The notes under the pieces were generated by a model. The model saw only the letters and a program-made list of their open reading frames with translations, was not told where the DNA came from and searched no databases. Made by a program: the position numbers and the translations under genes. Below are positions 1-64,000 of a stretch of 64,000 bases of DNA, piece after piece. Position 1 is the first letter of the stretch. Every line of letters begins with the position of its first letter. Origin of the DNA: an uncultured Nitrospiraceae bacterium (GTDB lineage Bacteria; Nitrospirota; Thermodesulfovibrionia; Thermodesulfovibrionales; SM23-35); the NCBI GenBank assembly GCA_937138415.1, contig CAKZPA010000037.1, positions 1-64,000 on the forward strand, given 5' to 3'.

Positions 1-1485
1 CGGGTTCACCTCATAGAGGAGACGGTTTGCGCTATCGTAGGCCCTAATATTGACGAACATGCGTCTCCCTTCCGGGAAACCGGAGATGAGCTTATGGCCG
101 GTCTGATTCTGTATCCTGAAAGAGAGACCGCCGGACGCTGCGTCGTACGTTGCGTTTTGAATGGAGGCAGCCATCCTGAGCTGCTGTTTTGCTCGGTCTG
201 CTCCACCGAGAAGCGCAGACGGATCGAGGGGTTCACCCTGCGTGAGGTCGAGCGTGAGGACCAAAGGACCCTGCCGAAGGAGCTGTGCATTCGTAGCGTT
301 ATAGTTCGGCGATCCCGATACCGTACTCGCCAGGATGGAGGCAATCCAGGCATTGCCGCCGGTCAGGTCGTGAATGGGTTGTCCGCTCTTCGGGTGCTCA
401 ATGCTGCCGCTCGGTCTGTTCACGCCGTCGTTCTGGCTGCACGCCTTCCCTACTCCATCTTTCATGTGGCAGTCCTGGCACTTCGAGATATAGTTCCCGG
501 GGGTGGACGTTTTGAATACGCTCGGCGCGAACGGACCGACGCCGGGGGCCCCCCCTTGCTGTCCGTACGCAGAGAGCATGAACTCCGAGAACGTCCGCTC
601 GACGTGGTAGAACGAATACGCGGGATTCACCTCCGTCGGGAGGGGTTGTGTCGGATTCGCTCCCAAATTCGCCAGTACGGGATTCGAAACGTCGTGGCAG
701 GTCGCGCACATATACTTGGACTTGTGGTAGCGGCTGTAGAGAATATTGTGTCGCGCGGACGCGTCGGCAAAAGACGCCCGCTTGTCGCGCGTTCCACTCA
801 GGAACATCTGTCCGGATGCATTTTCCGTATAGTTCGGACTGATAGGTTGATTGTTCGCTCCAAAAAACGGCGTCCCGTTGAAGTTTCGAACGCCGAGAGA
901 GAGAGACTTGTCCGCAGTGTACGTCTTCAGCGCAGCGGTGTTCGAGGGCGTACGGCTCAGATTAGTCTCATCCCAGTAGTTCAACCAGTCGCTCCCTTCC
1001 CGGCTGCCGGCGTAGGTGCTTTCGAAGAATGGGTCGAATGCGTGATGACACACGTCGCAGTGTACCCCAGAGAAATCGTCCCCCTTCATGAGAGAAGCGT
1101 TCGTCGGATCGGAACGCCCTTCGATCCAACCTTGCGGTAAATGGCAGCGGAGACAGATATCGGTCGCGTTCGGGCTGCCGATTGCCCAGATCGAATCCTG
1201 TGCGCTGACCGTCAGGCAGGCCCAGAAGAGCGGGTCGCGCGCAGACTGTGCCATCATGGATCCTTTCCAGTTGTACGTCGGCTCGATCGCCGCGTTGTAA
1301 CCCCCGTGACAATTCGTGCATCGGGTCGGCGCCTCGAGCGTGACAGCCCCCTCAGGTGGCGGCTGCGTGCCGGGCATTCTGACGAGTGGATCGTCTTTCA
1401 CCGCTTTCGGCGTCCAGGCGAGCGCGTACCCGCCGAGAAACACGAAAACGAATATGCATGAGTACACAAAAAGCTTTTTCATCAT
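1..1485 (-). CDS. Secreted multiheme cytochrome c family protein (3' end beyond window)
   Basis: This frame is open from an ATG-ATG at 1485 to the window edge (495 codons). It is absent from the ORF track, presumably because its stop lies outside. The start follows a strong ribosome site (GAGAGGAGGACAAG). The N-terminus is a signal peptide (MMKKLF then a hydrophobic run to YALA). Five CxxCH haem motifs are readable: CTNCH, CLRCH, CDVCH, CATCH and CQDCH, the last followed by Met. The C-terminal part visible (ending with NQTGHKLISGFPEGRRM) lacks haems and resembles the beta-rich tail of large periplasmic cytochromes. Likely role is periplasmic or extracellular electron transfer; the redox partner cannot be inferred. 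All ORF-track lines over this region are shadows. Confidence 0.9.
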   Translation of the reverse strand, partial: MMKKLFVYSCIFVFVFLGGYALAWTPKAVKDDPLVRMPGTQPPPEGAVTLEAPTRCTNCHGGYNAAIEPTYNWKGSMMAQSARDPLFWACLTVSAQDSIWAIGSPNATDICLRCHLPQGWIEGRSDPTNASLMKGDDFSGVHCDVCHHAFDPFFESTYAGSREGSDWLNYWDETNLSRTPSNTAALKTYTADKSLSLGVRNFNGTPFFGANNQPISPNYTENASGQMFLSGTRDKRASFADASARHNILYSRYHKSKYMCATCHDVSNPVLANLGANPTQPLPTEVNPAYSFYHVERTFSEFMLSAYGQQGGAPGVGPFAPSVFKTSTPGNYISKCQDCHMKDGVGKACSQNDGVNRPSGSIEHPKSGQPIHDLTGGNAWIASILASTVSGSPNYNATNAQLLRQGPLVLTLDLTQGEPLDPSALLGGADRAKQQLRMAASIQNATYDAASGGLSFRIQNQTGHKLISGFPEGRRMFVNIRAYDSANRLLYEVNP

Positions 1486-1521
1486 CTTGTCCTCCTCTCT
1501 CCTGCCGTCTCAATTCCTCGA

Positions 1522-1566
1522 CAAAAAAGCCGAACAGCCTGTTTCATATCCTTCGGCAGTTCGGCT
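1522..1566 (-). terminator. Rho-independent terminator in the cytochrome leader
   Basis: On the minus strand AGCCGAAC and GTTCGGCT form a perfect 8-bp stem (1559-1566 with 1528-1535) followed at once by six T residues. It lies about 40 nt upstream of the cytochrome start codon and reads toward it, so it would stop transcription before the gene unless prevented. This is an attenuation layout. Confidence 0.75.
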
Positions 1567-1669
1567 GTGCCCCGTCACCTTCGGCATCCGTCACTTTCCG
1601 CTCCCCCCGAGAGGTGGGATCGGCTTTATCGGGATAACAGGCGCAAATCGCTTATTTCTTATGCGTTAT

Positions 1670-1696
1670 GGCTCCATCATCACAAGATATGGAGCC
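1670..1696. repeat. 8-bp inverted repeat upstream of the cytochrome leader
   Basis: GGCTCCAT (1670-1677) and ATGGAGCC (1689-1696) are a perfect inverted repeat with an 11-nt spacer. On the plus strand it is followed by a T-rich stretch (TTTCTCTATTTATT). It could be an operator or an early hairpin in the cytochrome leader. The divergent intergenic region to mutS holds no gene. Confidence 0.5.
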
Positions 1697-1822
1697 TTTC
1701 TCTATTTATTAACTAAATTATATATATATTTTCTCATGCTGTCAAGAACAATTTTCGCGCGGATTTCGGCAGATGCCATCGTGACCGATAACAGGCCGTT
1801 GCCTGTGATTATTTGGCCTTTA

Positions 1823-1852
1823 TTGCACTTTCGCGATCGTATCGTATTTAAT
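1823..1852 (+). promoter_or_regulatory. Candidate sigma70-type promoter of mutS
   Basis: TTGCAC (1823-1828) and TTTAAT (1847-1852) are separated by 18 nt. Only 7 nt (ATCTCCT) separate the -10 from the ATG, and there is no Shine-Dalgarno, so the transcript may be leaderless. Confidence 0.5.
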
Positions 1853-1859
1853 ATCTCCT

Positions 1860-4436
1860 ATGACCGAATTGACGCCTCTCATGAAGCAGTATTTCACCCT
1901 GAAGGAGAAGTACAGCGACGCCATTCTCCTCTTCAGGCTCGGCGACTTCTACGAAATGTTCGGGGAAGATGCCGAAACGGCTTCGAAAATTCTCCAGATT
2001 GCGCTCACGACGCGCGATAAATCGAAAGAGAATCCGGTGCCGATGTGCGGCGTCCCTTTCTTCGCCGCGGAATCGTATATCCTGAAATTGGTCAAGGCGG
2101 GCTTCAAGGTCGCTATCTCCGAACAGCTGGAGGATCCAAAAAACAGCAGGGGCATCGTCGAGCGGGATGTGGTGCGCGTCGTAACGCCGGGCACGCAGAC
2201 TCCCGACAATCCGAAAGAGAACGTCTATATCATGAGTATCTTCCCCTCCTCCAACCACCACGGCATCGCGGTTTCTGACATTTCGACGGGCGAATTCACG
2301 CTCTACGAGACGACCGACCCTGTCGCCGATGAGATCTGCCGATTCGAACCCAGGGAAATCCTCCTCCCCCGGAGTATCGAGTCCAGTATCCATTACCGGG
2401 AAACGCTGAAACCGTATTTCATTTCCTTCTGCGACGACTGGCACTACGATTACGCCGACGCGTACAAAGTCCTCCTCGAGAAGTTAGGGATGTCGTCGCT
2501 CGAAGGATTCGGCTGCGAGGGCATGACTGCCGCCATTTCGGCCGCTGGCGCCCTCGTGAACTACCTCGTCGAGACGCAGAGGGAGACCTTCTCTCTCAAG
2601 AAGATTTCGCAGCTCAGGAAGGACTCGTGCATGTTCCTCGACGCCCCGACCCAGCGGAACCTCGAATTGACCCGCAACCTCCGGGACGGGTCGCAGGAAG
2701 GCACATTGCTCTGGGTTCTCGATGAAACCCTCACGCCCATGGGGGGGAGGTTCCTCCGCTCGTCAATCACGAAACCGCTCACCGACATCGGCGACATTGC
2801 CAGACGGGCGGAAGCGGTCGAGTATCTGACCGAGGACTTCGAGGTGCTCGAGGAACTCCGATCGGCTCTCCGTAAAGTCCAGGATATCGAGCGCCTCACG
2901 ACACGGATCAGCGCAAAAACGGCGAACGCGCGCGATCTGATCGCGCTCAGAAATTCGGTCGCCGTCCTGCCGGCCATCAAAAAATCGCTCGGGCGCTCTC
3001 GCAATGCATTCCTGCGGATGCTCGGGGAGTACCTTTCGGAGTTCCCCTCCATGAGGGAACTCATCGAGAAGAGCATCGTCGACACGCCGCCTCTCTCTCT
3101 GAGAGACGGGGGAATCATCAGGGACGGCTACCATGATGAAGTGGACGGGCTGAGAACCCTGATGACGAGCGGAAGATCGTTCATCGCGGACCTCGAAACG
3201 CGGGAAAAGAAGCGAACGGGGATCGCGTCGCTCAAAGTCAACTACAACAGGGTCTTCGGCTACTACATCGAAATTACAAAGCCGAATCTCCACATGGTCC
3301 CCGACGACTACATCAGAAAGCAGACCCTCGTGAGCGGAGAGCGGTTCGTTACCCCCGAACTCAAAGAATACGAGGCGCGGGTGCTGGGCGCAGAAGAGAA
3401 GCTCAAGCATCTCGAGTTCGAGCTCTTCCAGGGCATCCTCGATCTCGTGCAGCGGGAATCTTCGGCCCTCTTCGGTTCCGCCTCCGCTCTCGCGATCGTC
3501 GACTTCCTCTGTTCGCTCGCCGTCGTCGCGAAGCGGCATCAGTACGTGAAGCCCGTCGTCGACGATTCCGGCGTCATCGAGATCGCCGACGGCCGGCATG
3601 CCGTTCTCGAGCGGATACCTACCGCGGATCAATTCATTCCGAACAGCATTTACATGGACAATGACACCGATCGCCTCCTCGTCATTACGGGTCCCAATAT
3701 GGCGGGCAAATCGACGTTCATGCGACAGGTCGCCCTCATCGCGATCATGGCCCAGATGGGGTCGTTCGTTCCCGCTTCCGCCGCCCGCATCGGCATCGCC
3801 GACAGGATCTTCACGAGGATCGGCGCAACCGATTTCCTCACGAGGGGACAGAGCACTTTTATGGTGGAAATGATCGAAGTCGCGAATATCGTCCATAACG
3901 CGACATCCCGGAGCCTCATCCTCCTCGACGAAGTGGGCAGGGGGACGAGCACGTTCGACGGCATCAGTATCGCGTGGGCGGTTGCCGAGCACATTCTCAC
4001 TACTCTCCACGCCCGCACGCTGTTCGCGACGCACTACAACGAACTGACCGAACTCTCCCTGATCCACGACGGCGTCAGGAATTACAATATCGCGGTCAAG
4101 GAATGGGGAGACGAGATCATTTTTCTCAGGAAGATCGAGAAGGGACCGGCGGACAAGAGTTACGGCATTCAGGTCGCGCGGCTCGCGGGATTGCCCGATG
4201 CCATCATCAGCAGGGCGAAGGAAGTGCTCGCGAATCTCGAGAAAGAGGAGCTGAACGAGCTTGGCAAGCCGAAGTTCGCGGACCGGAAAAAAAAGAAGGG
4301 GACGGCGCAGCTCGACCTCTTCTCGTCCCTCACCGACTCGGTCATCAACGAGATCAAAGAGATCGATATCGATACGTTGACGCCGGAGGACGCTCTCGGG
4401 AAACTGATCGAGTTACAGAGACGTCTCCGTCTGTAG
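1860..4436 (+). CDS. mutS: DNA mismatch repair protein MutS
   Basis: An 858-residue protein of normal MutS length. The N-terminal mismatch-binding motif is present (DFYEMF; Phe30 and Glu32 contact the mismatch). The ATPase domain has the Walker A motif GPNMAGKST near residue 611, a Walker B-type LLDEVGRGTSTFDG and the downstream FATHYNEL. It recognises mismatches and loops and recruits MutL; mutL is not in this window. It is monocistronic here, divergent from the cytochrome gene and convergent with purC. The start is fixed by the conserved N-terminus TPLMKQY. No damage is seen. Confidence 0.97.
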   Translation: MTELTPLMKQYFTLKEKYSDAILLFRLGDFYEMFGEDAETASKILQIALTTRDKSKENPVPMCGVPFFAAESYILKLVKAGFKVAISEQLEDPKNSRGIVERDVVRVVTPGTQTPDNPKENVYIMSIFPSSNHHGIAVSDISTGEFTLYETTDPVADEICRFEPREILLPRSIESSIHYRETLKPYFISFCDDWHYDYADAYKVLLEKLGMSSLEGFGCEGMTAAISAAGALVNYLVETQRETFSLKKISQLRKDSCMFLDAPTQRNLELTRNLRDGSQEGTLLWVLDETLTPMGGRFLRSSITKPLTDIGDIARRAEAVEYLTEDFEVLEELRSALRKVQDIERLTTRISAKTANARDLIALRNSVAVLPAIKKSLGRSRNAFLRMLGEYLSEFPSMRELIEKSIVDTPPLSLRDGGIIRDGYHDEVDGLRTLMTSGRSFIADLETREKKRTGIASLKVNYNRVFGYYIEITKPNLHMVPDDYIRKQTLVSGERFVTPELKEYEARVLGAEEKLKHLEFELFQGILDLVQRESSALFGSASALAIVDFLCSLAVVAKRHQYVKPVVDDSGVIEIADGRHAVLERIPTADQFIPNSIYMDNDTDRLLVITGPNMAGKSTFMRQVALIAIMAQMGSFVPASAARIGIADRIFTRIGATDFLTRGQSTFMVEMIEVANIVHNATSRSLILLDEVGRGTSTFDGISIAWAVAEHILTTLHARTLFATHYNELTELSLIHDGVRNYNIAVKEWGDEIIFLRKIEKGPADKSYGIQVARLAGLPDAIISRAKEVLANLEKEELNELGKPKFADRKKKKGTAQLDLFSSLTDSVINEIKEIDIDTLTPEDALGKLIELQRRLRL

Positions 4437-4540
4437 GAACCTTTCCTCCCTACGTCCTGCTGCGGAAACCGCGGGTGAATTCACGAATGCGATGGTGAAC
4501 GCGGTCGTTCCCGTGATCCCCTTTCGGTGCGGAGCCATCC

Positions 4541-5419
4541 CTATCCTGTCAGTATTTCGAGAATCTCCCGGTAACGAGCCGCGGTCTTCTCTATGATTTC
4601 GGCCGGGAGCTGCGGGCCCGGGTAGGTTCTGTCCCAATCGAGCGTCAGGAGGTAGTCCCGCACGATCTGTTTGTCGTAGCTGTCCTGACTTTTACCCGGC
4701 GCGTAGTCCTTCTTTGACCAGAAACGGGATGAATCGGGCGTGAGTATTTCATCGATCAGCATGAACGTCTCGCCGGAGAACCCGAATTCGAATTTCGTAT
4801 CGGCGATGATGATGCCCCTCTCTTGCGCGATATCCCTCGCACGCGTATACACGCTGATGCTCGTCTCTCTCAGCCTCTCCGCGAGGTCGCGCCCGCAGAT
4901 TCGTTCGACCTCTTCGAAGGGAATATTGATGTCGTGCCCTTCTTCTTCCTTCGTGCTCGGCGTGAAGAGAGGCTCAGGGAGCCGATCGGATTCGACGAAA
5001 CCCGGGGCCAATGGGATTCCGCAGACGGAGCCCTTCTCGCGATACTCCTTCCACCCGCTCCCCGACAGATATCCCCTCACGATGCACTCGACGGGGATGG
5101 GTGATGCCTTCTTCACGAGCATAGCCCTCCCATCGAGAATGTCGGCGTATTTCGCGAGTTTCTCCGGAAAATCTCTGACATCGGCCGCTTCGACGTGGTG
5201 CGGCACGATGTGCGCCATCTGCCTGAACCAATAGAGCGATATCTGCGTGAGGACCCTCCCCTTTCCCGGTATCCCGTTCGGGAGTACCACGTCGAATGCC
5301 GATATTCGATCGGTCGCGACGAGGAGTAGGTGCTCGCCGAGGTCGTAGATATCCCTCACTTTGCCGCGCTTCATCGGCCCGATATCCGTGAAATCCGTCT
5401 TCAGAAGAACATGTTCCAT
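4541..5419 (-). CDS. purC: Phosphoribosylaminoimidazole-succinocarboxamide synthase
   Basis: This 292-residue protein is SAICAR synthetase, which joins aspartate to CAIR in purine biosynthesis using ATP. The signature DRISAFDVVLPNGIPGKG lies near residue 37, and a later block has GYLSGSGWKEY. The length matches the long bacterial/eukaryotic-type enzyme. It follows recO by 11 bp with an excellent ribosome site (GGAGGAAAATT). It is the last gene of the aspC-era-bfn-recO-purC run, so it is probably co-transcribed with DNA-repair and housekeeping genes instead of other pur genes. Confidence 0.95.
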   Translation of the reverse strand: MEHVLLKTDFTDIGPMKRGKVRDIYDLGEHLLLVATDRISAFDVVLPNGIPGKGRVLTQISLYWFRQMAHIVPHHVEAADVRDFPEKLAKYADILDGRAMLVKKASPIPVECIVRGYLSGSGWKEYREKGSVCGIPLAPGFVESDRLPEPLFTPSTKEEEGHDINIPFEEVERICGRDLAERLRETSISVYTRARDIAQERGIIIADTKFEFGFSGETFMLIDEILTPDSSRFWSKKDYAPGKSQDSYDKQIVRDYLLTLDWDRTYPGPQLPAEIIEKTAARYREILEILTG

Positions 5420-5430
5420 AATTTTCCTCC

Positions 5431-6294
5431 TTACAATTCTTCACTCATTATTCTTTCGTTATTCTTTAAAGATAAAGATATTTTCCCGGAGGCCGCGCAG
5501 AGGAAGGCTTCGGCATTGAGCGGCTTCGCGAGTATGGTGCGCACGTGGAGGCGCAAGAGTTCCGACAGCTCTCTGTTCAGCACCTTCGACGGTTTTATCC
5601 TCTGTACCATCGAGGTGTCCCACGTAAGTAGATCGCGGTACAGCGCGATCAGCGCCCCCGATACCGCCAACGGCGAATCGGCACTTTCGGCACAGACCTC
5701 ACAGAGAACGGTACCTTCGGATACGAAGAAGCGGGAGCCTTGCTCACCGCACCTGCCGCAGGCGTCCAGTTTCGGCGCGAATCCCGCGAAGAAAAGAACT
5801 TTCGCCCTGTACTGATTCATCAGCACGGCAACAGCATCGGGCATGCCCTCTCCTCTGTCGGCGCCTCCGTTTGCCTTTCGCGCCGAGTTCGGACGGCTGT
5901 TCTTCCGGGAGAGCAACAGCTCCAGCGCCCCGAGGGTATTCGAGAGGAGCGCATAGATCTTCCCGTTCGCCTCTCTCTCGGGGAGAAGGTTCAGGGTCAG
6001 CTCGACGATGTCCGACACTTCGAGAAACACCATGAAATTGTCCCTGATCGTTTGAAAGGAACGGACGATGTCCGCCTGGGTCAGTTTTGGGAGAGCGGCC
6101 TCTTCCTTTCCCCAGATGGAGAGCCGTACACAGGTGAGCGGCTCGAGGCTGCTCCCGAATCTGCTCCCGATTTTGCGAGGGCTCTTGGCAAACGCTCTCG
6201 TCAGGCCGAAATCAGAGGTGAGGAATGTAACGATGAGGTCCGCTTCTCCGAAAGGGAACGTCCTCAGGACGATCCCTTCTGTCCGCCTGAGCAT
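5431..6294 (-). CDS. recO: DNA repair protein RecO
   Basis: RecO, a recombination mediator that helps load RecA on SSB-coated DNA. The N-terminal OB-fold begins MLRRTEGIVLRTFPFGEADLI, and a zinc site has CGRCG and CEVCAES. The track ORF begins 15 codons earlier. I chose the ATG at 6294 because it overlaps the upstream stop (TGATG) and matches the family N-terminus. It sits between the bifunctional nuclease gene and purC, with both junctions consistent with translational coupling. About 287 residues, slightly long owing to an insert near RKNSRPNSARKANGG. Confidence 0.93.
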   Translation of the reverse strand: MLRRTEGIVLRTFPFGEADLIVTFLTSDFGLTRAFAKSPRKIGSRFGSSLEPLTCVRLSIWGKEEAALPKLTQADIVRSFQTIRDNFMVFLEVSDIVELTLNLLPEREANGKIYALLSNTLGALELLLSRKNSRPNSARKANGGADRGEGMPDAVAVLMNQYRAKVLFFAGFAPKLDACGRCGEQGSRFFVSEGTVLCEVCAESADSPLAVSGALIALYRDLLTWDTSMVQRIKPSKVLNRELSELLRLHVRTILAKPLNAEAFLCAASGKISLSLKNNERIMSEEL

Positions 6295-6746
6295 CACATG
6301 ATGGTGCCGAAATCCTCTGGCTTCAGATTCTTCAGCCACTCCTCGAGTTCGTCGGCGCTCTTCTGCTCCATGATGGTCTCTTCGACAAATATGGGGGCAT
6401 TCACCCGCAGCGCCACCGCAACCGCGTCGCTCGGCCTCGAATCGACCATCGTTTCCTTCTTCCCATCGCTCAGGCAGAGGAGCGCGTAATAGGTGTTATC
6501 GAGAATTTCGGTCACGATTATCTTGGTAATCTTCACCTTCAGGCTGTCCGTGATGTTCTTGATGAGATCGTGCGTGAGCGGACGCGGCGTTTCCACTTTT
6601 CCGAGAGCGAGGGCAATGGAGTCCGCCTCCGGTTTTCCGATCCAGATGGGGAGCGTACCGTTGCCGTCGATTTCCTTGAGGAGGAGAATGTACATATTGC
6701 TGCGGGGATCGAACAGCATCCCCTCGACCTTCATCTGTATCAACAT
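6294..6746 (-). CDS. Bifunctional nuclease family protein (DUF151)
   Basis: A 150-residue protein of the BFN/DUF151 family. Visible family blocks are LPIWIGKPEADSIALAL and SRPSDAVAVALRVNAPIFVEE. Family members have been reported to have DNase/RNase activity; the role in bacteria is poorly defined. It starts 4 bp after the era stop and its own stop overlaps the recO start (TGATG). This tight packing between era and recO suggests joint expression with nucleic-acid functions. No signal peptide. Confidence 0.9.
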   Translation of the reverse strand: MLIQMKVEGMLFDPRSNMYILLLKEIDGNGTLPIWIGKPEADSIALALGKVETPRPLTHDLIKNITDSLKVKITKIIVTEILDNTYYALLCLSDGKKETMVDSRPSDAVAVALRVNAPIFVEETIMEQKSADELEEWLKNLKPEDFGTIM

Positions 6747-6750
6747 GCGG

Positions 6751-7647
6751 TTACGCCCTGTATCCGAGGTCCCTCAATACGTGATCGTCGTCTCTCCACT
6801 TCTTTCTCACCTTCACCCACAAAGCGAGAAAGACTCTCGCATGAAGGAGCTTTTCGATATCGATGCGCGCAGCCGAACCGATCGCTTTCAGCATCGATCC
6901 CTGTTTCCCTATTATTATAGCTTTTTGACCTTCTCTTTCAACATAAATATTGCAGCCGATCGAGAGAAGGCCGTCTTCCCGCTCGGTCCAGGAAACGACC
7001 TCGACCGCGACGGAGTACGGCAACTCCTCCTGCGTCATCGCCATGATCTTTTCGCGGACGATCTCGGCAACCATGAAACGTTCCGCCTGGTCCGTCACAA
7101 GATCTTCGGGGAAATAGCGCGGCCCCCGGGGGAGGGTCGCACGGATCGTCTCGACGAGTTCGCCGATGCCGTCCCTCTTCAGCGCGGAGATGGGAAACAC
7201 TTCCTGAAAAGGATGCCGTTCACGAAAGGAGTCGATGACCGGCAAGAGCTGCCGTTTTGGAACCGTGTCGATCTTATTGATCACGAGGAAGACGGGGGAT
7301 CGCACGGAGCGCAGGAGCGCGACGATGCGAAGATCCTCCGGGTCATCCGTCACCGGTTCGACCATCAAGAGAACGAGGTCGACCTCTCCTAACGCGCTTA
7401 CCGCCGCCCGCACCATCGCCTCGCCCAGTTTATGTCGCGGCCGGTGAATGCCCGGCGTGTCGATGAAAACAATCTGGGCATCGGGGAGATTCTTGATGCC
7501 GATTATTCTGTTTCTCGTCGTCTGCGGCCTCGGCGTGACAATCGATACCTTCTCCCCGAGGATCGCATTGAGGAGCGTCGATTTTCCGACATTGGGGCGC
7601 CCGATGATCGAGACGAACCCGGATCGTAATCCATCCTCTTGTCTCAA
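6751..7647 (-). CDS. era: GTPase Era
   Basis: Era binds the 3' end of 16S rRNA and assists 30S ribosome maturation. G1 is GRPNVGKST, G3 is DTPG, G4 is NKID, and the C-terminal KH domain contains IIGKQGSMLKAIG. The track ORF extends far upstream into aspC. I propose the TTG at 7647, which overlaps the aspC stop (TTGA) and gives 298 residues, the usual Era length. No ATG or GTG is available between there and the conserved SGFVSIIGRP. The start is therefore inferred; the protein identity is secure. Confidence 0.93.
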   Translation of the reverse strand: MRQEDGLRSGFVSIIGRPNVGKSTLLNAILGEKVSIVTPRPQTTRNRIIGIKNLPDAQIVFIDTPGIHRPRHKLGEAMVRAAVSALGEVDLVLLMVEPVTDDPEDLRIVALLRSVRSPVFLVINKIDTVPKRQLLPVIDSFRERHPFQEVFPISALKRDGIGELVETIRATLPRGPRYFPEDLVTDQAERFMVAEIVREKIMAMTQEELPYSVAVEVVSWTEREDGLLSIGCNIYVEREGQKAIIIGKQGSMLKAIGSAARIDIEKLLHARVFLALWVKVRKKWRDDDHVLRDLGYRA

Positions 7648-8834
7648 GAAAGCTTCTGGAGAGCGTGGCGGATTCGCTCCACGCCTTTCTTCAGTTCGCC
7701 GAGCGACGTCGCATAGGAGAGCCTCACATGATTGTCGTCCCCGAATGCCCCACCCGGTACGAGAGCGACCTTCCCCTCTTCGAGGAGGTAGAGGGCGAGA
7801 TCGGCGGAAGACGAGATCGTCCTGCCATTTGCCGCTCTCCCGTAAAAGTGGTTCGTGCGAGGAAACGCGTAGAAGGCCCCCGTCGGCATCAGGCAATGTA
7901 CGCCGGGGATCGCATTCAGTTCATCGACGAGAAACGATCTCCGGCGCTCGAACTCTTCGCGCATCGTCGCGATGAAATCCTGCGGGCCCGTCAATGCGAC
8001 GACCGCAGCCCACTGCGCGATGGATGTCGGGTTCGACGTCGACTGGCTCTGGATATTCGTCATCGCACGAATGACATCCTTCGGTCCTGCCGCATATCCG
8101 ATCCTCCATCCGGTCATCGCATAGGACTTCGATACCCCGTTGACGACGATCGTCTTTTCCTTCAGGACCGGATCCAGCGACGCGATACTCACGTGCGGAA
8201 CGCCGTCATAGGTGAGCTTTTCGTATATTTCGTCCGAGATCACGTAGATATCGTGCTTCATGACGATCTCTGCGATCTTCTCGAGCCTCTCACGGTCGTA
8301 CGTGAGGCCTGTCGGATTCGAGGGGGAGTTCAAGATCAGTGCGCGGGTCTTTTCCGTAATATGCGCTTCCAAATCCTCCGGCTGGAGTGTAAACCGGTCG
8401 CTTTCGACGGTTTTCAGGAAAACCGGCGTCGCGTCGTTGAGCAGGACCTGATCGGGATAGGAGACCCAGTAGGGGGAGGGGATCAGCACCTCGTCGCCGG
8501 GATTGAACAACGCCTGCGCGATATTGTAGAGGCTGTGCTTCGCTCCGCACGATACGATGATCTCCTCCCGCGAGTACCGGAGATCGTTGTCGCGGCGCAA
8601 TTTCTCGATGATCGCATCCTTCAGCGGATCGATCCCGCCCACGGGCGTATACTTCGTGCAACCGTCGCGAAGAGCCTTCACGGCGGCTTCCTTGATATGC
8701 TCCGGCGTGTCGAAATCCGGCTCGCCGACGCCGAAATTCACGACATCGATGCCGGCGGCCTTCATCGCCTTCGCTTTAGCGTCCATGGCGAGCGTCGGCG
8801 ATGGTTGAATCCTGCCCGCTCTCTCAGACAGCAT
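7644..8834 (-). CDS. Pyridoxal phosphate-dependent aminotransferase (aspartate aminotransferase type)
   Basis: A class I/II aminotransferase of about 396 residues. The PLP lysine lies in NGVSKSYAMTGWRIGY; NSPSNPTG and SDEIYEKL are the cofactor-binding blocks. Most similar bacterial enzymes transfer the amino group of aspartate to 2-oxoglutarate (AspC), though substrate cannot be read from sequence. I chose MLSERAGRIQPS at 8834, preceded by GGAGGGAGATTCA, over the upstream track start at 8870. It is first in the run ending in purC, so aspartate supply for purC is a possible link (inference). Confidence 0.88.
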   Translation of the reverse strand: MLSERAGRIQPSPTLAMDAKAKAMKAAGIDVVNFGVGEPDFDTPEHIKEAAVKALRDGCTKYTPVGGIDPLKDAIIEKLRRDNDLRYSREEIIVSCGAKHSLYNIAQALFNPGDEVLIPSPYWVSYPDQVLLNDATPVFLKTVESDRFTLQPEDLEAHITEKTRALILNSPSNPTGLTYDRERLEKIAEIVMKHDIYVISDEIYEKLTYDGVPHVSIASLDPVLKEKTIVVNGVSKSYAMTGWRIGYAAGPKDVIRAMTNIQSQSTSNPTSIAQWAAVVALTGPQDFIATMREEFERRRSFLVDELNAIPGVHCLMPTGAFYAFPRTNHFYGRAANGRTISSSADLALYLLEEGKVALVPGGAFGDDNHVRLSYATSLGELKKGVERIRHALQKLS

Positions 8835-9013
8835 TGAATCTCCCTCCTCCGTCAGCACGGGAGCCTTCATCGATGAAGACTCGCTCCGCCATTCTCACGT
8901 ATCACCGCGCGGCAAAGAACGTATCGAAGGGACATCGGTTCCCGCGCGCCGCGCATGGTCAACCGCCGCGGGAACGACCGCACATCGGAAGACGGTTCGT
9001 TGCGGTTGGAGGG

Positions 9014-9880
9014 TCATTTCCCTCCCGTTCCCTTCAGCACGTCCCTCAGCTCGTGTGCCTGGTATTCTTCCTGCCGAATCGTCAGATCGAGATTGACGAC
9101 CAGACCGGCGTGTTTCTGGAATTCGCTCTCCCGGATGAGCTTCCGATGTCTCCTCCACGACTTCAGGGCTTCGCCTTCCGCTCTTTCGATCGCTCCTCCG
9201 AACGCTTTCGGGATATCGATTTTGCCCGGCCTGAACTCGACCGCGATGCCGTTTTCGGCGATGTCTTCCGCAAAGTGGGCGAGCTGCTTCATTTTCTCCA
9301 TCGCCTGATCCATGAGATTCCAGGCGACAACTCCCTTTTTCTGATAGACCCACGAGCAGCCGATGTGCCGGAGCATTTCCTGGTACTTGCTCGTCACTTC
9401 CTTCTGCAATAAAGCGAGAAAGTCTTCCGGCAGTTCGCGCTCTCCCCCGGGCTGGCCCGCAGCCAGTTCCGGGCTCAATTTATCGAGAATCCGCTGGAAC
9501 TTCTTCGCGTGGTACGCCGACTCCCACGCTTCCCTCTCCAAAACCCGCTTTATGTGCGGGTCGTCGACCGCCGCCGCCTCCTTGCGATAGTGGGGGACGA
9601 GTTTCTCTTCGTAGTCGATATAGGACGCGAATATCGTCGATCTGTTGGTCGGATCGAAGGGATACGGCGCGGGCGTGAAATTGACGTCTCCGCCCAATCT
9701 CCCTATGATCATCCCGAGCCAGTGCATGTGCCACATCTCTTCGCGCGACCTCGAGATGAGGCTCGCGCCGAGAGGAGTGTCCTCGCCTTCCAGCCATCCA
9801 TGGACGAGATACCGAATGATGGCCGCGTGCTCGTCCGCGAGATCGCGGTTGAGCATGTCGATCAGTTCTGATTTCTTCAT
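9014..9880 (-). CDS. Two-domain ferritin-like (four-helix bundle) protein
   Basis: A 288-residue protein whose first half has ferritin/bacterioferritin-type metal ligands: DLADEHAAIIRYLVHG, then REEMWHMHWLGM, then AWESAYHAKKF. The second half looks like a further helical bundle with partly similar spacing (EVTSKYQEMLRHIG, MKQLAHFAEDIAE, LDLTIRQEEYQAHEL), suggesting a duplicated fold. The exact iron or oxidative-stress role is not assignable. It is monocistronic with a near-consensus promoter just upstream. No signal peptide, so cytoplasmic. Confidence 0.72.
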   Translation of the reverse strand: MKKSELIDMLNRDLADEHAAIIRYLVHGWLEGEDTPLGASLISRSREEMWHMHWLGMIIGRLGGDVNFTPAPYPFDPTNRSTIFASYIDYEEKLVPHYRKEAAAVDDPHIKRVLEREAWESAYHAKKFQRILDKLSPELAAGQPGGERELPEDFLALLQKEVTSKYQEMLRHIGCSWVYQKKGVVAWNLMDQAMEKMKQLAHFAEDIAENGIAVEFRPGKIDIPKAFGGAIERAEGEALKSWRRHRKLIRESEFQKHAGLVVNLDLTIRQEEYQAHELRDVLKGTGGK

Positions 9881-9916
9881 TGTGGCCTCCCTTCGTGCGG
9901 TTTCAGCGTGTGAATA

Positions 9917-9945
9917 ATATTATGGCATCATATAGTGTGAGTCAA
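9917..9945 (-). promoter_or_regulatory. Sigma70-type promoter of the ferritin-like gene
   Basis: On the minus strand TTGACT (9940-9945) and TAATAT (9917-9922) are 17 nt apart. The predicted start point lies about 30 nt before the ATG at 9880. Confidence 0.7.
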
Positions 9946-9988
9946 GGGCAATCGACTGACAGATGATTCTCTAACAGGAGAGGCACCG

Positions 9989-10870
9989 ATGGAGATCATT
10001 CCCGAACCTGAATGGGATGAACTCGTCACGAAAATCCAGACCCCCGGCAGCGTGACGATGCTCATCGGCGAGACCGACTCGGGGAAATCGTCGCTCGCGA
10101 AGTACCTCGTGCGGAGGCTCGTGATGCAAAGGAAGGCGGTCTGCTATGTCGATGCGGACGTCGGGCAGTCGTCGCTCGGTTTGCCCGGAACCATATCGCT
10201 GAACACGTTCAGGAACGAAGCCGACATCGCCCGCTTTGTCTTCGAGCGCATGTCTTTTGTCGGCACCATCAACCCGGCGACGAATATCGCCGGTATCACG
10301 GCGACCGTGAAACGAATGGTCGATGCGGCGAGGTCTTCCGTCGATATCGTCCTCATCGATACGTCAGGACTCGTCCACGGGGAAGCGGGGGAGCGGCTGA
10401 AGATCTCTAAGCTTCGGGCGGTGGCACCCGCTCATCTCGTCGCGATCCAAAAAGGGAGCGAACTCGAGCCCATCCTTCGACAATGTCCCGAAATGCGCGT
10501 TCACCGACTGAGCGTCTCGCGCCATATCGCACCGAGGCCAGTTGCACGGCGCGTCCAGTACCGGAGGAACAAATACCGCGACTACTTTCGTACAGCTCCA
10601 CTCCACGCGTGCGTCCTCTCGCCGCGCGAAGCGCCATTCGTCTACAGGAACGTGGCGTTCGCGATGAGGCGCTCGGCATTCAGGAGCGGCACCGTTATCG
10701 GACTCGACGCGCACGATCGGACGATCGCCTTGGGTATCCTCGAGGATGCATCCGACGATTCGATCACCTTCGCGTCACCGCTGCCGTCGACGAAGGGCGT
10801 GAGGACCGTCGTCTTCAGCGACATCGTATTCGACGACGAACGGGGGAACAACTTCGAACGATCGGCGTAA
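9989..10870 (+). CDS. Clp1/Grc3-like polynucleotide 5'-hydroxyl kinase
   Basis: A 293-residue P-loop protein. Walker A is GETDSGKSSLAKYL near residue 28; it is followed by YVDADVGQSSLGLPGTISL, the hallmark of the Clp1/Nol9/Grc3 kinase family (the lid and DxD/Q region). IDTSGLVHGEAG is the Walker B-side block. Relatives phosphorylate the 5'-hydroxyl ends of RNA or DNA in archaea and eukaryotes; bacterial members are little studied, so the substrate is inference. A good ribosome site (AGGAGAGGCACCG) fixes the start. It stands alone between the ferritin-like and yjbQ genes. Confidence 0.8.
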   Translation: MEIIPEPEWDELVTKIQTPGSVTMLIGETDSGKSSLAKYLVRRLVMQRKAVCYVDADVGQSSLGLPGTISLNTFRNEADIARFVFERMSFVGTINPATNIAGITATVKRMVDAARSSVDIVLIDTSGLVHGEAGERLKISKLRAVAPAHLVAIQKGSELEPILRQCPEMRVHRLSVSRHIAPRPVARRVQYRRNKYRDYFRTAPLHACVLSPREAPFVYRNVAFAMRRSAFRSGTVIGLDAHDRTIALGILEDASDDSITFASPLPSTKGVRTVVFSDIVFDDERGNNFERSA

Positions 10871-10990
10871 CTTTCTTCAGGCACATCTCTTCGTAAACCG
10901 AGAATCCAATTTGTGTAAAGCGATGCGTCCCTCCCGTGGCAGCCCTGAGCGGACCGGTTTGCGCTGACGATGCGGGAGAACGTGACCGAA

Positions 10991-11407
10991 TCAGTCCCCG
11001 ATGATTTTTACGAGGACCCTCTTCTTTCTCCGGCCGTCGAACTCACCGTAAAAGATCTGTTCCCACGGACCGAAATCGAGCTTTCCGTTGGTCACGGCGA
11101 CCACGACTTCCCTGCCCATGATCTGCCGCTTCAGGTGGGCATCGGCATTGTCCTCGCCGACATTGTGACGATACTGCGAAACCGGCTCATGCGGCGCGAG
11201 CTTCTCGAGCCACACCTCGTAGTCGCGGTGAAGCCCCGGCTCGTCATCGTTAATGAAGACGGACGCGGTGATATGCATCGCGTTGACGAGAACGATACCT
11301 TCCCTGATGGCACTCTCCCTCAGGCACTGTTCGACGTGCGGCGTAATATTGATAAATGCGCGGCGTGTCGGCACCTCGAACCACAGCTCTTTGCGATAGC
11401 TCTTCAT
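10991..11407 (-). CDS. YjbQ/UPF0047 family protein
   Basis: A 138-residue protein of the secondary thiamine-phosphate synthase/YjbQ family. Typical blocks are [48 protein letters not shown] and [16 protein letters not shown]. Conserved His residues would bind metal. A weak thiamine-phosphate synthase activity has been described for E. coli YjbQ; the physiological role is uncertain. It converges with the kinase gene. The 280 bp between it and the HD-GYP gene stop (11408-11686) shows no supported feature. Confidence 0.88.
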
Positions 11408-11686
11408 AAAAGCCCCCTTGATCGAAGAGACGTTGACCGATACAGCACGTAGAGACTGGAGTTGCCTCTATCACACGCTCCTCTGACGTATCCGAGAGTC
11501 TTCGGAATGTCCGTGCCGACCTCTTCATCGAAGCCTCGCGCGGTCGATTCTCGTTGTCATCGGCGACGCACTCGGGCTACCCCTCCATCCGAAGAATCGC
11601 GCAGGCATTGCGCTCGTTCCCACGCGGTCGCTCCCGGCGTTGGTGCGAATGCCTTCGCCATACGTTTAAACCCCTGCACAGCATTT

Positions 11687-13117
11687 TTAGAGGAAATATT
11701 CGGCGAGGTTGATTCTGTATTTATTCGGATCGAGCGTCGTCACGATCGAGCGGAGGTAGTTTCCGTGGGGGTCCTTTTCCGTGAGACTCACGACGGGTCC
11801 CTTCTCGAGGCGATTGCCGCTTCGGTCGACGATGATGAGCACCCGCGGCCTGTCGAGAAACACAGTATCGCTCTCGTACACGAGCCCCAGTTCTCGCGTA
11901 TTCAGCATGACGAGTGCGCCGATCGGATAGATGCCGACCATATTGGTGAAGAATTTGAAGAGCAGAGGGTCGAGCTGTTTCCCCGCCCTCTCCATCATGA
12001 TACTGAGAGCCTTGTCGGGCGCCAACGGGATCCGCGAGTACACGCGTGCGGAGGTCATCGCGTCGTACTGGTCGACGATGCAGACGATCCTCGAGTAGAG
12101 GTCGAGATCACCGTAACGCCTCACTCGCGGATAACCCGAGAGGTCATAGTTCATGTGGTGCTCGAACGCGACGATCGACGACCTGATGGCGGTCGGGTCG
12201 AGTCCGCGCAGCTTCAGGAGGGCCCGAACGCCCCATATCGGATGGCGCTTGACGATCTTCCACTCCTCTTCCGTGAAGCTCGTCGCCTTATTGAGGATCT
12301 CGCTCGGCACTTCGATCTTGCCGATATCGTGGAAGAGCGCGACGAGGCCCAGCTCCGTCAGCATTTTTTTGTTCAGACCGAGCCGCTGTCCGAGCGCAAC
12401 GGACAGGATGCTCACGTTAACGGAGTGGTGGTACGTATACTCGTCGTAGTCTTTGATCGCCGTCATTCCGATGAGGAGACTTTCCTCTTCGAGAAGGTGG
12501 TCCACCATGGACTCGACGATGCGTTTCGCCTTCCTGATGTTCACTTTTTCCCCGGACTTGATCTTGGTCATCACGCCCTTCGAGAAGGAGACGGCGTTGT
12601 AGTACACTTTCTTGACCACTTTCCTCGTGTCGTCGCGTTCACCCTCCGCGATCTTCTTCAGGATATCCACCCGAATCCTTTCCAGCGGGGACACGTGGTC
12701 CCTCAGTGCGTCAAAGGGGGCGGAGGAGAATCCGGCAGCGAGAAACCCCTTGAGGAAGGCCTGGACATCGGACGGTCTGAGGCCCGGCAGGAACACGACG
12801 GTGCCGATCTCGCGCTTCTTGAACTCCCGGGCGAGGTAGTCGAAGTTCAGCAGATATTCGAGGGCATACCGGATGCGAACGTCGTTGCAGTAAAAATATT
12901 CCCCGACCAGCTGGAGGGTCAGCGACCCGTCACGCGCCATCAGCGGGTTGAGGAGAGCGAGGAACCTATCGATCGCCGTCGTCACGGCAACGTTGCCCGG
13001 ATTGTGAATCTGCGCGTTCCGGAGAATAACGGACAGCTGGTTGATGATGTCCTGCGCGCTGCGCAGGGTTTCCTGGTCCTCTCTACTGATCACCTTCGAG
13101 TTTCCTGACTGCCACAT
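11687..13117 (-). CDS. HD-GYP domain protein (probable c-di-GMP phosphodiesterase)
   Basis: About 476 residues. The N-terminal half is an alpha-helical region without a recognised name. The C-terminal half is an HD-GYP domain: HHSVNVSILSVALG, FHDIGKIEVPSEILNK, and IVAFEHHMNYDLSGYPR. HD-GYP enzymes hydrolyse c-di-GMP. The usual GYP triad appears here as LSGYP, so catalysis is plausible. The start is uncertain: ATG at 13117 (35-bp overlap with the HEAT gene) or GTG at 13093 (11-bp overlap, preceded by AGGA). The longer track start is a shadow of the HEAT gene. No receiver or membrane domain. Confidence 0.88.
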   Translation of the reverse strand: MWQSGNSKVISREDQETLRSAQDIINQLSVILRNAQIHNPGNVAVTTAIDRFLALLNPLMARDGSLTLQLVGEYFYCNDVRIRYALEYLLNFDYLAREFKKREIGTVVFLPGLRPSDVQAFLKGFLAAGFSSAPFDALRDHVSPLERIRVDILKKIAEGERDDTRKVVKKVYYNAVSFSKGVMTKIKSGEKVNIRKAKRIVESMVDHLLEEESLLIGMTAIKDYDEYTYHHSVNVSILSVALGQRLGLNKKMLTELGLVALFHDIGKIEVPSEILNKATSFTEEEWKIVKRHPIWGVRALLKLRGLDPTAIRSSIVAFEHHMNYDLSGYPRVRRYGDLDLYSRIVCIVDQYDAMTSARVYSRIPLAPDKALSIMMERAGKQLDPLLFKFFTNMVGIYPIGALVMLNTRELGLVYESDTVFLDRPRVLIIVDRSGNRLEKGPVVSLTEKDPHGNYLRSIVTTLDPNKYRINLAEYFL

Positions 13118-14732
13118 GGACAAAATCCCGCAGGAAGTCGCCGCACGAATCCCCCACGGACCGAAGCACAGGGATCGCGTCTTTTCGACCGAGGAGCCCG
13201 AGGGCGTACGCGGCGCACGCACGGTTTTCCTCGTTCCGGGCCCGGTTGAAAAGCGCCTTTTTCCTGAGCGTCTCGAGGAGGAACTCGAAGACGGCCTGGT
13301 CCTTCCACCGCGAGAGAACTTCAAAGAAGGCTTTCTTTTCGTCGAACTCCCGATCCCTGAATTCCTTATTCGAGGCCTTCTCGAGGATGATCTTCTTCGC
13401 GACCTCCGTCCCCATCGTTCCGAACGCCCTCGCGCCCGCGATGCGAACCTCTCCATTCTCGTCGTCGAGGCACTCCCTCAGCGTCTGCACCACGTCGTGG
13501 CTGCCAATGTCACCGAGCGCCTTGATCGCTTCTTTCCGCACCCGTAAGTCGCTGTGCCTGACCGCCCGGAGGAGATGCTCGGTCGCGCGACGGTCCGCGA
13601 TTTTGCGGAGCACGTAAATAATGTTCCGCACGAGATACCATCTCTCGTCGTTGAGCCCCTTCGCGATCGCGTGGATGTCTTTTTTGCCGAGCGCGATCAG
13701 CGCATCGATGATGTACTTGCGTGCCCGGACGGTCTTCAATTCTCCGAGCACGTGGATGAGCGACGGTATCGCGTTCTTGTCGAGGAAGCCGACGAACTGC
13801 CCGAACGCGCCAGTGTCTATTTCCAATCCGACGTCGAGGACGTGGGCGAGACACGCGATAACCCTCTCCTGCCCCAACTCGTAGCGGAGCATCGTGAAGT
13901 AATCCTTCCCGCCTTCCTTGAGGGACGGCTCCTGCATAACGTGCTGGGCTCGATGCAGAATGTGCACGATGAGGGCGATGTCGCCCCTCCGCGCGCAGTA
14001 GTGCACCGCCTCTCTGATGAGCTGAAAAATTTCCTCGATTTCGGCCTGCTTCTCCGACAGGTAGATGAGTTCAAAGAGGATGACGACGAGCTTCTCGATT
14101 TTGCCCGCGGCATCCTTTTCGAGTTCCTTCACGAGCATCTGGAGGTCCCCGTCAGAAAGAGGCACGACGGCGGTGTCCGTCTTTTCGCCGCCCTGGAATC
14201 CATCCTTGTACGCTCGCAAAAGATCGTTCGGGTCGGTAAGCCGTTCCTTCAGCGTCTCCTCAGCCTTTCTTTCATACTCTTCCTCGTCGATATCGACGAG
14301 GAATGCCTCGTCGACGACGTAGTGGATGTTCTCGAAATCGCGCTCCCACAGCAGTGTCACGACATCGTCGTCGACCTGCTCCCGGTCGAACTCCTGCGCG
14401 ATGATCTTCAGGAATTCCTCGATTTCGTCGCGGTTGAGCCCCCTCCTGAAGGTCAGTTCCCGCACGCCATCCTTGAAGAAGAAGAGCGCGAAGTTGTCGT
14501 CCTTCTCGGGATTGGCGTAAATCTCTTCACCGTCGTGATGGATAGTGTTCTGTTTGATCGCGAGCGTCAACGCCTCGTGTTCCCCGAGATACCTCGAGAA
14601 ACGGGCGAACGTCTCGTCCACCGTCTTCAGATACATCGGATTGTTGTCGGGGTACATCCTCACGTTCTTCCTCGCCTTGATGAGTGTCTGGAGGATGTCC
14701 CTCGCTGTGAGACTTTCTCCTACCGGTTCCAT
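13083..14732 (-). CDS. HEAT-repeat protein
   Basis: A 549-residue cytoplasmic protein. The first 150 residues (ILQTLIKARKNVRMYPDNNPMY) are a helical domain also seen in proteins next to HD-GYP enzymes. The second half has HEAT repeats, for example LRVRKEAIKALGDIGSHDVVQTL and EVRIAGARAFGTMGTEVAKKI, a scaffold for protein contacts. No catalytic motif is seen. It overlaps the HD-GYP gene start, so the two are probably made together and may act as one signalling unit (inference). It follows the tatC-small-ORF pair on the same strand. Confidence 0.82.
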   Translation of the reverse strand: MEPVGESLTARDILQTLIKARKNVRMYPDNNPMYLKTVDETFARFSRYLGEHEALTLAIKQNTIHHDGEEIYANPEKDDNFALFFFKDGVRELTFRRGLNRDEIEEFLKIIAQEFDREQVDDDVVTLLWERDFENIHYVVDEAFLVDIDEEEYERKAEETLKERLTDPNDLLRAYKDGFQGGEKTDTAVVPLSDGDLQMLVKELEKDAAGKIEKLVVILFELIYLSEKQAEIEEIFQLIREAVHYCARRGDIALIVHILHRAQHVMQEPSLKEGGKDYFTMLRYELGQERVIACLAHVLDVGLEIDTGAFGQFVGFLDKNAIPSLIHVLGELKTVRARKYIIDALIALGKKDIHAIAKGLNDERWYLVRNIIYVLRKIADRRATEHLLRAVRHSDLRVRKEAIKALGDIGSHDVVQTLRECLDDENGEVRIAGARAFGTMGTEVAKKIILEKASNKEFRDREFDEKKAFFEVLSRWKDQAVFEFLLETLRKKALFNRARNEENRACAAYALGLLGRKDAIPVLRSVGDSCGDFLRDFVHVAVRKLEGDQ

Positions 14733-14766
14733 GTCGAAGCACGCACCCTTTTCCTACAGCCGGGAC

Positions 14767-15045
14767 TCATACGAGAAGGATCTTCCTCTCGCGCGCGAAA
14801 TTCTTCAGGATCATGAGCGCGGCATTGAGCCTCTGCAGTCGCGCGTTCCTGAACCGAATCGCGCGGGTATCGCCCTGCGGGAATTTCTCGCCCCGAATCT
14901 CGACCATTGCCCGCGAGATCTCCTGATAGAGACCTCTCAGCGCCTCGATCTCGAGGCCCTTCAGAAAGAGCGGGTTCACGACGACGTACCCCTCCGCGAT
15001 ATCGAAAGCGGTCGCTCTCAGGCTCTTCCCGCGGATCGTCGACAT
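14767..15045 (-). CDS. Hypothetical protein
   Basis: A 92-residue ORF whose ATG overlaps the tatC stop (TGATG), which supports real translation. The sequence is soluble and basic toward the C-terminus (FRNARLQRLNAALMILKNFARERKILLV), with no signal peptide or membrane segment. I do not recognise the family. It lies between tatC and the HEAT/HD-GYP pair; whether it belongs functionally to either is unknown. Confidence 0.7.
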   Translation of the reverse strand: MSTIRGKSLRATAFDIAEGYVVVNPLFLKGLEIEALRGLYQEISRAMVEIRGEKFPQGDTRAIRFRNARLQRLNAALMILKNFARERKILLV

Positions 15046-15827
15046 CAGTGCACCGCCGGCCTGACGAAAATCTTCGAGACGAGGATACCGACCTCGTAGA
15101 GAACGATCATCGGTATCGCCATGAGCGTCTGGTTGAACACGTCGGGGGTCGGCGTGAGAATCGCGGCAATGACGAAAGCGACGAGGATCGCATACTTACG
15201 GTATCGTGCGAGCCACTGCGGCGTGACAAATCCCATCTTCGTGAAGAAGAGAATGATGATCGGAAGCTCGAAGACGGCGCCGAACGCGAGGACGAACTTG
15301 AGGCAAAAGTCGACGTACTGACCGACCGATAACATCGGCATCATGAAATCGCCCACCTTGTAGGTGAGGAGAAACCCCATGGCGAAAGGGAGAACGACGA
15401 AGAAACAGAAGGCGCTCCCGAGGAGAAACAGTCCGGTGGCGATGAGCACGAATGGAACGACGTACTTCTTTTCGTGCGCGTGGAGGCCCGGCGATACGAA
15501 GCTCCACAACTGATGGAAGACGACCGGCAACGCGAGGATGAGGGCCGCGACCATCGATATTTTCATGTTCATCCAGAAGCCCTCGGTCGGCGACAGGAAA
15601 ACGAGCTTCGTCATCTGCAGTTTATCCTGAAACACGTAGTGCATGTACATCTCTCTCACGGAAAAATCGAGCGTGTAGCGGAGCGGAAACATGAGGAACC
15701 CGAGGATTTCTTCGGAAAAGTTGAAGGTGATGACGAACGTCACACACAACGCGACGAGCGAGACGACGATCTTCTTCCTCAAATCGCCGAGGTGCTCCAT
15801 GAACGTCATCATCTTCTGGTTCGTCAT
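15045..15827 (-). CDS. tatC: Sec-independent protein translocase TatC
   Basis: A 260-residue protein with six hydrophobic segments and the TatC hallmarks: MTFMEHLGDLRKKIVVSLV at the N-terminus and SPTEGFWMNMKISMVAALILALPVVFHQLW in the middle (read in two parts), with FELPIIILFFTKMGFV further on. TatC recognises twin-arginine signal peptides. It follows the tatA/B-like gene by about 114 bp and is coupled to the next small ORF. Standard length. Confidence 0.95.
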   Translation of the reverse strand: MTNQKMMTFMEHLGDLRKKIVVSLVALCVTFVITFNFSEEILGFLMFPLRYTLDFSVREMYMHYVFQDKLQMTKLVFLSPTEGFWMNMKISMVAALILALPVVFHQLWSFVSPGLHAHEKKYVVPFVLIATGLFLLGSAFCFFVVLPFAMGFLLTYKVGDFMMPMLSVGQYVDFCLKFVLAFGAVFELPIIILFFTKMGFVTPQWLARYRKYAILVAFVIAAILTPTPDVFNQTLMAIPMIVLYEVGILVSKIFVRPAVH

Positions 15828-15941
15828 GCTAACCCTCCGCTCATCATACCGACCGATTGTGTGTGATTGCCGAATGGGTGTGGTTTAGCGTCATGCCGGG
15901 ACTACAGATATCTCCCGGGGTATCGGAGTGGACGCGACCGC

Positions 15942-16319
15942 TTACGTCTCTTTCCCCGATCGAGCATGATCCTGAATTTCTTTGGAGGCATCATCCAGCG
16001 ATGTGGCGATATCGTCGGATGCAGTCTCGACGTGCTCCCTGACTTCTTGCACCGTGCTTTCGACCGTCTTTTCGGCCGTTTTCACTTCCCTTTCGATCTG
16101 TCTCCTCACGTCGGTGACCGCGCCCCGTACCTCCGAGGAGACCTCCTTGACGTCCTTCAGCTCGTCCTCCACGGACTCCTTGACATCCTGCAGCGCCCTC
16201 TTCAGCTCCCCGAGACCTTTGCCGAGTGTCCTCCCGAGCTCGGGCAGCTTCTTCGGCCCGAAGACGAGGAGCGCCACGATAAAAATGACGATGAGTTCCG
16301 GCATCCCGACATCGAACAT
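15942..16319 (-). CDS. Twin-arginine translocase subunit TatA/TatB
   Basis: A 125-residue protein: one N-terminal membrane helix beginning MFDVGMPELIVIFIVALLVF, the FGPKKLPELGRTLGKGLGE hinge and amphipathic helix, then a long acidic, coiled-coil-like tail. The Glu near residue 8 and long tail favour TatB, but only one such gene is near tatC, so it may serve both functions. It starts 8 bp after the beta-barrel gene stop and precedes tatC. Confidence 0.9.
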   Translation of the reverse strand: MFDVGMPELIVIFIVALLVFGPKKLPELGRTLGKGLGELKRALQDVKESVEDELKDVKEVSSEVRGAVTDVRRQIEREVKTAEKTVESTVQEVREHVETASDDIATSLDDASKEIQDHARSGKET

Positions 16320-16326
16320 CCGTCAG

Positions 16327-17109
16327 CTATTCCTCCTCGTAAATTTTCTTGATCTTTTTCTTTTCCTTCGGTGCCAGAAATGTCGCCGAGAACATGACGC
16401 GAGTCTCCGGTTCTCTGTTCTTCAGGTCGAACCCGACGCCGAACGTCGTGTAGATCAGATCTGCTGTTTTCACCCGGTACCCCAGGCGTGCCTCGACAAG
16501 GTCGATCTTTTCCGATTCGTGACTTTTCCTGCAGTAGAGCTCCGCGAGAAATTTGAAGTTGTGGGCAGCCGCAAAGTCAAGACCGACGAGGAATGCCACC
16601 TCCTCATCCAGATGTTTCTTCCCCGCCTCCGTGTAGAACAAATTCACATGGCCATTGATTGGTCCCACTTTCTTGCTCGCGATGAAACCGCCGCCGTAAC
16701 GACCGTTCGTCGTTACGTGCTCTGCGCCGGAAGGCACGGACGCGGCGAGGAGGAAAGCGAGCGACGGCCTGTACGTGCTCTCGTTGACAAACCGGTGCTT
16801 TAGACCGACGGCTGCATCTTCGAAACCGTCGCGCATATCGCCGCCGAAGTCGTACGGGAGCGTCATGATAAGCTCGACGCTGTCGGTCAAGCCGAATGAC
16901 GCTTTGACGAGAGCACGGTAGTAGTCTGGATCGATCGAGAGGTCAGCGCCTGCCGAGAGAGCAGCTTTCCCCCTGGGCAGGCTGTTTGCGCTGAACGTCG
17001 TGAAGACACCGTACGGGTCGACGGGCTGAAGACCTTTTATCTCGAATCCATGTGCGATATGGGAAGTGAGGAGGAGTGAAAAAATCAAGGAGAATAGGCA
17101 TTTTTTCAT
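16327..17109 (-). CDS. Predicted outer-membrane beta-barrel protein (transporter-like)
   Basis: About 260 residues from the ATG at 17109, chosen because MKKCLFSLIFSLLLTSHIAHG is a clear signal peptide; the track start is 34 codons upstream. The mature part has alternating hydrophobic strands rich in aromatic and Gly residues (SVELIMTLPYDFGGDMRDGFEDAAVGLKHRF) and ends in short charged Lys/Glu repeats. The fold resembles the phenol-degradation-operon type porins (PF13557-like); substrate unknown. The C-terminus (KKIKKIYEEE) is unusual because it does not end in an aromatic residue. Confidence 0.62.
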   Translation of the reverse strand: MKKCLFSLIFSLLLTSHIAHGFEIKGLQPVDPYGVFTTFSANSLPRGKAALSAGADLSIDPDYYRALVKASFGLTDSVELIMTLPYDFGGDMRDGFEDAAVGLKHRFVNESTYRPSLAFLLAASVPSGAEHVTTNGRYGGGFIASKKVGPINGHVNLFYTEAGKKHLDEEVAFLVGLDFAAAHNFKFLAELYCRKSHESEKIDLVEARLGYRVKTADLIYTTFGVGFDLKNREPETRVMFSATFLAPKEKKKIKKIYEEE

Positions 17110-17171
17110 GGTTAAACATAGCAGAAAAAACTGAGGGGTGTCAACGGACGGTGCGCGACACCGGCGCTTCG

Positions 17172-17201
17172 TTGACAAAGCTCGAAAGTCGCAAATATAA
17201 T
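17172..17201 (+). promoter_or_regulatory. Near-consensus sigma70-type promoter of trxA
   Basis: TTGACA (17172-17177) and TATAAT (17196-17201), both full consensus, with an 18-nt spacer. It drives trxA, whose ATG is about 48 nt downstream with a proper ribosome site. Confidence 0.8.
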
Positions 17202-17249
17202 TATCAAACACAATTCTTTATCACATCGGACAGACATGAGGAGGTCAGA

Positions 17250-17582
17250 ATGGCGGAAGGTGTTTTCGAAGCGACGACCGCGAACTGGGATACCGAGGTC
17301 CTGAAAGAAAAGGGACTTGTGATGATCGACTTCTGGGCAGCATGGTGCGGACCCTGTCGGATGATATCGCCGACCGTCGAGGAACTGGCCAAAGAATACA
17401 GTGGGAGAATCAAGGTCTTCAAACTTAACACCGATGAGAATTCGGAGATCGCGAGCAGGTATAAGATCATGGGAATCCCCACAATCATGTTCTTCCGTGA
17501 CGGGGTGAAGCTCGATCAGATCGTCGGAGTCGTTCCGAAACAGCAGCTCAAAGCAAAGTTGGACGCGCTCCTTGCCGGATGA
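17250..17582 (+). CDS. trxA: Thioredoxin
   Basis: A 110-residue thioredoxin with the WCGPC active site at residues 32-36 and the cis-proline in MGIPTIMFF. It reduces protein disulfides in the cytoplasm using thioredoxin reductase, which is not in the window. The start MAEGVFEAT follows GAGGAGGTCAGA; the upstream extension in the track includes the promoter and is not translated. Followed by ffh after about 70 bp. Confidence 0.95.
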   Translation: MAEGVFEATTANWDTEVLKEKGLVMIDFWAAWCGPCRMISPTVEELAKEYSGRIKVFKLNTDENSEIASRYKIMGIPTIMFFRDGVKLDQIVGVVPKQQLKAKLDALLAG

Positions 17583-17651
17583 CGCGGGGTGGATGCGCCC
17601 GGCACGCACCCGCCGCGAGGGCGGTGAGAGAACGGCGCATCGCTTCCTTCC

Positions 17652-18971
17652 ATGTTCGAATCGCTCACTGAGAAATTAGAGTCGATATTTAAACGCCTCA
17701 AGGGGAAGGGTCTTCTCAAAGAGGAGGACGTCGATGTCGCTCTGAAAGAAATACGCCTCGCGCTCCTCGAGGCGGACGTCAATTTCAGGGTCGTCAAGGA
17801 TTTCATCCAGAAAATCCGGGAGAAGGCCGTCGGCAAGGAGGTCCTCGAAAGCCTCACCCCTGGTCAGCAGGTGATCAAAATTGTCAACGAGGAACTCTGT
17901 GAACTCCTCGGCAAGACGAACGCGAAAATATCTCTCGCCCCCAATCCGCCGACGATCATTATGATGGTTGGTCTCCACGGTTCCGGCAAAACGACGACGG
18001 CGGCAAAGCTTGCCCGCCTTTTCAAAAAGGAAGGAAGGAGGCCGATGCTCGTCGCTGCCGACCTTCAGCGTCCCGCAGCGATCGACCAGCTCATCGCATT
18101 GGGCGCTCAGATCGACGTCCCTGTCTTTCACGATAAGGCAGCGCGGAGCCCCGTCGAACTGTGCGCGGAGTCCGTGAAGAAAGCGAAGCTCGATGCCCGT
18201 GATGTCGTCATCCTCGACACCGCCGGCAGGCTGCACGTCGACGATTCGCTGATGGCGGAGTTGAGAGAGATCAGGGATCGCGTCGGTCCGAAGGAGGTCC
18301 TTTTTGTGGCGGATGCGATGACGGGACAGGATGCCGTCACGATAGCAAGGAACTTCGAGGAACGGATCGGGATCGACGGGATCATCCTCACGAAGATGGA
18401 CGGCGACGCGAGGGGTGGTGCGGCGATCTCCATTATTTCGGTGACGGGAAAGCCGATCAAGTTCATCGGGACGGGCGAAAAGATCGAGATGCTTGAACCG
18501 TTCTATCCCGACCGGATCGCGTCGAGGATCCTCGGCATGGGAGACGTGCTCACGCTCATAGAACAGGCCCAGAGAACCTTCGATCAGAAGGAGGCGGAGA
18601 AAATCCAGAAGACGATCATGGATGAGGCCTTCACGTTCGATGATCTCAGGGAGCAGCTGAGAAAGATGCGCAGCATGGGACCGCTCGAAAATCTCCTCGC
18701 GATGATTCCGGGGTTTCAGAAAATCAAGAACCTCGACATTGACGAACGCGAGTTGGTCAAGGTCGAAGCGATCATCAACTCTATGACAAAGAAGGAACGG
18801 CGAGACCACACGATCCTCAACGGGAGCCGTCGGAAGAGAATCGCGATAGGGAGCGGCACGACCGTGCCGGATGTGAACCGAGTGGTGAAGCAGTTCGTCG
18901 AGATCCGGAAGATGCTCAAGATGTTCAAGGGGAAGAAAGGATTGAGATTGCCGAAGGTCCTCCCCTTCTAA
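17652..18971 (+). CDS. ffh: Signal recognition particle protein Ffh
   Basis: A 439-residue SRP54-type GTPase: N domain (MFESLTEKLESIFKRLKGKG), G domain with GLHGSGKTTTAAKLA, DTAGRLHVD and TKMDGDARGG, and a methionine-rich M domain (LRKMRSMGPLENLLAMIPG) with the RNA-binding block RRKRIAIGSGTTV. It targets nascent membrane proteins to FtsY. Neither ftsY nor the 4.5S RNA was recognised in the window. The HAD gene follows after 12 bp. Confidence 0.96.
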   Translation: MFESLTEKLESIFKRLKGKGLLKEEDVDVALKEIRLALLEADVNFRVVKDFIQKIREKAVGKEVLESLTPGQQVIKIVNEELCELLGKTNAKISLAPNPPTIIMMVGLHGSGKTTTAAKLARLFKKEGRRPMLVAADLQRPAAIDQLIALGAQIDVPVFHDKAARSPVELCAESVKKAKLDARDVVILDTAGRLHVDDSLMAELREIRDRVGPKEVLFVADAMTGQDAVTIARNFEERIGIDGIILTKMDGDARGGAAISIISVTGKPIKFIGTGEKIEMLEPFYPDRIASRILGMGDVLTLIEQAQRTFDQKEAEKIQKTIMDEAFTFDDLREQLRKMRSMGPLENLLAMIPGFQKIKNLDIDERELVKVEAIINSMTKKERRDHTILNGSRRKRIAIGSGTTVPDVNRVVKQFVEIRKMLKMFKGKKGLRLPKVLPF

Positions 18972-18983
18972 CTCCCCGCCGCA

Positions 18984-19649
18984 ATGACCCATCGCATTCC
19001 TCTCGCCGAAATCGACGATGTCCTCCTCGACATGGATGGCACGCTCCTCGACAAGTACTTCGACGATTACTTCTGGGAACACCTCGTTCCTGAAAAGTAC
19101 GCGGTCAAACACCAGATGACGTTCGGCAGGGCGAAACAGGAGCTCATGGAGAAGTATCGGATCCACGAGGGGACGCTGCGGTGGACGGATCTCGACTTTT
19201 GGTCTCGCGAACTCAACCTCGACATCCCGGCGCTGAAAGAGCAAATCAAGCACCTCATAGAGGTGCACCCCCACGTCGAGGACTTTCTGAAACGCATGAA
19301 AAAGCTGAAGAAGAGGGTCTCCTTAGTGACGAATGCCCACTATAAATCGATCGACCTCAAATTCAGAAAGACGCGGATCGGAAAGTACTTCGATGCGGTG
19401 CTCTCTTCGTTCGATGCGGGATTTCCGAAGGAGAGTCTCGATTTTTGGTCCGTCGCCGAGCGACGAATCGGCTTCGATCCGCGCGGCACGCTCTTCATCG
19501 ATGACACCGAGGCGGTCCTGCGAACGGCAAGGGAGTACGGCATCAGATACCTGCTCTTCAAATCGCGGGCTAATTCGGCACTGCCACCCGGGACATCGGA
19601 GGAATTCGCGCACATCGCGGATTTCAGCGAACTCATGGATACCCTCTGA
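18984..19649 (+). CDS. HAD-family hydrolase (GMP/IMP nucleotidase YrfG-like)
   Basis: A 221-residue haloacid dehalogenase fold phosphatase. Motif I is LLDMDGTLLDKYF, motif II is LVTNAHYKS, motif III Lys is in FPKESLDFW, and motif IV is LFIDDTEAV. An alpha-helical cap lies between motifs I and II. Its layout resembles E. coli YrfG, which dephosphorylates GMP and IMP; specificity is inference. It lies 12 bp after ffh. Confidence 0.8.
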   Translation: MTHRIPLAEIDDVLLDMDGTLLDKYFDDYFWEHLVPEKYAVKHQMTFGRAKQELMEKYRIHEGTLRWTDLDFWSRELNLDIPALKEQIKHLIEVHPHVEDFLKRMKKLKKRVSLVTNAHYKSIDLKFRKTRIGKYFDAVLSSFDAGFPKESLDFWSVAERRIGFDPRGTLFIDDTEAVLRTAREYGIRYLLFKSRANSALPPGTSEEFAHIADFSELMDTL

Positions 19650-19659
19650 GGGAACGTTA

Positions 19660-19689
19660 TTGTCCTCCTTGCGGCCGATAGCGTAAACT
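19660..19689 (+). promoter_or_regulatory. Candidate promoter of the glucan phosphorylase gene
   Basis: TTGTCC (19660-19665) and TAAACT (19684-19689), spacer 18 nt. Nine nt separate the -10 from the ATG and no Shine-Dalgarno is visible. Confidence 0.4.
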
Positions 19690-19698
19690 ATTCCGTCC

Positions 19699-21417
19699 AT
19701 GAAAACAGCGTGTCCGATAGAGCTCACGAAAGAACCCAAGATCGCCTATTTTTCCATGGAAATAGGCATTCAGAACGACATACCCACCTACAGCGGCGGC
19801 CTCGGCGTTCTCGCCGGGGACACGATCAGAACGGCCGCTGACCTTCAGCTCCCGATGGTTGCGGTGACGCTCTTGACGAAGAAAGGGTACTTCATTCAGG
19901 AACTCGACGATGCCGGCAGACAGAGGGAGCACCCGTACTCCTGGGATCCCTCAAAGCACATGGTCCTGCTGCCGACGAGAGTTGCCGTGACCATCGAGGG
20001 TCGAGACGTTCTCGTGCAGGCCTGGCAGTATACGGTCACGAGTTTGACGCAGGGGTGCGTCCCCCTCTTTTTTCTCGACACGGACATCGAAGAAAACGCG
20101 CCCGAGGACCGGCAGATCACGCACTGCCTTTACGGGGGAGACGAGGCGTACCGCTTGAAGCAGGAGATCGTCCTCGGCATCGGAGGAGTGAGAATGCTCC
20201 ACGAACTCGGCTTCGAGATCAAGAAGTACCACATGAACGAGGGTCACTCGAGCCTCCTGACGCTCGAACTCCTCAACCGGTTCAAGCGGCCGATCGAAGA
20301 CGTGTGGGACGAGAAACTTGTGTGGGACGTCGAGCGCGTGAAAGATCTCTGCGTATTTACCACCCACACGCCGATCGAAGCGGGACACGACAGATTTTCG
20401 TACGATCTCGTCGTGAGAATCCTCGGCGAAATTGTGCCCCTCAAGGTGCTGAAGGAACTCGGCGGTGCGGACAGCCTCAACATGACGCGACTCGGCCTCA
20501 ATCTGAGCAAGTTCATCAACGGGGTCGCGAAGAAACACGGGGAGGTGTCGCGGAACATGTTCCCCGGCTACGAGATCAGCGCCATCACCAACGGCGTGCA
20601 TTCCTACACGTGGACGTGCGACAGCTTCAAGAGGTTGTACGACAAGTACCTACCGGGCTGGGCGAACGAGCCCGAACTTTTCGTCCGGGTAACCCGCATA
20701 CCAAAATCCGAAATCTGGGATGCCCACATGGAAGCGAAAAACGCCCTCCTCTCGTTCGTCCTCAGGACGGCCGGTGTCCGGATGGATCCCGACGTTCTCA
20801 CGATCGGCTTTGCGCGTCGGGCGACGGCGTACAAGCGCGCCGATCTGATTTTCTCTGACGTCGAAAGACTGCGACGGATCGGAAGCGGAAAAATTCAGAT
20901 CGTGTTCGCAGGGAAGGCTCACCCGAAGGATGACCTTGGGAAGAAACTGATCCAGAAGATCTTCTCGGTGCGGGAACGCCTCAAGGGTGTGATCACCATC
21001 GTCTACCTCACGAATTACGACATGAACATAGCGCTGACCATGGTGTCGGGCGTCGATCTCTGGTTGAACACGCCCTTGAGGCCGAGGGAGGCGTCAGGGA
21101 CGAGCGGAATGAAAGCGGTCCATAACGGCGTACCGAATTTCAGCGTCCTCGATGGGTGGTGGATCGAGGGTCATATCGAAGGGTGGACGGGCTGGTCGAT
21201 CGGACCCCATCCCGTCGAGACGTCCCTCGTCGAAAATGTCGACTCCCGGGACGCCGATGACCTCTACGATAAACTGGAACAGATCATTATCCCTCTGTAT
21301 TATGACAACAGACCGGCGTGGATAGAGATGATGCAGAACGCGATCGGCATGAACGCCTACTATTTCAATTCCCACCGCATGATGCGACGCTACGTCACCG
21401 AAGCATACATCCGGTGA
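19699..21417 (+). CDS. glgP: Alpha-glucan phosphorylase (GT35 family, short form)
   Basis: A 572-residue glycogen/alpha-glucan phosphorylase, releasing glucose-1-phosphate. Clear blocks are IAYFSMEIGIQNDIPTYSGGLG at the N-terminus (split when quoted), HMNEGHSSLL, GVHSYTW, FARRATAYKR and the PLP/phosphate end EASGTSGMKAVHNGVPN. It is far shorter than the ~800-residue E. coli enzyme and fits the compact phosphorylase subfamily. No other glycogen gene is nearby. Promoter is just upstream. Confidence 0.92.
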   Translation: MKTACPIELTKEPKIAYFSMEIGIQNDIPTYSGGLGVLAGDTIRTAADLQLPMVAVTLLTKKGYFIQELDDAGRQREHPYSWDPSKHMVLLPTRVAVTIEGRDVLVQAWQYTVTSLTQGCVPLFFLDTDIEENAPEDRQITHCLYGGDEAYRLKQEIVLGIGGVRMLHELGFEIKKYHMNEGHSSLLTLELLNRFKRPIEDVWDEKLVWDVERVKDLCVFTTHTPIEAGHDRFSYDLVVRILGEIVPLKVLKELGGADSLNMTRLGLNLSKFINGVAKKHGEVSRNMFPGYEISAITNGVHSYTWTCDSFKRLYDKYLPGWANEPELFVRVTRIPKSEIWDAHMEAKNALLSFVLRTAGVRMDPDVLTIGFARRATAYKRADLIFSDVERLRRIGSGKIQIVFAGKAHPKDDLGKKLIQKIFSVRERLKGVITIVYLTNYDMNIALTMVSGVDLWLNTPLRPREASGTSGMKAVHNGVPNFSVLDGWWIEGHIEGWTGWSIGPHPVETSLVENVDSRDADDLYDKLEQIIIPLYYDNRPAWIEMMQNAIGMNAYYFNSHRMMRRYVTEAYIR

Positions 21418-21504
21418 CGGAGAGCGAACCGTCATCGTTCTCGCACCATCTGCGCTCCTGAAAAGCGGTTCTCCGTCGGTTCCTTCGTGAATGGTGGGTT
21501 AGGT

Positions 21505-22761
21505 TCACTCGTCTTTCACTCTCCGCACATCCGCGCCGATCATCCTCAGCTTCTCTTCGATCATTTCGTATCCCCTGTCGAGATGGTAGATCCTCCGTAT
21601 CTCGGTCTCGCCCTTCGCCGCGAGCGCGGCGACGACGAGTGACGCGCTCGCGCGCAGGTCAGTCGCCATGAGCGGCGCACCGTGCAATCGGCCAACCCCC
21701 TTCACTGTCGCGATCCCGCCCTCAACCGTGATATCAGCGCCCATCCTCACGAGTTCTGCGACATGCATGAAACGGTTCTCGAAAACCGTTTCCTTGACGA
21801 TGCTCGTCCCCTCCGCGACTGCCATGAGCGCCATGAACTGCGCCTGCATATCGGTCGGGAAGCCGGGGTAAGGTATCGTCTTGACATTCGTCGATTTCGG
21901 TCTGGCCGGCCCGATCACGCGGACGCCCCCTTCCCCGCCGTGGAACTGTAGTCCGGCTTCCCCGAGTTTCATGACGACCGCATCGAGATGGTCCATCCTG
22001 CACTCTTTCAGGACGATGTCGCCACCCGTAATGCCGGCGACGGTCATGAAGGTGCCCGCCTCGATACGGTCGGGAATGATCGAATGTTCCAGTGGTTTCA
22101 GCTCGTTCACTCCCTCGATCTCGACGACGCTTTCTCCCGCTCCGCGTATCCTGGCGCCCATCGTCGCGAGCGCGTCCGCAAGGTCCACGACTTCAGGTTC
22201 GCGGGCAGCATTTTCGAGAACGGTCGTCCCCTTTGCGAGTGTCGCCGCCATCATGAGATTTTCCGTCCCCGTAACGGTCGGTGTGTCGAAGTAAATCGCT
22301 GCACCCTTCAGCCGACGAGTCCTCGCGACCACGTATCCCGCCTCGAGCTTCACCTCTGCCCCCAGTTTCTCCAAACCCATCAGGTGGAGATTGATCGGCC
22401 TCGCGCCGATGGCGCACCCGCCGGGAAGGGAGACCTTCGCACGACCGAACTTGGCGAGGAGCGGACCGAGGACGAGGATGGATGCGCGCATCGTTCGGAC
22501 GAGATCGTAGGGAGCCTCGAAGACGTTGATCCGTTCCGTGCTGATGAGCGCCTTGCTCCGCTCGTAGTGAAACCCCGCACCGAGATGCGCGAGGAGTCTG
22601 CCCATCGTCATGATGTCCCGCAAATGCGGCACCCTTCGGATTATCGATTCGCCGGACGCCAGGAGCGACGCCGCCATGATCGGCAGAGCGGCGTTCTTCG
22701 CGCCGCTGATCGCAACCTCTCCCCTGAGTTTCCGGCCTCCGCGTATGATCAGTTTATCCAT
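21505..22761 (-). CDS. murA: UDP-N-acetylglucosamine 1-carboxyvinyltransferase
   Basis: A 418-residue MurA, the first committed enzyme of peptidoglycan synthesis. The substrate lysine motif is [17 protein letters not shown]; the catalytic, fosfomycin-reactive Cys is present in [15 protein letters not shown] (residue ~115). [12 protein letters not shown] is another family block. Monocistronic, divergent from the MgtE-N/CBS gene. Confidence 0.97.
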
Positions 22762-22917
22762 GCGACGACCTCGCCGTGCGTGCGTTCATTATACTATGGG
22801 CACGCGAAAATGACATCGAATGACGACGATTTCATGTTGCCCAAATAAATTTTCGTGCGCTATACTTAGACGCGACACATCCGATCTCAATTCCGTCACG
22901 TTCCGGAGAGCGAAGGT

Positions 22918-24180
22918 ATGCCCTTATTCGGTGAACTGTTCGTCAGCGAACTGCTCAAGAAACCCGTCCTCGACCCGCTGGGTGAGGAACTGGGAAAAGT
23001 GCGAGACATGATGATGATCAAGGGAGATCCCTTCCCGAAAGTATCCGGTCTCATCGTCGAGAAAAGACGGAAGAATTACGTCATGCCGTGGGAGGAACTG
23101 AACATATTCAACAAGAGGATCATCTCTGCGAAGATCTACGGCGACCGGCTCCGTCCCTACGATTACAACGAGACGGATCTCCTCATCGTGAGGGACATCT
23201 TCGACAAGCAGATCGTGGACGCGAACGGCGCGAAAGTGGTCAGAGTCAACGATGTGAAGCTCGAGGGATTCGATTCGGAAGCCATTCTCGTGGCTGTGGA
23301 TGTCGGTATGCGCGGCATCATGCGAAGGTTGGGCATAGAGCGAGGCGGCGAGGATATGCTGCGGCTTTTCAGGAAGCATCTCCCCTACAACCTCATCAGT
23401 TGGAACTACATCCAGCCGCTCGAGCCGAAGTTGACCACGATATCGCTCACTGTCCCGCGGCAGATGGTATCGGAGCTTCACCCGGCGGACATCGCGGACA
23501 TCATCAGTCAGGTCTCCCGCAAAGAAGGGGCGTCGCTCTTCAAGGAACTCGACGTCGAAACGGCCGCCGAAGCTCTCTCCGAATTGGAGCCGGACGTCCA
23601 GACGGCCATTATAACGACCATGGATACGCCGAGAGCCGCGGACATCATAGAGGAGATGCCTCCCGATGAAGCGGCGGATGTGCTGAGCGACCTTCCGGTC
23701 GATAAAGCCAAGGAGATCCTCGAGCAGATCGACAGGGATGACGCCGAGGACATCCAGGAGCTCCTCGGCCACGAGGAAGATACGGCGGGCGGTCTGATGA
23801 CGAACGAGTTTATTGCGTATCCGCCGGAACTGCTCGTCAGCGAAGCCCTTGAGCGGTTCAAGAAAGACGCCACGGAGGTCGAGGCTGTGTACTATCTCTA
23901 CGTCACCGATGCCGACGATAAAATCAAAGGCGTCGTATCCTTGCGCGACCTTCTCCTCGCGCCGCTCGATGCGAGACTCGCCGATATCATGAAGACGAAG
24001 CTCAAGATTGTCTCCCCCGATGCAGACGAAATCGAAGTCGCCGAAATCGTGTCGAAATACAACCTGGTGGCTATCCCCGTCGTCGACAACCAGGGATATT
24101 TGCTCGGCATCGTCACGGTCGATGACATCCTCGACCGTGTCCTCCCACCCACAGCAAAGCGGAAACGGAGGAAGGTGTGA
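22918..24180 (+). CDS. PRC-barrel-like + MgtE N-terminal + CBS-pair protein lacking a membrane domain
   Basis: A 420-residue soluble protein. Residues 1-85 resemble a PRC-barrel module (VLDPLGEELGKVRDM). Residues ~185-285 form the superhelical MgtE intracellular N domain (LHPADIADIISQVSRKEGAS, EEMPPDEAADVLSDL). Two CBS motifs follow (TAGGLMTNEFIAYPPELLV and the block ending VTVDDILDRVLPP). The Mg-channel membrane domain of MgtE is absent. Its stop overlaps the GTG start of the Nramp gene, so it probably gates or senses metal for that transporter (inference). Confidence 0.85.
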   Translation: MPLFGELFVSELLKKPVLDPLGEELGKVRDMMMIKGDPFPKVSGLIVEKRRKNYVMPWEELNIFNKRIISAKIYGDRLRPYDYNETDLLIVRDIFDKQIVDANGAKVVRVNDVKLEGFDSEAILVAVDVGMRGIMRRLGIERGGEDMLRLFRKHLPYNLISWNYIQPLEPKLTTISLTVPRQMVSELHPADIADIISQVSRKEGASLFKELDVETAAEALSELEPDVQTAIITTMDTPRAADIIEEMPPDEAADVLSDLPVDKAKEILEQIDRDDAEDIQELLGHEEDTAGGLMTNEFIAYPPELLVSEALERFKKDATEVEAVYYLYVTDADDKIKGVVSLRDLLLAPLDARLADIMKTKLKIVSPDADEIEVAEIVSKYNLVAIPVVDNQGYLLGIVTVDDILDRVLPPTAKRKRRKV

Positions 24181-25412
24181 GCCTCTGGCGACGATTCGTC
24201 ATTTTTCTGTCGATTATGGGTCCCGGCGTTATCACCGCAAATATCGACAACGACGCGAGCGGTATTACGACCTATTCCGTCTGCGGAGCGCGTTTCGGCT
24301 ATGCGCTCCTCTGGACCCTGATCCCGACCACGATCGCCCTCATCGTCATCCAGGAGATGGTTGCGAGGATGGGAGCGGTGACCGGAAAAGGACTTTCCGA
24401 TCTCATTCGGGAGCAGTACGGTGTCAGATCGACGTTCTACATGATGACCATTCTCTTCGTCGCGAACTTCGGCACGACCGTGGCGAACTTCGCCGGATGG
24501 GCAGCCAGCATGGAGATCCTCGGCTTCAGCAAGTACGTCATGGCGCCGCTCGGGGCTGTCTTCATCTGGTTCCTCGTTGTCCGGGGGAATTATCGCTCCG
24601 TCGAGCGCATTCTCCTCGCCGCCTGCCTTCTCTATTTCGGCTACGTCCTGTCGGGTATCATGGCGAAACCCGACTGGGGAGCCGTCTCCTCGGCGACGTT
24701 CGTGCCCCGCATCCAGTGGGACTCGGAGTACATCATCCTCTGCATCGCGATTATCGGCACGACGATCACGCCGTGGATGCAATTCTACCTGCAGTCATCG
24801 ATCGCCGAGAAAGGCATAAAAAAGGAAGACTACAAGGCATCCCGCCTCGATGTCTTCATCGGATGCAGCATTACAGATATCGTGTCGTTCTTCATCATCG
24901 TTACTTGTGCCACGACCCTCTTTCCGCTCGGCATCCGAATCAATGAAGCCCATGAAGCTGCGCTCGCTCTCAAACCGCTCGCGGGAGACTACGCGTTTCT
25001 CATTTTCGCCGTCTGTCTCGCGAATGCGTCGCTCCTCGGGGCGATTATCGTGCCGCTCGCAACCTCGTACTATATCTGTGAGGCGATGGGGTGGGAACGC
25101 GGCGTCAACAAGACATTCAGCGAGGCCCCTCAGTTCATGTGGATCTACACGTTCATGATCGTCACGGCAGTGATCGTCATCCTCATCCCGAAGGCACCGC
25201 TTGTCTTTCTGATGGTCCTCTCCTCGATTTTGAACGGAATTCTCCTCCCGTTCGTGCTCGTCTACGCGCTCTCACTCGTCAATGACAGAAAGATCATGGG
25301 CAATTACGTGAATTCGAAATTCTACAATGTCATATCGTGGGCGACGATCGGATCGATCGCCGCACTTGCTATCGTTTTCGTCTTTGCGGCGGCGCTACCG
25401 ATAGGGGACTGA
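24177..25412 (+). CDS. Nramp-family divalent metal transporter
   Basis: A 411-residue membrane protein with about eleven hydrophobic segments and Nramp-type architecture. The first helix break reads NIDNDASGITTY where classical Nramps have DPGN; the sixth-helix site reads TTITPWMQFY instead of MPH. This places it in the divergent Nramp-like group, whose ion may be other than Mn/Fe (for example Mg). It starts at GTG 24177, overlapping the upstream stop (GTGTGA), so the two genes are translationally coupled. mtnA follows after 1 bp. Confidence 0.87.
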   Translation: MSLWRRFVIFLSIMGPGVITANIDNDASGITTYSVCGARFGYALLWTLIPTTIALIVIQEMVARMGAVTGKGLSDLIREQYGVRSTFYMMTILFVANFGTTVANFAGWAASMEILGFSKYVMAPLGAVFIWFLVVRGNYRSVERILLAACLLYFGYVLSGIMAKPDWGAVSSATFVPRIQWDSEYIILCIAIIGTTITPWMQFYLQSSIAEKGIKKEDYKASRLDVFIGCSITDIVSFFIIVTCATTLFPLGIRINEAHEAALALKPLAGDYAFLIFAVCLANASLLGAIIVPLATSYYICEAMGWERGVNKTFSEAPQFMWIYTFMIVTAVIVILIPKAPLVFLMVLSSILNGILLPFVLVYALSLVNDRKIMGNYVNSKFYNVISWATIGSIAALAIVFVFAAALPIGD

Positions 25413-25413
25413 C

Positions 25414-26475
25414 ATGGTGCGTTCGATAGACTGGGTCGACGGGAAGGTCGTCATTCTCGATCAGACGAAGCTCCCGTTCGATGTGAGCTATATTCCGTGT
25501 GATGATTACCGTACGGTCGCGGAGTGCATTCGAACACTCCGCGTCCGCGGGGCTCCCGCGATCGGTATTGCGGCGGCGATGGGTATCGCTCTCGCCTGTC
25601 AAAACGTAACGGCACGAACCTATCGGCAGTTGCGCAGCGCGCTCGAACCAGTGTTCGGAGAGATGCTTTCGACTCGACCGACTGCCGTCAATATCCGCTG
25701 GGCTGTCGAGCGGATGAAACGGCTCCTCTCGAATCACCGTCACCTACCCGTAGAGGATCTGAAAGAACTCGCCATCGAGGAGTCTCGGCGGATACGCGAT
25801 GAAGATATCGCCGTGAACAGGGCGATCGGTCAATGGGGCGCCCAGTTTATCAAGGACGGGGATACCATTCTGACGCACTGCAACGCGGGCTCGCTCGCGA
25901 CCGGTGGTTACGGGACGGCGACGGCGCCGTTGCTCGTCGCCCGCGATCAGGGGAAGAGGATCCGGGTCATCGCGAGCGAGACGAGGCCGTTGCTCCAGGG
26001 AGCGCGTCTCACCGCTTGGGAACTCGCTCAGGAAGAAATCCCGGTGAGCATCGTCACGGACAATTCGGCGGGCTGGCTTCTCCACAGAGGGGAAATAGAC
26101 CTCGTCATCGTCGGGACGGATCGAACGGTCAGAAACGGAGATGTCGCAAACAAGATCGGGACCTACTCGCTCGCGGTCCTCTGCCGGGAAAACAAGGTCC
26201 CGTTCTACGTCGCGGCTCCGCTGAGCAGCATCGATTTCTCGATCCCGTCGGGCGAGCACATTCCCCTCGAGGAGAGAAGCCCCGAGGAAGTGACGACCGT
26301 CCTTGGACGCTGTCCCATCGCACCACCCGGGGTCCCTGCTCGGAACATCGCGTTCGACGTGACCCCCCACCGGTACATCACGGCGATCATCACCGAGCGG
26401 GGGGCGTTCCGACCGAAAGACATAAAGAAATTGGCGCGGAGCGTGCCCGTCGACGACATACGCATGAGGGCATGA
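25414..26475 (+). CDS. mtnA: S-methyl-5-thioribose-1-phosphate isomerase
   Basis: A 353-residue aldose-ketose isomerase of methionine salvage. The substrate-binding block VRGAPAIGIAAAMG, the catalytic Cys in LTHCNAGSLATGGYGTA, and the later VGTDR aspartate are visible. No other methionine salvage gene lies nearby. It begins 1 bp after the Nramp stop, so it belongs to the same transcript. Confidence 0.93.
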   Translation: MVRSIDWVDGKVVILDQTKLPFDVSYIPCDDYRTVAECIRTLRVRGAPAIGIAAAMGIALACQNVTARTYRQLRSALEPVFGEMLSTRPTAVNIRWAVERMKRLLSNHRHLPVEDLKELAIEESRRIRDEDIAVNRAIGQWGAQFIKDGDTILTHCNAGSLATGGYGTATAPLLVARDQGKRIRVIASETRPLLQGARLTAWELAQEEIPVSIVTDNSAGWLLHRGEIDLVIVGTDRTVRNGDVANKIGTYSLAVLCRENKVPFYVAAPLSSIDFSIPSGEHIPLEERSPEEVTTVLGRCPIAPPGVPARNIAFDVTPHRYITAIITERGAFRPKDIKKLARSVPVDDIRMRA

Positions 26476-26501
26476 GCACGGCTCCCGGACCGCCTCGTCG
26501 C

Positions 26502-26531
26502 TTGACATTCCCCAAAACGCTACACTACCAT
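26502..26531 (+). promoter_or_regulatory. Candidate promoter of the polyprenyl synthase gene
   Basis: TTGACA (26502-26507) and TACCAT (26526-26531), spacer 18 nt. The -10 ends 5 nt before the GTG start and no ribosome site is present. Confidence 0.45.
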
Positions 26532-26536
26532 TAACA

Positions 26537-27508
26537 GTGGATTTGGACGATATTTTCAAACAGTACGAGGCCGATCTCGGGAGCACGGAGGACCGGATAC
26601 GAGATCTCTTTCGGAGCTCCGCGTCGACGATCTCGCTTATCGGCAATCACATCCTCGATGGCGGCGGGAAGAGGCTGAGGCCGCTCATCCTCCTGCTCAG
26701 CGCGGAAATCGCGGGCTTCAGAGGGGACGCACGCCTGACGCTCGCGGCCATCGTCGAATCCATTCACACGGCATCTCTCCTCCACGACGACGTCGTCGAT
26801 GGCGCCGATATTCGCAGGGGAAAAATTCCTGCGCACAAGGTGTGGGGAAATCAGGTCGTTATCCTCGTCGGCGATTTTCTCTATTCGAATGCCCTCAGAC
26901 TTGCCGTCCAGCAGAAGAGCCAGCGCATCATGGAGGCTCTCTCGGATGCGACGACGCGAATGACCGAGGGGGAACTTCTCCAGCTGTCGCGCACGGGCGA
27001 TCCCGGCATCACCGAAGACGAGTACATGGCTATCATATCGGCCAAGACCGCGGCGCTGATTTCAGCCGCCTGCCGTATCGGCGCAATCCTCGGCTCGCTG
27101 CCGGAAGAGAAGGAATGCGCGCTCGCAACCTATGGGAAAAATGTGGGGATGGCATTCCAAATGACAGACGATATCCTCGACTACGTCGCGGACGAAGGCA
27201 GTCTCGGCAAACGGTTGGGGAAGGATCTGAGGGAAGGAAAGATAACGCTCCCGCTCATCCTCCTCCTCAAAACCGCCGACGCTTCCGAAAGAGAGGCGGT
27301 CAGGCAAATCGTCCAGAGCGGCTTTACGAAGACCGGCCTGAAACGCATTCTTCGTTTATTCGAGAGGTACGGTACCATCGGGCAGTCGCTCGAAAGGGCC
27401 CGGCAGCTCATCGAGAGCGCGAAGGATCAGCTCGCCGTCTTTCCGGATTCGCCCGCGAAGTATGCTCTCTCCCGGATCGCCGACTATTCCCTGTCGAGGA
27501 ACAGGTGA
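26537..27508 (+). CDS. Polyprenyl diphosphate synthase (octaprenyl type)
   Basis: A 323-residue trans-prenyltransferase that elongates isoprenoid chains, probably for the quinone side chain. The first Asp-rich motif is LLHDDVVDGADIRRG and the second is MTDDILDYVAD; GGKRLRP is the substrate-binding block. It begins at GTG 26537 with the conserved MDLDDIFKQYE. Product length cannot be read. AMMECR1 starts 0 bp after its stop. Confidence 0.92.
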   Translation: MDLDDIFKQYEADLGSTEDRIRDLFRSSASTISLIGNHILDGGGKRLRPLILLLSAEIAGFRGDARLTLAAIVESIHTASLLHDDVVDGADIRRGKIPAHKVWGNQVVILVGDFLYSNALRLAVQQKSQRIMEALSDATTRMTEGELLQLSRTGDPGITEDEYMAIISAKTAALISAACRIGAILGSLPEEKECALATYGKNVGMAFQMTDDILDYVADEGSLGKRLGKDLREGKITLPLILLLKTADASEREAVRQIVQSGFTKTGLKRILRLFERYGTIGQSLERARQLIESAKDQLAVFPDSPAKYALSRIADYSLSRNR

Positions 27509-28015
27509 ATGCACCCCCTCGTCGAACTCGCGAAGCGGAGTGTCGAGGCCTACATCACACGGAGGGAGACGATCGGCCTCCTGGAGGACGTCCCCGAATG
27601 CATGACAGGTAAAGCCGGGGTTTTCGTGTGCATCAAGAAACACGGGCGGCTGAGGGGATGTATCGGCACCTTCCAGCCGACGCGCGAGTGTGTCGGTCTC
27701 GAGACGATCGCGAATGCGATCTCCGCTGCCACAGAGGATCCCCGGTTCCCCCCCGTGTCGGAGAAGGAACTGCCGGAGCTGAGTTATTCCGTCGATGTGC
27801 TCTCTCCACCGGAGAAGGTCTCCGACGTATCGGAACTCGACCCGAAAAAATACGGTGTCATCGTCGTGAGTGGATTCAGGCGGGGACTCCTGCTGCCCGA
27901 CCTCGAAGGTGTCGACACGGTCGAGGAGCAGCTCAACATCGCAAAGATGAAAGCCGGCATTGCTCCGCACGAGGACGTCGAGATGTACCGTTTCGAAGTG
28001 CGGCGCTACACATAG
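27509..28015 (+). CDS. AMMECR1-domain protein
   Basis: A 168-residue AMMECR1-family protein. The signature [10 protein letters not shown], plus [21 protein letters not shown], is present. Family members are often called AmmeMemoRadiSam system protein A; biochemical function is unknown. It starts immediately after the prenyltransferase stop (TGAATG). Its partner genes (MEMO and radical SAM) are not in this window. It converges with moaC. Confidence 0.9.
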
Positions 28016-28062
28016 GACGGATCGTTCACGCACACGGGCCGTCGAGCATTCTATCTCCGGAC

Positions 28063-28539
28063 CTACGATCTCTTGTACGTACCGCTCAGGCCACCCCGTT
28101 TTTCCACGAGGACGATGTCGGAGATTGCCATCTCCTTGTCGATTGCTTTGCACATATCGTAAATGGTGAGCGCTGCAACGGAAACCGCCGTCAACGCTTC
28201 CATCTCGACGCCGGTCTGCCCCGCGACCTTCACGCTCGACTCGATATCGATCTTCCCTTTTTTCTCGTCGATCGTGAAGTCGACCGTAACCGATGCGATG
28301 GCGAGCGGATGGCAGAGGGGAATGAGATCGCTCGTTTTTTTTGCCGCCATAATGCCGGCGATGCGTGCCACGCTGAAGACGTCACCTTTCGGGACCGTCT
28401 TTTCCTGGATCATGGCGAGCGTCTCGGGCTTCATCGAAATGGATCCGCGGGCGACCGCGAACCGCTCACTCGCTTCCTTCCCGCTGATATCGACCATCCG
28501 TGCCCTTCCCTGCTCGTCGACGTGAGAAAGTTTTTTCAT
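28063..28539 (-). CDS. moaC: Cyclic pyranopterin monophosphate synthase
   Basis: A 158-residue MoaC acting in the first steps of molybdenum cofactor synthesis. Conserved blocks [32 protein letters not shown] (quoted in part) and [10 protein letters not shown] are present. Its ATG lies 14 nt after the encoded CCA of tRNA-Leu, with the ribosome site AGAGGGA abutting the tRNA end. No other mo- genes are in the window. Confidence 0.96.
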
Positions 28540-28553
28540 AGCGAGAATCCCTC

Positions 28554-28640
28554 TGGTGCCGAAGGCGGGAGTCGAACCCGCACGGCCTTGCGACCACTAG
28601 ACCCTGAACCTAGCGCGTCTGCCAGTTCCGCCACTTCGGC
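28554..28640 (-). tRNA. tRNA-Leu (anticodon CAG)
   Basis: The minus strand reads GCCGAAGTGGCGGAACTGGC..., with acceptor arms GCCGAAG/CTTCGGC, an anticodon loop TTCAGGG closed by CTAGG/TCTAG, a long variable arm, the T-loop GGTTCGACTCC and an encoded CCA. The long variable arm and CAG anticodon give leucine. A TATAAT (28649-28654) lies just upstream. It is immediately followed by moaC. Confidence 0.95.
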
Positions 28641-28648
28641 CCTCCCCT

Positions 28649-28654
28649 ATTATA
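28649..28654 (-). promoter_or_regulatory. -10 box of tRNA-Leu (and moaC)
   Basis: A consensus TATAAT on the minus strand 8 nt before the mature tRNA 5' end. No good -35 is visible at normal spacing. Confidence 0.45.
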
Positions 28655-28770
28655 CACAACGCATGAGGTCCACCGGAGAGCGCGCGAGGACCGCGACCCG
28701 TTTATCCACGCGCGGAGACGATGGCGGCCTCTCCGCGATCACCGTGCAGAATTCTTTCGAAGGGGCTCCC

Positions 28771-29691
28771 CTACTTGTGCTCTTCCGAGGAAATAATCTC
28801 CTGCGGATATTTTTTGACGAAGATGAGGAACTCTTCGGCAACGTGCGGGAGGATCGCCTTCGGAAGAAGAATGAGGGAGAACTTTCTCACGATATTCCCT
28901 TCCCTCAGCGTAAGCGCGTGCAACTTTCCCTCCTCCTGTTCTTTCCTGACCGCCCACTTCGAGAGAATGGAGACACCGATTCCTCCTTCGACCGCGACCT
29001 TGATGGATTCGGTACTGCCGAGGGTGAGGGCAATGTGCAGATCATCGATGCCGAAGCCGTACAATGCGAAATAGTCCATGATCTTCTGTCTCGTTCCCGA
29101 CCCTTCCTCCCGAATGACGAAGGGTTCCCGGATGATGTCGAAGAGCGATATCATCTTCTTCCTCGCCCACGGGTGATTGGTGGATACGATCGGAACGAGT
29201 TCGTCCGAAATAATCGGCTCACTCTTGAACGTCGTCCGCGACGTTTCTCCTTCGACGAGGCCAAAATCGACGAGCTGCGAAGAAAGGAGCTCCTCTATCC
29301 TCTTCGTATTGCCGATCCACAGAGAGATTGCAATTTTTGGATACCTCTTCTTGAAATCGATGATGATGCGGGGAAGCACGTAGTTTCCTATCGTCGTGCT
29401 CGCTCCGATGGTGATGCCTCCGCGCATCATACCCGTTATCTTCGCAATTCGCTTTTCGATATCCGTGTAGTGCGCGAGCACGTGCTTCGCCTCTTTATAG
29501 AGGATTTCCCCGACCGGCGTGAGCTTCAGCGTGTCCCGCGATCTGTCGAAGAGCTTCGTGCCGAAATATTCCTCGAGCGCCTGAATCTGCATGCTCACGG
29601 CCGGCTGGCTCAGATGAACGATCCGGGACGCCTTCGAAAAGCTCTTCGTTTCGACGACCGTGCAAAAGAGTTTCAATTTCATATCCATCAT
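28771..29691 (-). CDS. LysR-family transcriptional regulator
   Basis: A 306-residue LysR regulator. The N-terminal helix-turn-helix is LFCTVVETKSFSKASRIVHLSQPAVSMQIQ (quoted in part) and the effector domain contains GASTTIGNYVLPRII and EEGSGTRQKIMDYF, as in CysB/YeiE-like members. It is divergent from the DUF4212/symporter pair, which is its likely target, with an inverted repeat between them. The inducer cannot be told. Confidence 0.92.
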   Translation of the reverse strand: MMDMKLKLFCTVVETKSFSKASRIVHLSQPAVSMQIQALEEYFGTKLFDRSRDTLKLTPVGEILYKEAKHVLAHYTDIEKRIAKITGMMRGGITIGASTTIGNYVLPRIIIDFKKRYPKIAISLWIGNTKRIEELLSSQLVDFGLVEGETSRTTFKSEPIISDELVPIVSTNHPWARKKMISLFDIIREPFVIREEGSGTRQKIMDYFALYGFGIDDLHIALTLGSTESIKVAVEGGIGVSILSKWAVRKEQEEGKLHALTLREGNIVRKFSLILLPKAILPHVAEEFLIFVKKYPQEIISSEEHK

Positions 29692-29714
29692 GACGCATAC
29701 TATATCACATTTCT

Positions 29715-29728
29715 TTATGGATTTATAA
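29715..29728. promoter_or_regulatory. Candidate LysR-binding inverted repeat
   Basis: TTATGGATTTATAA has TTAT/ATAA arms around 6 nt, close to the LysR T-N11-A type. It lies 24 nt upstream of the LysR start and about 190 nt before the DUF4212 gene. Confidence 0.4.
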
Positions 29729-29914
29729 GATCAGTGCAAAACGGGTCGCGCGTCGTATTTACTACTACTCCCTAAGACGTCGTGTCGGACGGTGAGTCTG
29801 TGGTTGTGACGGCGAGCCTGCGCGTGACACGATCAGCGCCGTCAGGCGGGCACCGCACGGACTCGGCGGCACGGGCATGAAGGGCGAAACGTCAGCACGG
29901 GAAAGGAGGTCTGT

Positions 29915-30175
29915 ATGGTAGCGAAGGAGACATATGAAGCGTACTGGAAGGAGAACCTGACGTACATCGTGATTCTGCTGTCGATCTGGTTCACGGTGTC
30001 GTACGTGTGCGGAATTCTCATCGCGGACCAGCTCGACACGATCAAGTTCTTCGGGTTTCCGCTGGGGTTCTGGTTTGCGAGCCAGGGATCGGAGGTCACG
30101 TTCGTGATTCTCATCGCGATCTACGTCAAGCTGATGAACGCGCTCGACCGGAAGTACGACGTGCACGAGAAGTGA
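29915..30175 (+). CDS. DUF4212 small subunit of a sodium/solute symporter
   Basis: An 86-residue membrane protein with two helices (LTYIVILLSIWFTVSYVCGI and FVILIAIYVKLMNAL) and the family motif GFPLGFWFASQGS. DUF4212 proteins occur just upstream of ActP-like symporters and are regarded as their small subunit. A strong ribosome site (AAAGGAGGTCTGT) precedes it. Confidence 0.93.
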   Translation: MVAKETYEAYWKENLTYIVILLSIWFTVSYVCGILIADQLDTIKFFGFPLGFWFASQGSEVTFVILIAIYVKLMNALDRKYDVHEK

Positions 30176-30239
30176 CGCGGACCCTCTGGTGAGCGGGCGC
30201 ATGAGACGATCAGCACACATGAGAGAAAGGGGATAGCAT

Positions 30240-32045
30240 ATGGATATTATTACCTGGACATGGATAATCGTCGGACTGTCGTTTGCGCTCTACATCGGGA
30301 TCGCGATCTGGTCGAAGGCGCGGTCGACCGGTGACTTCTACGTCGCGGCGAAGCAGGTGCACCCGGTCCTCAACGGGATGGCGACCGGCGCGGACTGGAT
30401 GTCGGCGGCCTCGTTCATTTCGATGGCCGGCATGATCTCGTTCATGGGGCGGGACGGTGCGATGTACCTCATGGGCTGGACGGGCGGCTACGTGCTGCTC
30501 GCGATGCTCCTCGCCCCCTACCTCCGCAAGTACGGCAAGTACACCGTGCCGATGTTCGTCGGGGAGCGGTACTACTCGCAGGCTGCCCGTGCAGTCGCTG
30601 TGGCCTGCGCCATCTTCATCTCGTTCGTGTACGTCGCAGGGCAGATGCGCGGCGTGGGGGTCGTCTTCTCGCGGTTCCTCGAAGTGGACATCGACCTTGG
30701 CGTCATCATCGGCATGGCGATCGTCTTCTTCTACGCCGTCATGGGCGGGATGAAGGGGATCACCTACACACAGGTCGCCCAGTACATCGTCCTGATCACC
30801 GCGTACCTGATCCCGGCGATCTTCATCTCGTTCATGTTCACCGGGATCCCGATCCCCCAGATCGGCTTCGGCGCGTCGCTCAGCGAGAGTGGGATGCGGC
30901 TCCTCGGGACCGATGCCGGGTACCTCCTCGACAAACTCAACCAGATCCACAAAGACCTCGGCTTTTCGGCCTATACGTCGGGGGGCACCAAGAGCATGAT
31001 CGACGTCTTCACGATCACACTCGTCCTCATGGTCGGCACCGCCGGCCTCCCCCACATCATCATCCGGTTCTTCACGACGCCGACGATCCGGGGGGCGAGG
31101 GCATCGGCCGGATGGGCCCTCCTCTTCATCGCCATCCTCTACACGACCGCCCCGGCCGTCGCCTCCTTCGCGCGGATCAACATGATCTCCACGCTCCACA
31201 ACCGGCCCTATGTGGAAGCCCCATCGTGGTTCAAAAACTGGGAGAAGACCGGGCTCGTCGCCTGGAAGGATAAAAACGGCGACGGCATGATCCAGTACGC
31301 CAAGGGGAGCGCCTTCACCGGCAAGGTCGTCTTCGCGAAGGACGAGGCCGGCAAACCGCTTCTCGGACAGTACGGTGAACGGGTCGTCTCGACACCGGCC
31401 ACCCCGATCGAAAAGAGCAAGAACGAACTGTACATCGACAACGACATCATCGTCCTCGCCAACCCCGAGATCGCGAAACTCCCCGCGTGGGTTGTTGCGC
31501 TAGTCGCTGCCGGTGGCCTCGCCGCGGCGCTCTCGACGGCTGCGGGCCTCCTCCTCGTCATCGCCTCGGCCTTCTCGCACGACCTCATCAAGAACATCTT
31601 CGCCCCGACCATGTCCGAGCGGAGCGAATTGATTTTTGCGCGGATCGCCGCAGGGTTCGCCGTCCTCGTGGCCGGATACCTCGGCATCCACCCCCCGGGC
31701 TTCGTGGCGCAGGTCGTCGCCTTCGCCTTCGGACTCGCCGCCTCCTCCTTCTTCCCCGTCATCATCATGGGGATCTTTTGGAAGAAGACCACGAAAGAAG
31801 GAGCGATCCTCGGGATGCTCAGCGGGATCATCTTCACCGCCTCCTACATCGTGTACTTCAAGTTCATCAACCCAGCCATGAATGTGCCCGCGCACTGGTG
31901 GTGGGGCATATCCCCGGAGGGAATCGGCGCCATCGGCATGCTCATCAATTTCATCGTCATGGCTATCGTCTCCAAACTCACGAAAGAGCCGCCCCAGCAC
32001 GTGCAGGACATGGTCGCATCGCTCCGGTACCCCAGAGAGGTGTAG
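30240..32045 (+). CDS. Sodium/solute symporter, ActP/VC_2705-like
   Basis: A 601-residue solute:sodium symporter with about 13 membrane segments. It opens with IITWTWIIVGLSFALYIGIAIW and has the family blocks GDFYVAAKQVHPVLNGMATGADWMSAASFI (read in two parts) and GGMKGITYTQVAQYIVLITAYL. A hydrophilic insert (KDKNGDGMIQYAKGSAFTG ... YIDNDIIV) is typical of the VC_2705 subfamily paired with DUF4212. Substrate is probably a short carboxylate such as acetate (inference). The gene looks richer in C-ending codons than its neighbours. Confidence 0.92.
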   Translation: MDIITWTWIIVGLSFALYIGIAIWSKARSTGDFYVAAKQVHPVLNGMATGADWMSAASFISMAGMISFMGRDGAMYLMGWTGGYVLLAMLLAPYLRKYGKYTVPMFVGERYYSQAARAVAVACAIFISFVYVAGQMRGVGVVFSRFLEVDIDLGVIIGMAIVFFYAVMGGMKGITYTQVAQYIVLITAYLIPAIFISFMFTGIPIPQIGFGASLSESGMRLLGTDAGYLLDKLNQIHKDLGFSAYTSGGTKSMIDVFTITLVLMVGTAGLPHIIIRFFTTPTIRGARASAGWALLFIAILYTTAPAVASFARINMISTLHNRPYVEAPSWFKNWEKTGLVAWKDKNGDGMIQYAKGSAFTGKVVFAKDEAGKPLLGQYGERVVSTPATPIEKSKNELYIDNDIIVLANPEIAKLPAWVVALVAAGGLAAALSTAAGLLLVIASAFSHDLIKNIFAPTMSERSELIFARIAAGFAVLVAGYLGIHPPGFVAQVVAFAFGLAASSFFPVIIMGIFWKKTTKEGAILGMLSGIIFTASYIVYFKFINPAMNVPAHWWWGISPEGIGAIGMLINFIVMAIVSKLTKEPPQHVQDMVASLRYPREV

Positions 32046-32055
32046 CGGCGATCGG

Positions 32056-32856
32056 ATGAGGATGAGACGGGCGGTATTTGTCACGGCGACCGATACTGAC
32101 ATCGGCAAGACGATGATCGCTTCTGCCCTCGTCGTCGGTATGCGGGAGAGGGGAATCAGATGTGGGGTGATGAAACCCGTGCAGTGCGCTGGCAATGACG
32201 CACTCTTCCTCAAGCGAGTCAGCGGCGCCGGCGATCCCCTCGGGATCATCAACCCCTTTTCTTTCAGGAGGCCCCTTTCCCCGCACCTCGCCGCCCGCCT
32301 CGAATCCCGCCACATATCGCTCAAGAAAATTCTCCGCTGCTACGAGATGCTGCGTGAGCGGCATGACTTTCTCGTCGTCGAGGGAGCCGGCGGTCTCCTG
32401 GTGCCGTTGAGCGGAAGGATGCTCGTCGCTGACATGATCAAGGCACTCGATCTCGATATCGTCATCGTCGCGAGAGCAGGACTGGGAACGATCAATCACA
32501 CGCTCCTGACCATCGAGGCTGCTGCGCGACGAAACATTCGAATCGTTGGGATCGTGTACAACCAAAGTACCCGCGGGCCCCTTACCGTCTGCGAAGAGGA
32601 TAACCCCGTGATCATCAGGAAGCTGAGCGCCATCCGAACGCTCGGTCTCGTGCCGTTCCGAAAGATTCAGCGAGGGAGGGTGTCGGTCGAACTATTACGA
32701 GACATCGCGGGGAGAATCGACATCGACGCGATTGTGGGCGACAGCCCGGCTCAGCGCGAACGCGCGCGGGACGTTGCAGGGAGAAACGTGCAGCCGATCG
32801 CGCCGCACAGGGCAATGGCCGCCGCGAGGAGGAACGCCGGGGCCAGAGAGGAATAG
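32056..32856 (+). CDS. bioD: Dethiobiotin synthetase
   Basis: BioD closes the ureido ring of dethiobiotin in biotin synthesis. Walker A is VTATDTDIGKTMIA, the catalytic lysine block GVMKPVQC, and VEGAGGLLVPLSG. The track start lies inside the symporter gene; I chose ATG 32056. About 266 residues, longer than usual: the last ~35 (RERARDVAGRNVQPIAPHRAM...) run antisense through the MFS remnant and are likely a replaced tail. No other bio genes are present. Confidence 0.88.
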   Translation: MRMRRAVFVTATDTDIGKTMIASALVVGMRERGIRCGVMKPVQCAGNDALFLKRVSGAGDPLGIINPFSFRRPLSPHLAARLESRHISLKKILRCYEMLRERHDFLVVEGAGGLLVPLSGRMLVADMIKALDLDIVIVARAGLGTINHTLLTIEAAARRNIRIVGIVYNQSTRGPLTVCEEDNPVIIRKLSAIRTLGLVPFRKIQRGRVSVELLRDIAGRIDIDAIVGDSPAQRERARDVAGRNVQPIAPHRAMAAARRNAGAREE

Positions 32857-33976
32857 GCCTCGGCGAGCATCCCGGCGAGACCCGGGCCGAAAGCCTGCCC
32901 GATTCCAAAAAAGAGGGTGATGAAGCCGATTCCGGCCGGCGCGAGCGTCGGTCCGAGAAGGTCTCCGCACGTGGCCGCCATGATGGCGGGGATGCTCCAC
33001 GCCGAGATCCCGAAGAGCAGTGCCGACAGAAACAAACCGGGCGGTTCGGCCCAGAGCGCAAACAGGCCAAATGCCAGTGCGTGCATCCCGTAGACAAGAC
33101 AGAGGGCTGCCCTGCGACCGAGCACGTCTGATGCGGATCCCCATATAACTCCGCAGAAGAAGGCTCAGCCATCCCATGATCATGAAGAGCCTGCCTGCGG
33201 CGGCCTGCGTGTACCCCCTCCGCGATCAGGTACTTAAGAAAAAAGTCATGTAAAAATGATATACGAGAATCCAATCGCGACATAGACGAACCCCAAATGC
33301 CACACAACGCCGGACCGATAGACTTTGCGCCACTCAAGTCCCCGGCGTCTCGCACCGGCCGTATCGCTCTCATCGACCGCCCCTATCGGGCGAAGGCCGA
33401 CTTCCGAAGGGCAGTTGCGCAAGACAGCATACGCGAGCAGCGCGAGCCCGTATGTTACGCCCGCGAAGATGAACCAGCAGGCGCGCCAGCCATGCGCTCT
33501 TCATGCCGACAGTATCGCCGGCACGAGGAGCCCGAGCACGATGAGCGCGACGGAGGATCCCGTCACGCCTATCCCGGATGCGAATCCTGATCGGCGCCGA
33601 ACGAACCACGCCGCGCGCAGTCCTATGACGGGGACGTTGCTCGCGCCGCTCCCGACCCCAGTGACAGCTCTCCAGAGAGCCGCTTCCGCGAAGCTCTGCG
33701 AGAGGCCGGTGAGAAGAGCATTCCGGTCGCGACGACGCTCAAGCCGACGGTCACGACAATGCGCGGTCTGTACCGCACAACCAGTGCGCCGCCGACCACC
33801 GAGAACACGAGATAGCCCGCCAGGTTGGCCGTTGCGAGGACACCGGCTTGGGTATTCGTCAATCCGAGGTCGGCCTGCATGGACGGCAGGACCATCGTGT
33901 GGCCGAACCGTGCGAGGCCGAGCGCACCGAAGACGACGAGCCTGCAGTCTCCGAGGACGACCCAGCCGTAATGCAT
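32751..33976 (-). pseudogene. Decayed MFS transporter (YbfB/YjiJ-like)
   Basis: Three frames carry pieces of one major facilitator transporter in order: MHYGWVVL...ARFGHTMVLPSMQADLGLTNTQAGVLA, then TGLSQSFAEAALWRAVTGVGSGASNVPVIG, then GWRACWFIFAGVTYGLALLAYAVLRNCP after an in-frame TGA, and finally LGRRAALCLVYGMHALAFGLF to AIALCGAIGC. At least four frameshifts plus one stop break it. Protein similarity within the pieces is still good, so decay is recent. It overlaps the bioD tail. Confidence 0.85.
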
Positions 33977-33996
33977 TCCGAAGCACATGGCGGATT

Positions 33997-34445
33997 TCAA
34001 CGCTCTCCCGGTACCTGTTTCATGACCTGGAACGCGTTCGGTGGCGTTCTCGGCTTGAACGCTCCTCCTCGCAAGACTTTTGCGACGGCATTCTTAATGG
34101 CGACGGCAACCTTGAGAATCTGCTCTCTGCTTTCGACCGCGCTCGGCCATTATGACGATTCCCCGCCCGCTGATCGAAATGAACTCGCCGATCCGGATGA
34201 CGCTCGATTTCTCTTTGATCTCCCGCGATGCGAGCTTGTACGGCTTGAGGATCGGGAGGACACTCTCGACCCCCGGCATGGACTCGATCGACTGAAGGAC
34301 GAACTTTCCCCGCTCGTCACCGACGGCGCCGATGACATGCCTCGTCGTTCCGTGGATCACGTGGGGCATGTACAAGCTCCTTGACCCTCTTGGTCACCTC
34401 GTCCTTCACGCGTTTCGTCGCACCCGCCTTCAGGATAATGATCAT
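33997..34445 (-). pseudogene. Decayed and truncated DAHP synthase (aroF-type)
   Basis: Starts MIIILKAGATKRVKDEVTKRVKE, shifts frame, continues MPHVIHGTTRHVIGAVGDERGK ... VESVLPILKPYKLASREIKE, shifts again at the GPCAVES motif (lost), and continues [32 protein letters not shown] to a stop. This is the N-terminal 40% of a 3-deoxy-7-phosphoheptulonate synthase (shikimate pathway). The rest, including most of the catalytic barrel, is gone; the MFS remnant follows directly. Confidence 0.85.
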
Positions 34446-34477
34446 CCCGACCTCTCCCCCCTGCCAGAAAGCAGAAA

Positions 34478-34504
34478 GGCTGGAGGCAAGCCTCCAGCCT
34501 TTTT
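34478..34504 (+). terminator. Strong hairpin with T tract
   Basis: GGCTGGAGG, loop CAAG, CCTCCAGCC, then TTTTT on the plus strand: a 9-bp perfect stem. No functional plus-strand gene ends here. On the minus strand the same hairpin lies 33 nt before the broken aroF start and may be a remnant of its leader. Confidence 0.6.
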
Positions 34505-34524
34505 CCACATCTGACATTCTCGCA

Positions 34525-35433
34525 GTAAATCGTGTACTGTAACTGCCACTTCAGGAATTAACCACTTCGTGCCTTGTCCGCGTAAAAGTCACGCGGAACA
34601 AAGTACTCGTACTGGAAAAATGCGTCGAGATTCTTATTGAATTTGTGAATGATAAAGAAGGTCTGGAGATGGCCTCTCGCGAGCCCGTCGCCGAACATGG
34701 GAACACGTATGGGTATCGGTTGTGCGGGCTCGTTCGCCCTCCAGTACTGATAGGAGAGAGAGGTTCGTGTCCGGTGTCACTTCCATCCTCACTCTCGCCA
34801 TATAGAGCTGGGAATTCGACCAGTAGAATGCTATCGACGCGGCCTCGCGGATAAACTCGTTCTGGTAGACGGTGTCCGCGCCGAAGGTGTTCAAATGGAG
34901 TTGCGGTATCGCCCACTCCTCGGGAGGGGTCACAGGATTCGTCACTCTTCCCGGGGAAATCGCCCCTTTTCTTCTCTTTTCCAAATGTAGTAAGGCTCAA
35001 ACACGAGATTATGGATAGGCTTCGCTCTCCCGTAGACAAGGAAAGCCTGCGAGTCCGATGTGTCGAGATACTTTCTGCTATCGTAAGAGGTGAACCCATT
35101 TGCGATGTGACTCCGCCATGTCGGAAGATACTGGTCCTGCCACTGGTTCGGGATGTAAACAAAGTCGACGCTGTTGCCCTTGTCGACCTTCCATTTAGCT
35201 TTCGCCGCTTTAAAATAGAACGTCCTCGATCCGTCCTGAGGGGTTCCCTTGGAGATCAACAACCCCTCCCCGTAGAGATCCTCCCCCATGAGGAAATCCT
35301 GACGGCCGATCTTCGGGTCAAGGGGCACATCAAAGGCGTTATTCGCTTTGATGTACAGGTTATCAACGACATCTTCATGCTCATCGAGATTCGTACACCT
35401 GCCATCCAATCTCCTCGGTTTCAGAGGAACCTA
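34525..35433 (-). pseudogene. Decayed alginate-export-type outer membrane protein
   Basis: Consecutive frames carry DNLYIKANNAFDVPLDPKIGRQDF, then YGEGLLISKGTPQDGSRTFYF, ANGFTSYDSRKYLDTSDSQAF, then EEWAIPQLHLNTFGADTVYQNE, and last RGHLQTFFIIHKFNKNLDAFFQYEYFVPRDFYADK before an in-frame TAA. The order and content fit the Alginate_exp porin family (PF13372-like). The N-terminus with signal peptide is not recognisable. At least two frameshifts and one stop. Confidence 0.75.
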
Positions 35434-35480
35434 GATGATAGTATAGCTCGACGGTAAGCTTCAGGAACACACTCGTATCA

Positions 35481-35771
35481 TTGAACGCAGCACTGCTCGG
35501 GGCATGGAGGGACTGGAGTGACGTCGAGCGGCTCATGGTCGGCAAACCGATTTACATGGAAATATCGTTCGCTCTCGATTTTCTCCACGAGGATCCGGCG
35601 GTAGCGCGTATTTTTGCGAAGCACCCGCCCGAGTACATCCTCTTCGAAACCGATTCGCCGTGGACAGCGCAAGATGAGACTCTCGCGCTCCTGAAATCGC
35701 TCGGCCTCGGGGAGAACACAGAGCGACGTATCCTCAGAGAGAACGCGCTCACTCTCCTGCAGTCTCAGTGA
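35481..35771 (+). pseudogene. 5'-truncated amidohydrolase/TatD-like hydrolase
   Basis: A 96-residue open frame whose content (LLGAWRDWSDVERLMVGKPIYMEISFALDFL, then LFETDSPWTAQDETLALLKSL and ILRENALTLL) is the C-terminal third of a TatD-like metal-dependent hydrolase. Only the last catalytic Asp (ETDSPW) remains; the metal-binding His residues of the N-terminal part are missing. It abuts the porin remnant, so its 5' part was lost at the junction. Probably non-functional. Confidence 0.72.
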
Positions 35772-36372
35772 CGTTCTTCTGACGCCTTCTCTGCCAGGCG
35801 ATGTACACGCAGAGGAGGGCGATACACGCTCCGATGAGGTAGACCGTCCATTCCCTGCTCATCTCGACGATGCGCTCTTTGTTATTACCGACAAAGTATC
35901 CAATGTAGGCGAGGATGCTCACCCAGATACCGGCGCCCAAGGCGGTGTAGAAGCAGAATTTCATGAGGTTCATCCTGCAGAGACCCGCAGGGAACGAGAT
36001 ATAGTGCCGGACGCCGATGATCAGGCGGCCGATGAACGTGCTGATCGTCCCGTGCTTGCGGAAAAAATCTTCCCCCTTCCGGAAATGCCCGGCGCTCACG
36101 CCGAAATATTTTCCGTACCTCACGATGAACGGCCTACCGAGAAAGACGGCTATGCCGTAGTTGAAGAGCGCCCCGAGGACGCTGCCGGCGGTTCCCGAGG
36201 CGATCACACCGATCCAATCCATCTGCCGCTGGGAGATGAGATACCCCGCAGGAGGGATCACGAGTTCCGACGGCAACGGAATGAACGTACTCTCGACGAA
36301 CATCAGGAGGACGATGCCGGCGTATCCTAGCGAACCGACCGTTTCCACGAGCCACGTGAAGAATGTATCCAT
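35749..36372 (-). CDS. DedA/SNARE-associated family membrane protein
   Basis: About 207 residues from the ATG at 36372; the track start lies inside tRNA-Pro. It has the family blocks ESTFIPLPSELVIPPAGYL, then GSVLGALFNYGIAVFLGRPF and FIGRLIIGVRHYISFPAGLCRM. DedA proteins are linked to lipid scrambling (undecaprenyl-phosphate or phospholipid flipping) and membrane homeostasis. It follows tRNA-Pro by 36 nt on the same strand, so probably shares the ihfA-merR transcript. Confidence 0.92.
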   Translation of the reverse strand: MDTFFTWLVETVGSLGYAGIVLLMFVESTFIPLPSELVIPPAGYLISQRQMDWIGVIASGTAGSVLGALFNYGIAVFLGRPFIVRYGKYFGVSAGHFRKGEDFFRKHGTISTFIGRLIIGVRHYISFPAGLCRMNLMKFCFYTALGAGIWVSILAYIGYFVGNNKERIVEMSREWTVYLIGACIALLCVYIAWQRRRQKNVTETAGE

Positions 36373-36408
36373 ACTATGCAGAGCGACGTTGTTACTCTTC
36401 CATGATGT

Positions 36409-36485
36409 TGGTCGGGGCGAGCAGATTTGAACTGCCGACCACTCACACCCCAAGCGAGTGCGCTACCAGGCTGCGCTACGCCCCG
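36409..36485 (-). tRNA. tRNA-Pro (anticodon GGG)
   Basis: Minus strand: acceptor CGGGGCG/CGCCCCG, D-arm with GCGCAGCCTGGTAGCGC, anticodon loop TTGGGGT closed by CTCGC/GTGAG, T-loop GTTCAAATC, encoded CCA. The anticodon GGG gives proline. It lies 11 nt after the merR stop, so it is processed from the ihfA-merR transcript; the same order is common in other bacteria. Confidence 0.95.
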
Positions 36486-36496
36486 ATTTCGAATTG

Positions 36497-36889
36497 TTAC
36501 TGAAGCTGGCTGAGGATCTCTCTGAGCCTCTTTTTGACGTGCTCGATAACCTGCAAAGGCTGGCGGTCATCCCGTCTCTGCACTTCTTTCGCGGGCTTCA
36601 CTTCACTGAGTGCAGGCGCAAATCCGAGTTGCTTCCTCACCCCTTCGATCGTATACCTCTCCTGATAGAGGAGATCTTTTATCGTCAGGAGGAGTTCCAC
36701 GTCCTTTTTTACGTACACACGCTGGCCCGACTTGTTCTTCCTCGGCCTCAGGAACGGGAATTCCGTCTCCCAGTACCGCAGAACATACGGTTCGACGCCC
36801 ACGATTCTGCTCACCTCGCCGATCTTATAGAAGAGTTTATCCGGATACGATATGGACGCCCTCAGGCTCTCGTGTGCCGATTTATTCAT
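36497..36889 (-). CDS. MerR-family transcriptional regulator
   Basis: A 130-residue MerR protein: helix-turn-helix [26 protein letters not shown] (quoted in part), [22 protein letters not shown] and the helix [11 protein letters not shown]. No cysteine-rich effector domain, so it is the small orphan type usually found just after ihfA. Its ATG overlaps the end of ihfA by 8 bp. Confidence 0.9.
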
Positions 36890-37166
36890 TCACCTTATCC
36901 ATCGCCGCCTTCAGCTGGTTGCTCGCCCGAAACGTAATCACCCTGCGCGGCGTTATCTGCAGGTCGTCTCCCGTCTTCGGGTTTCTGCCCCTGCGCGCCA
37001 TTTTCTGACGAACGTTGAAGGTGCCGAAACCGGATATCTTGACCGACTCGCCATCCACGAACGTCTGTTTCATCGTGTCGAACAGTATCTCGATAATCTC
37101 CTGCGCCTCTTTTTTAGAGAGACCGATCTTCTCAAAAATCTTTTCTACTAAATCCGCCTTTGTCAT
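36882..37166 (-). CDS. ihfA: Integration host factor alpha-type DNA-bending protein
   Basis: A 94-residue HU/IHF protein. The N-terminal dimer helices ([21 protein letters not shown]) and the beta-arm block [24 protein letters not shown] match IhfA. It bends DNA and takes part in regulation and recombination. Neighbour merR and tRNA-Pro support ihfA over hupB. A consensus promoter is just upstream. Confidence 0.9.
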
Positions 37167-37188
37167 GGTATCCCCTTAATTTTTCATA

Positions 37189-37217
37189 ATTATATTAACG
37201 AGATATCCACTTGTCAA
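37189..37217 (-). promoter_or_regulatory. Consensus sigma70-type promoter of ihfA
   Basis: On the minus strand TTGACA (37212-37217) and TATAAT (37189-37194), a full consensus pair with the ideal 17-nt spacer. It drives ihfA-merR-tRNA-Pro-dedA. Confidence 0.82.
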
Positions 37218-37232
37218 GAAGAATTTTCTTGA
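37214..37232. promoter_or_regulatory. Inverted repeat overlapping the ihfA -35 box
   Basis: TCAAGAA (37214-37220) and TTCTTGA (37226-37232) around GAATT. Its position over the -35 suggests an operator. The protein that binds is unknown; MerR from the same operon is one candidate. Confidence 0.45.
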
Positions 37233-37317
37233 GGCCATTACGGATTGCGTCCCGATTCCCAACAGAATGTCGCAGCCGAGCTTGAACACCGAGGGCCCAA
37301 AAAATTATCATGTACCG

Positions 37318-37689
37318 GTGATCTACGGCATCGGCATCGACGTCGTACACATCGGCCGTCTCCGCGCGGTGACCGAGAAATGGGGTCGAACATTCCTGGA
37401 CCGCGTGTTCACCGAACGCGAACTCGCATACTGTTTCGGGAAGAAAAACCCTTACCCGTCGCTCTCCGTCCGCTTCGCCGCGAAGGAAGCCTTCAAGAAA
37501 GCCATCGGAGCGGAAGTGCCCGTCTCACTCCGCGATATCGAAGTCGAGGTGAGCGATGGCGGGAAGCCTTCGCTCGTCTTCGGCGGGAGAATAAGACAAT
37601 TCCTCGATTCCCATAACATCACGGCAACGCACGTGAGCCTCACGCACGACCACGACTATGGCGTCGCTTCCGTCGTTGTCGAACGCTGA
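37318..37689 (+). CDS. acpS: Holo-[acyl-carrier-protein] synthase
   Basis: AcpS attaches phosphopantetheine to ACP for fatty acid synthesis. Family blocks: YGIGIDVVHIGRL (Asp metal ligand), LDRVFTERELAYC, and SVRFAAKEAFKKAIGA (Glu ligand). The usual N-terminus IYGIGID favours the GTG at 37318 (123 residues) over the track ATG at 37267; neither has a clear ribosome site. It is divergent from ihfA. Confidence 0.92.
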   Translation: MIYGIGIDVVHIGRLRAVTEKWGRTFLDRVFTERELAYCFGKKNPYPSLSVRFAAKEAFKKAIGAEVPVSLRDIEVEVSDGGKPSLVFGGRIRQFLDSHNITATHVSLTHDHDYGVASVVVER

Positions 37690-37710
37690 CCTTCGAGGGA
37701 TCGCACATCC

Positions 37711-38520
37711 TCATTCGTGCGGAGAATCTGGCCGGAGGGAATCGCTCTTCCTCTCTTCTGTGCCATTCGCGCCACCGTCGGATCGATCACCCGCACTGAC
37801 CTCATCGTACTCGGGGACCACGATGCCGCGCATGACCATGATACGGTAGATGAAGTCGGCCCTGCGAACGACGTAACCGCTGTCAGCGAGAGGGTCGTAT
37901 TTCCGCGGATTCGGGAGCACCGCCGCCAATCGCGCCGCCTCGTCCGCGGTAAGTTCCGCTGCCGGCTTCCTGAAATAGTGGCGCGATGCTTCTTCGATGC
38001 CGAATATTCCCTGCCCGCCCCACTCCGCCACGTTCATGTACAGTTCGAGGATGCGTCGCTTCGTGAGCGCTCGTTCGAGACGCCACGTGATCATCGCTTC
38101 CCTGATCTTCCGAAGGGGATTTTTCGAGGGAGAGAGGAAAAGGTTCTTCGCGAGTTGCTGACTGATCGTGCTCCCTCCGAACTTAAACCTTTTCTCCCGG
38201 ATATCTCTTTCGAGCGCCTTCCCGATCGCTTCGTAGTCAAACCCCTCGTGATGCCAGAACTTGTCGTCCTCCGCGATCAGCACCGCTTTCAGCGCATAGG
38301 GAGAAATGCGCGACAGCGGTACCCACTTCTGACGCACGCGATAGGGTTTCCCCTCGCGCCGCCACTCCGCTTCCCGGTACTTCATGAACGCTGTCTTCTT
38401 CGGATTTTCGAACCGGAGCCGGGAAACATCGGGCGAGAGAAAGAGCGAGACGACGATACCGGACAGGACAGCAAGGGGCAAAAGGAAGAGACTTTTCCTA
38501 CCCCAGGATTTCCGTGCCAA
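37711..38520 (-). CDS. mtgA: Monofunctional peptidoglycan glycosyltransferase
   Basis: A 269-residue GT51 transglycosylase that polymerises lipid II. One N-terminal membrane helix (SLFLLPLAVLSGIVVSLFL), then the catalytic motif AEDDKFWHHEGFD and GGSTISQQLAKNLFLS, and RRILELYMNVAEWG. No transpeptidase domain. It overlaps the end of argB by 23 bp. Confidence 0.94.
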   Translation of the reverse strand: MARKSWGRKSLFLLPLAVLSGIVVSLFLSPDVSRLRFENPKKTAFMKYREAEWRREGKPYRVRQKWVPLSRISPYALKAVLIAEDDKFWHHEGFDYEAIGKALERDIREKRFKFGGSTISQQLAKNLFLSPSKNPLRKIREAMITWRLERALTKRRILELYMNVAEWGGQGIFGIEEASRHYFRKPAAELTADEAARLAAVLPNPRKYDPLADSGYVVRRADFIYRIMVMRGIVVPEYDEVSAGDRSDGGANGTEERKSDSLRPDSPHE

Positions 38521-39388
38521 TTCCTTCCTTCGTGAAGATCTCGAGCAGGAGACAGTGCGGGATACGGCCGTCTATGATGTGCGTCTTCGCAACGCCGCCA
38601 TCGATCGCCTTCATGCAGGCATGAACCTTGGGGAGCATTCCACCTTTTATCGTTCCATCGTGGATCAACTTCTTCGCCCGTTCCCTCTTGAGCGTCGATA
38701 TCGTCTTCCCCTCCTCATCGATGATTCCCGGGACGTCCGTGAGCAGAATCAATTTCTCCGCGCGGAGCGCCGAGGCAACCGACGCCGCCGCGAAATCCGC
38801 GTTGATATTGAGCGTCTCGCCCTTCGGACCTGTCCCGATCGGCGAAATGACGGGGATAAAGCCTTCCCTCTCCAGACAGCGGATCACCTCGGGTTCGATC
38901 GAGGTCACCTCTCCCACGAGCCCGATGTCGATCACCTCTTCCCCCGCCCCTGAGGGCTTCCGGAGCACGGTTCTCTTCGCCCGGATAAGACCACCGTCCT
39001 TGCCGCTCAATCCGACCGCCTTCCCGCCGTGCGCATTGATCAGCGAGACGATCTCCTTATTGATCAGCCCCCCGAGCACCATCTCGACGATATCCATCGT
39101 CTCCGCGTCGGTGACGCGCTGCCCCTGCACGAAAGTCGGTGTTTTGCCCATCTTTTCCATGGTGACCGAGATTTTCGGTCCACCGCCGTGCACAATCGCC
39201 ACCCGTATGCCGATGAACGCGAGGAGGACGATGTCCTTCGCGAAAGACTCCTTCAGCTCGTCCTTCACCTGAGCAGCGCCACCGTACTTCACGACGAACG
39301 TCTTTCCGTAGAACGTTCGGATATACGGCAACGCTTCTATTAAAATCTCTGCCTTCGTAATACTGTCCGTCATCTTCGCGGTTCTCAT
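38498..39388 (-). CDS. argB: Acetylglutamate kinase
   Basis: About 296 residues; second step of arginine synthesis. Blocks: YGGAAQVKDELKESFAKDI, VHGGGPKISVTMEK, NINADFAAASVASAL, and GGMLPKVHACMKAI. Start at ATG 39388, which overlaps the FmdE stop (ATGA); M at 39373 is an alternative. Coupling to FmdE and mtgA instead of other arg genes is unusual. Confidence 0.95.
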   Translation of the reverse strand: MRTAKMTDSITKAEILIEALPYIRTFYGKTFVVKYGGAAQVKDELKESFAKDIVLLAFIGIRVAIVHGGGPKISVTMEKMGKTPTFVQGQRVTDAETMDIVEMVLGGLINKEIVSLINAHGGKAVGLSGKDGGLIRAKRTVLRKPSGAGEEVIDIGLVGEVTSIEPEVIRCLEREGFIPVISPIGTGPKGETLNINADFAAASVASALRAEKLILLTDVPGIIDEEGKTISTLKRERAKKLIHDGTIKGGMLPKVHACMKAIDGGVAKTHIIDGRIPHCLLLEIFTKEGIGTEILG

Positions 39389-39966
39389 GTTTCGAAACAG
39401 GGGATACAGACGATCTCGCCGTTTTTCACACGCGCCCGCGATTCCATCATTTTTTCGCCGCACTGTGCGCATCGCAGGCTCGCGTAGATTTTCGCCTCGT
39501 CCGGCACCACCATCTTCCTCCGGGTGACTGCGAACAGCTCGTCATCGCCCGCCCGGAGGATCATTTCTGTCTTCTTCGACTTTCTCCCGTGGACAACGCG
39601 GAGCACTTCCTCGAAGCGCTCGCCCTTGATGTAGCGATCCCACATGCGCTTCTCTTCGTCGGTTTCGGGGAATGCCCAGACGACCGATATCCGCATCCCT
39701 TCCCCTGAAAGCCGTTTGATGAACGTATAGACCTGCTTCCCGTAATCCCTGAAAATGAGGTTCCCTTTCCCGAATGTGCAGCCCGTCATGACCTGCACCG
39801 CATCGACCGAGCAGGAATTATTTTCGACGATCGCGACCATTTCCTCATCCCGGGCTCTCCTGCCGATCGTCTTCAGGGCGACCAGCGAAACCCGGTAGCC
39901 GATGGCGAGGCCGGGACACGAATGACCGTGAAAGCCCACGACGTCCTCGAACGTTTTCATATGCAT
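39385..39966 (-). CDS. FmdE family protein
   Basis: A 193-residue protein related to formylmethanofuran dehydrogenase subunit E. The domain starts VVGFHGHSCPGLAIGYR and continues ENNSCSVDAVQVMTGCTFGKGN; the C-terminus adds a zinc ribbon (CAQCGEKM ... CIPC). FmdE homologues are frequent in anaerobes with molybdenum enzymes, yet their bacterial role is not settled. First gene of the FmdE-argB-mtgA run. Confidence 0.9.
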   Translation of the reverse strand: MHMKTFEDVVGFHGHSCPGLAIGYRVSLVALKTIGRRARDEEMVAIVENNSCSVDAVQVMTGCTFGKGNLIFRDYGKQVYTFIKRLSGEGMRISVVWAFPETDEEKRMWDRYIKGERFEEVLRVVHGRKSKKTEMILRAGDDELFAVTRRKMVVPDEAKIYASLRCAQCGEKMMESRARVKNGEIVCIPCFET

Positions 39967-40094
39967 GATTTTACCTCAAACCTCCTTCTTTTTGTGCCCG
40001 GGACGACATCGAGCCCGTTCGAAACAGATGCGCCGGCCGCCCTCGGGCGGGAACAGCCGGTGTTCCCGGCGCGTGCGCATGGTAGAATGACACT

Positions 40095-42014
40095 ATGTGG
40101 AGTAAGGTTGCCTGGATCGCCATATCGCTCGCTGCAGCCCTTTCCCTCTCTGTCGTCGCGGGCATCCTCAATCCCTCGGAAAAGATAAACGCGCTCTGGC
40201 TCGTCGTCGCCGCAGGCTGTTTCTACGCCATCGCCTATCGGTTCTACGGCTCCTTTCTCGCCGCGAAGGTGCTCGTCATCGATGCAACCCGGAAGACGCC
40301 CGCACAGCGCCTCTCCGACGGTATCGATCACCATCCGACAAACCGCTGGATCCTCTTCGGCCACCACTTCGCGGCGATCGCGGGAGCCGGTCCCTTAATC
40401 GGACCGATGCTCGCCGCGCAATTCGGTTACCTGCCCGGCTTCCTGTGGATCCTCATTGGTGCGGCGCTGGGCGGAGCCGTGCACGACATGGTCATCCTCT
40501 TCGCGTCCGTCCGGCGAAACGGCACTTCGCTCGCCCGGATCGCTGCAGACGAAATCGGTCCCCTCGGCGGTGTCGCGGCATCCCTCGCAATACTCTTCAT
40601 CATCATCGTCGCACTTGCTGGGCTCGGTCTCGCCGTAGTCAACGCACTCTCGCAGAGCCCGTGGGGAACTTTCACGATCTCCCTCACGATCCCGATCGCG
40701 CTGTTTATGGGCATCTATCTCAACCGCCTGCGCCCGGGGAAGGTGGCCGAGGCGAGCGCCATCGGCGTTGTCCTGCTCCTTTTCGCCGTCTTCACCGGCC
40801 ACTACATCCCGGGGTCAACGCTCGAATCCTTCTTTAACCTTCCGAGAAACGTCCTCGTCCTCTCGCTCGTCCTCTATGGATTCGTCGCTTCCGCCCTCCC
40901 CGTCTGGCTTCTCCTCGCACCACGGGACTATCTCTCCACCTACATGAAAATCGGCACGATCGCGCTGCTCGCCGGCGGCATCGCCGCGATAGCACCGGAC
41001 ATTCAGATGCCGGCCGTCACCCGATTTGCCGACGGTGGTGGCCCCATCATTCCGGGAAGCGTATTCCCCTTCATGTTCATCACGATCGCGTGCGGCGCCA
41101 TATCGGGCTTTCACGCCCTCATCTCCTCCGGAACGACGCCCAAGATGATTATGAACGAGAGGGACATTCCCTTCATCGGTTTCGGCGCAATGCTCGTCGA
41201 AGGTTTCGTCGCCGTCATCGCGCTGGTCGCCGCAACGATCCTCATTCCGGGTGACTATTTCGCGATCAATTCGCACCTCCCCGCCGATGTCCTCGCATCC
41301 CTCGGCTTCCCCGTCCAGCGCATCTCGGAACTCTCCGAGATGGTCAAAACCGACGTTGCGGGACGGCCGGGAGGCGCCGTCTCCTTCGCCGTCGGCATGG
41401 CGTCTATCCTCTCCGCGATACCCGGAATGAAAGGGCTCATGCCGTACTGGTACAATTTCGCGCTCATGTTCGAGGCGCTCTTCATCCTCACGACCGTGGA
41501 CGCCGGGACACGGGTCGCCCGTTTTCTCCTCCAAGAGCTCGGGGGGAAAGTGTACAAACCTCTCGCGAAGACCACGTGGCTGCCGGGCAATATCGCCGCA
41601 AGCGGCCTCGTCGTATGTGCGTGGGGCTACCTCATCTATTCCGGAAACGTCTCTTCAATATGGCCGATGTTCGGTGTCGCCAATCAGTTGCTCGCCGCGA
41701 TCGCGTTCGGTGTCGGAACGACCATTCTCATCAAAGCCGGAAAGATTCGATATGCGTGGGTTACGTTCGTTCCGATGGTCTTCATGTTCATCATGACTCT
41801 TACCGCCTCCTATGACCTCATCCTCATGTTCCGCGAGAGAGCGTCGGACGCTCTCTCGCGGTCGGAGGCACTGACGTTCACGGTGGACTCCTATCTCGTG
41901 CTCCTCATCGCGACGCTGGCCCTCGTCGTCCTCGCCGACATGTCGAGGAAGTGCTATCGGCTCTGGAACGGCGCCGCATCCGTCCAACGAAAAGGGATAG
42001 ACAGAACGGAGTAA
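40095..42014 (+). CDS. cstA: Carbon starvation protein CstA
   Basis: A 639-residue membrane protein with about 16 helices. The CstA signature FGHHFAAIAGAGPLIGPMLAAQFG (split when quoted), GGAVHDMVILFASVRRNG and GTTPKMIMNERD are present. CstA-type proteins take up pyruvate or peptides. A TAGAAT lies 6 nt before the ATG with no ribosome site. A 31-bp perfect palindrome sits in the coding part between the last helices. Confidence 0.93.
   Translation: MWSKVAWIAISLAAALSLSVVAGILNPSEKINALWLVVAAGCFYAIAYRFYGSFLAAKVLVIDATRKTPAQRLSDGIDHHPTNRWILFGHHFAAIAGAGPLIGPMLAAQFGYLPGFLWILIGAALGGAVHDMVILFASVRRNGTSLARIAADEIGPLGGVAASLAILFIIIVALAGLGLAVVNALSQSPWGTFTISLTIPIALFMGIYLNRLRPGKVAEASAIGVVLLLFAVFTGHYIPGSTLESFFNLPRNVLVLSLVLYGFVASALPVWLLLAPRDYLSTYMKIGTIALLAGGIAAIAPDIQMPAVTRFADGGGPIIPGSVFPFMFITIACGAISGFHALISSGTTPKMIMNERDIPFIGFGAMLVEGFVAVIALVAATILIPGDYFAINSHLPADVLASLGFPVQRISELSEMVKTDVAGRPGGAVSFAVGMASILSAIPGMKGLMPYWYNFALMFEALFILTTVDAGTRVARFLLQELGGKVYKPLAKTTWLPGNIAASGLVVCAWGYLIYSGNVSSIWPMFGVANQLLAAIAFGVGTTILIKAGKIRYAWVTFVPMVFMFIMTLTASYDLILMFRERASDALSRSEALTFTVDSYLVLLIATLALVVLADMSRKCYRLWNGAASVQRKGIDRTE
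41831..41861. repeat. Perfect 14-bp inverted repeat within cstA
   Basis: Arms of 14 nt (41831-41844 and 41848-41861; the left arm reads CCGCGAGAGAGCGT) flank a CGG loop. It encodes part of a polar loop (FRERASDALSRSEAL). It is not followed by a T tract. Confidence 0.75.
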
Positions 42015-42029
42015 AGATAGCCTCGCACC

Positions 42030-42494
42030 TCATCGCTCCTTTTTTCCTCTCGAGAAGAACAACCGCGCCGTTTCATTCCCAGGATCGAGATCGAGGATTC
42101 GCCGAAAGACGGCCGCTGTCCTCTCGACGTCGTTGCGCTGGTCGTGGTATCTCGCCATGAGCGTGAGGTACTTCACCTGCTCCGCCACGAGACCTTCTCT
42201 CGAAAGCATAGCTACGATCTTCTCGCAGGCGCTCGTCTCGGATGCATCGCACGCAAGGATTTTCTTGTAAAGGGCAACCGACTTCGTCGGGTGCTCGACC
42301 GAAAATGCATCAGCCGCCTTGTAGAAATACGCGATCGCCTTTCGCGTCTCCCCCTTCTGAAGGTACAGCTCCGCGAGCTGCCTGAACTCATACGCGGACA
42401 GCTGCTTCCCGTTCAGATTCCTGATCATCTCCCTGTTGCGCAAACTCCTTATGCGCGCATCGAGGTCGCGCTCCCGAAAGAACGGTAGAGACAT
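42030..42494 (-). CDS. Tetratricopeptide-repeat protein
   Basis: A 154-residue soluble protein with TPR-like helices: LAELYLQKGETRKAIAYFYKAADAF, VALYKKILACDAS and VFRRILDLDPGNETA. It probably mediates protein contacts; no enzyme motif. The 276 bp between it and the SurA-like gene (42495-42770) holds no gene or RNA I can support. Confidence 0.82.
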   Translation of the reverse strand: MSLPFFRERDLDARIRSLRNREMIRNLNGKQLSAYEFRQLAELYLQKGETRKAIAYFYKAADAFSVEHPTKSVALYKKILACDASETSACEKIVAMLSREGLVAEQVKYLTLMARYHDQRNDVERTAAVFRRILDLDPGNETARLFFSRGKKER

Positions 42495-42770
42495 TCCATT
42501 TCCTCTTTCTCTCCCCCGCTGATTTTTTATGTACGCGCACGTCTTTCAACATGTCGCTGAACGCCGAAGAAACACCGGGACGACACCTTCTCAGATTACA
42601 CCGTGCCTCCCTGCACGATACGGGCTGCGCGGCACCGTCACCCCGTAAAACGAGGTGTGCTATGAAATCATCCTCTCGATTCATGGTGTGCATGAGGTAT
42701 TCGGCCATAAGGGTTCTCTGAGCGCGGACGCGTCTGCTGACCGCATCTTTCTCGGCAACCGCCGAATGAC

Positions 42771-43730
42771 TCATTCTCGAGTGAACTGGATGACGGATCT
42801 TTCCCAGAGCGACGCAATCCAATCATTGAATATCCTTTCCCTCTTTCCTCTGTAGAGTGCATCGAAGATGGATGTCTTCACTTCTTCGAGCGGTTTGAAC
42901 GTCTCAGGGATTCTGCGTTCGAGTTTGAGAATGAAGACGCCGCGCCCAACCCAGATCGGCTCGCTGATTTCCCCTTCCTTCATCGAAAAGGCCTTCTGGT
43001 CAAGCGGAGGGATCAGGCTTCCGCGAGCGAATGTCCCGAGTACCCCCCCGTGACTCCTCAGGGGCTCATCCGAATGCTCATAGAGGAGCTCGTCGAAATC
43101 GGCCCCGTCTCTCAGGGAAGCCGCAATGCGCAAGGCCCGCCTTTTCAGGTCCGTCACCTCCGTCACGGATGAGCCCTCTCGCAGCAGCAGATAGATAGCC
43201 TTCAGCTCGACCCGTTCTGGGCTGTCGAGGAAATCCTGTCTGTGAGAATCATAGAACTCCTCGATGTCCTTGTCCGTCACGAGCACCTTTTCGTCGACCT
43301 CGCTCCCGAGAAGCATCGTCATCAGGATGCGCTCTCTCACCATCCTCCGGAAGGTTTCCACGTCGATCCCCTCATCCCTCAACGCCGCTTCCAGTTCGCT
43401 TTCCGCCAATCCGTGCCGTGACCTGAACTCCTCGATTGCCCGCTCGACGTCGCCATCGGACGCTTCCAGTCCTCTCCTCTTCGCTTCACGAACGATGAGC
43501 TTCTCTTCGATGAGCTGCCGTAGTACTTTCTCGTCGATGTTCCCTGGGTCGTACGATGACCCGCCAAGCTCCTTCGCGAACACTCGATAGTCGGCGAGCG
43601 TCACGACCTGATCGTCGACTGTGGCGAGAATCCGTTCGATAGTTACGGCGTCCGATACCACAACGGGGGAAAAAAGGGCACCGAGCAGTGCAAGAAAAAG
43701 AAAATGTCTGCGCGATCGTCCTCGTATCAT
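42771..43730 (-). CDS. SurA-like periplasmic peptidyl-prolyl isomerase
   Basis: A 319-residue exported chaperone. Signal peptide (RRHFLFLALLGALFSPVVVSDA), then a SurA N domain (ERILATVDDQVVTLADYRVF, VLRQLIEEKLIVREAKRRG) and one parvulin PPIase domain (ADFDELLYEHSDEPLRSHGGVLGTF in part). Outer-membrane protein folding is the expected role. Its ATG overlaps the HIT gene stop (ATGA), so it ends the nnr operon. Confidence 0.88.
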   Translation of the reverse strand: MIRGRSRRHFLFLALLGALFSPVVVSDAVTIERILATVDDQVVTLADYRVFAKELGGSSYDPGNIDEKVLRQLIEEKLIVREAKRRGLEASDGDVERAIEEFRSRHGLAESELEAALRDEGIDVETFRRMVRERILMTMLLGSEVDEKVLVTDKDIEEFYDSHRQDFLDSPERVELKAIYLLLREGSSVTEVTDLKRRALRIAASLRDGADFDELLYEHSDEPLRSHGGVLGTFARGSLIPPLDQKAFSMKEGEISEPIWVGRGVFILKLERRIPETFKPLEEVKTSIFDALYRGKRERIFNDWIASLWERSVIQFTRE

Positions 43731-44206
43731 GACGCGAACGCGGTGAACAGTTTATCGTACGTGCTCATGACGTGTTCCGGAATGACCCTGATTTCGTCGA
43801 AAACGGTCATGAAACTCGTGTCCCCCGCCCACCGCGGCACCATGTGCAGGTGGACGTGGTCCTCCATGCCGGCTCCTGCGATCTTGCCGATGTTGATCCC
43901 GATATTGAACCCGTCGGGAGAAAAAGCCCGGCGAAGCGCGGAAATCGACGTGCGGACGACTTTCATGAAATCGAGGAGCACATCGTCGTCGAGGGCATCG
44001 AGGGACGATGCATGGACGTAAGGGGCCACCATGATATGACCGTTATTGTACGGGTAACGGTTCATGATCACGAAGGTATGTGTGCTCCGATAGAGGATGA
44101 GATTCTCCCTGTCGCGCTGCTGTTTCGGCAACTCGCAGAAGATGCACTGCTGCCCTTTCTCCGAGAGTATGTACTCCATTCGCCACGGCGCCCAGATGAC
44201 TTTCAT
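43727..44206 (-). CDS. HIT-family nucleotide hydrolase/phosphorylase
   Basis: A 159-residue HIT protein with the histidine triad HVHLHMVPRW and an N-terminal CIFCELP zinc-type pair. It acts on dinucleoside polyphosphates or AMP-linked substrates (family knowledge; substrate unknown). Start ATG 44206, preceded by GGGTGAAGA and overlapping the glycosylase stop (ATGA); the track's upstream extension is not needed. Confidence 0.9.
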   Translation of the reverse strand: MKVIWAPWRMEYILSEKGQQCIFCELPKQQRDRENLILYRSTHTFVIMNRYPYNNGHIMVAPYVHASSLDALDDDVLLDFMKVVRTSISALRRAFSPDGFNIGINIGKIAGAGMEDHVHLHMVPRWAGDTSFMTVFDEIRVIPEHVMSTYDKLFTAFAS

Positions 44207-44895
44207 TTCTTCACCCGCCACGTGGTGCCTGAACGCCCGAGCACCGCAAGGACGACCTGTGCGTCGTTCCACGTCAGCCATTTATCCTTCGGATTCCGCA
44301 TGAGGTACGCCGGGTGGAATGTCGGAACGCAGGGGATGCCCCGGTACTCGAAGAGCTTGCCCCGTATCGCGGTGATCTTCACCTTTTCATTGCCCATGAG
44401 GGTCCCCGCCGCTATCCTGCCGAGCGTCATGATGGCGTCGGGACGGATGATGTCTATCTGGCGCTCGAGGAAGCCTTTGCACTCCTCGATTTCGTCCCAC
44501 TCGGGATCGCGGTTCATCGGCGGTCTGCACTTCACGATATTTGCTATATACACGGCTTCCCTCATCAGCCCCATCTTTTCGATCAAACGCGTGAGGAGCA
44601 CGCCCGCGTCGCCGACGAAGGGGCGCGCCTGCAAATCCTCCTCGCGCCCCGGTGCCTCGCCGATGAACATGAGCCGCGCGTCGAGATCTCCTTCGCCGAA
44701 CACGATGTGCGTCCTCTTCTCCGAGAGTTTGCAGCGCCTGCAGTCGCCGATCTCTTCGCGAAGCTGTTCCATCGCTGCTCGCTTGTCTCTCGACCCCGGA
44801 GCGCCCAACGGCGGCAAAGGCAGCCGTTCGTACCCGAGCGCCATGAAGAATTCGAGCGCATCCTTCATATCCCGAACAATTCGGTCGTCGCTCAT
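44203..44895 (-). CDS. Uracil-DNA glycosylase, iron-sulfur family (type 4/5)
   Basis: About 230 residues. CRRCKLSEKRTHIVFGEGD (first Cys pair), the active site GEAPGREEDLQARPFVGDAG, VKCRPPMNR, and HPAYLMR. Cys residues in CRRC and further KCRPP/EECKG/GIPC match the 4Fe-4S family, which removes uracil from DNA. Start at ATG 44895 overlapping the nadK stop (ATGA). Confidence 0.92.
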   Translation of the reverse strand: MSDDRIVRDMKDALEFFMALGYERLPLPPLGAPGSRDKRAAMEQLREEIGDCRRCKLSEKRTHIVFGEGDLDARLMFIGEAPGREEDLQARPFVGDAGVLLTRLIEKMGLMREAVYIANIVKCRPPMNRDPEWDEIEECKGFLERQIDIIRPDAIMTLGRIAAGTLMGNEKVKITAIRGKLFEYRGIPCVPTFHPAYLMRNPKDKWLTWNDAQVVLAVLGRSGTTWRVKK

Positions 44896-45743
44896 CGCTC
44901 TCCCCATTTCAATTTTGTCCGCAGGATTTCGAAATAGTCCCGTTCGCACGGGAGGAAGAATCGCGCTTTGACCGCGGATTTCTTCACGTGCACGACATCG
45001 CTTTGCCGCAGGGAAAAACCGACCTGACCGTCGACGGTGAGAAAGACGTCCTCGTTCCGCGATCGCAGGATGATATCCACCTCGACATTATCCGGAAGGA
45101 CGATGGGTCTGTTCGTGAGCGTGTGAGGGCAAATGGGAGCGAGGATGATGCTGTTCAGCGTCGGATAGACGATCGGCCCGCCGGCCGAAAGAGCGTACGC
45201 AGTCGAACCCGTCGGCGTCGACACGATCAGGCCGTCCGCCTTGAACGTCGCGACGAATTTGCTGCCGATGTACGTCTCGAGATCGATGATTCGCGCTAAC
45301 GCCCCTTTGTTCACGACGACGTCATTGACGACGAGGTACTCGGCGATCGACTCACTGTGCCTGAGAACGCGGGCCGTGAGCATCATGCGTTCTTCGACGG
45401 GACACGTTCCCTCCATCACCTTCTCGATCACCTCGTACATCTGATCCTTGTGGACTGCGGTGAGAAAGCCGAGCCCTCCGAGATTGACGCCGAGAATCGG
45501 CAGACCATTGTCACCCACGAGACGCGCGACGCTCAACATCGTCCCGTCCCCCCCGAGCACGATGATGCAATCGACGAGGGCGGGAATTTCGGAGCGCTGA
45601 TGCCCTGCCATGTTGAGGGCGGACGCGGACTCGCTGTCGATGATCACGTCGCAACCCTTCTTCCTGAGCCAGGGAAGGAGCGCCTTGAGTATTTTCAGCG
45701 GCTCAGGATGGCCGCTCTTCGATATGATGCCGATCTTTCTCAT
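44892..45743 (-). CDS. nadK: NAD kinase
   Basis: A 283-residue NAD kinase producing NADP. Motifs: IIVLGGDGTMLSVAR, VNLGGLGFLTAV, and STPTGSTAYALSAGGPIV. It overlaps tsaE by 41 bp and the glycosylase by 4 bp, in the long nnr operon. NAD(P) metabolism is shared with nnr, the first gene of that operon. Confidence 0.96.
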   Translation of the reverse strand: MRKIGIISKSGHPEPLKILKALLPWLRKKGCDVIIDSESASALNMAGHQRSEIPALVDCIIVLGGDGTMLSVARLVGDNGLPILGVNLGGLGFLTAVHKDQMYEVIEKVMEGTCPVEERMMLTARVLRHSESIAEYLVVNDVVVNKGALARIIDLETYIGSKFVATFKADGLIVSTPTGSTAYALSAGGPIVYPTLNSIILAPICPHTLTNRPIVLPDNVEVDIILRSRNEDVFLTVDGQVGFSLRQSDVVHVKKSAVKARFFLPCERDYFEILRTKLKWGER

Positions 45744-46161
45744 CCGAACGCTCTATCGTAATCTCTCTCTCGTTCTCGCTGATCCGTTCAAGGTAAACGT
45801 CGATGCGCGTTTCCGGCAATTCATCTGCCGCCCTTTCGGCCCACTCGATGACCGCAACGGTGTCACCGCCCATGTAGTCCCTGAGCCCGATACCAGTCAG
45901 CTCCTCAGCCTTCTCGATCCGGTAGAGATCGATATGCGCAAGAGGCGGCGACGTGCGGTACTCGGCGATGATCGTAAAACTGGCACTCGTGATGTCTCTC
46001 TCGGCAATGCCGAGTGCACGGGCGACGCCCTTCACGAAGACGGTCTTCCCGCTTCCCAATTCGCCGTAGAGACAGACGACATCCCCGGCTCGCAGGCTGC
46101 GCCCGAGCACTTCGCCGACCATCATCGTCTCGTCAGGCCCCAGTGTCCTATATTTTTTCAT
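45703..46161 (-). CDS. tsaE: tRNA threonylcarbamoyladenosine biosynthesis ATPase TsaE
   Basis: About 152 residues from MKKYRTLGPDETM (46161). Walker A is YGELGSGKTVFVKGVARALG; further blocks SASFTIIAEY and IDLYRIEKAEEL and VIEWAERA. TsaE helps TsaD/TsaB make t6A on tRNA. The track's 32 extra upstream codons lie in pgeF. The C-terminus overlaps the nadK start. Confidence 0.94.
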   Translation of the reverse strand: MKKYRTLGPDETMMVGEVLGRSLRAGDVVCLYGELGSGKTVFVKGVARALGIAERDITSASFTIIAEYRTSPPLAHIDLYRIEKAEELTGIGLRDYMGGDTVAVIEWAERAADELPETRIDVYLERISENEREITIERSDEKDRHHIEERPS

Positions 46162-46175
46162 AGCGGGGCGGATTT

Positions 46176-46850
46176 TTAAAGCATCCCGATGAATCCGCCC
46201 TGTTTGCCCGAATAATCGCGATGATAGCGATAGGAGTGAAAATCGCCCGGATTGCAATGGGTGCAGAGCGGTGAGGTCCAGATATGGTGCGGGAGAACCC
46301 CGACCGACACCGCCTGCGCAACATTCGCCGAAAGGAGGTCCACGCGATACTTCCCGTCAGCCGGGGACACGTAATCGCCCGGTCCCGTCGCCCGCACAAC
46401 CGCTTCCTTCACGTCCGCGTCGACGACGTAGCACGACCCTCTGATGCTCGGCCCGCACGCGACGATGATCGTGCGCGGATCCGCACCGAACCGCTCGGTG
46501 AACACAGCGATCGCTTTCTTGATAATCCCATGCGCCGTGCCGCGCCAACCCGCGTGGACGACACCGACGACCCCCGTTCCCCCATCATAGATGAGCACGG
46601 GCAGACAATCGGCAACCTGCACCCCGATCACGAGTCCCCTCAGATCTGTGACGACCGCATCGGCGATCATCGGCTCCGCGTGCCTGCTCTCCACTACCCA
46701 TACCCTGTCGGTATGCTCTTGGAGGGGAAGGACGACGTCTCTCTCGGAGAGATCGAGCAGCGCGGCTATTGCATGCCGCTCGGCACCCACCCTTTTCCCC
46801 GTGAAAAATGCCCTCACGTTGTCGTCGAAAATGTCCGGCCAGATCAGCAT
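46176..46850 (-). CDS. pgeF: Peptidoglycan editing factor PgeF (YfiH, multicopper-like fold)
   Basis: A 224-residue DUF152/laccase-fold protein. Conserved blocks: LPLQEHTDRVWVV, VQVADCLPVLIYD, GVVHAGWRGTAHG, CGPSIRGSCYVV and SPLCTHCNPGDFHSYRY. PgeF removes L-Ser mis-incorporated in peptidoglycan precursors in E. coli. Nine bp after nnr. Confidence 0.93.
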   Translation of the reverse strand: MLIWPDIFDDNVRAFFTGKRVGAERHAIAALLDLSERDVVLPLQEHTDRVWVVESRHAEPMIADAVVTDLRGLVIGVQVADCLPVLIYDGGTGVVGVVHAGWRGTAHGIIKKAIAVFTERFGADPRTIIVACGPSIRGSCYVVDADVKEAVVRATGPGDYVSPADGKYRVDLLSANVAQAVSVGVLPHHIWTSPLCTHCNPGDFHSYRYHRDYSGKQGGFIGML

Positions 46851-46859
46851 GTCAGCCCG

Positions 46860-48419
46860 TCACTGCCTGTCCGCGGACAGCAGGGAGAGAAAAGCGGATG
46901 GAATCGCATCGATGATGTCGGACGCGATGAGGGAGTGGTGCCCTTTCCGCGAGGCGGCGACGTCTCCGGCGAGACCGTGCAGGTAGACACCGAGGATACA
47001 GGCACGGAGCGGATCCCCGGTCTGCGCGAGCAACCCTGCGACCATCCCCGTCAGAACGTCCCCCGAGCCCGCGGACGCCATGCCGGGGTTCCCGGTCGCA
47101 TTGATGAAAACTCTCCCGTCGGGATGCGCTATCACCGTCGGCACGCCCTTCAACACCACATGCGCCCCGCACTCCTTCGCGCAGAAGAGCGCGGCTTTGA
47201 TTCTGTCCTTCTCGATCTCAAAGACCGTCATTCCTGACTCGCGCAGGAGACTTTCCATCTCGCCCGGGTGAGGCGTGAGGACAACGGGAGCCGACGCGCC
47301 GCGAAGGATATCCGCGCGGCCTTGCAGACACCGTATGCCGTCGGCATCGATGACGACGGGACACGGGGATTTCACCACCAGGTCGAGGAGGATTTTCTTC
47401 ATATACTCCGTCACGCCTGTTCCGGGACCGATAGCGACTGTCCTGGCGTTTCTTCGCACGAAATCGAGGAGAACACCGCTCGCACGCGATGAGAGCGCCC
47501 CTTCTTTCGTGTCGGGGAGAGCGAGCGTCATTTCTTCCGTGACCACTGACTGAAAGACGTCGGAAAGAGACGCGGGCACTCCCAGTGTGACGAGCCCGGC
47601 ACCGCTCCGCATGCACGCCGCTGCCGCCATGCGCGCGGCACCCGTCTTTCCTTTCGAGCCCGCGACAATGAGCACGTGACCATAGTGGCCCTTGTGCGAA
47701 TACGCGTCGCGCCGCGGAACCATCCGCGCCACAGCGGACCTCTCGAGCCAATCGACAGTCAGTGTCTCGGCTTCGAGGAGCCCGCGAGGAAAACCGATAT
47801 CCTCGATGAAGAGCCGACCGGCACACGACGCACCGGGATGGAGGAGGTGCCCCCTCTTCGGAAGGCCGAAGGTCACGGTACACGTTGCTTTCACCGCAGT
47901 GCCGAGGACCTGGCCGTCATCCGATGAAATGCCCGATGGAATGTCGATCGAGAGGATCGGCAGTCCGCATCCGTTGATCAGTTTCACGACATCGGCCTCG
48001 ATACCGCTCAGCGGTTTCGTCAAACCAGTTCCGAAAAGTGCGTCAACGACCGCGACGTGCGGGCCCAAGACGGTCCTGTGCTCCGAGAGAAGTTCGGCGA
48101 TCGATCTGAGAGGAACGCCGAACGCCTCCGCGATCCGACATTGGGCCTGCGCGTCGGCACTCATTTCCTGTCGCTCCGCCGCGAGAAATACCCTCGCGTC
48201 CCATCCCTCGTTCACAAGGTGACGCGCGACGACCAGGCCATCGCCGCCATTATTGCCTCTCCCCGATATCACCACGATCTTCCTGCGCCCGAACAGTTCC
48301 TTGATCCTGCGCGAAACCGCAAGCCCGGCCCTCTCCATGAGGACCATGCCCGGAATCCCGTACTCGACGATCGTCTTCCGGTCGATTTCCCGCATCTCCT
48401 TTGCTGTCACGACTTTCAT
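46860..48419 (-). CDS. nnr: Bifunctional NAD(P)HX epimerase/dehydratase
   Basis: About 519 residues from MKVVTAKEMREIDRKT. The N-terminal epimerase half has ISGRGNNGGDGLVVARHL and SIDIPSGISSDDG; the C-terminal dehydratase half has YSHKGHYGHVLIVAGSKGKTGAARM (in part), LTPHPGEMESLL and GNPGMASAGSGDVLTGM. It repairs hydrated NAD(P)H. First gene of the operon to the SurA-like gene. The track start is 14 codons upstream. Confidence 0.95.
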   Translation of the reverse strand: MKVVTAKEMREIDRKTIVEYGIPGMVLMERAGLAVSRRIKELFGRRKIVVISGRGNNGGDGLVVARHLVNEGWDARVFLAAERQEMSADAQAQCRIAEAFGVPLRSIAELLSEHRTVLGPHVAVVDALFGTGLTKPLSGIEADVVKLINGCGLPILSIDIPSGISSDDGQVLGTAVKATCTVTFGLPKRGHLLHPGASCAGRLFIEDIGFPRGLLEAETLTVDWLERSAVARMVPRRDAYSHKGHYGHVLIVAGSKGKTGAARMAAAACMRSGAGLVTLGVPASLSDVFQSVVTEEMTLALPDTKEGALSSRASGVLLDFVRRNARTVAIGPGTGVTEYMKKILLDLVVKSPCPVVIDADGIRCLQGRADILRGASAPVVLTPHPGEMESLLRESGMTVFEIEKDRIKAALFCAKECGAHVVLKGVPTVIAHPDGRVFINATGNPGMASAGSGDVLTGMVAGLLAQTGDPLRACILGVYLHGLAGDVAASRKGHHSLIASDIIDAIPSAFLSLLSADRQ

Positions 48420-48426
48420 AGGAGAA

Positions 48427-48432
48427 ATTATA
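48427..48432 (-). promoter_or_regulatory. -10 box of nnr, 7 nt before the start codon
   Basis: TATAAT on the minus strand, followed by TTCTCCT and the ATG. No clear -35 and no ribosome site. The sequence TATAATTTCTCCTATG closely matches TTTAATATCTCCTATG at mutS. Confidence 0.45.
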
Positions 48433-48601
48433 GCACCAGAGTGTGAATTAATCATTTGCAAACAGAGCTTCGCGTCGTATGGGGACAGGGCGGTTCCGCG
48501 ATGCGGACGCGCGAATGACAGGGGTCATTCTGCGCGCAGATCGGGGAGGGCATGCGTGTAACTGCCCGGCGGCGTGTGATAAACTATACATTCTATCATC
48601 C

Positions 48602-50386
48602 ATGAAAAACATCCGAAATTTTTCGATCATAGCGCACATTGACCACGGCAAGTCCACGCTCGCCGACCGGCTCCTCGAATACACCGGCGCGCTGAGCGAG
48701 CGCGAAATGACCGACCAGGTGCTCGATTCCATGGACCTCGAGAGGGAACGTGGCATCACCATCAAAGCGCATGCCGTGCGGCTCACGTATGCGGCGGATG
48801 ACGGCGTGCTGTATGTCCTCAATCTGATCGACACGCCGGGGCACGTGGACTTTTCGTACGAGGTTTCCCGTAGCCTCGCATCGTGCGAAGGAGCGCTCCT
48901 CGTCGTCGACGCATCGCAGGGGGTCGAGGCGCAGACGCTCGCGAACGCGTACCACGCGCTCGAGCACCACCTCGAAATCATTCCGGTGATCAACAAGATC
49001 GATCTCCCCGCCGCCGATCCTCAAAAAACAGTGACGCAGATCGAAGAAACGATCGGGATAGACTGTTCCGAGGCGATCCTCGCGAGTGCGAAGGAGGGAA
49101 TCGGAACGAAAGAGATCCTCGAAGCCATCGTCAAAAGGATTCCGCCTCCTCGAGGGGATGACGGCGAGCCGCTGAAGGCTTTGATCTTCGATTCCTGGTT
49201 CGACAACTACCAGGGGGTCGTCGTCCTCGTGAGGGTCTTCGAGGGGAGAGTACGAGCTGGCATGCGCATACGCCTCACGGCGACGGGGAGCGTGTTCGAA
49301 GTATCCCAGGTCGGCGTGTTTCTCCCGAAGATCACGCAGGTTCCGGAACTGTCCGCCGGCGAAGTCGGGTACATCGTCGCGGGGATAAAACGGGTGACGG
49401 ACACGAAAATAGGCGACACCATTACGGATGCGGACAGGCCTACCGATGAACCGTGCCCCGGATACAAGGAAACGAAACCGCTCGTTTTCTGCGGTCTCTA
49501 CCCGACCCAGGCGCACCAGTACGAAAACCTCAGGGACGCCTTGAACAAGCTGAGGCTCAACGATTCTTCGTTCGTGTACGAACCGGAGACCTCTCTGGCG
49601 CTCGGGTTCGGTTTCCGGTGCGGTTTCCTCGGCCTCCTCCACATGGAGATCGTCAAGGAGCGCCTCGAGCGCGAGTTCGATCTCGCGCTCATCAGCACGG
49701 CGCCGACCGTCGTCTACCGTGTCACGCACACGAACGGCAGCGTCTCGTTCATTGACAATCCCGCCCTCCTGCCGGATCGCTACGAAACGATCGAGGAGCC
49801 GTTCGTCTCGGCGACGATCTTCCTGCCCGCGGAATTCATCGGGCCCATCCTCGACCTCTGTCAGGAAAAGAGAGGGGTGCAGACAACGTTCACCTATATC
49901 GGAAAAGACAGGGTGAGGATCGACTACGAACTTCCCCTGAACGAGATCCTCTGGGACTTCTACGACCGCTTGAAATCGCTTTCGAAAGGGTACGCTTCGA
50001 TGGATTACGACTTTCTCGGGTATCGGGAATCTCGCCTCGTCCGGCTCCATATTCTCCTCAACGGCGAGACGGTCGACGCCCTTTCGTCGATCGTCCACGC
50101 CGACCGCGCGTACCAAAAAGGCCGGGATCTGACGGAAAAACTGAGAGACATCATCCCCCGGCAGATGTTCGAAGTGGTCATACAGGCCGCGATCGGGAAC
50201 AAGATCATCGCGCGGGAGAGCGTGCGAGCCATCAGAAAAGACGTCCTCGCCAAATGTTACGGCGGGGACATCACGAGGAAGAGGAAACTCCTCGAGAAAC
50301 AGAAGGAAGGGAAAAAGAAGATGAAACAGTTCGGCCGGGTGGAACTTCCGCAGGAAGCTTTCCTGGCGGTGCTCAAGCTCAAATAA
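48602..50386 (+). CDS. lepA: Elongation factor 4
   Basis: A 594-residue translational GTPase. It begins [25 protein letters not shown], then has [28 protein letters not shown] (in part), [10 protein letters not shown], and the LepA C-terminal domain [28 protein letters not shown] (in part). It remodels stalled or mis-translocated ribosomes. The track ORF begins 41 codons early. hemW follows after 37 bp. Confidence 0.96.
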
Positions 50387-50423
50387 TGTTCGCGGGATCC
50401 CTCCGCATGCGGAGATCCGCGTC

Positions 50424-51623
50424 ATGACGACGATACCGAGACAGATGCAACGATCGGGCGCGCAGCGTCGCGCCCGCGAATCCACGGCAGCCCGAATCAC
50501 CGGATCGTCCCGTGCCGTCTCCTCTCTCTACATCCATGTCCCCTTCTGCGTAAAGAAATGCAACTACTGCGACTTCTTTTCGGTGCCCTTCGACGAATCG
50601 ACCGCTTTCGCATACACGGACGCGCTCTGCAGGGAACTGAAGATGAAAGCGCACCTCGCGGGGAGCATCGAGACGGTGTACATCGGCGGGGGGACGCCCT
50701 CTCTCCTCCCCCATGCGTGTCTGAGCCGACTATTTCGGACTCTCCAGCGCTCCTATACGCTTTCGGAGACGGCGGAAGTGACAATCGAAACGAATCCCGG
50801 GACGATCAGCGGGGCGACGATCGACCTCCTCCTGTCGCGCGGCGTCAACAGGATCAGCGTTGGTGTCCAGTCTTTCGATGACGCTGAACTGAGGCTTCTC
50901 GGAAGGATCCATACGGCGGACGACGCCACGCGGACGCTCTCATTCCTGCGGAAGAGCGGTTTCAACACTATTTCCCTCGACCTGATGTTCGGCATACCGG
51001 GTCAGACACTGGACTCGTGGCGAACGAGTCTCGCACGATGCCTCGAATGTGCACCCACCCACCTTTCGTGCTACGAACTCACCCTCGAGGAGGGGACACC
51101 GTTCTGGAATTCCGTTCAAAAGCCTCCCGAAGACGCCATCGTCGACATGTATGTTCACGCCTGCGATTTTTGCGAACACTATGGGTACGGGCAGTACGAA
51201 ATATCCAATTTTGCGCTCAGCGGCCACCGCTGCGTGCACAACCTCAACTACTGGCGGCGCGGTGAGTACATCGGTGCCGGCGCGGGCGCTCACTCCTTCG
51301 TTGGCGATACCCGTTCGCGCAACGTCCGCGACATCCGCTCCTACATTCGGCATCTCGCGGAGGGCGTCGCTCCTGAAGTGGATTCGGCGATGTTGTCGCC
51401 CGTCGAATCCGCGCGCGAGTTTCTTTTCCTCGGTCTGAGGACGACGGACGGCATCCGCATTCGCGATGCGGATGCACTGGGGTTGGATCTTCTGCGGGCG
51501 GCCGAAGAACTGCGCGAAGGGGGCTTCCTCGAAATGAGGGGAACCGTTCTCCGGATGACGCGCCGGGGATTTGCCGTATCGACAGCGGTGCTCGTGCACC
51601 TGCTCCAGAATCTCGGACTCTAA
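50424..51623 (+). CDS. hemW: HemW-type radical SAM protein
   Basis: A 399-residue radical SAM protein. The 4Fe-4S motif is CVKKCNYCDFF near residue 42, preceded by SLYIHVPF; YIGGGTPSLL and SVGVQSFDDAELRLLGRIH follow. HemW binds haem and is a haem chaperone candidate, unlike the coproporphyrinogen dehydrogenase HemN. The ~33 residues before SLYIHVPF are longer than usual, but no nearer start codon is in frame. Confidence 0.92.
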   Translation: MTTIPRQMQRSGAQRRARESTAARITGSSRAVSSLYIHVPFCVKKCNYCDFFSVPFDESTAFAYTDALCRELKMKAHLAGSIETVYIGGGTPSLLPHACLSRLFRTLQRSYTLSETAEVTIETNPGTISGATIDLLLSRGVNRISVGVQSFDDAELRLLGRIHTADDATRTLSFLRKSGFNTISLDLMFGIPGQTLDSWRTSLARCLECAPTHLSCYELTLEEGTPFWNSVQKPPEDAIVDMYVHACDFCEHYGYGQYEISNFALSGHRCVHNLNYWRRGEYIGAGAGAHSFVGDTRSRNVRDIRSYIRHLAEGVAPEVDSAMLSPVESAREFLFLGLRTTDGIRIRDADALGLDLLRAAEELREGGFLEMRGTVLRMTRRGFAVSTAVLVHLLQNLGL

Positions 51624-51653
51624 GAGAGGCGCCCTCCTCGCGGCGGCCTCGTA

Positions 51654-51682
51654 TTGACAAACCGTCACCGTTCACATAATAT
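51654..51682 (+). promoter_or_regulatory. Sigma70-type promoter of the CBS-DUF47-PiT operon
   Basis: TTGACA (51654-51659) and TAATAT (51677-51682) with a 17-nt spacer. The CBS gene ATG is 66 nt after the -10 with a ribosome site (AAGGAGGACGAC). Confidence 0.78.
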
Positions 51683-51747
51683 CTCATCACATCAGAGCCA
51701 GGTGCGCGACCGATCGCTCGCGACAAAGCCGGGACAAGGAGGACGAC

Positions 51748-52152
51748 ATGAACGTAGTGGAGATAATGACCAAAAAACTGGAGACGATCGACGCCGATGC
51801 GCCGGTGTACGACGCGATAGAAAAAATGATCGACCGTCGAATCCGCTCGTTGCTCGTCATGCCGAAGGACGAGCGGGATGTGCACGGCGTGATTACCGTG
51901 CGGGATATCGTCAACAAAGTGATCGCGAAGGACCTCGACCTCAAGAAGACGAAAGTGGGGGACATTACGTCGAAACCGCTCGTCTGCGTGGATAAAGGGA
52001 TGGACGTCGAATACGCCATAAACCTGATGAGCAAGTTCAATATTACCCGTGTTTTCGTATGTGACGGGAAAGAGATCATCGGCATCATCGCCCTCCTCGA
52101 CGTCCTCTCTGCCGCACTCATCAAACGCGCGAAAGAGGGCCACCGTGCTTGA
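51748..52152 (+). CDS. CBS-domain pair protein
   Basis: A 134-residue protein made only of two CBS motifs: MNVVEIMTKKLETIDADAPVYDAIEKM... and KVGDITSKPLVCVDKGMDVEYAI (parts). CBS pairs bind adenine nucleotides and regulate partners. It is first in an operon with DUF47 and PiT genes and overlaps the DUF47 start by 8 bp, so it may couple phosphate uptake to nucleotide state (inference). Confidence 0.9.
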   Translation: MNVVEIMTKKLETIDADAPVYDAIEKMIDRRIRSLLVMPKDERDVHGVITVRDIVNKVIAKDLDLKKTKVGDITSKPLVCVDKGMDVEYAINLMSKFNITRVFVCDGKEIIGIIALLDVLSAALIKRAKEGHRA

Positions 52153-52777
52153 GCGAATCTTTTTCGGAGGGAAACGGGAACAGAAAGTCATAGAGGACAT
52201 AAGGAAACACCTCCAGATTCTCCACGCTTCTTCCGAGTGCCTGAAGACGGCGCTCATGGAGAGAGACAAGGAACGCCTCTATTGCATCGCCGATCTCGAG
52301 CGGGAGGCCGATAGCGTCCGGCGCGAGATCATCTCCATGATTTACGAGGGAGCGTTTCTCCCGTACCTCCGCTCAAATCTCGTGCGTTTCGTCGAGATCG
52401 TCGAGGAAGCGTTGGACCTCACGAAGGAAGCAGCATCCGACTTCGAACTCATGGAGTGGTCGCTCGACGAGGATATCAGGGATGAATGCCTCCTGATAGC
52501 GGATAAGAACGCGAAGATGAGCGAGATGCTCCTCATTGCCTTCGATGCCCTGTTCGGCAAGGACGATCTACGTGAGAAGACGCTCGCGATCAGAATTTAC
52601 GAAAAGCAGGTCGACGAAATAAAGGGTGACCTCCTGAAGAAACTGATGGACAAAGAGGTGAGAACTTTCTGGCACGGAAAGATGCTCTCCGACTTTGCCG
52701 ATTATCTCACGCGAATCAGCAACGTCATCGAGGATGCGAGCGATTACCTGGTCATCATCAATGTGAGTTTACGATAA
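52145..52777 (+). CDS. DUF47/PhoU-like protein
   Basis: About 210 residues from GTG 52145 (LERIFFGGKREQKVIEDI). All-helical PhoU-like bundle with acidic positions (DLEREADSVRREIISMIYEG, EKQVDEIKGDLLKKL, RISNVIEDASDYLVII). DUF47 proteins pair with PiT phosphate transporters and likely control them. The track ORF's upstream part lies in the CBS gene. Confidence 0.9.
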   Translation: MLERIFFGGKREQKVIEDIRKHLQILHASSECLKTALMERDKERLYCIADLEREADSVRREIISMIYEGAFLPYLRSNLVRFVEIVEEALDLTKEAASDFELMEWSLDEDIRDECLLIADKNAKMSEMLLIAFDALFGKDDLREKTLAIRIYEKQVDEIKGDLLKKLMDKEVRTFWHGKMLSDFADYLTRISNVIEDASDYLVIINVSLR

Positions 52778-52811
52778 CGCCTCCGATGAACCCGCATCCT
52801 CGCGCCGCTCG

Positions 52812-53744
52812 ATGACGGAACTGATCCCTCTCGCTGGCTGTGCCCTCATCGCATTTGGAATCGGTTCGAACGACACGTCGAACGCCCTCGGCATCTGCAT
52901 AGGGTGCGGCATCATCCGCTTGCGGAAGGCGCTCGTCCTCTTCGGCTGTTTCGTCCTCCTCGGAATCCTCATGCAGGGACAGAAGGTCATGCAGACGGTC
53001 GGCAAGGATCTCGTGGAAGTGAACGTGCTCATCATGTCCGTCGGCTTGTCCGTATCGGCTGTCCTGATCATCTTCTCCAACTGGAAAAGACTCCCCGTGT
53101 CGACCCATCAGGTCATCATCGGCAGTCTCATCGGAGCAGGCGTGGCGGCGGATGCGACCGTATCGTTCGACTCACTCCTCAAAATCGGCGCATCGTGGTG
53201 CATCTCACCGTTCATCGCTTTCCTCGCCTCCCTCTCGCTCTACCGCGCGATGGAAAAGTCCCTCTCGAAGCTCTCCCTGTTCGGCATCGAACGGGTGTTA
53301 CGGTGGCTGCTCCTCCTCAGCGGCGTCCTTATCGCGTACAACACGGGGGCGAATGAACTCGCAACGATCGTGGGCCCCGCCGTTCACTCGGGACTGATCG
53401 GACGCACGCCGGCATCACTCGCCGGCTCGCTGCTCGTGTTCGTGGGCGCCTTCCTCCTCAGCACGCGCGTCATCGAGACAATCGGGAAGGGCATTACCAC
53501 CCTCGATCCCTACTCCGGATTCGCGGCGCAGTTCGGCGCAGGGATATGCGTGCTCTTCTTCACGTCGATCGGCATGCCCGTTTCGACCACGTACTGCATT
53601 GTCGGCAGCATCAGCGGCGTCGGGGTCTCGAAGGGAATGAAGACCGTACGGGTAGACCTCATCAAGACAATCGCCACCTTCTGGTTCCTCGCACCGGCTC
53701 TCGCATTTCTCTTCAGTTTTTCGATCATGAAAGGCATCGTGTGA
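52812..53744 (+). CDS. PiT-family inorganic phosphate transporter
   Basis: A 310-residue membrane protein with about nine helices. The two inverted PiT signatures are visible: FGIGSNDTSNALGICIGCGI and YNTGANELATIVGPAV, as well as STHQVIIGSLIGAG and SIGMPVSTTYCIVGSISGVG. It imports phosphate with a cation. Shorter than E. coli PitA. Third gene of the CBS-DUF47-PiT operon. Confidence 0.93.
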   Translation: MTELIPLAGCALIAFGIGSNDTSNALGICIGCGIIRLRKALVLFGCFVLLGILMQGQKVMQTVGKDLVEVNVLIMSVGLSVSAVLIIFSNWKRLPVSTHQVIIGSLIGAGVAADATVSFDSLLKIGASWCISPFIAFLASLSLYRAMEKSLSKLSLFGIERVLRWLLLLSGVLIAYNTGANELATIVGPAVHSGLIGRTPASLAGSLLVFVGAFLLSTRVIETIGKGITTLDPYSGFAAQFGAGICVLFFTSIGMPVSTTYCIVGSISGVGVSKGMKTVRVDLIKTIATFWFLAPALAFLFSFSIMKGIV

Positions 53745-53778
53745 ATCGTGCGCGCGGGGATCGCGTCCCTCCACGCAC

Positions 53779-54351
53779 TTATCCGTATAACTTCTCCATC
53801 ACCCACGCCATATTCTCGCCGAGGTCCCTCAAGGTTCCCACTCCCTCCGAATCCTTGAGCACGTCACCGGGATCGAGGCCCACACCGAGGTTCCAGTACG
53901 AGGAACCAGGCACGATCATGTGGTTGATGCCGAAGAAATAGTTAATGCTCGAATAGACATGGGTTCCGCCCGCCCTCCGCACCGCGATGACCGCGGCGCC
54001 GACCTTTCTCCTGAGCAGGTGTCCGTTCGCGATTGCGACGAGACCGGCGCGGTCGATGAGCGCTTTCACTTCCGGGGTTACGTTCGCAAAGTACGTCGGA
54101 GATCCGATAACGATGCCCTCTGCGGCGACCATGCGCTCCATGAGCAAATTGAAACCGTCCTTCTGGACACACTTCCCGTTCTTTTTCTCGAAGCACTTGT
54201 AACACGCCCTGCAGGGCCTGATATCCGAACCTCCGAGCTGGATGAACTCCGTCTCGATGCCCTCGCGCGCGAGCACATCGAGCACGATCCGGATACAGTG
54301 GTACGTATTCCCTTTCTTTCGCGGACTCCCGTTGAACGCAACGACTCTCAT
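53779..54351 (-). CDS. NADPH-dependent FMN reductase/flavodoxin-fold iron-sulfur flavoprotein
   Basis: A 190-residue flavodoxin-fold protein: VVAFNGSPRKKGNTYHCI binds FMN, and IRPCRACYKCFEKKNGKCVQKD has four Cys that fit the compact motif of iron-sulfur flavoproteins (ISF). GSPTYFANVTPEVKALIDR is a typical block. It would transfer electrons in anaerobes; partner unknown. Convergent with the PiT gene and divergent from the DsbC-like gene. Confidence 0.88.
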   Translation of the reverse strand: MRVVAFNGSPRKKGNTYHCIRIVLDVLAREGIETEFIQLGGSDIRPCRACYKCFEKKNGKCVQKDGFNLLMERMVAAEGIVIGSPTYFANVTPEVKALIDRAGLVAIANGHLLRRKVGAAVIAVRRAGGTHVYSSINYFFGINHMIVPGSSYWNLGVGLDPGDVLKDSEGVGTLRDLGENMAWVMEKLYG

Positions 54352-54436
54352 TGTTCCCTCCTCTGGAGCGGCTGGCGAATATTTTCTCGCTCTGTTTCAC
54401 GTATTATAATCTCATCGTGTTCACCCCGGCGAATCC

Positions 54437-55255
54437 ATGACGTCGAAACCGAGCTCACGTGGAATCCCACGCGCAGTGGTGACGAGGAGCGCATGTCTTC
54501 TCGCCGCTCTCTGCGCGCTTTTACCTTTTCTCTGCGCGAGCGCCGCATGGGCATTCCCCTCCAAAGACCAAAACTGCTCGAAGTGCTACTCGCTCACGAA
54601 GGAAGAGGCCCTCGCGATTCTCAAAGCCTTCACCGCCAAGGTCACGATCCTCTCGGTCTCCCGGAGCAAGGCGTCGTATCTCTGGGAAGTCTCGTACGAA
54701 TCGGATGGGAAGAAAGGCCTCGTCTATCTCGACCTCCCCAAAAAGTATCTCCTCTTCGGCACGCTTTTCGGGATACAGAACAGAGAGAATCTCACCCAGG
54801 CGCGGTTCTCCGAACTCAACACGGTGAACGTCTCCCGGATCCCTTTGGGCGATGCGCTCATCGTCGGCGACCGGAAGGCGAAAAAGAAGATCATCGTCTT
54901 TACGGATCCTGACTGCCCCTTCTGCGCAAAACTCCATGCGGAGATGAAGAGCGTCGTCGCCGCGAGAAAAGACATCGCGTTCTATGTCAAGCTCTACCCG
55001 CTCACAATGCACCCGGGCGCTTATGAAAAAGCGAAGGCGATCGTGTGCGCACGATCGCTCGACCTTCTCGACGACGCCTTCGCGAAGAAACCGTTGCCTC
55101 AGGCGAGGTGTGCGACGAAGGTCATCGATGAAACGATCGCACTCGCCGAAAAGATGGGAATTACCGGCACCCCTGCATTGGTCACGCAGGACGGCAGGGT
55201 TCTGCTCGGCTTTCACGATGCACAATCACTCATGACGATCATAGACAAAAAGTAG
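54437..55255 (+). CDS. DsbC/DsbG-like thiol-disulfide isomerase
   Basis: A 272-residue exported protein. Signal peptide SACLLAALCALLPFLCASAAWA, a DsbC-like N-terminal dimer domain, and a thioredoxin fold with CPFC (FTDPDCPFCAKLH) and the cis-Pro GITGTPALV. An extra N-terminal pair CSKC lies right after the signal peptide (DQNCSKCYSLTKEEA). It would fix disulfides in the periplasm, for instance in cytochromes. The 31-residue ORF follows after 48 bp. Confidence 0.88.
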   Translation: MTSKPSSRGIPRAVVTRSACLLAALCALLPFLCASAAWAFPSKDQNCSKCYSLTKEEALAILKAFTAKVTILSVSRSKASYLWEVSYESDGKKGLVYLDLPKKYLLFGTLFGIQNRENLTQARFSELNTVNVSRIPLGDALIVGDRKAKKKIIVFTDPDCPFCAKLHAEMKSVVAARKDIAFYVKLYPLTMHPGAYEKAKAIVCARSLDLLDDAFAKKPLPQARCATKVIDETIALAEKMGITGTPALVTQDGRVLLGFHDAQSLMTIIDKK

Positions 55256-55303
55256 TAGAATAAAGATGCGACGCACGAGACGCTGAACGGAGAGAGACGA
55301 TTT

Positions 55304-55399
55304 ATGAAAGAATGGGATGTGGTTGCCGGACTCGGCTTTATCGCACTTTGGCTCATCCTCGTCTTCATTGTCTTCCCGAAGCTGGGCATTCGAACATGA
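55304..55399 (+). CDS. 31-residue single-helix membrane peptide
   Basis: Too short for the ORF track. MKEWDVVAGLGF then IALWLILVFIVFPKLGIRT and a stop: one hydrophobic helix with a short N-terminal head. The ribosome site GGAGAGAGACG precedes the ATG at usual distance. It sits between the DsbC-like gene and the binding lipoprotein on the same strand. I do not recognise a named family; a role as a small partner of a membrane complex is a guess. Confidence 0.6.
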   Translation: MKEWDVVAGLGFIALWLILVFIVFPKLGIRT

Positions 55400-55514
55400 C
55401 GGCCCACGGGAAACAAGGATTCGGGAAATCCGGACAAAAAGTGCTGATGCTGTTCTCGGCGCGTCTCCATGAGAGGACTATTTCACCCCGAGGTTCCTCT
55501 CCGTCAGTCTGATC

Positions 55515-57170
55515 GTGACCGGCACGATTCGTTCTCTTCGCGTATTCATCGGTTTGCTCTGGTCGCGCCGCAGAAAGTACTCCCACGTTCTTGTGAGTCT
55601 CTCCGGAGCGCTCGCCATCCTCTCCTGTGCTGCATGCACGCGCGAACCACGCATCAAAACCCCTGAAGCGATAACCGTCGGATTCCTCGCCGATGCGAAG
55701 CGCCTGATCCCCCTCCTCGCGTCTGACAGCGCATCAGGGGAAATCTCCGGCTGGATTTACAACGGCCTTACGAAATACGATAAGGACATCAAGATTACCG
55801 GCGACCTCGCCGAGTCGTGGGAGATTTCATCCGACGGCCTCGAGATTACCTTCCATCTGAGGAGGGGCGTGATGTGGCACGACGGCGTCGAGTTGACGGC
55901 GGACGACGTCGTCTTCACGTACGAGACGGTGATAAACCCGCGTATCCCGACACCGTATAGCAGCACCTTCGGACCCGTGAAGACTGTCGAAGCACTGGAC
56001 AAGTACACCGTCAGGGTAACCTATCACGAGCCATTCGCACCCGCACTCGAGTCATGGGGGATGGGAATTATACCTAAACATATACTTGAAGATAAGGATT
56101 TAACTAATGAGTATTACAGTCGTAATCCAATCGGTACCGGTCCGTACAAGCTTCGCGAGTGGACGACCGGCCAGAAGATCGTCCTCGAACGGAACGGGGC
56201 ATACTTCGAGGGGGTTCCCGGCATCGAGAGGTTCATCGCCCGCATCATCCCGGACACGGCAACGATGTTTCTTGAGCTGAAGTTCGGGGGGATCGATTTC
56301 ATGGGGCTTACGCCCCCTCAATACAAGCTCCAGGCCGGGAAAGAACTCTTCAACAAATACTTTCAGAAGTTCAGGTATCCATCTTTCGGATATACCTATT
56401 TGGGATATAACCTCCTTGATCCAAGGTTCAGGGACCGGAGAGTCAGACGCGCCATATCCCACGCGATCAATAAACAGGACATCATAGCGGGCGTTCTGCT
56501 CGGCTATGGGACCCCGTGCACCGGACCCTTCCCGCCCGAGTCGTGGGCTTACAATCCGGATGTCAAGGATCCAGTGTATGACCCCGACCTCGCCGTGAAA
56601 CTCCTCGGCAAGGCGGGTTGGACCAGGGGGCCAAGCGGCAGACTCGAAAAAGACGGCATCCCTTTCGAATTCACCGTCATCACGAATCAGGGCAATGAAG
56701 CGCGTCTCAAGGCCGCGCAGATTATCAGGGAACATCTCAGGAAGATCGGCATCACGATGAGGATCAAAGTTCTCGAGTGGCAGGCGATGCTCCATGAATT
56801 CATAGACAAGAAACGTTTTGAAGCGGTCATCATGGGCTGGGGGTTATCGCGGGATCCGGACATGTACGACATATGGCACTCCTCGAAGACGAAAGAGGGC
56901 GAGTTCAACTTTATTTCCTATAAGAACGAGGAGGTGGATCGTCTGCTGCTCGAGGGGCGGCGCACCTTCGATCTCGAAAAAAGGAGAGGCATCTACCACA
57001 GGATCCATGAACTGCTCGCAGACGACCAGCCGTACACGTTCCTGTACGTGCCGGATGCGTTGCCGGTTATCCACAAAAGATTCAAGGGAGTAGAGAAAGC
57101 CCCGATCGGGATATGGCACAATTTCATCCGCTGGACCGTTCCGAAAAACAGAATGGAGTGGTATAACTGA
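55515..57170 (+). CDS. Family 5 (oligopeptide-type) ABC substrate-binding lipoprotein
   Basis: About 551 residues, starting at GTG 55515. A signal peptide with a lipobox (LAILSC or CAAC) is followed by a DppA/OppA-type fold: EAITVGFLADAKRLIPLLASD, YDKDIKITGDLAESWEISSDG, WHDGVELTADDVVFT, RRAISHAINKQDIIAGVLLG. Typically it binds peptides or nickel chelates. No Dpp/Opp permease genes are near; instead an ABC-2 exporter ATPase begins at the next base. Confidence 0.88.
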   Translation: MTGTIRSLRVFIGLLWSRRRKYSHVLVSLSGALAILSCAACTREPRIKTPEAITVGFLADAKRLIPLLASDSASGEISGWIYNGLTKYDKDIKITGDLAESWEISSDGLEITFHLRRGVMWHDGVELTADDVVFTYETVINPRIPTPYSSTFGPVKTVEALDKYTVRVTYHEPFAPALESWGMGIIPKHILEDKDLTNEYYSRNPIGTGPYKLREWTTGQKIVLERNGAYFEGVPGIERFIARIIPDTATMFLELKFGGIDFMGLTPPQYKLQAGKELFNKYFQKFRYPSFGYTYLGYNLLDPRFRDRRVRRAISHAINKQDIIAGVLLGYGTPCTGPFPPESWAYNPDVKDPVYDPDLAVKLLGKAGWTRGPSGRLEKDGIPFEFTVITNQGNEARLKAAQIIREHLRKIGITMRIKVLEWQAMLHEFIDKKRFEAVIMGWGLSRDPDMYDIWHSSKTKEGEFNFISYKNEEVDRLLLEGRRTFDLEKRRGIYHRIHELLADDQPYTFLYVPDALPVIHKRFKGVEKAPIGIWHNFIRWTVPKNRMEWYN

Positions 57171-58145
57171 ATGCCCATTATCCAGGTTGAACGACTGACC
57201 AAAACATTCGGTACGCTTGTCGCCGTGAACGATATATCCTTCGATGTCGAGGAAGGCATGATATTCGGCTTCCTGGGTCCGAACGGCGCAGGCAAGACGA
57301 CGACGATCAGCATCCTCTGCACCCTCCTCTCCCCGACATCCGGAAGAACTCTCATCGCCGGTTTCGACTGCATGAGGGAGCCGGCCAAAGTGCGGAAATC
57401 CATCGGGATCGTCTTTCAGGACACGACGCTCGACAAAGACCTCACGGCTTACGAAAACCTCGTCTTCCACGCGTATCTCTACAGTCTCCCGAAGGCGGAA
57501 CGGAGAGAACGCGTCGATGCGGTGCTGAGATTTGTTGATCTGTACGATCGCAAGGACGACCTCGTCAGGAAGTTTTCAGGCGGCATGAAACGACGACTCG
57601 AGGTCGCGCGGGGGCTGCTTCATAGACCACGGGTGCTCTTTCTTGACGAACCGACCCTCGGCCTCGATCCGCAGAGCAGGTCCAATCTCTGGGAATTCAT
57701 CACAGAGCTGCCGAAGAAGCACAATGTCACCATTTTTATGACGACGCACTATATGGAAGAGGCGGAGGTCTGCGACAGGATCGCGATTATCGACCACGGT
57801 AAAATCATCGCAATGGATTCACCGGAGGAACTCAAAAAGATGGTCGGTGGGGACGTCGTGTCGATCACCACGACGGATAACGCTCGTGCCCGGCACGACA
57901 TAGAACATCTGTTTCGCATGAACGTCGCGGAAAAAGAAAATGCGTTGTACGTGACGTGCAGCCGGGGAGACACGTGCATCCCCGAACTGATCCGCACACT
58001 CGGCGAACGGGTGCTTTCTGTCAGAATACAGAGACCGACGCTCAACGACGTGTTTCTCAAACTGACCGGCAAAACGATACGGGACGAAGAGGTATCGGGA
58101 AACGATTCGATCCGTGCATCGATCCGCGCACACAGGAGAAGATGA
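57171..58145 (+). CDS. ABC-2 type exporter ATPase (DrrA/NatA-like)
   Basis: A 324-residue ABC ATPase: Walker A GPNGAGKTTTISIL near residue 38, signature FSGGMKRRLEVARGL, Walker B LFLDEPTLGLD and the switch His in MTTHYMEEA. The C-terminal ~90 residues are the DrrA-type extension. Starts directly after the lipoprotein stop (TGAATG), so tightly coupled. The permease follows after 114 bp. Confidence 0.93.
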   Translation: MPIIQVERLTKTFGTLVAVNDISFDVEEGMIFGFLGPNGAGKTTTISILCTLLSPTSGRTLIAGFDCMREPAKVRKSIGIVFQDTTLDKDLTAYENLVFHAYLYSLPKAERRERVDAVLRFVDLYDRKDDLVRKFSGGMKRRLEVARGLLHRPRVLFLDEPTLGLDPQSRSNLWEFITELPKKHNVTIFMTTHYMEEAEVCDRIAIIDHGKIIAMDSPEELKKMVGGDVVSITTTDNARARHDIEHLFRMNVAEKENALYVTCSRGDTCIPELIRTLGERVLSVRIQRPTLNDVFLKLTGKTIRDEEVSGNDSIRASIRAHRRR

Positions 58146-58259
58146 CGAGGAAAGGAGCCATGGTTCAATGGATCCGGAGGGACGGGCATTTCGCCACTGC
58201 GAACATCGCGGCACTCCGATCCTCGAATCATCCGAACCCCTGACCCCTGGTTGACGCAT

Positions 58260-59024
58260 ATGGAACTGAACGCTATTTACGTCATCGTCGCACGTGAAAT
58301 CAAGAAGTTCATTCGCGAGAAGAGCCGCCTCATCTCTGCGCTCGCGCGACCGCTCCTCTGGCTTTTCATCGTCGGCGCAGGCATCTCGAGGCTCGTTCCG
58401 CTCGAGGCGGGCGTTCCGTACACGCAATTCATTTACCCAGGTATTATCGGCATGACGATCCTCTTCAGCTCGATCCTCTCGTCCATCTCGATCATCTGGG
58501 ATAAGGAGTTCGGTTTCTTGAAGGAGATCCTCGTGGCACCGGTTTCGCGCTTTTCGATCGTCGTGGGGAAGGCCCTCAGCGGCACGATCGTCTCAACGAT
58601 CCAGGCGAGCCTGATCCTGGCGCTCTTCCCCTTCCTCGGGTTTCAATTGACCGTGCTCCAGATTCTCGCCGTCCTCTGCATCTGCGCATCGCTGTCCTTC
58701 TGCCTGTCGGCCTTCGGTATCGTGCTCGCGACGTTCTACGACAACTATGAGAGCTTCAGCGTGATCATGAACTTCATCATCATGCCGATGTTCTTTCTCT
58801 CAGGCGCCATGTATCCCGTGAAACTCCTCCCGGACATCCTGAAGATCGTCACGAAGCTCAATCCGCTCACGTACGGTATCGACGCCCTCAAACACGTCAT
58901 TTTCCCGCAGGGCATCGGAACGATGGGCCCCGACTTTTCCGTCCTCACGAATATCGCCGTTATCGCGCTCGCTTCGCTCGCGTTCGTCCTCATCGCGGGG
59001 AAAGCGTTCGAGAGGAAGCAGTAA
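58260..59024 (+). CDS. ABC-2 type permease
   Basis: A 254-residue membrane protein with six helices; blocks FIYPGIIGMTILFSSILSSI, WDKEFGFLKEILVAPVSRF and MPMFFLSGAMYPV mark the ABC-2/DrrB family. Works with the upstream ATPase. Substrate unknown (drug, polysaccharide or lipid). Start at ATG 58260; a TTG nine nt upstream is an alternative and there is no clear ribosome site. Confidence 0.92.
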   Translation: MELNAIYVIVAREIKKFIREKSRLISALARPLLWLFIVGAGISRLVPLEAGVPYTQFIYPGIIGMTILFSSILSSISIIWDKEFGFLKEILVAPVSRFSIVVGKALSGTIVSTIQASLILALFPFLGFQLTVLQILAVLCICASLSFCLSAFGIVLATFYDNYESFSVIMNFIIMPMFFLSGAMYPVKLLPDILKIVTKLNPLTYGIDALKHVIFPQGIGTMGPDFSVLTNIAVIALASLAFVLIAGKAFERKQ

Positions 59025-59065
59025 CCGATGGATCCTTCCCATCCGAACGCGGAGATGATAGACTA

Positions 59066-59806
59066 ATGAACGTCAGGAATACGGACATGCTGCCTTTCTG
59101 CCTCATCGCAAAAACGATATCAGACGCGTGGTTCCAGCTCATCTACAACCTCTTCGACAGGGCGTACCCCCAATACATTCAGAGGGGCTCCTTCGAAAAC
59201 GAACAGTATCGCCTGCAGTACCCCGGGATCGCGGTCTTCATCGAGCACCCCTCATCCGACATCGTGCCCCACATTCCACCTGGGCTCAACATCCCTGCTC
59301 CCACAACCATGGAATACATCGAAGAGTACTTCGCGAATTACCTGATGAATCCGGAACCCTGCGAAGGCGAGACGTATACCTATGCGAGCAGGATCCATCA
59401 CCCGATGCCGAAAGGCGGTTCTCAGCTCGCACGGGTCATCGACATGCTGAGGAATACCCCGCTCACGAATCAGGCCGTCATAGAGATTGCGCATCCTGAG
59501 GACCTCGACACCTGTTACGGCAAGGACGGCAAGCTAGACCCTCCGTGTCTGAGGCTCCTCGACTTCAAGGTGATCCCTTCGGCCGACGACCTCCTCCTCA
59601 CGGTCACCGCGTATTTCCGTTCATGGGACCTGTGGGCCGGTTTTCCGACGAATCTCGGCGGCATCGAGCTTCTGAAACAGTTCATTGCATCGGAGACCTC
59701 CCTGAAGAGCGGCCCGATGTATGCGTACAGTGCAGGTGCGCACATTTACGGATACCAGGAAGAGATCGCACGGCTCCGAACGATGAGGACAAAGCAACAG
59801 GTTTGA
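59066..59806 (+). CDS. Thymidylate synthase-like protein
   Basis: A 246-residue protein of the thymidylate synthase fold. The region PPCLRLLDFKVIPS keeps the catalytic Cys, and YFRSWDLWAGFPTNLGGIELL corresponds to the R-S-x-D and substrate-binding block of ThyA. The N-terminal third differs from ThyA and is closer to the short archaeal-type group. Could make dTMP from dUMP or act on another pyrimidine nucleotide; not settled by sequence. Follows the ABC permease by 41 bp. Confidence 0.75.
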   Translation: MNVRNTDMLPFCLIAKTISDAWFQLIYNLFDRAYPQYIQRGSFENEQYRLQYPGIAVFIEHPSSDIVPHIPPGLNIPAPTTMEYIEEYFANYLMNPEPCEGETYTYASRIHHPMPKGGSQLARVIDMLRNTPLTNQAVIEIAHPEDLDTCYGKDGKLDPPCLRLLDFKVIPSADDLLLTVTAYFRSWDLWAGFPTNLGGIELLKQFIASETSLKSGPMYAYSAGAHIYGYQEEIARLRTMRTKQQV

Positions 59807-59831
59807 CAAGAGGGCCTGTTTCTGATAGCAT
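59803..59831 (+). promoter_or_regulatory. Candidate promoter of the 113-residue gene
   Basis: TTGACA (59803-59808) and TAGCAT (59826-59831), 17-nt spacer, starting at the stop of the preceding gene. A TATACT nearer to the ATG (about 59909) is an alternative -10. Confidence 0.45.
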
Positions 59832-59936
59832 GAGTATCCGATTATCCCGATAGTGAAAAGTCTTGTGAGGGAGCGCGTCTCGTTTCATTCGCCTCAACCC
59901 GTTTCACTATACTAAAAATGCGTCAAGGAGGATAGC

Positions 59937-60278
59937 ATGGCTGAATTTCTGAGAATCGAGGATTTTATTGCTCTCGCGAAAGAGGGGAAGGATGTCACGC
60001 TCGACATCGATTTGCGCAGGCAGCTCGTCTCTCAAAAGGTGCATCCCGGGGATACCGAAGAAATGAAGGGTGAAATCGACATGTACCTGCTGATAGCCGA
60101 TTACCACTTTACCGTCGGCAACTGGAAGAAAACGGTATCGAAAATATACGTGTCGGGAACCGTGGAAGAATCGCTCAATGATGCGAAGATCAACAAGAGC
60201 ATCGCGAACGAGCGCCTGAAGATGGATTACAAACGGTTGAGCGATGCCCGCATTTCCTTCGAGGAGAAGTACTTCTGA
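59937..60278 (+). CDS. Conserved-looking small protein of unknown function
   Basis: A 113-residue soluble protein preceded by a strong ribosome site (AAGGAGGATAGC). Helical C-terminus rich in Lys/Glu (DAKINKSIANERLKMDYKRLSD), and a middle block IDMYLLIADYHFTVGNWKKTVSKIYVSG. No motif or family recognised. Flanked by the thymidylate-synthase-like and nitronate monooxygenase genes. Confidence 0.8.
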   Translation: MAEFLRIEDFIALAKEGKDVTLDIDLRRQLVSQKVHPGDTEEMKGEIDMYLLIADYHFTVGNWKKTVSKIYVSGTVEESLNDAKINKSIANERLKMDYKRLSDARISFEEKYF

Positions 60279-60342
60279 TACGCCGGCACGGTGAACTGGC
60301 GGGCAGGGAGCGAAGCAGAATACGACCGCTGCCCGCCGCGTT

Positions 60343-61452
60343 ATGACGACCGCGACTCTCAAACCCCTCACCATAGGATCTTTCACCGCCCGGATCCCCA
60401 TAATCCAAGGAGGGATGGGGATCGGCATTTCCCTGTCCGGGCTCGCTTCGGCCGTCGCGAACGAGGGGGGAATCGGCGTGATCGCCACCGCCGGAATCGG
60501 CATGGGAGAACCCGATTTCTTCAAGAATTCCTTTGCGGCGAACCTGAGGGCGCTCCGGCGGGAAATCCGCCGCGCACGGGAACTCTCGAAAGGAATTCTA
60601 GGAGTCAACATCATGGTCGCCCTGTCGGATTTCCCCGACCTCGTGAGGGCAGCCATCGAGGAGGGGACCGACATCATCTTCTCGGGTGCCGGTCTCCCGC
60701 TTGCCCTCCCGCAACTGGCTCCCCCAGAGAGCCGCACGGCCCTCGTCCCGATCGTCTCCTCCGGACGTGCTGCAGCCCTCATCACCAAGAAATGGACAGA
60801 TAAGCACGGCCGTCTGCCGGATGCGATCGTGGTGGAAGGACCGAAAGCCGGCGGTCACCTCGGTTTCAAGGAGGAAATGCTCAATGATCCGGCATACTCG
60901 CTGGATCGTCTGGTGCCGGAAGTGCTTTTCGCGCTGAAACCGTTCGAGGACACGTTCGGCAAACGGATTCCCGTCATCGCTGCCGGCGGTATCCACACGG
61001 GGAGCGACATCCTCACCTTCCTCCGCATGGGTGCAGCGGGCGTGCAGATGGCGACCCGCTTCGTCACCACGTTCGAATGCGACGCCTCCCTCGCCTTCAA
61101 AGAAGCGTACATCGCCTCCACGAGAGAGGATATCGTCATCATAAAAAGTCCGGTCGGGATGCCGGGCCGGGCTATCAAAAATACGTTCCTCGAGGAGGTG
61201 AGCCAGGGAAAGAGGAAACCATTCAAATGCCCCTATCACTGTTTGAAAACCTGCGACTACAAGAACAGTCCTTACTGCATCACGCTCGCCCTTATGAACG
61301 CGAAAAGGGGGAATCTGTCGCAGGGGTTCGCGTTCGCCGGCGAAAATGCATACAGGGCTGACAAGATCATTTCGGTGAGAGAACTGATCGAGTCCCTTCT
61401 CAGGGAATACGAGGAAGCAGCCAACGCCGCGGAATCAGGCGCTCCCCTGTGA
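60343..61452 (+). CDS. Nitronate monooxygenase/2-nitropropane dioxygenase-like flavoenzyme
   Basis: A 369-residue FMN TIM-barrel. IIQGGMGIGISLSGLASAVANEGGIG (in part) binds FMN, GPKAGGHLGF holds the family His, and AAGGIHTGSDILTFLRMGAAGVQM is the phosphate-binding block. A Cys cluster near the end (CPYHCLKTCDYKNSPYC) is unusual for nitronate monooxygenase and could hold a metal centre. Its end overlaps the response-regulator kinase gene by 18 bp, tail to tail. Confidence 0.87.
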   Translation: MTTATLKPLTIGSFTARIPIIQGGMGIGISLSGLASAVANEGGIGVIATAGIGMGEPDFFKNSFAANLRALRREIRRARELSKGILGVNIMVALSDFPDLVRAAIEEGTDIIFSGAGLPLALPQLAPPESRTALVPIVSSGRAAALITKKWTDKHGRLPDAIVVEGPKAGGHLGFKEEMLNDPAYSLDRLVPEVLFALKPFEDTFGKRIPVIAAGGIHTGSDILTFLRMGAAGVQMATRFVTTFECDASLAFKEAYIASTREDIVIIKSPVGMPGRAIKNTFLEEVSQGKRKPFKCPYHCLKTCDYKNSPYCITLALMNAKRGNLSQGFAFAGENAYRADKIISVRELIESLLREYEEAANAAESGAPL

Positions 61453-62511
61453 ATTGAGCGGGAAGCGAATCGTGAACGTCGTCCCCCGTCCCTCCTCGCT
61501 TTCGACCGATATCGTGCCCCGGTGATCCTGAATGATTTTGAGGGCGAAGGTCAGGCCAAGCCCCGGTCCGTACACTTTCGACGTGACCATTGGATCGAAG
61601 ATATTCTTGATCTTCTCCTTGGCAATCCCTATGCCCGTGTCGGAAAACTGCACTTCGAGGTTATTGCCGTTGACACGGCTCCGCACGGTAAGCGTTCGTC
61701 CTTCTCTCTCCATCGCCTCGATCGCATTCTTGATGATATTGCAGAACGCCCGTTTGAGGAGCTTCTTGTCCGCCTGGATGGGAGGCGGGTCTTTCACGAG
61801 GTCCGTCTTCACCTCGATCGCTTTCTGTGCAAAATCCTGGGCAAAGACGCTCAGGGAGTCCATGACGACGCTGTTAATGTCCGACGGTTCCTTGATCGAT
61901 ATCGCCATCGTTTTCAATTCGATGAGCTGTTTGATCATGCCCTCGAGAACCGCCACATCCTCGATGATGTACTGCATGTATTTTCTGTTCGGATCGTCTT
62001 CGGAGAGCCTGCTGTAAACCTTCCGGGCGAATCCGCCGATCGACGTGAGCGGGTTTCGGATCTCATGCGCGACCTGGTCCATCATCTGCTCGAGCGCGCC
62101 GGACTTTTCCTCCTCGACTTTCTTCTCGTGGGTCGCCTTTATCGAAAGCAATGAGCGCACACGCGCCGCCAGCTCCTTGTAATCGAAGGGCTTCGCCATG
62201 TAGTCATCCGCACCGATGTCCAGTCCCTTGATCTTATGCTCGACCTCCCCTTTCGCGGTGAGCATCACGATCGGGATGTAGCGCGTCTTCTCGTCTCCCT
62301 TCAGTCTCCGGCAGACTTCGTAGCCATCCATCTTCGGCATCATGACGTCGAGCACGATCAGGTCCGGTTCGTATGCGGGAACTGTGGCGAGGGCTTCTTC
62401 TCCATTGTACGCCTCCGCCGTGTCATATCCTTCTGCACGGAATCTCTTCTTCAGCAGCTCCACGGTGTCTTCGGCGTCGTCAACGATGAGGATCTTATTC
62501 TTCCTCTCCAC
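61435..62511 (-). CDS. Response regulator-histidine kinase hybrid (REC-HisKA-HATPase)
   Basis: A 358-residue soluble protein: receiver domain with phospho-Asp in LIVLDVMMPKMDG and Lys in MAKPFDY, then a HisKA domain with the phospho-His in QVAHEIRNPLTSIGGF, and an HATPase with NIIKNAIEAM, FSDTGIGIAKEK and GLGLTFALKII. An input-domain-free relay kinase. Its ATG overlaps the upstream receiver gene by 17 bp. Confidence 0.93.
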   Translation of the reverse strand: MERKNKILIVDDAEDTVELLKKRFRAEGYDTAEAYNGEEALATVPAYEPDLIVLDVMMPKMDGYEVCRRLKGDEKTRYIPIVMLTAKGEVEHKIKGLDIGADDYMAKPFDYKELAARVRSLLSIKATHEKKVEEEKSGALEQMMDQVAHEIRNPLTSIGGFARKVYSRLSEDDPNRKYMQYIIEDVAVLEGMIKQLIELKTMAISIKEPSDINSVVMDSLSVFAQDFAQKAIEVKTDLVKDPPPIQADKKLLKRAFCNIIKNAIEAMEREGRTLTVRSRVNGNNLEVQFSDTGIGIAKEKIKNIFDPMVTSKVYGPGLGLTFALKIIQDHRGTISVESEEGRGTTFTIRFPLNSQGSA

Positions 62512-62896
62512 CTAAAATGCTCTCCCTCTTGCCGCGGATGAACGATTTGATCTGATTGGGTAATTCGCGTATGTTGACCGGCTTCGAGATGTACCCTTCA
62601 AAGCCTGCCACGATGACCTTCTCGCGGTCACCTTTCATCGCATGGGCGGTAAACGCCACGATCGGGACGTCCTGAAAGTCTTCTCTGCCTTTCAGGAGTC
62701 TTGCGACCTCGTAGCCGTCCAGTTTCGGGAGCGAAATGTCGAGGAGGATCAAATCGGGTTTCTCCGCAAGTGCTTTTTCGATTGCTTCTTCTCCGTCTAC
62801 AGCTTCGACCGTCAGGTATCCTTTGTTTTTGAGGACCTTCACCACAAGCTCTCGGTTATCCCGATTGTCCTCGACGATCAACACCTTTCGTGGCAT
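62495..62896 (-). CDS. Single-domain response regulator
   Basis: About 133 residues from MPRKVLIVEDNRDN (62896), preceded by GAGAAGGGTT. Phospho-Asp in LILLDISLPKLDG, Thr in VAFTAHAMKGD, Lys in YISKPVNI. No output domain, like CheY/DivK-type regulators. Lies between two histidine kinase genes and likely relays phosphate between them (inference). Confidence 0.93.
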   Translation of the reverse strand: MPRKVLIVEDNRDNRELVVKVLKNKGYLTVEAVDGEEAIEKALAEKPDLILLDISLPKLDGYEVARLLKGREDFQDVPIVAFTAHAMKGDREKVIVAGFEGYISKPVNIRELPNQIKSFIRGKRESILGGEEE

Positions 62897-62940
62897 AACC
62901 CTTCTCTCCGATGCCTCAGGCATTCTTCACGGCACTCCTA

Positions 62941-64000
62941 TTATAAAGGAAGCGACGCATCCCCGAATATTTCCTTCCTCACTGGCAGCGTGAAACAAAA
63001 CGTACTGCCCTCGCCGTACTTGCTCGTTGCCCATATTTTCCCTTTGTGGCGTTCCACGAGACCCCGGGCAATGCTCAAACCGATCACCGCGCCTTCGAAC
63101 TGTCGTTCCAGGGTAAAATCCACCTGCACGAACTTCTCGAATATTCTCTTGAGATCATCCTCTTTCATCCCCATCCCCGTATCCGCAACGCACATCTCCA
63201 CAAAAGGACGTCCTGCGGCGAGCTGCGTCTCTTCCTCGAGGTTGCGGACTGTGATCGTGATGCCCCCTCTGCGGGTGAACTTCACCGCATTCGACACCAA
63301 GTGTACCAGAATCTGCTTGATTTTATCCGCATCCCCGTAGACGACTGGCACCGCCTCGGGGAAGACGATCGAGAGGGAGAGCCCTTTCCGTCCCGCATCC
63401 TTCTCGAAAGAGGCTGCAACGCTCTCGATGAGAGGCTTCAGATCGACCCTGCTCAGCGATAACCGAAGTTTCGCGGACTCGAGCTTCGAGACATCGAGGA
63501 GATCGTCGATCATCGTGAGCAGGTGCGCGGCACTCTGTCTCACTTTGACGAGGCTTCTCTCCTGCTCTTCGTTCAGCGGCCCGTCTATCCTGTCGAGCAA
63601 CGCCTCCGCGTATCCGATGATCGTATTCATCGGCGTCCGCAGCTCGTGCGATATATTCGCGAGGAAAGCGGATTCCAATTTGTCGAGTTCTCGAAGCTCC
63701 GTCTTATCGCGCTCCAGGCGTTCGATGAGGTTGGTCCTCTCCGCGACGAGCCGTTCGAGTGCCAGTTTGTCCGACGCGATCTGCATATACGATCCATTGA
63801 TCCTGATGAAAAAGAGGCTTACGGAACCAACGAAAAACAGCGCAACCGTGTTGAAACTGCCGGCGAACGGCTCGAGCACTTTCCTTGCATCCTCGTGCCC
63901 CATCGGGATGAGGACATGGCGCATGATATGACCGAACGAGCGAGAAACGGAAAACATGAACCACGCGGACGCGAGCCACACCATATAGTTCCAGAGCACA
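62941..64000 (-). CDS. Membrane sensor histidine kinase (5' end beyond window)
   Basis: The open frame continues to the window edge; the GTG at 63999 is probably internal. Visible: two hydrophobic segments (WFMFSVSRSFGHIM region and FNTVALFFVGSVSLFFI), a coiled linker, the HisKA site FLANISHELRTPMNTIIGYAEALL (in part) and an HATPase with HLVSNAVKFTRRGG and CVADTGMGM. The G2 box reads GAVIGLSIARGL where GTGLGLS is usual. First gene of the two-component cluster. Confidence 0.9.
   Translation of the reverse strand, partial: VLWNYMVWLASAWFMFSVSRSFGHIMRHVLIPMGHEDARKVLEPFAGSFNTVALFFVGSVSLFFIRINGSYMQIASDKLALERLVAERTNLIERLERDKTELRELDKLESAFLANISHELRTPMNTIIGYAEALLDRIDGPLNEEQERSLVKVRQSAAHLLTMIDDLLDVSKLESAKLRLSLSRVDLKPLIESVAASFEKDAGRKGLSLSIVFPEAVPVVYGDADKIKQILVHLVSNAVKFTRRGGITITVRNLEEETQLAAGRPFVEMCVADTGMGMKEDDLKRIFEKFVQVDFTLERQFEGAVIGLSIARGLVERHKGKIWATSKYGEGSTFCFTLPVRKEIFGDASLPL

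Follow-up and report, generated by a model that had tools for sequence, protein, structure and literature searches.

GEMM-I RNAs sense the bacterial signal c-di-GMP or the related cGAMP. Among the closest described systems are the GEMM-Ib riboswitches of Geobacter, where cGAMP (3′,3′-cyclic GMP-AMP) riboswitches such as those of pilM and pgcA sit before cytochrome genes (PMC9262584, PMC6456294). The pilM riboswitch of G. metallireducens works as an ON switch, with a terminator that locks away the ligand-pairing C75 (PMC9262584). Here we describe a leader RNA from an uncultured Nitrospiraceae bacterium, found in a window of 64,000 nt (the whole stretch of DNA that was analysed), which is a diverged GEMM-I riboswitch fused to a transcription terminator before a multihaem cytochrome gene. 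Riboswitch class, expression-platform type and target-gene type are all known, and the arrangement has already been described in Geobacter, which makes the locus essentially ordinary in kind. It shares with Geobacter GEMM-Ib the apparent ON design, a terminator that captures the aptamer strand carrying the ligand-pairing C, the cytochrome gene downstream and a C21-G46-type P2 of the kind seen in the AAUACU copies of a Desulfuromonas metagenome-assembled genome (MAG), but it differs in carrying G20 rather than A20 and in missing the GNRA loop.

Results

A diverged GEMM-I aptamer in the cytochrome leader

The sense strand of the cytochrome gene is the minus strand, on which the following features were placed (window coordinates).

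1717–1745, minus strand: sigma-70 promoter TTGACA-17-TATAAT (12/12), reading towards the riboswitch; consensus match only
1551–1633, minus strand: GEMM-I (c-di-GMP-I clan) riboswitch aptamer with P1, P2 and P3; from RF03167 and our own-order model R1
1598–1623, minus strand: P2 stem-loop with C21-G46 and C22-G45 pairs and one A/G mismatch; from the pair table
1558–1595, minus strand: P3, made up of P3a (1595–1588 with 1564–1558) and P3b (UGCC 1586–1583 with GGCA 1571–1568); from the model alignment and pair table
1523–1566, minus strand: intrinsic terminator AGCCGAAC(U)GCC...GGC(U)GUUCGGCU followed by U6; from its fold, cotranscriptional folds and shuffles
1–1485, minus strand: multihaem c-type cytochrome gene; from Pfam Cytochrom_c3_2 / Cytochrome_C7 and the open reading frame

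A scan of the window at Rfam gathering thresholds returned nothing besides two tRNAs, which on its face would favour an unrelated, undescribed cis-regulatory RNA, as the first-pass annotation had proposed. Scanning the leader with E-value reporting, we obtained a single, full-length match at 1633–1551 on the minus strand to c-di-GMP-I-GGC (RF03167), with 34.1 bits and an E-value of 3.4e-6 in 701 nt. The gathering cut-off of this model is 59 bits, and the default scan is clean because the window copy scores below it. We also used R1, a covariance model trained on 33 copies from this genome and its order, the window excluded, which matched the window copy at 51.6 bits (E 5.3e-13) as its sole match up to E 10 in the 64 kb, and again at E 1.8e-11 in a separate whole-genome run. 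Both models give significant matches to the c-di-GMP-I clan (CL00126), so that the known-class hit that the first-pass annotation had named as grounds for refutation was found in substance, though below the gathering score. No Rfam model scores the window copy and its sisters higher than RF03167, but strict membership of that family was rejected on score and on residue 47, where copies here have A (A1597 in the window) and the consensus has G; the ‘GGC’ of the family name presumably refers to residues 20, 47 and 92.

The same genome holds four more, clearer GEMM-I copies, scoring 63.7, 59.9, 48.4 and 40.8 bits with RF03167 and 57.2, 53.2, 55.3 and 37.3 bits with c-di-GMP-I (RF01051). The latter scores all exceed the RF01051 cut-off of 35, whereas the window copy was not listed by that model at E up to 1. 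Across 101 genomes (the window’s own and 100 relatives), the element was found in 49 by R1 and in 47 by RF03167. In an alignment of 68 copies, which leans towards the model because it was fitted to it, 92.9% of aptamer pairs are standard (32–48% when slid), and 242 cells have changed on both sides compared with 72.8 in shuffles and 20–56 when slid, with both-sides changes in 19 of the 21 aptamer pairs. Covariation in homologous leaders, whose absence would have spoken against the first-pass annotation, is strong. A47 is present in all 86 distinct copies. With RF01051 the window copy has in common the three-helix aptamer, G20/A47/C92, C44 with its P3 partner G, and covarying helices, and it departs from that family in lacking the GNRA loop and in having C21-G46 in place of G21-C46. 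Model matches, covariation and a conserved pocket place the leader in a known family; an undescribed RNA class was ruled out on these grounds, and we regard it as extremely improbable.

Pocket residues are retained although P2 has diverged

Positions are given by alignment to the Vc2 numbering. The window copy keeps all three pocket residues, G1624 (G20), A1597 (A47) and C1556 (C92), as well as C44 (C1600), the AAA of J2/3 and G1565, the G left unpaired in the internal loop of P3, such that both residues of the C44-G83 tertiary pair, C1600 and G1565, are present; G1621 could act as a competitor for C1600. Within P3a, 1595–1593 and 1590–1588 pair with 1560–1558 and 1564–1562, and P3 carries G/A and A/C mismatches. 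The strict aptamer fold has an unimpressive energy, and the unconstrained minimum-free-energy structure of the aptamer is a different fold. We dropped minimum-free-energy folding as evidence because its z values (−1.75 for the complete element and +0.24 for the isolated aptamer) carried no information.

The window copy deviates at 9 of 33 conserved columns, making it the second most deviant row of 68. Four of these columns form two compensated P3 pairs (U1593-A1560 and G1585-C1569), while the other five lie close together in P2, namely A23G, A25U, the first and last positions of the GNRA tetraloop, and G43A. The P2 apical loop is UCUC (1612–1609), replacing the GNRA tetraloop that docks into P3; 83 of the 86 distinct copies have a GNRA loop and the window copy is one of the three that do not. 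Binding by the Cd1 riboswitch was abolished when A24-26, at the site proposed for the P2-P3 tetraloop contact, were changed to U (PMC9262584). What most calls the function of the window copy into question is the loss of this nearly invariant GNRA loop, without which its affinity may be weak. The loss, together with the further deviations in P2 and P3, could also mark a decaying riboswitch, with an aptamer past binding and a constitutive or leaky attenuator left behind. However, the P3 3′ strand, terminator, U-run, pocket residues and consensus promoter all stand intact before an open cytochrome frame, and several of the P3 changes are compensated. We consider decay unlikely and favour a GEMM-I riboswitch that probably still binds its ligand.

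The terminator captures the P3 strand and C92

The perfect terminator facing the cytochrome gene that the first-pass annotation had read from the sequence is present on the minus strand, with AGCCGAAC at 1566–1559, GTTCGGCT at 1535–1528 and a T run at 1528–1523. In isolation it folds at −18.0 kcal/mol, and a perfect 8-bp arm pair with T5 within 60 nt was seen in 0 of 5000 dinucleotide shuffles of the leader. The stem extends inward from its 8-bp arms through GCC 1557–1555 and GGC 1539–1537, pairing 1566–1555 with 1539–1528 and burying C1556 (C92) in the terminator. We considered whether the palindrome might simply terminate the neighbouring mutS on the plus strand and rejected this, as the palindrome carries A’s rather than T’s on that side; a plus-strand terminator scan returned other weak stems, this palindrome not among them. 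A second inverted repeat, GGCTCCAT/ATGGAGCC, lies at 1696–1670 on the minus strand, between the promoter and the aptamer and near the expected 5′ end of the transcript.

The 5′ arm of the terminator is the P3 3′ strand of the aptamer; with this strand shared and C92 buried, aptamer and terminator are mutually exclusive. A cis-regulatory RNA with mutually exclusive folds was thus correctly anticipated, although the switch lies in a different pairing from the one first suggested, in which GGCA chose between two TGCCGAAGG repeats (1586–1578 and 1558–1550 on the minus strand), one choice enclosing the terminator arm and the other freeing it. GGCA at 1571–1568 can indeed pair with UGCC 1586–1583, but GGCA and this first TGCC form the P3b helix, and the second TGCC is the ligand-pocket/P1 strand holding C92. 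The decisive competitor is P3a, which pairs with the terminator arm itself, and we replaced the GGCA/TGCC alternative with this P3a/terminator overlap. The elements noted at 1522–1600 are likewise present, but the whole is longer, with the aptamer at 1633–1551 and the terminator at 1566–1523. Overall, the first-pass reading of the sequence was good; the evidence does not bear out its proposal that the class is undescribed.

In folds of the growing transcript, the lowest-energy structure close to the aptamer’s end (transcript end 1556) contains both P2 and P3, and the terminator appears only after 1535–1529 have been made. As in the pilM-type ON platform, the terminator uses the aptamer strand that carries the ligand-pairing C. 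In the ligand-free state, the downstream GGCUGUUCGGCU would pair with the 3′ strand of P3 and with the UGCC that holds C92, forming the terminator and stopping transcription ahead of the cytochrome gene. On binding of a cyclic dinucleotide, G20 and C92 would pair with its bases and A47 would stack between them, and P3 and P1 would keep hold of the strand, allowing transcription to read into the cytochrome gene. The anatomy of aptamer and terminator points to ON as the direction of control. We are fairly confident that this GEMM-I riboswitch acts on the cytochrome gene through transcription termination and is an ON switch.

GEMM-I copies in the order fall into two subclasses (A2/A3 alignments, for example L027, L036 and L053 as opposed to L001, L004 and L017). 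In the C21-G46 subclass the terminator takes the P3 strand, the ON type, whereas the G21-C46 subclass has a separate downstream terminator (GCCUGUUUCC..GGAAACAGGC) and looks like an OFF design. The aptamer 3′ strand and the terminator 3′ strand form a strong duplex in C21-G46 copies (median −20.8 kcal/mol, 30 of 40 at or below −12) and a weak one in G21-C46 copies (median −9.7, 12 of 44 at or below −12), a contrast with an odds ratio of 8 and p of 2e-5 over the 86 distinct copies, relatedness being ignored. Within the C21-G46 subclass, strands paired better with their own partners than with swapped ones (−19.4 vs −16.4, sd 0.47; 0/300), which indicates that aptamer and terminator strands are kept complementary. 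Two other genomes (G002 and G007) carry tandem GEMM-I aptamers (L010, L053, L054 and L012) before genes for apparently secreted proteins.

The association with this cytochrome is an exception

The cytochrome frame runs from 1485 to 1 and is cut off by the start of the contig, which is also the start of the window. A gene piece at another contig end (L081, G000:C57:1-675) is 94% identical to residues 271–495 of the window cytochrome and is a paralogue or strain variant that probably broke the assembly. We found the cytochrome at 31 loci scattered over many phyla. Its 52–70% identity in distant phyla (L084–L112; Chloroflexota, Planctomycetota, Pseudomonadota, Desulfuromonas) suggests horizontal transfer. 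Among the orthologues examined with R1, just one other is preceded by the element, that of the Desulfuromonas sp. BM509 MAG, which is 69% identical; its R1 element scores 56.2 bits, and in its leader P3 strand and terminator overlap just as they do in the window copy. Since 28 of the 29 close orthologues have at least 300 nt of upstream sequence, the association of riboswitch and cytochrome is the exception and not the rule.

Cyclic di-GMP as the most probable ligand

Under a rule attributed to Kellenberger 2015 and Nelson 2015, A20 marks GEMM-Ib (cGAMP) aptamers and G20 those for c-di-GMP. The window copy has G1624 at this position, and every copy found in its genome has G20. Of the two cyclic dinucleotides that the first-pass annotation had rightly named as candidate ligands, c-di-GMP is most probably the one recognized and cGAMP is the second choice. 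Rare A20 copies in the window’s own order (L059, L068 and L121) are possible cGAMP-type aptamers. In the Desulfuromonas sp. BM509 MAG (G101, L124–L143), twenty GEMM-I matches exceed the cut-off; among them are both G20 copies and tandem AAUACU (A20) copies, and the proteins encoded after the A20 pairs carry CxxCH haem motifs. These AAUACU copies are probably of the Geobacter cGAMP type; text searches for published aptamer sequences returned nothing relevant.

The same class and mechanism could operate with cGAMP as the natural ligand, as for the Geobacter cytochrome leaders. The lower-P2 C21-G46 pair and the ON platform are both common to the AAUACU copies of the Desulfuromonas MAG, and position 20 is a selectivity factor and no hard filter, with mutations there and in lower P2 tuning or shifting selectivity (PMC9262584). 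The window’s own genome further encodes a GGDEF protein (L043:1501-1974; G000:C8:9471-9944, minus strand; NDEYGHLIGS ... GGDEF) with Ser at the Hypr position, as placed by motif and not by structure. This serine is a signature of cGAMP-making Hypr enzymes (PMC6456294). The protein is found at 68–84% identity across most of the order, all 18 of its readable orthologues there retain the serine, and its motifs make it a candidate cGAMP synthase outside Geobacter. A cGAMP response is possible because the genome carries this protein. On the other hand, position 20 is G rather than A in every copy found in the genome, and the genome also encodes further, canonical GGDEF proteins, so c-di-GMP is probably made too. 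Across genomes the Hypr gene and the riboswitch tend to occur together (44/5/22/30, odds ratio 12). Since this association is largely confounded by family, we rejected it as a sign of cGAMP specificity. We regard cGAMP as the natural ligand as doubtful, and keep c-di-GMP as the preferred reading. A broader version, in which the C21-G46/G20 subclass of the order, the window copy included, answers cGAMP from the order-wide Hypr GGDEF protein, the window copy doing so without the usual GNRA docking, strikes us as quite improbable; if true, cGAMP control of cytochromes would reach well beyond Geobacter, and position 20 alone would not fix the ligand.

Discussion

The locus illustrates that a default Rfam scan can overlook diverged GEMM-I switches. 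Its lack of a GNRA loop makes the window copy a natural test of how dispensable that tertiary contact is, and because G20 aptamers occur here alongside a Hypr-type cyclase present order-wide, the choice between c-di-GMP and cGAMP can be tested outside Geobacter. With this riboswitch, an uncultured order joins the bacteria that appear to put cytochrome genes under cyclic-dinucleotide control.

Follow-up and report, generated by a model that had tools for sequence, protein, structure and literature searches.

A soluble PRC-MgtE_N-CBS protein paired with an NRMT-type transporter in a Nitrospiraceae genome, a candidate detached Mg2+ gate

The window (a stretch of 64,000 nucleotides from an uncultured Nitrospiraceae bacterium) encoded two overlapping genes at 22918-25412, and both open reading frames were found at the positions given by the original prediction. 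The first gene encodes a soluble protein, referred to here as the sensor, and the second an Nramp-type transporter. The features of the locus were as follows:

22918..24180, + strand: soluble sensor gene (420 aa) with PRC head, MgtE_N, CBS pair and basic tail
22930..23124, + strand: PRC-barrel domain, residues 5-69 (PF05239, E 2e-7; beta strands 6-71 in the model)
23170..23328, + strand: putative second PRC-like beta unit, residues 85-137 (from model strands 98-129 and conservation)
23476..23781, + strand: MgtE_N domain, residues 187-288 (Pfam E 7.6e-29; ligand equivalents E218, D250, D254)
23803..24141, + strand: CBS pair, residues 296-408 (ligand equivalents D403, D406)
24142..24177, + strand: conserved basic C-terminal tail LPPTAKRKRRKV, at the position held by the plug helix in MgtE
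24177..24180, + strand: stop/start overlap of the sensor and Nramp genes, GTGA (4 nt)
24177..25412, + strand: NRMT-type Nramp transporter gene (411 aa, GTG start)
24252..24263, + strand: TM1 metal-site motif D26-A-S-G29 (DxxG), aligned to D55/G58 of 7qia
24759..24770, + strand: TM6 metal-site motif T195-T-I-T198 (TxxT), aligned to T224/A227 of 7qia
25414..28539, no strand assigned: downstream block of mtnA, polyprenyl synthase, AMMECR1 and moaC, named by sequence resemblance

A Shine-Dalgarno-like GGAGG run was located at 24167-24171, ahead of the Nramp start. Such a run together with a gene overlap is a usual sign of translational coupling.

Pfam assigned PRC, MgtE_N and CBS domains to the sensor, with CBS in two stretches (E 5.7e-20). 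Pfam found no MgtE membrane domain (PF01769) in the protein, and the chain ended in LPPTAKRKRRKV, with no plug helix. The sensor was, as originally predicted, a separate soluble MgtE-N/CBS protein with a PRC-like head. Against the TIGR00400 mgtE model it scored 180.6 bits, below the cutoff of 232.75, and the match spanned only positions 21-251 of 450, i.e., the cytosolic half. An AlphaFold model contained two head beta units, a helical MgtE_N repeat, a CBS pair and a low-confidence tail, and its best PDB matches were the cytosolic domains of MgtE; because of a pTM of 0.41 and a mean pLDDT of 74.8, the placement of the domains in this model is not to be trusted. The second PRC-like unit was strongly conserved (DKQIVDANGAKVVRVND) and gave a weak fold match to CdpB1/CdpB2 (8qzo), which we take to be PRC proteins. 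Nearly all related sensors terminated in a basic tail of the type LPPAAKRKRRKV, where MgtE has its plug helix. Like MgtE (TIGR00400; PDB 2zy9, 2yvy), the window sensor has MgtE_N and CBS domains with Mg2+-ligand acids; unlike MgtE, it is a separate chain with neither pore nor plug helix and with an added PRC head and basic tail.

The Mg2+-site residues of MgtE, as defined in PMC5882242, were located in the sensor by alignment to Thermus MgtE. Residues E59, D91, D95, D247 and D250 of MgtE corresponded to E218, D250, D254, D403 and D406 of the sensor, and the equivalent of D226 was Asn. These ligand equivalents were near-invariant in the sensor family, with D250, D254 and D403 invariant across 48 aligned sensors. 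The plug-helix ligands E258 and D259 were missing along with the helix itself. The Phe of the MgtE ATP site was Leu in the sensor and likewise in 12 of 17 full-length MgtEs; loss of the ATP site was thus rejected as a sensor-specific trait, the same change being present in the majority of the full-length MgtEs of the phylum.

The second open reading frame had the Nramp fold (PF01566, E 8.1e-98). Its best PDB match was 7qia (EleNRMT, E 1.7e-103), named as an NRMT structure in PMC9606685, and its best MntH match had an E-value of 3.4e-28. The original prediction of a divergent Nramp holds for the fold, and on these matches the protein is better named an NRMT. The NRMT signature is DxxG-TxxA/T, replacing DxxN and A/CxxM (PMC8806188). 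The window protein carried DxxG-TxxT, and the Asp and Gly of the TM1 motif were invariant in 30 homologues. The two alpha-6b histidine positions of proton-coupled Nramps, whose loss is an NRMT trait (PMC8806188), were W200 and L205. The TM10 Gln that matters for EleNRMT (Q379; PMC8806188) was S350 in the window protein; among 25 type-1 relatives this position was Ser in 13, Ala in five and Gln in seven. The Gln is common to other Nramps and so is not NRMT-specific. By its sequence the transporter is an NRMT, the Mg2+ branch of SLC11.

The pair may instead handle Mn2+ (or Fe2+), the Nramp being a Mn2+ importer and the sensor reading Mn2+, which we consider unlikely. The NrmT of Acidobacterium capsulatum, encoded beside an MgtE-like fragment, acted like a Mn2+ importer: rescue was complete in a Mn2+-import mutant and only weak for Mg2+ (PMC4072509), and EleNRMT carries Mn2+ besides Mg2+ (PMC8806188). 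The missing M-box in the window and the Ser at the TM10 Gln position also fit Mn2+. Against it, the DxxG-TxxT metal site is without the Met that favors transition metals, and the Mg2+ transporter content of the genome points the same way.

The source genome, 2.1 Mb in size and with a listed completeness of 100%, contained one MgtE_N protein and one Nramp. Profile searches of this genome found no MgtE membrane domain (PF01769), no CorA and no second MgtE_N; a full-length MgtE partner encoded elsewhere, which would have spoken against the original prediction, was thus looked for genome-wide without a match. Because MgtE and CorA are absent, the genome would otherwise be missing a Mg2+ importer, and this absence argues against the Mn2+ reading. 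One CNNM/CorB-type protein was present. No P-type ATPase scored above the MgtA cutoff in the genome; the best candidate for a Mg2+ P-type ATPase scored better against Ca2+ or Na/K-type pumps, with all scores below cutoffs, and was rejected. A defence-system search gave no match.

Across 198 genomes of the phylum, the MgtE membrane domain occurred in two of the 66 genomes with an NRMT pair vs 77 of the 132 others (Fisher p 5e-16, uncorrected for shared ancestry; p 0.057 within the class). Neither MgtE nor CorA was found in 32 of the 66 NRMT genomes. CorA was discarded as a complementary transporter, its presence being unassociated with NRMT in the same 198 genomes.

The conserved neighborhood that the original prediction had proposed to look for was found. 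The 198-genome sample yielded 70 type-1 sensor loci, and an Nramp lay directly downstream of the sensor in 63 of these, with spacings of -1 to 520 nt and many overlapping genes. Among 80 named GTDB loci, nearly all titled Nitrospirota, an Nramp adjoined the sensor in 73. Sensors of a second type, distant at about 30% identity, had the opposite order, Nramp then sensor, in five of five loci (L045, L046, L047, L048 and L060), and this type also included a Citrobacter plasmid locus (L177). In type-2 sensors the D91 equivalent was Ala and the D250 equivalent mostly Asn, so their metal site may differ.

On plasmids, an Nramp was beside the sensor in nine of 12 inspected loci from Bacillota, Actinomycetota and Pseudomonadota. 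An annotated Nramp or divalent-metal transporter flanked the sensor on plasmids of Alicyclobacillus, Cellulomonas, Citrobacter, Arthrobacter, Mycolicibacterium, Rhodococcus, Leifsonia and Pseudarthrobacter, and on a Streptomyces clavuligerus plasmid the neighboring Nramp was recognized by sequence match. No Nramp was present in the stretch read around the sensor in the Nocardia and Nonomuraea plasmid loci. On a Tsukamurella plasmid (L179:2501-4314), a PRC-MgtE_N-CBS-like gene overlapped a DUF1003 gene with no Nramp nearby; sensors of this kind may have a further partner in the DUF1003 protein. MgtC/SapB family genes were close to the sensor-Nramp pair on two Actinomycetota plasmids (L181, L183). 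An M-box Mg2+ riboswitch was located upstream of the pair on the Alicyclobacillus and Arthrobacter plasmids (L173, L178); scans of the window and of a set of Nitrospirota loci gave none. An upstream M-box is a trait of a subset of NRMTs and does not define them.

Four loci (L110, L112, L130, L136) held orphan sensors, whose tail was shortened and which were not followed by an Nramp; in the genome of the last (G196), an NRMT-like Nramp was located on another contig. Three apparent exceptions in gene structure were rejected. A split sensor in G150 (L056/L057) was treated as an assembly artefact, both pieces ending in N runs; a split sensor in G109 (L051) looked like a frameshift in one genome; and an 890-aa Nramp frame in G111, a candidate fusion, proved to read through the sensor gene in an alternative frame.

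The adjacency could be an evolutionary leftover with no functional coupling, as the sensors that stand alone and the Tsukamurella sensor beside a DUF1003 gene might suggest. The 63 of 70 and 73 of 80 adjacent loci, in two gene orders and several phyla, make this very improbable, as do the fusion genomes described below, which are without a complete Nramp.

The pairing of sensor and NRMT has been known since 2014 and is widespread. Shin et al. (PMC4072509) described NrmT with an MgtE-like fragment, a homologue of the MgtE cytosolic domain, as a common neighbor, together with M-box control, and speculated on feedback regulation by the fragment. The window pair resembles these systems (NrmT, PMC4072509; EleNRMT, 7qia, PMC8806188) in placing an Nramp fold with DxxG-TxxA/T beside a soluble homologue of the MgtE cytosolic domain. 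It differs from the NRMT systems described in having no M-box and in the change of the TM10 Gln to Ser, and its PRC head is unmentioned in the NRMT papers found. Two results of that study speak against gating: the NrmTs of Clostridium acetobutylicum transport Mg2+ without a sensor, and rescue by the A. capsulatum NrmT was no better when its sensor was expressed alongside (PMC4072509).

The sensor may not be a gate at all: it could aid the folding or assembly of NRMT, or act as a cytosolic metal buffer or chaperone. Chaperone activity was named as an alternative by Shin et al. (PMC4072509), the PRC head is an added domain without counterpart in MgtE, and orphan sensors exist. On the other side, the same domains gate the pore in full-length MgtE, and the acids that bridge the N and CBS domains through Mg2+ are kept here. 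That the same sensor also occurs fused to an MgtE pore, complete with plug helix, fits a gate better, and we regard a folding or buffering role as somewhat less probable still than Mn2+ handling.

Such natural fusions, with the architecture PRC-MgtE_N-CBS-MgtE, were found in five genomes (G142, G289, G208, G214 and G207), at loci L123:3481-5484 (G289:C77), L049, L169, L170 and L171. The G142 fusion, a 609-aa frame, came from the phylum search and the other four from a class search; that of G207 was partial, cut at a contig end. The sensor part of the fusions was homologous to the window sensor over its whole length and 57-66% identical to it, G207 holding part only. The fusions formed one clade (support 100/99) nested within the NRMT-paired sensors, and a tree holding them with ordinary MgtE was rejected (p-AU 0.005). 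Where free sensors have the basic tail, the fused proteins carried a plug-helix-like EATED segment. Compared with the window pair, the fusions have the MgtE channel domain and a plug helix, and no complete Nramp gene was found in any of the five genomes; as these are 80-97% complete, a copy may have been missed in one or two of them.

The G289 fusion was located at the syntenic nrmT locus, with the same genes 3' as after the window pair (the block at 25414..28539). A 51-codon relic of an Nramp C-terminus directly followed the fusion and matched the congeners G104 and G126 at 94-96% identity. At the DNA level the flanks of this locus were mostly 89-92% identical to these congeners, vs 74-76% for the sensor part. 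This is most simply read as the arrival of a fused allele that took the place of both sensor and NRMT at this locus. Genetically, the replacement of the pair by a fusion strongly supports a function of the pair equivalent to that of MgtE, short of proving gating, and the fusions are good evidence that sensor and transporter work together. It also counts against Mn2+ handling, as an MgtE channel has taken the place of the Nramp there. Relative to published work, both the fusions and this replacement are apparently new: no later study of the sensor, the PRC head or the fusions was found in the literature searched, which was covered in part.

Taken together, and with a probability of roughly 0.66, the two genes are read as a Mg2+ uptake system whose NRMT is throttled by the sensor when cytosolic Mg2+ goes up. 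NRMT would let Mg2+ in, probably without proton coupling. The soluble protein would be a detached MgtE-type gate: cytosolic Mg2+ would be bound at its MgtE_N/CBS interface, the sensor would close up as Mg2+ rises, and the closed form would hold back NRMT from the cytoplasmic side. Docking on NRMT probably falls to the PRC head and the basic tail, which would stand in for the covalent plug helix of MgtE. We infer Mg2+ as the physiological substrate, as well as contact between sensor and NRMT, the direction of regulation and physical gating.

The original prediction proposed that a Mg2+-sensing gate had been reused for a different transporter fold. Adjacency, the kept ligands, the avoidance of MgtE and re-fusion at the same locus give good support to the separation of the sensing module and its coupling to another fold. 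As the partner itself belongs to a branch of Mg2+ transporters, no change of substrate is required, and the idea of a feedback gate was published in 2014 (PMC4072509). A more general proposal, to which we give slightly less than an even chance, is that PRC-MgtE_N-CBS is a portable Mg2+ gate for two unrelated membrane folds, acting on the NRMT carrier in trans and, once fused, on an MgtE channel in cis, with the pair and the fusion as interchangeable alleles of one locus serving a single function.

The 2014 work did not settle what the MgtE-like fragment does next to an NRMT. If the sensor is a detachable gate, a LeuT-fold carrier would be regulated by the gating module of a channel, and Mg2+ uptake by NRMT would gain the feedback that is built into MgtE and CorA. 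The fused relatives are ready-made constructs for studying one sensor on two transporter folds.
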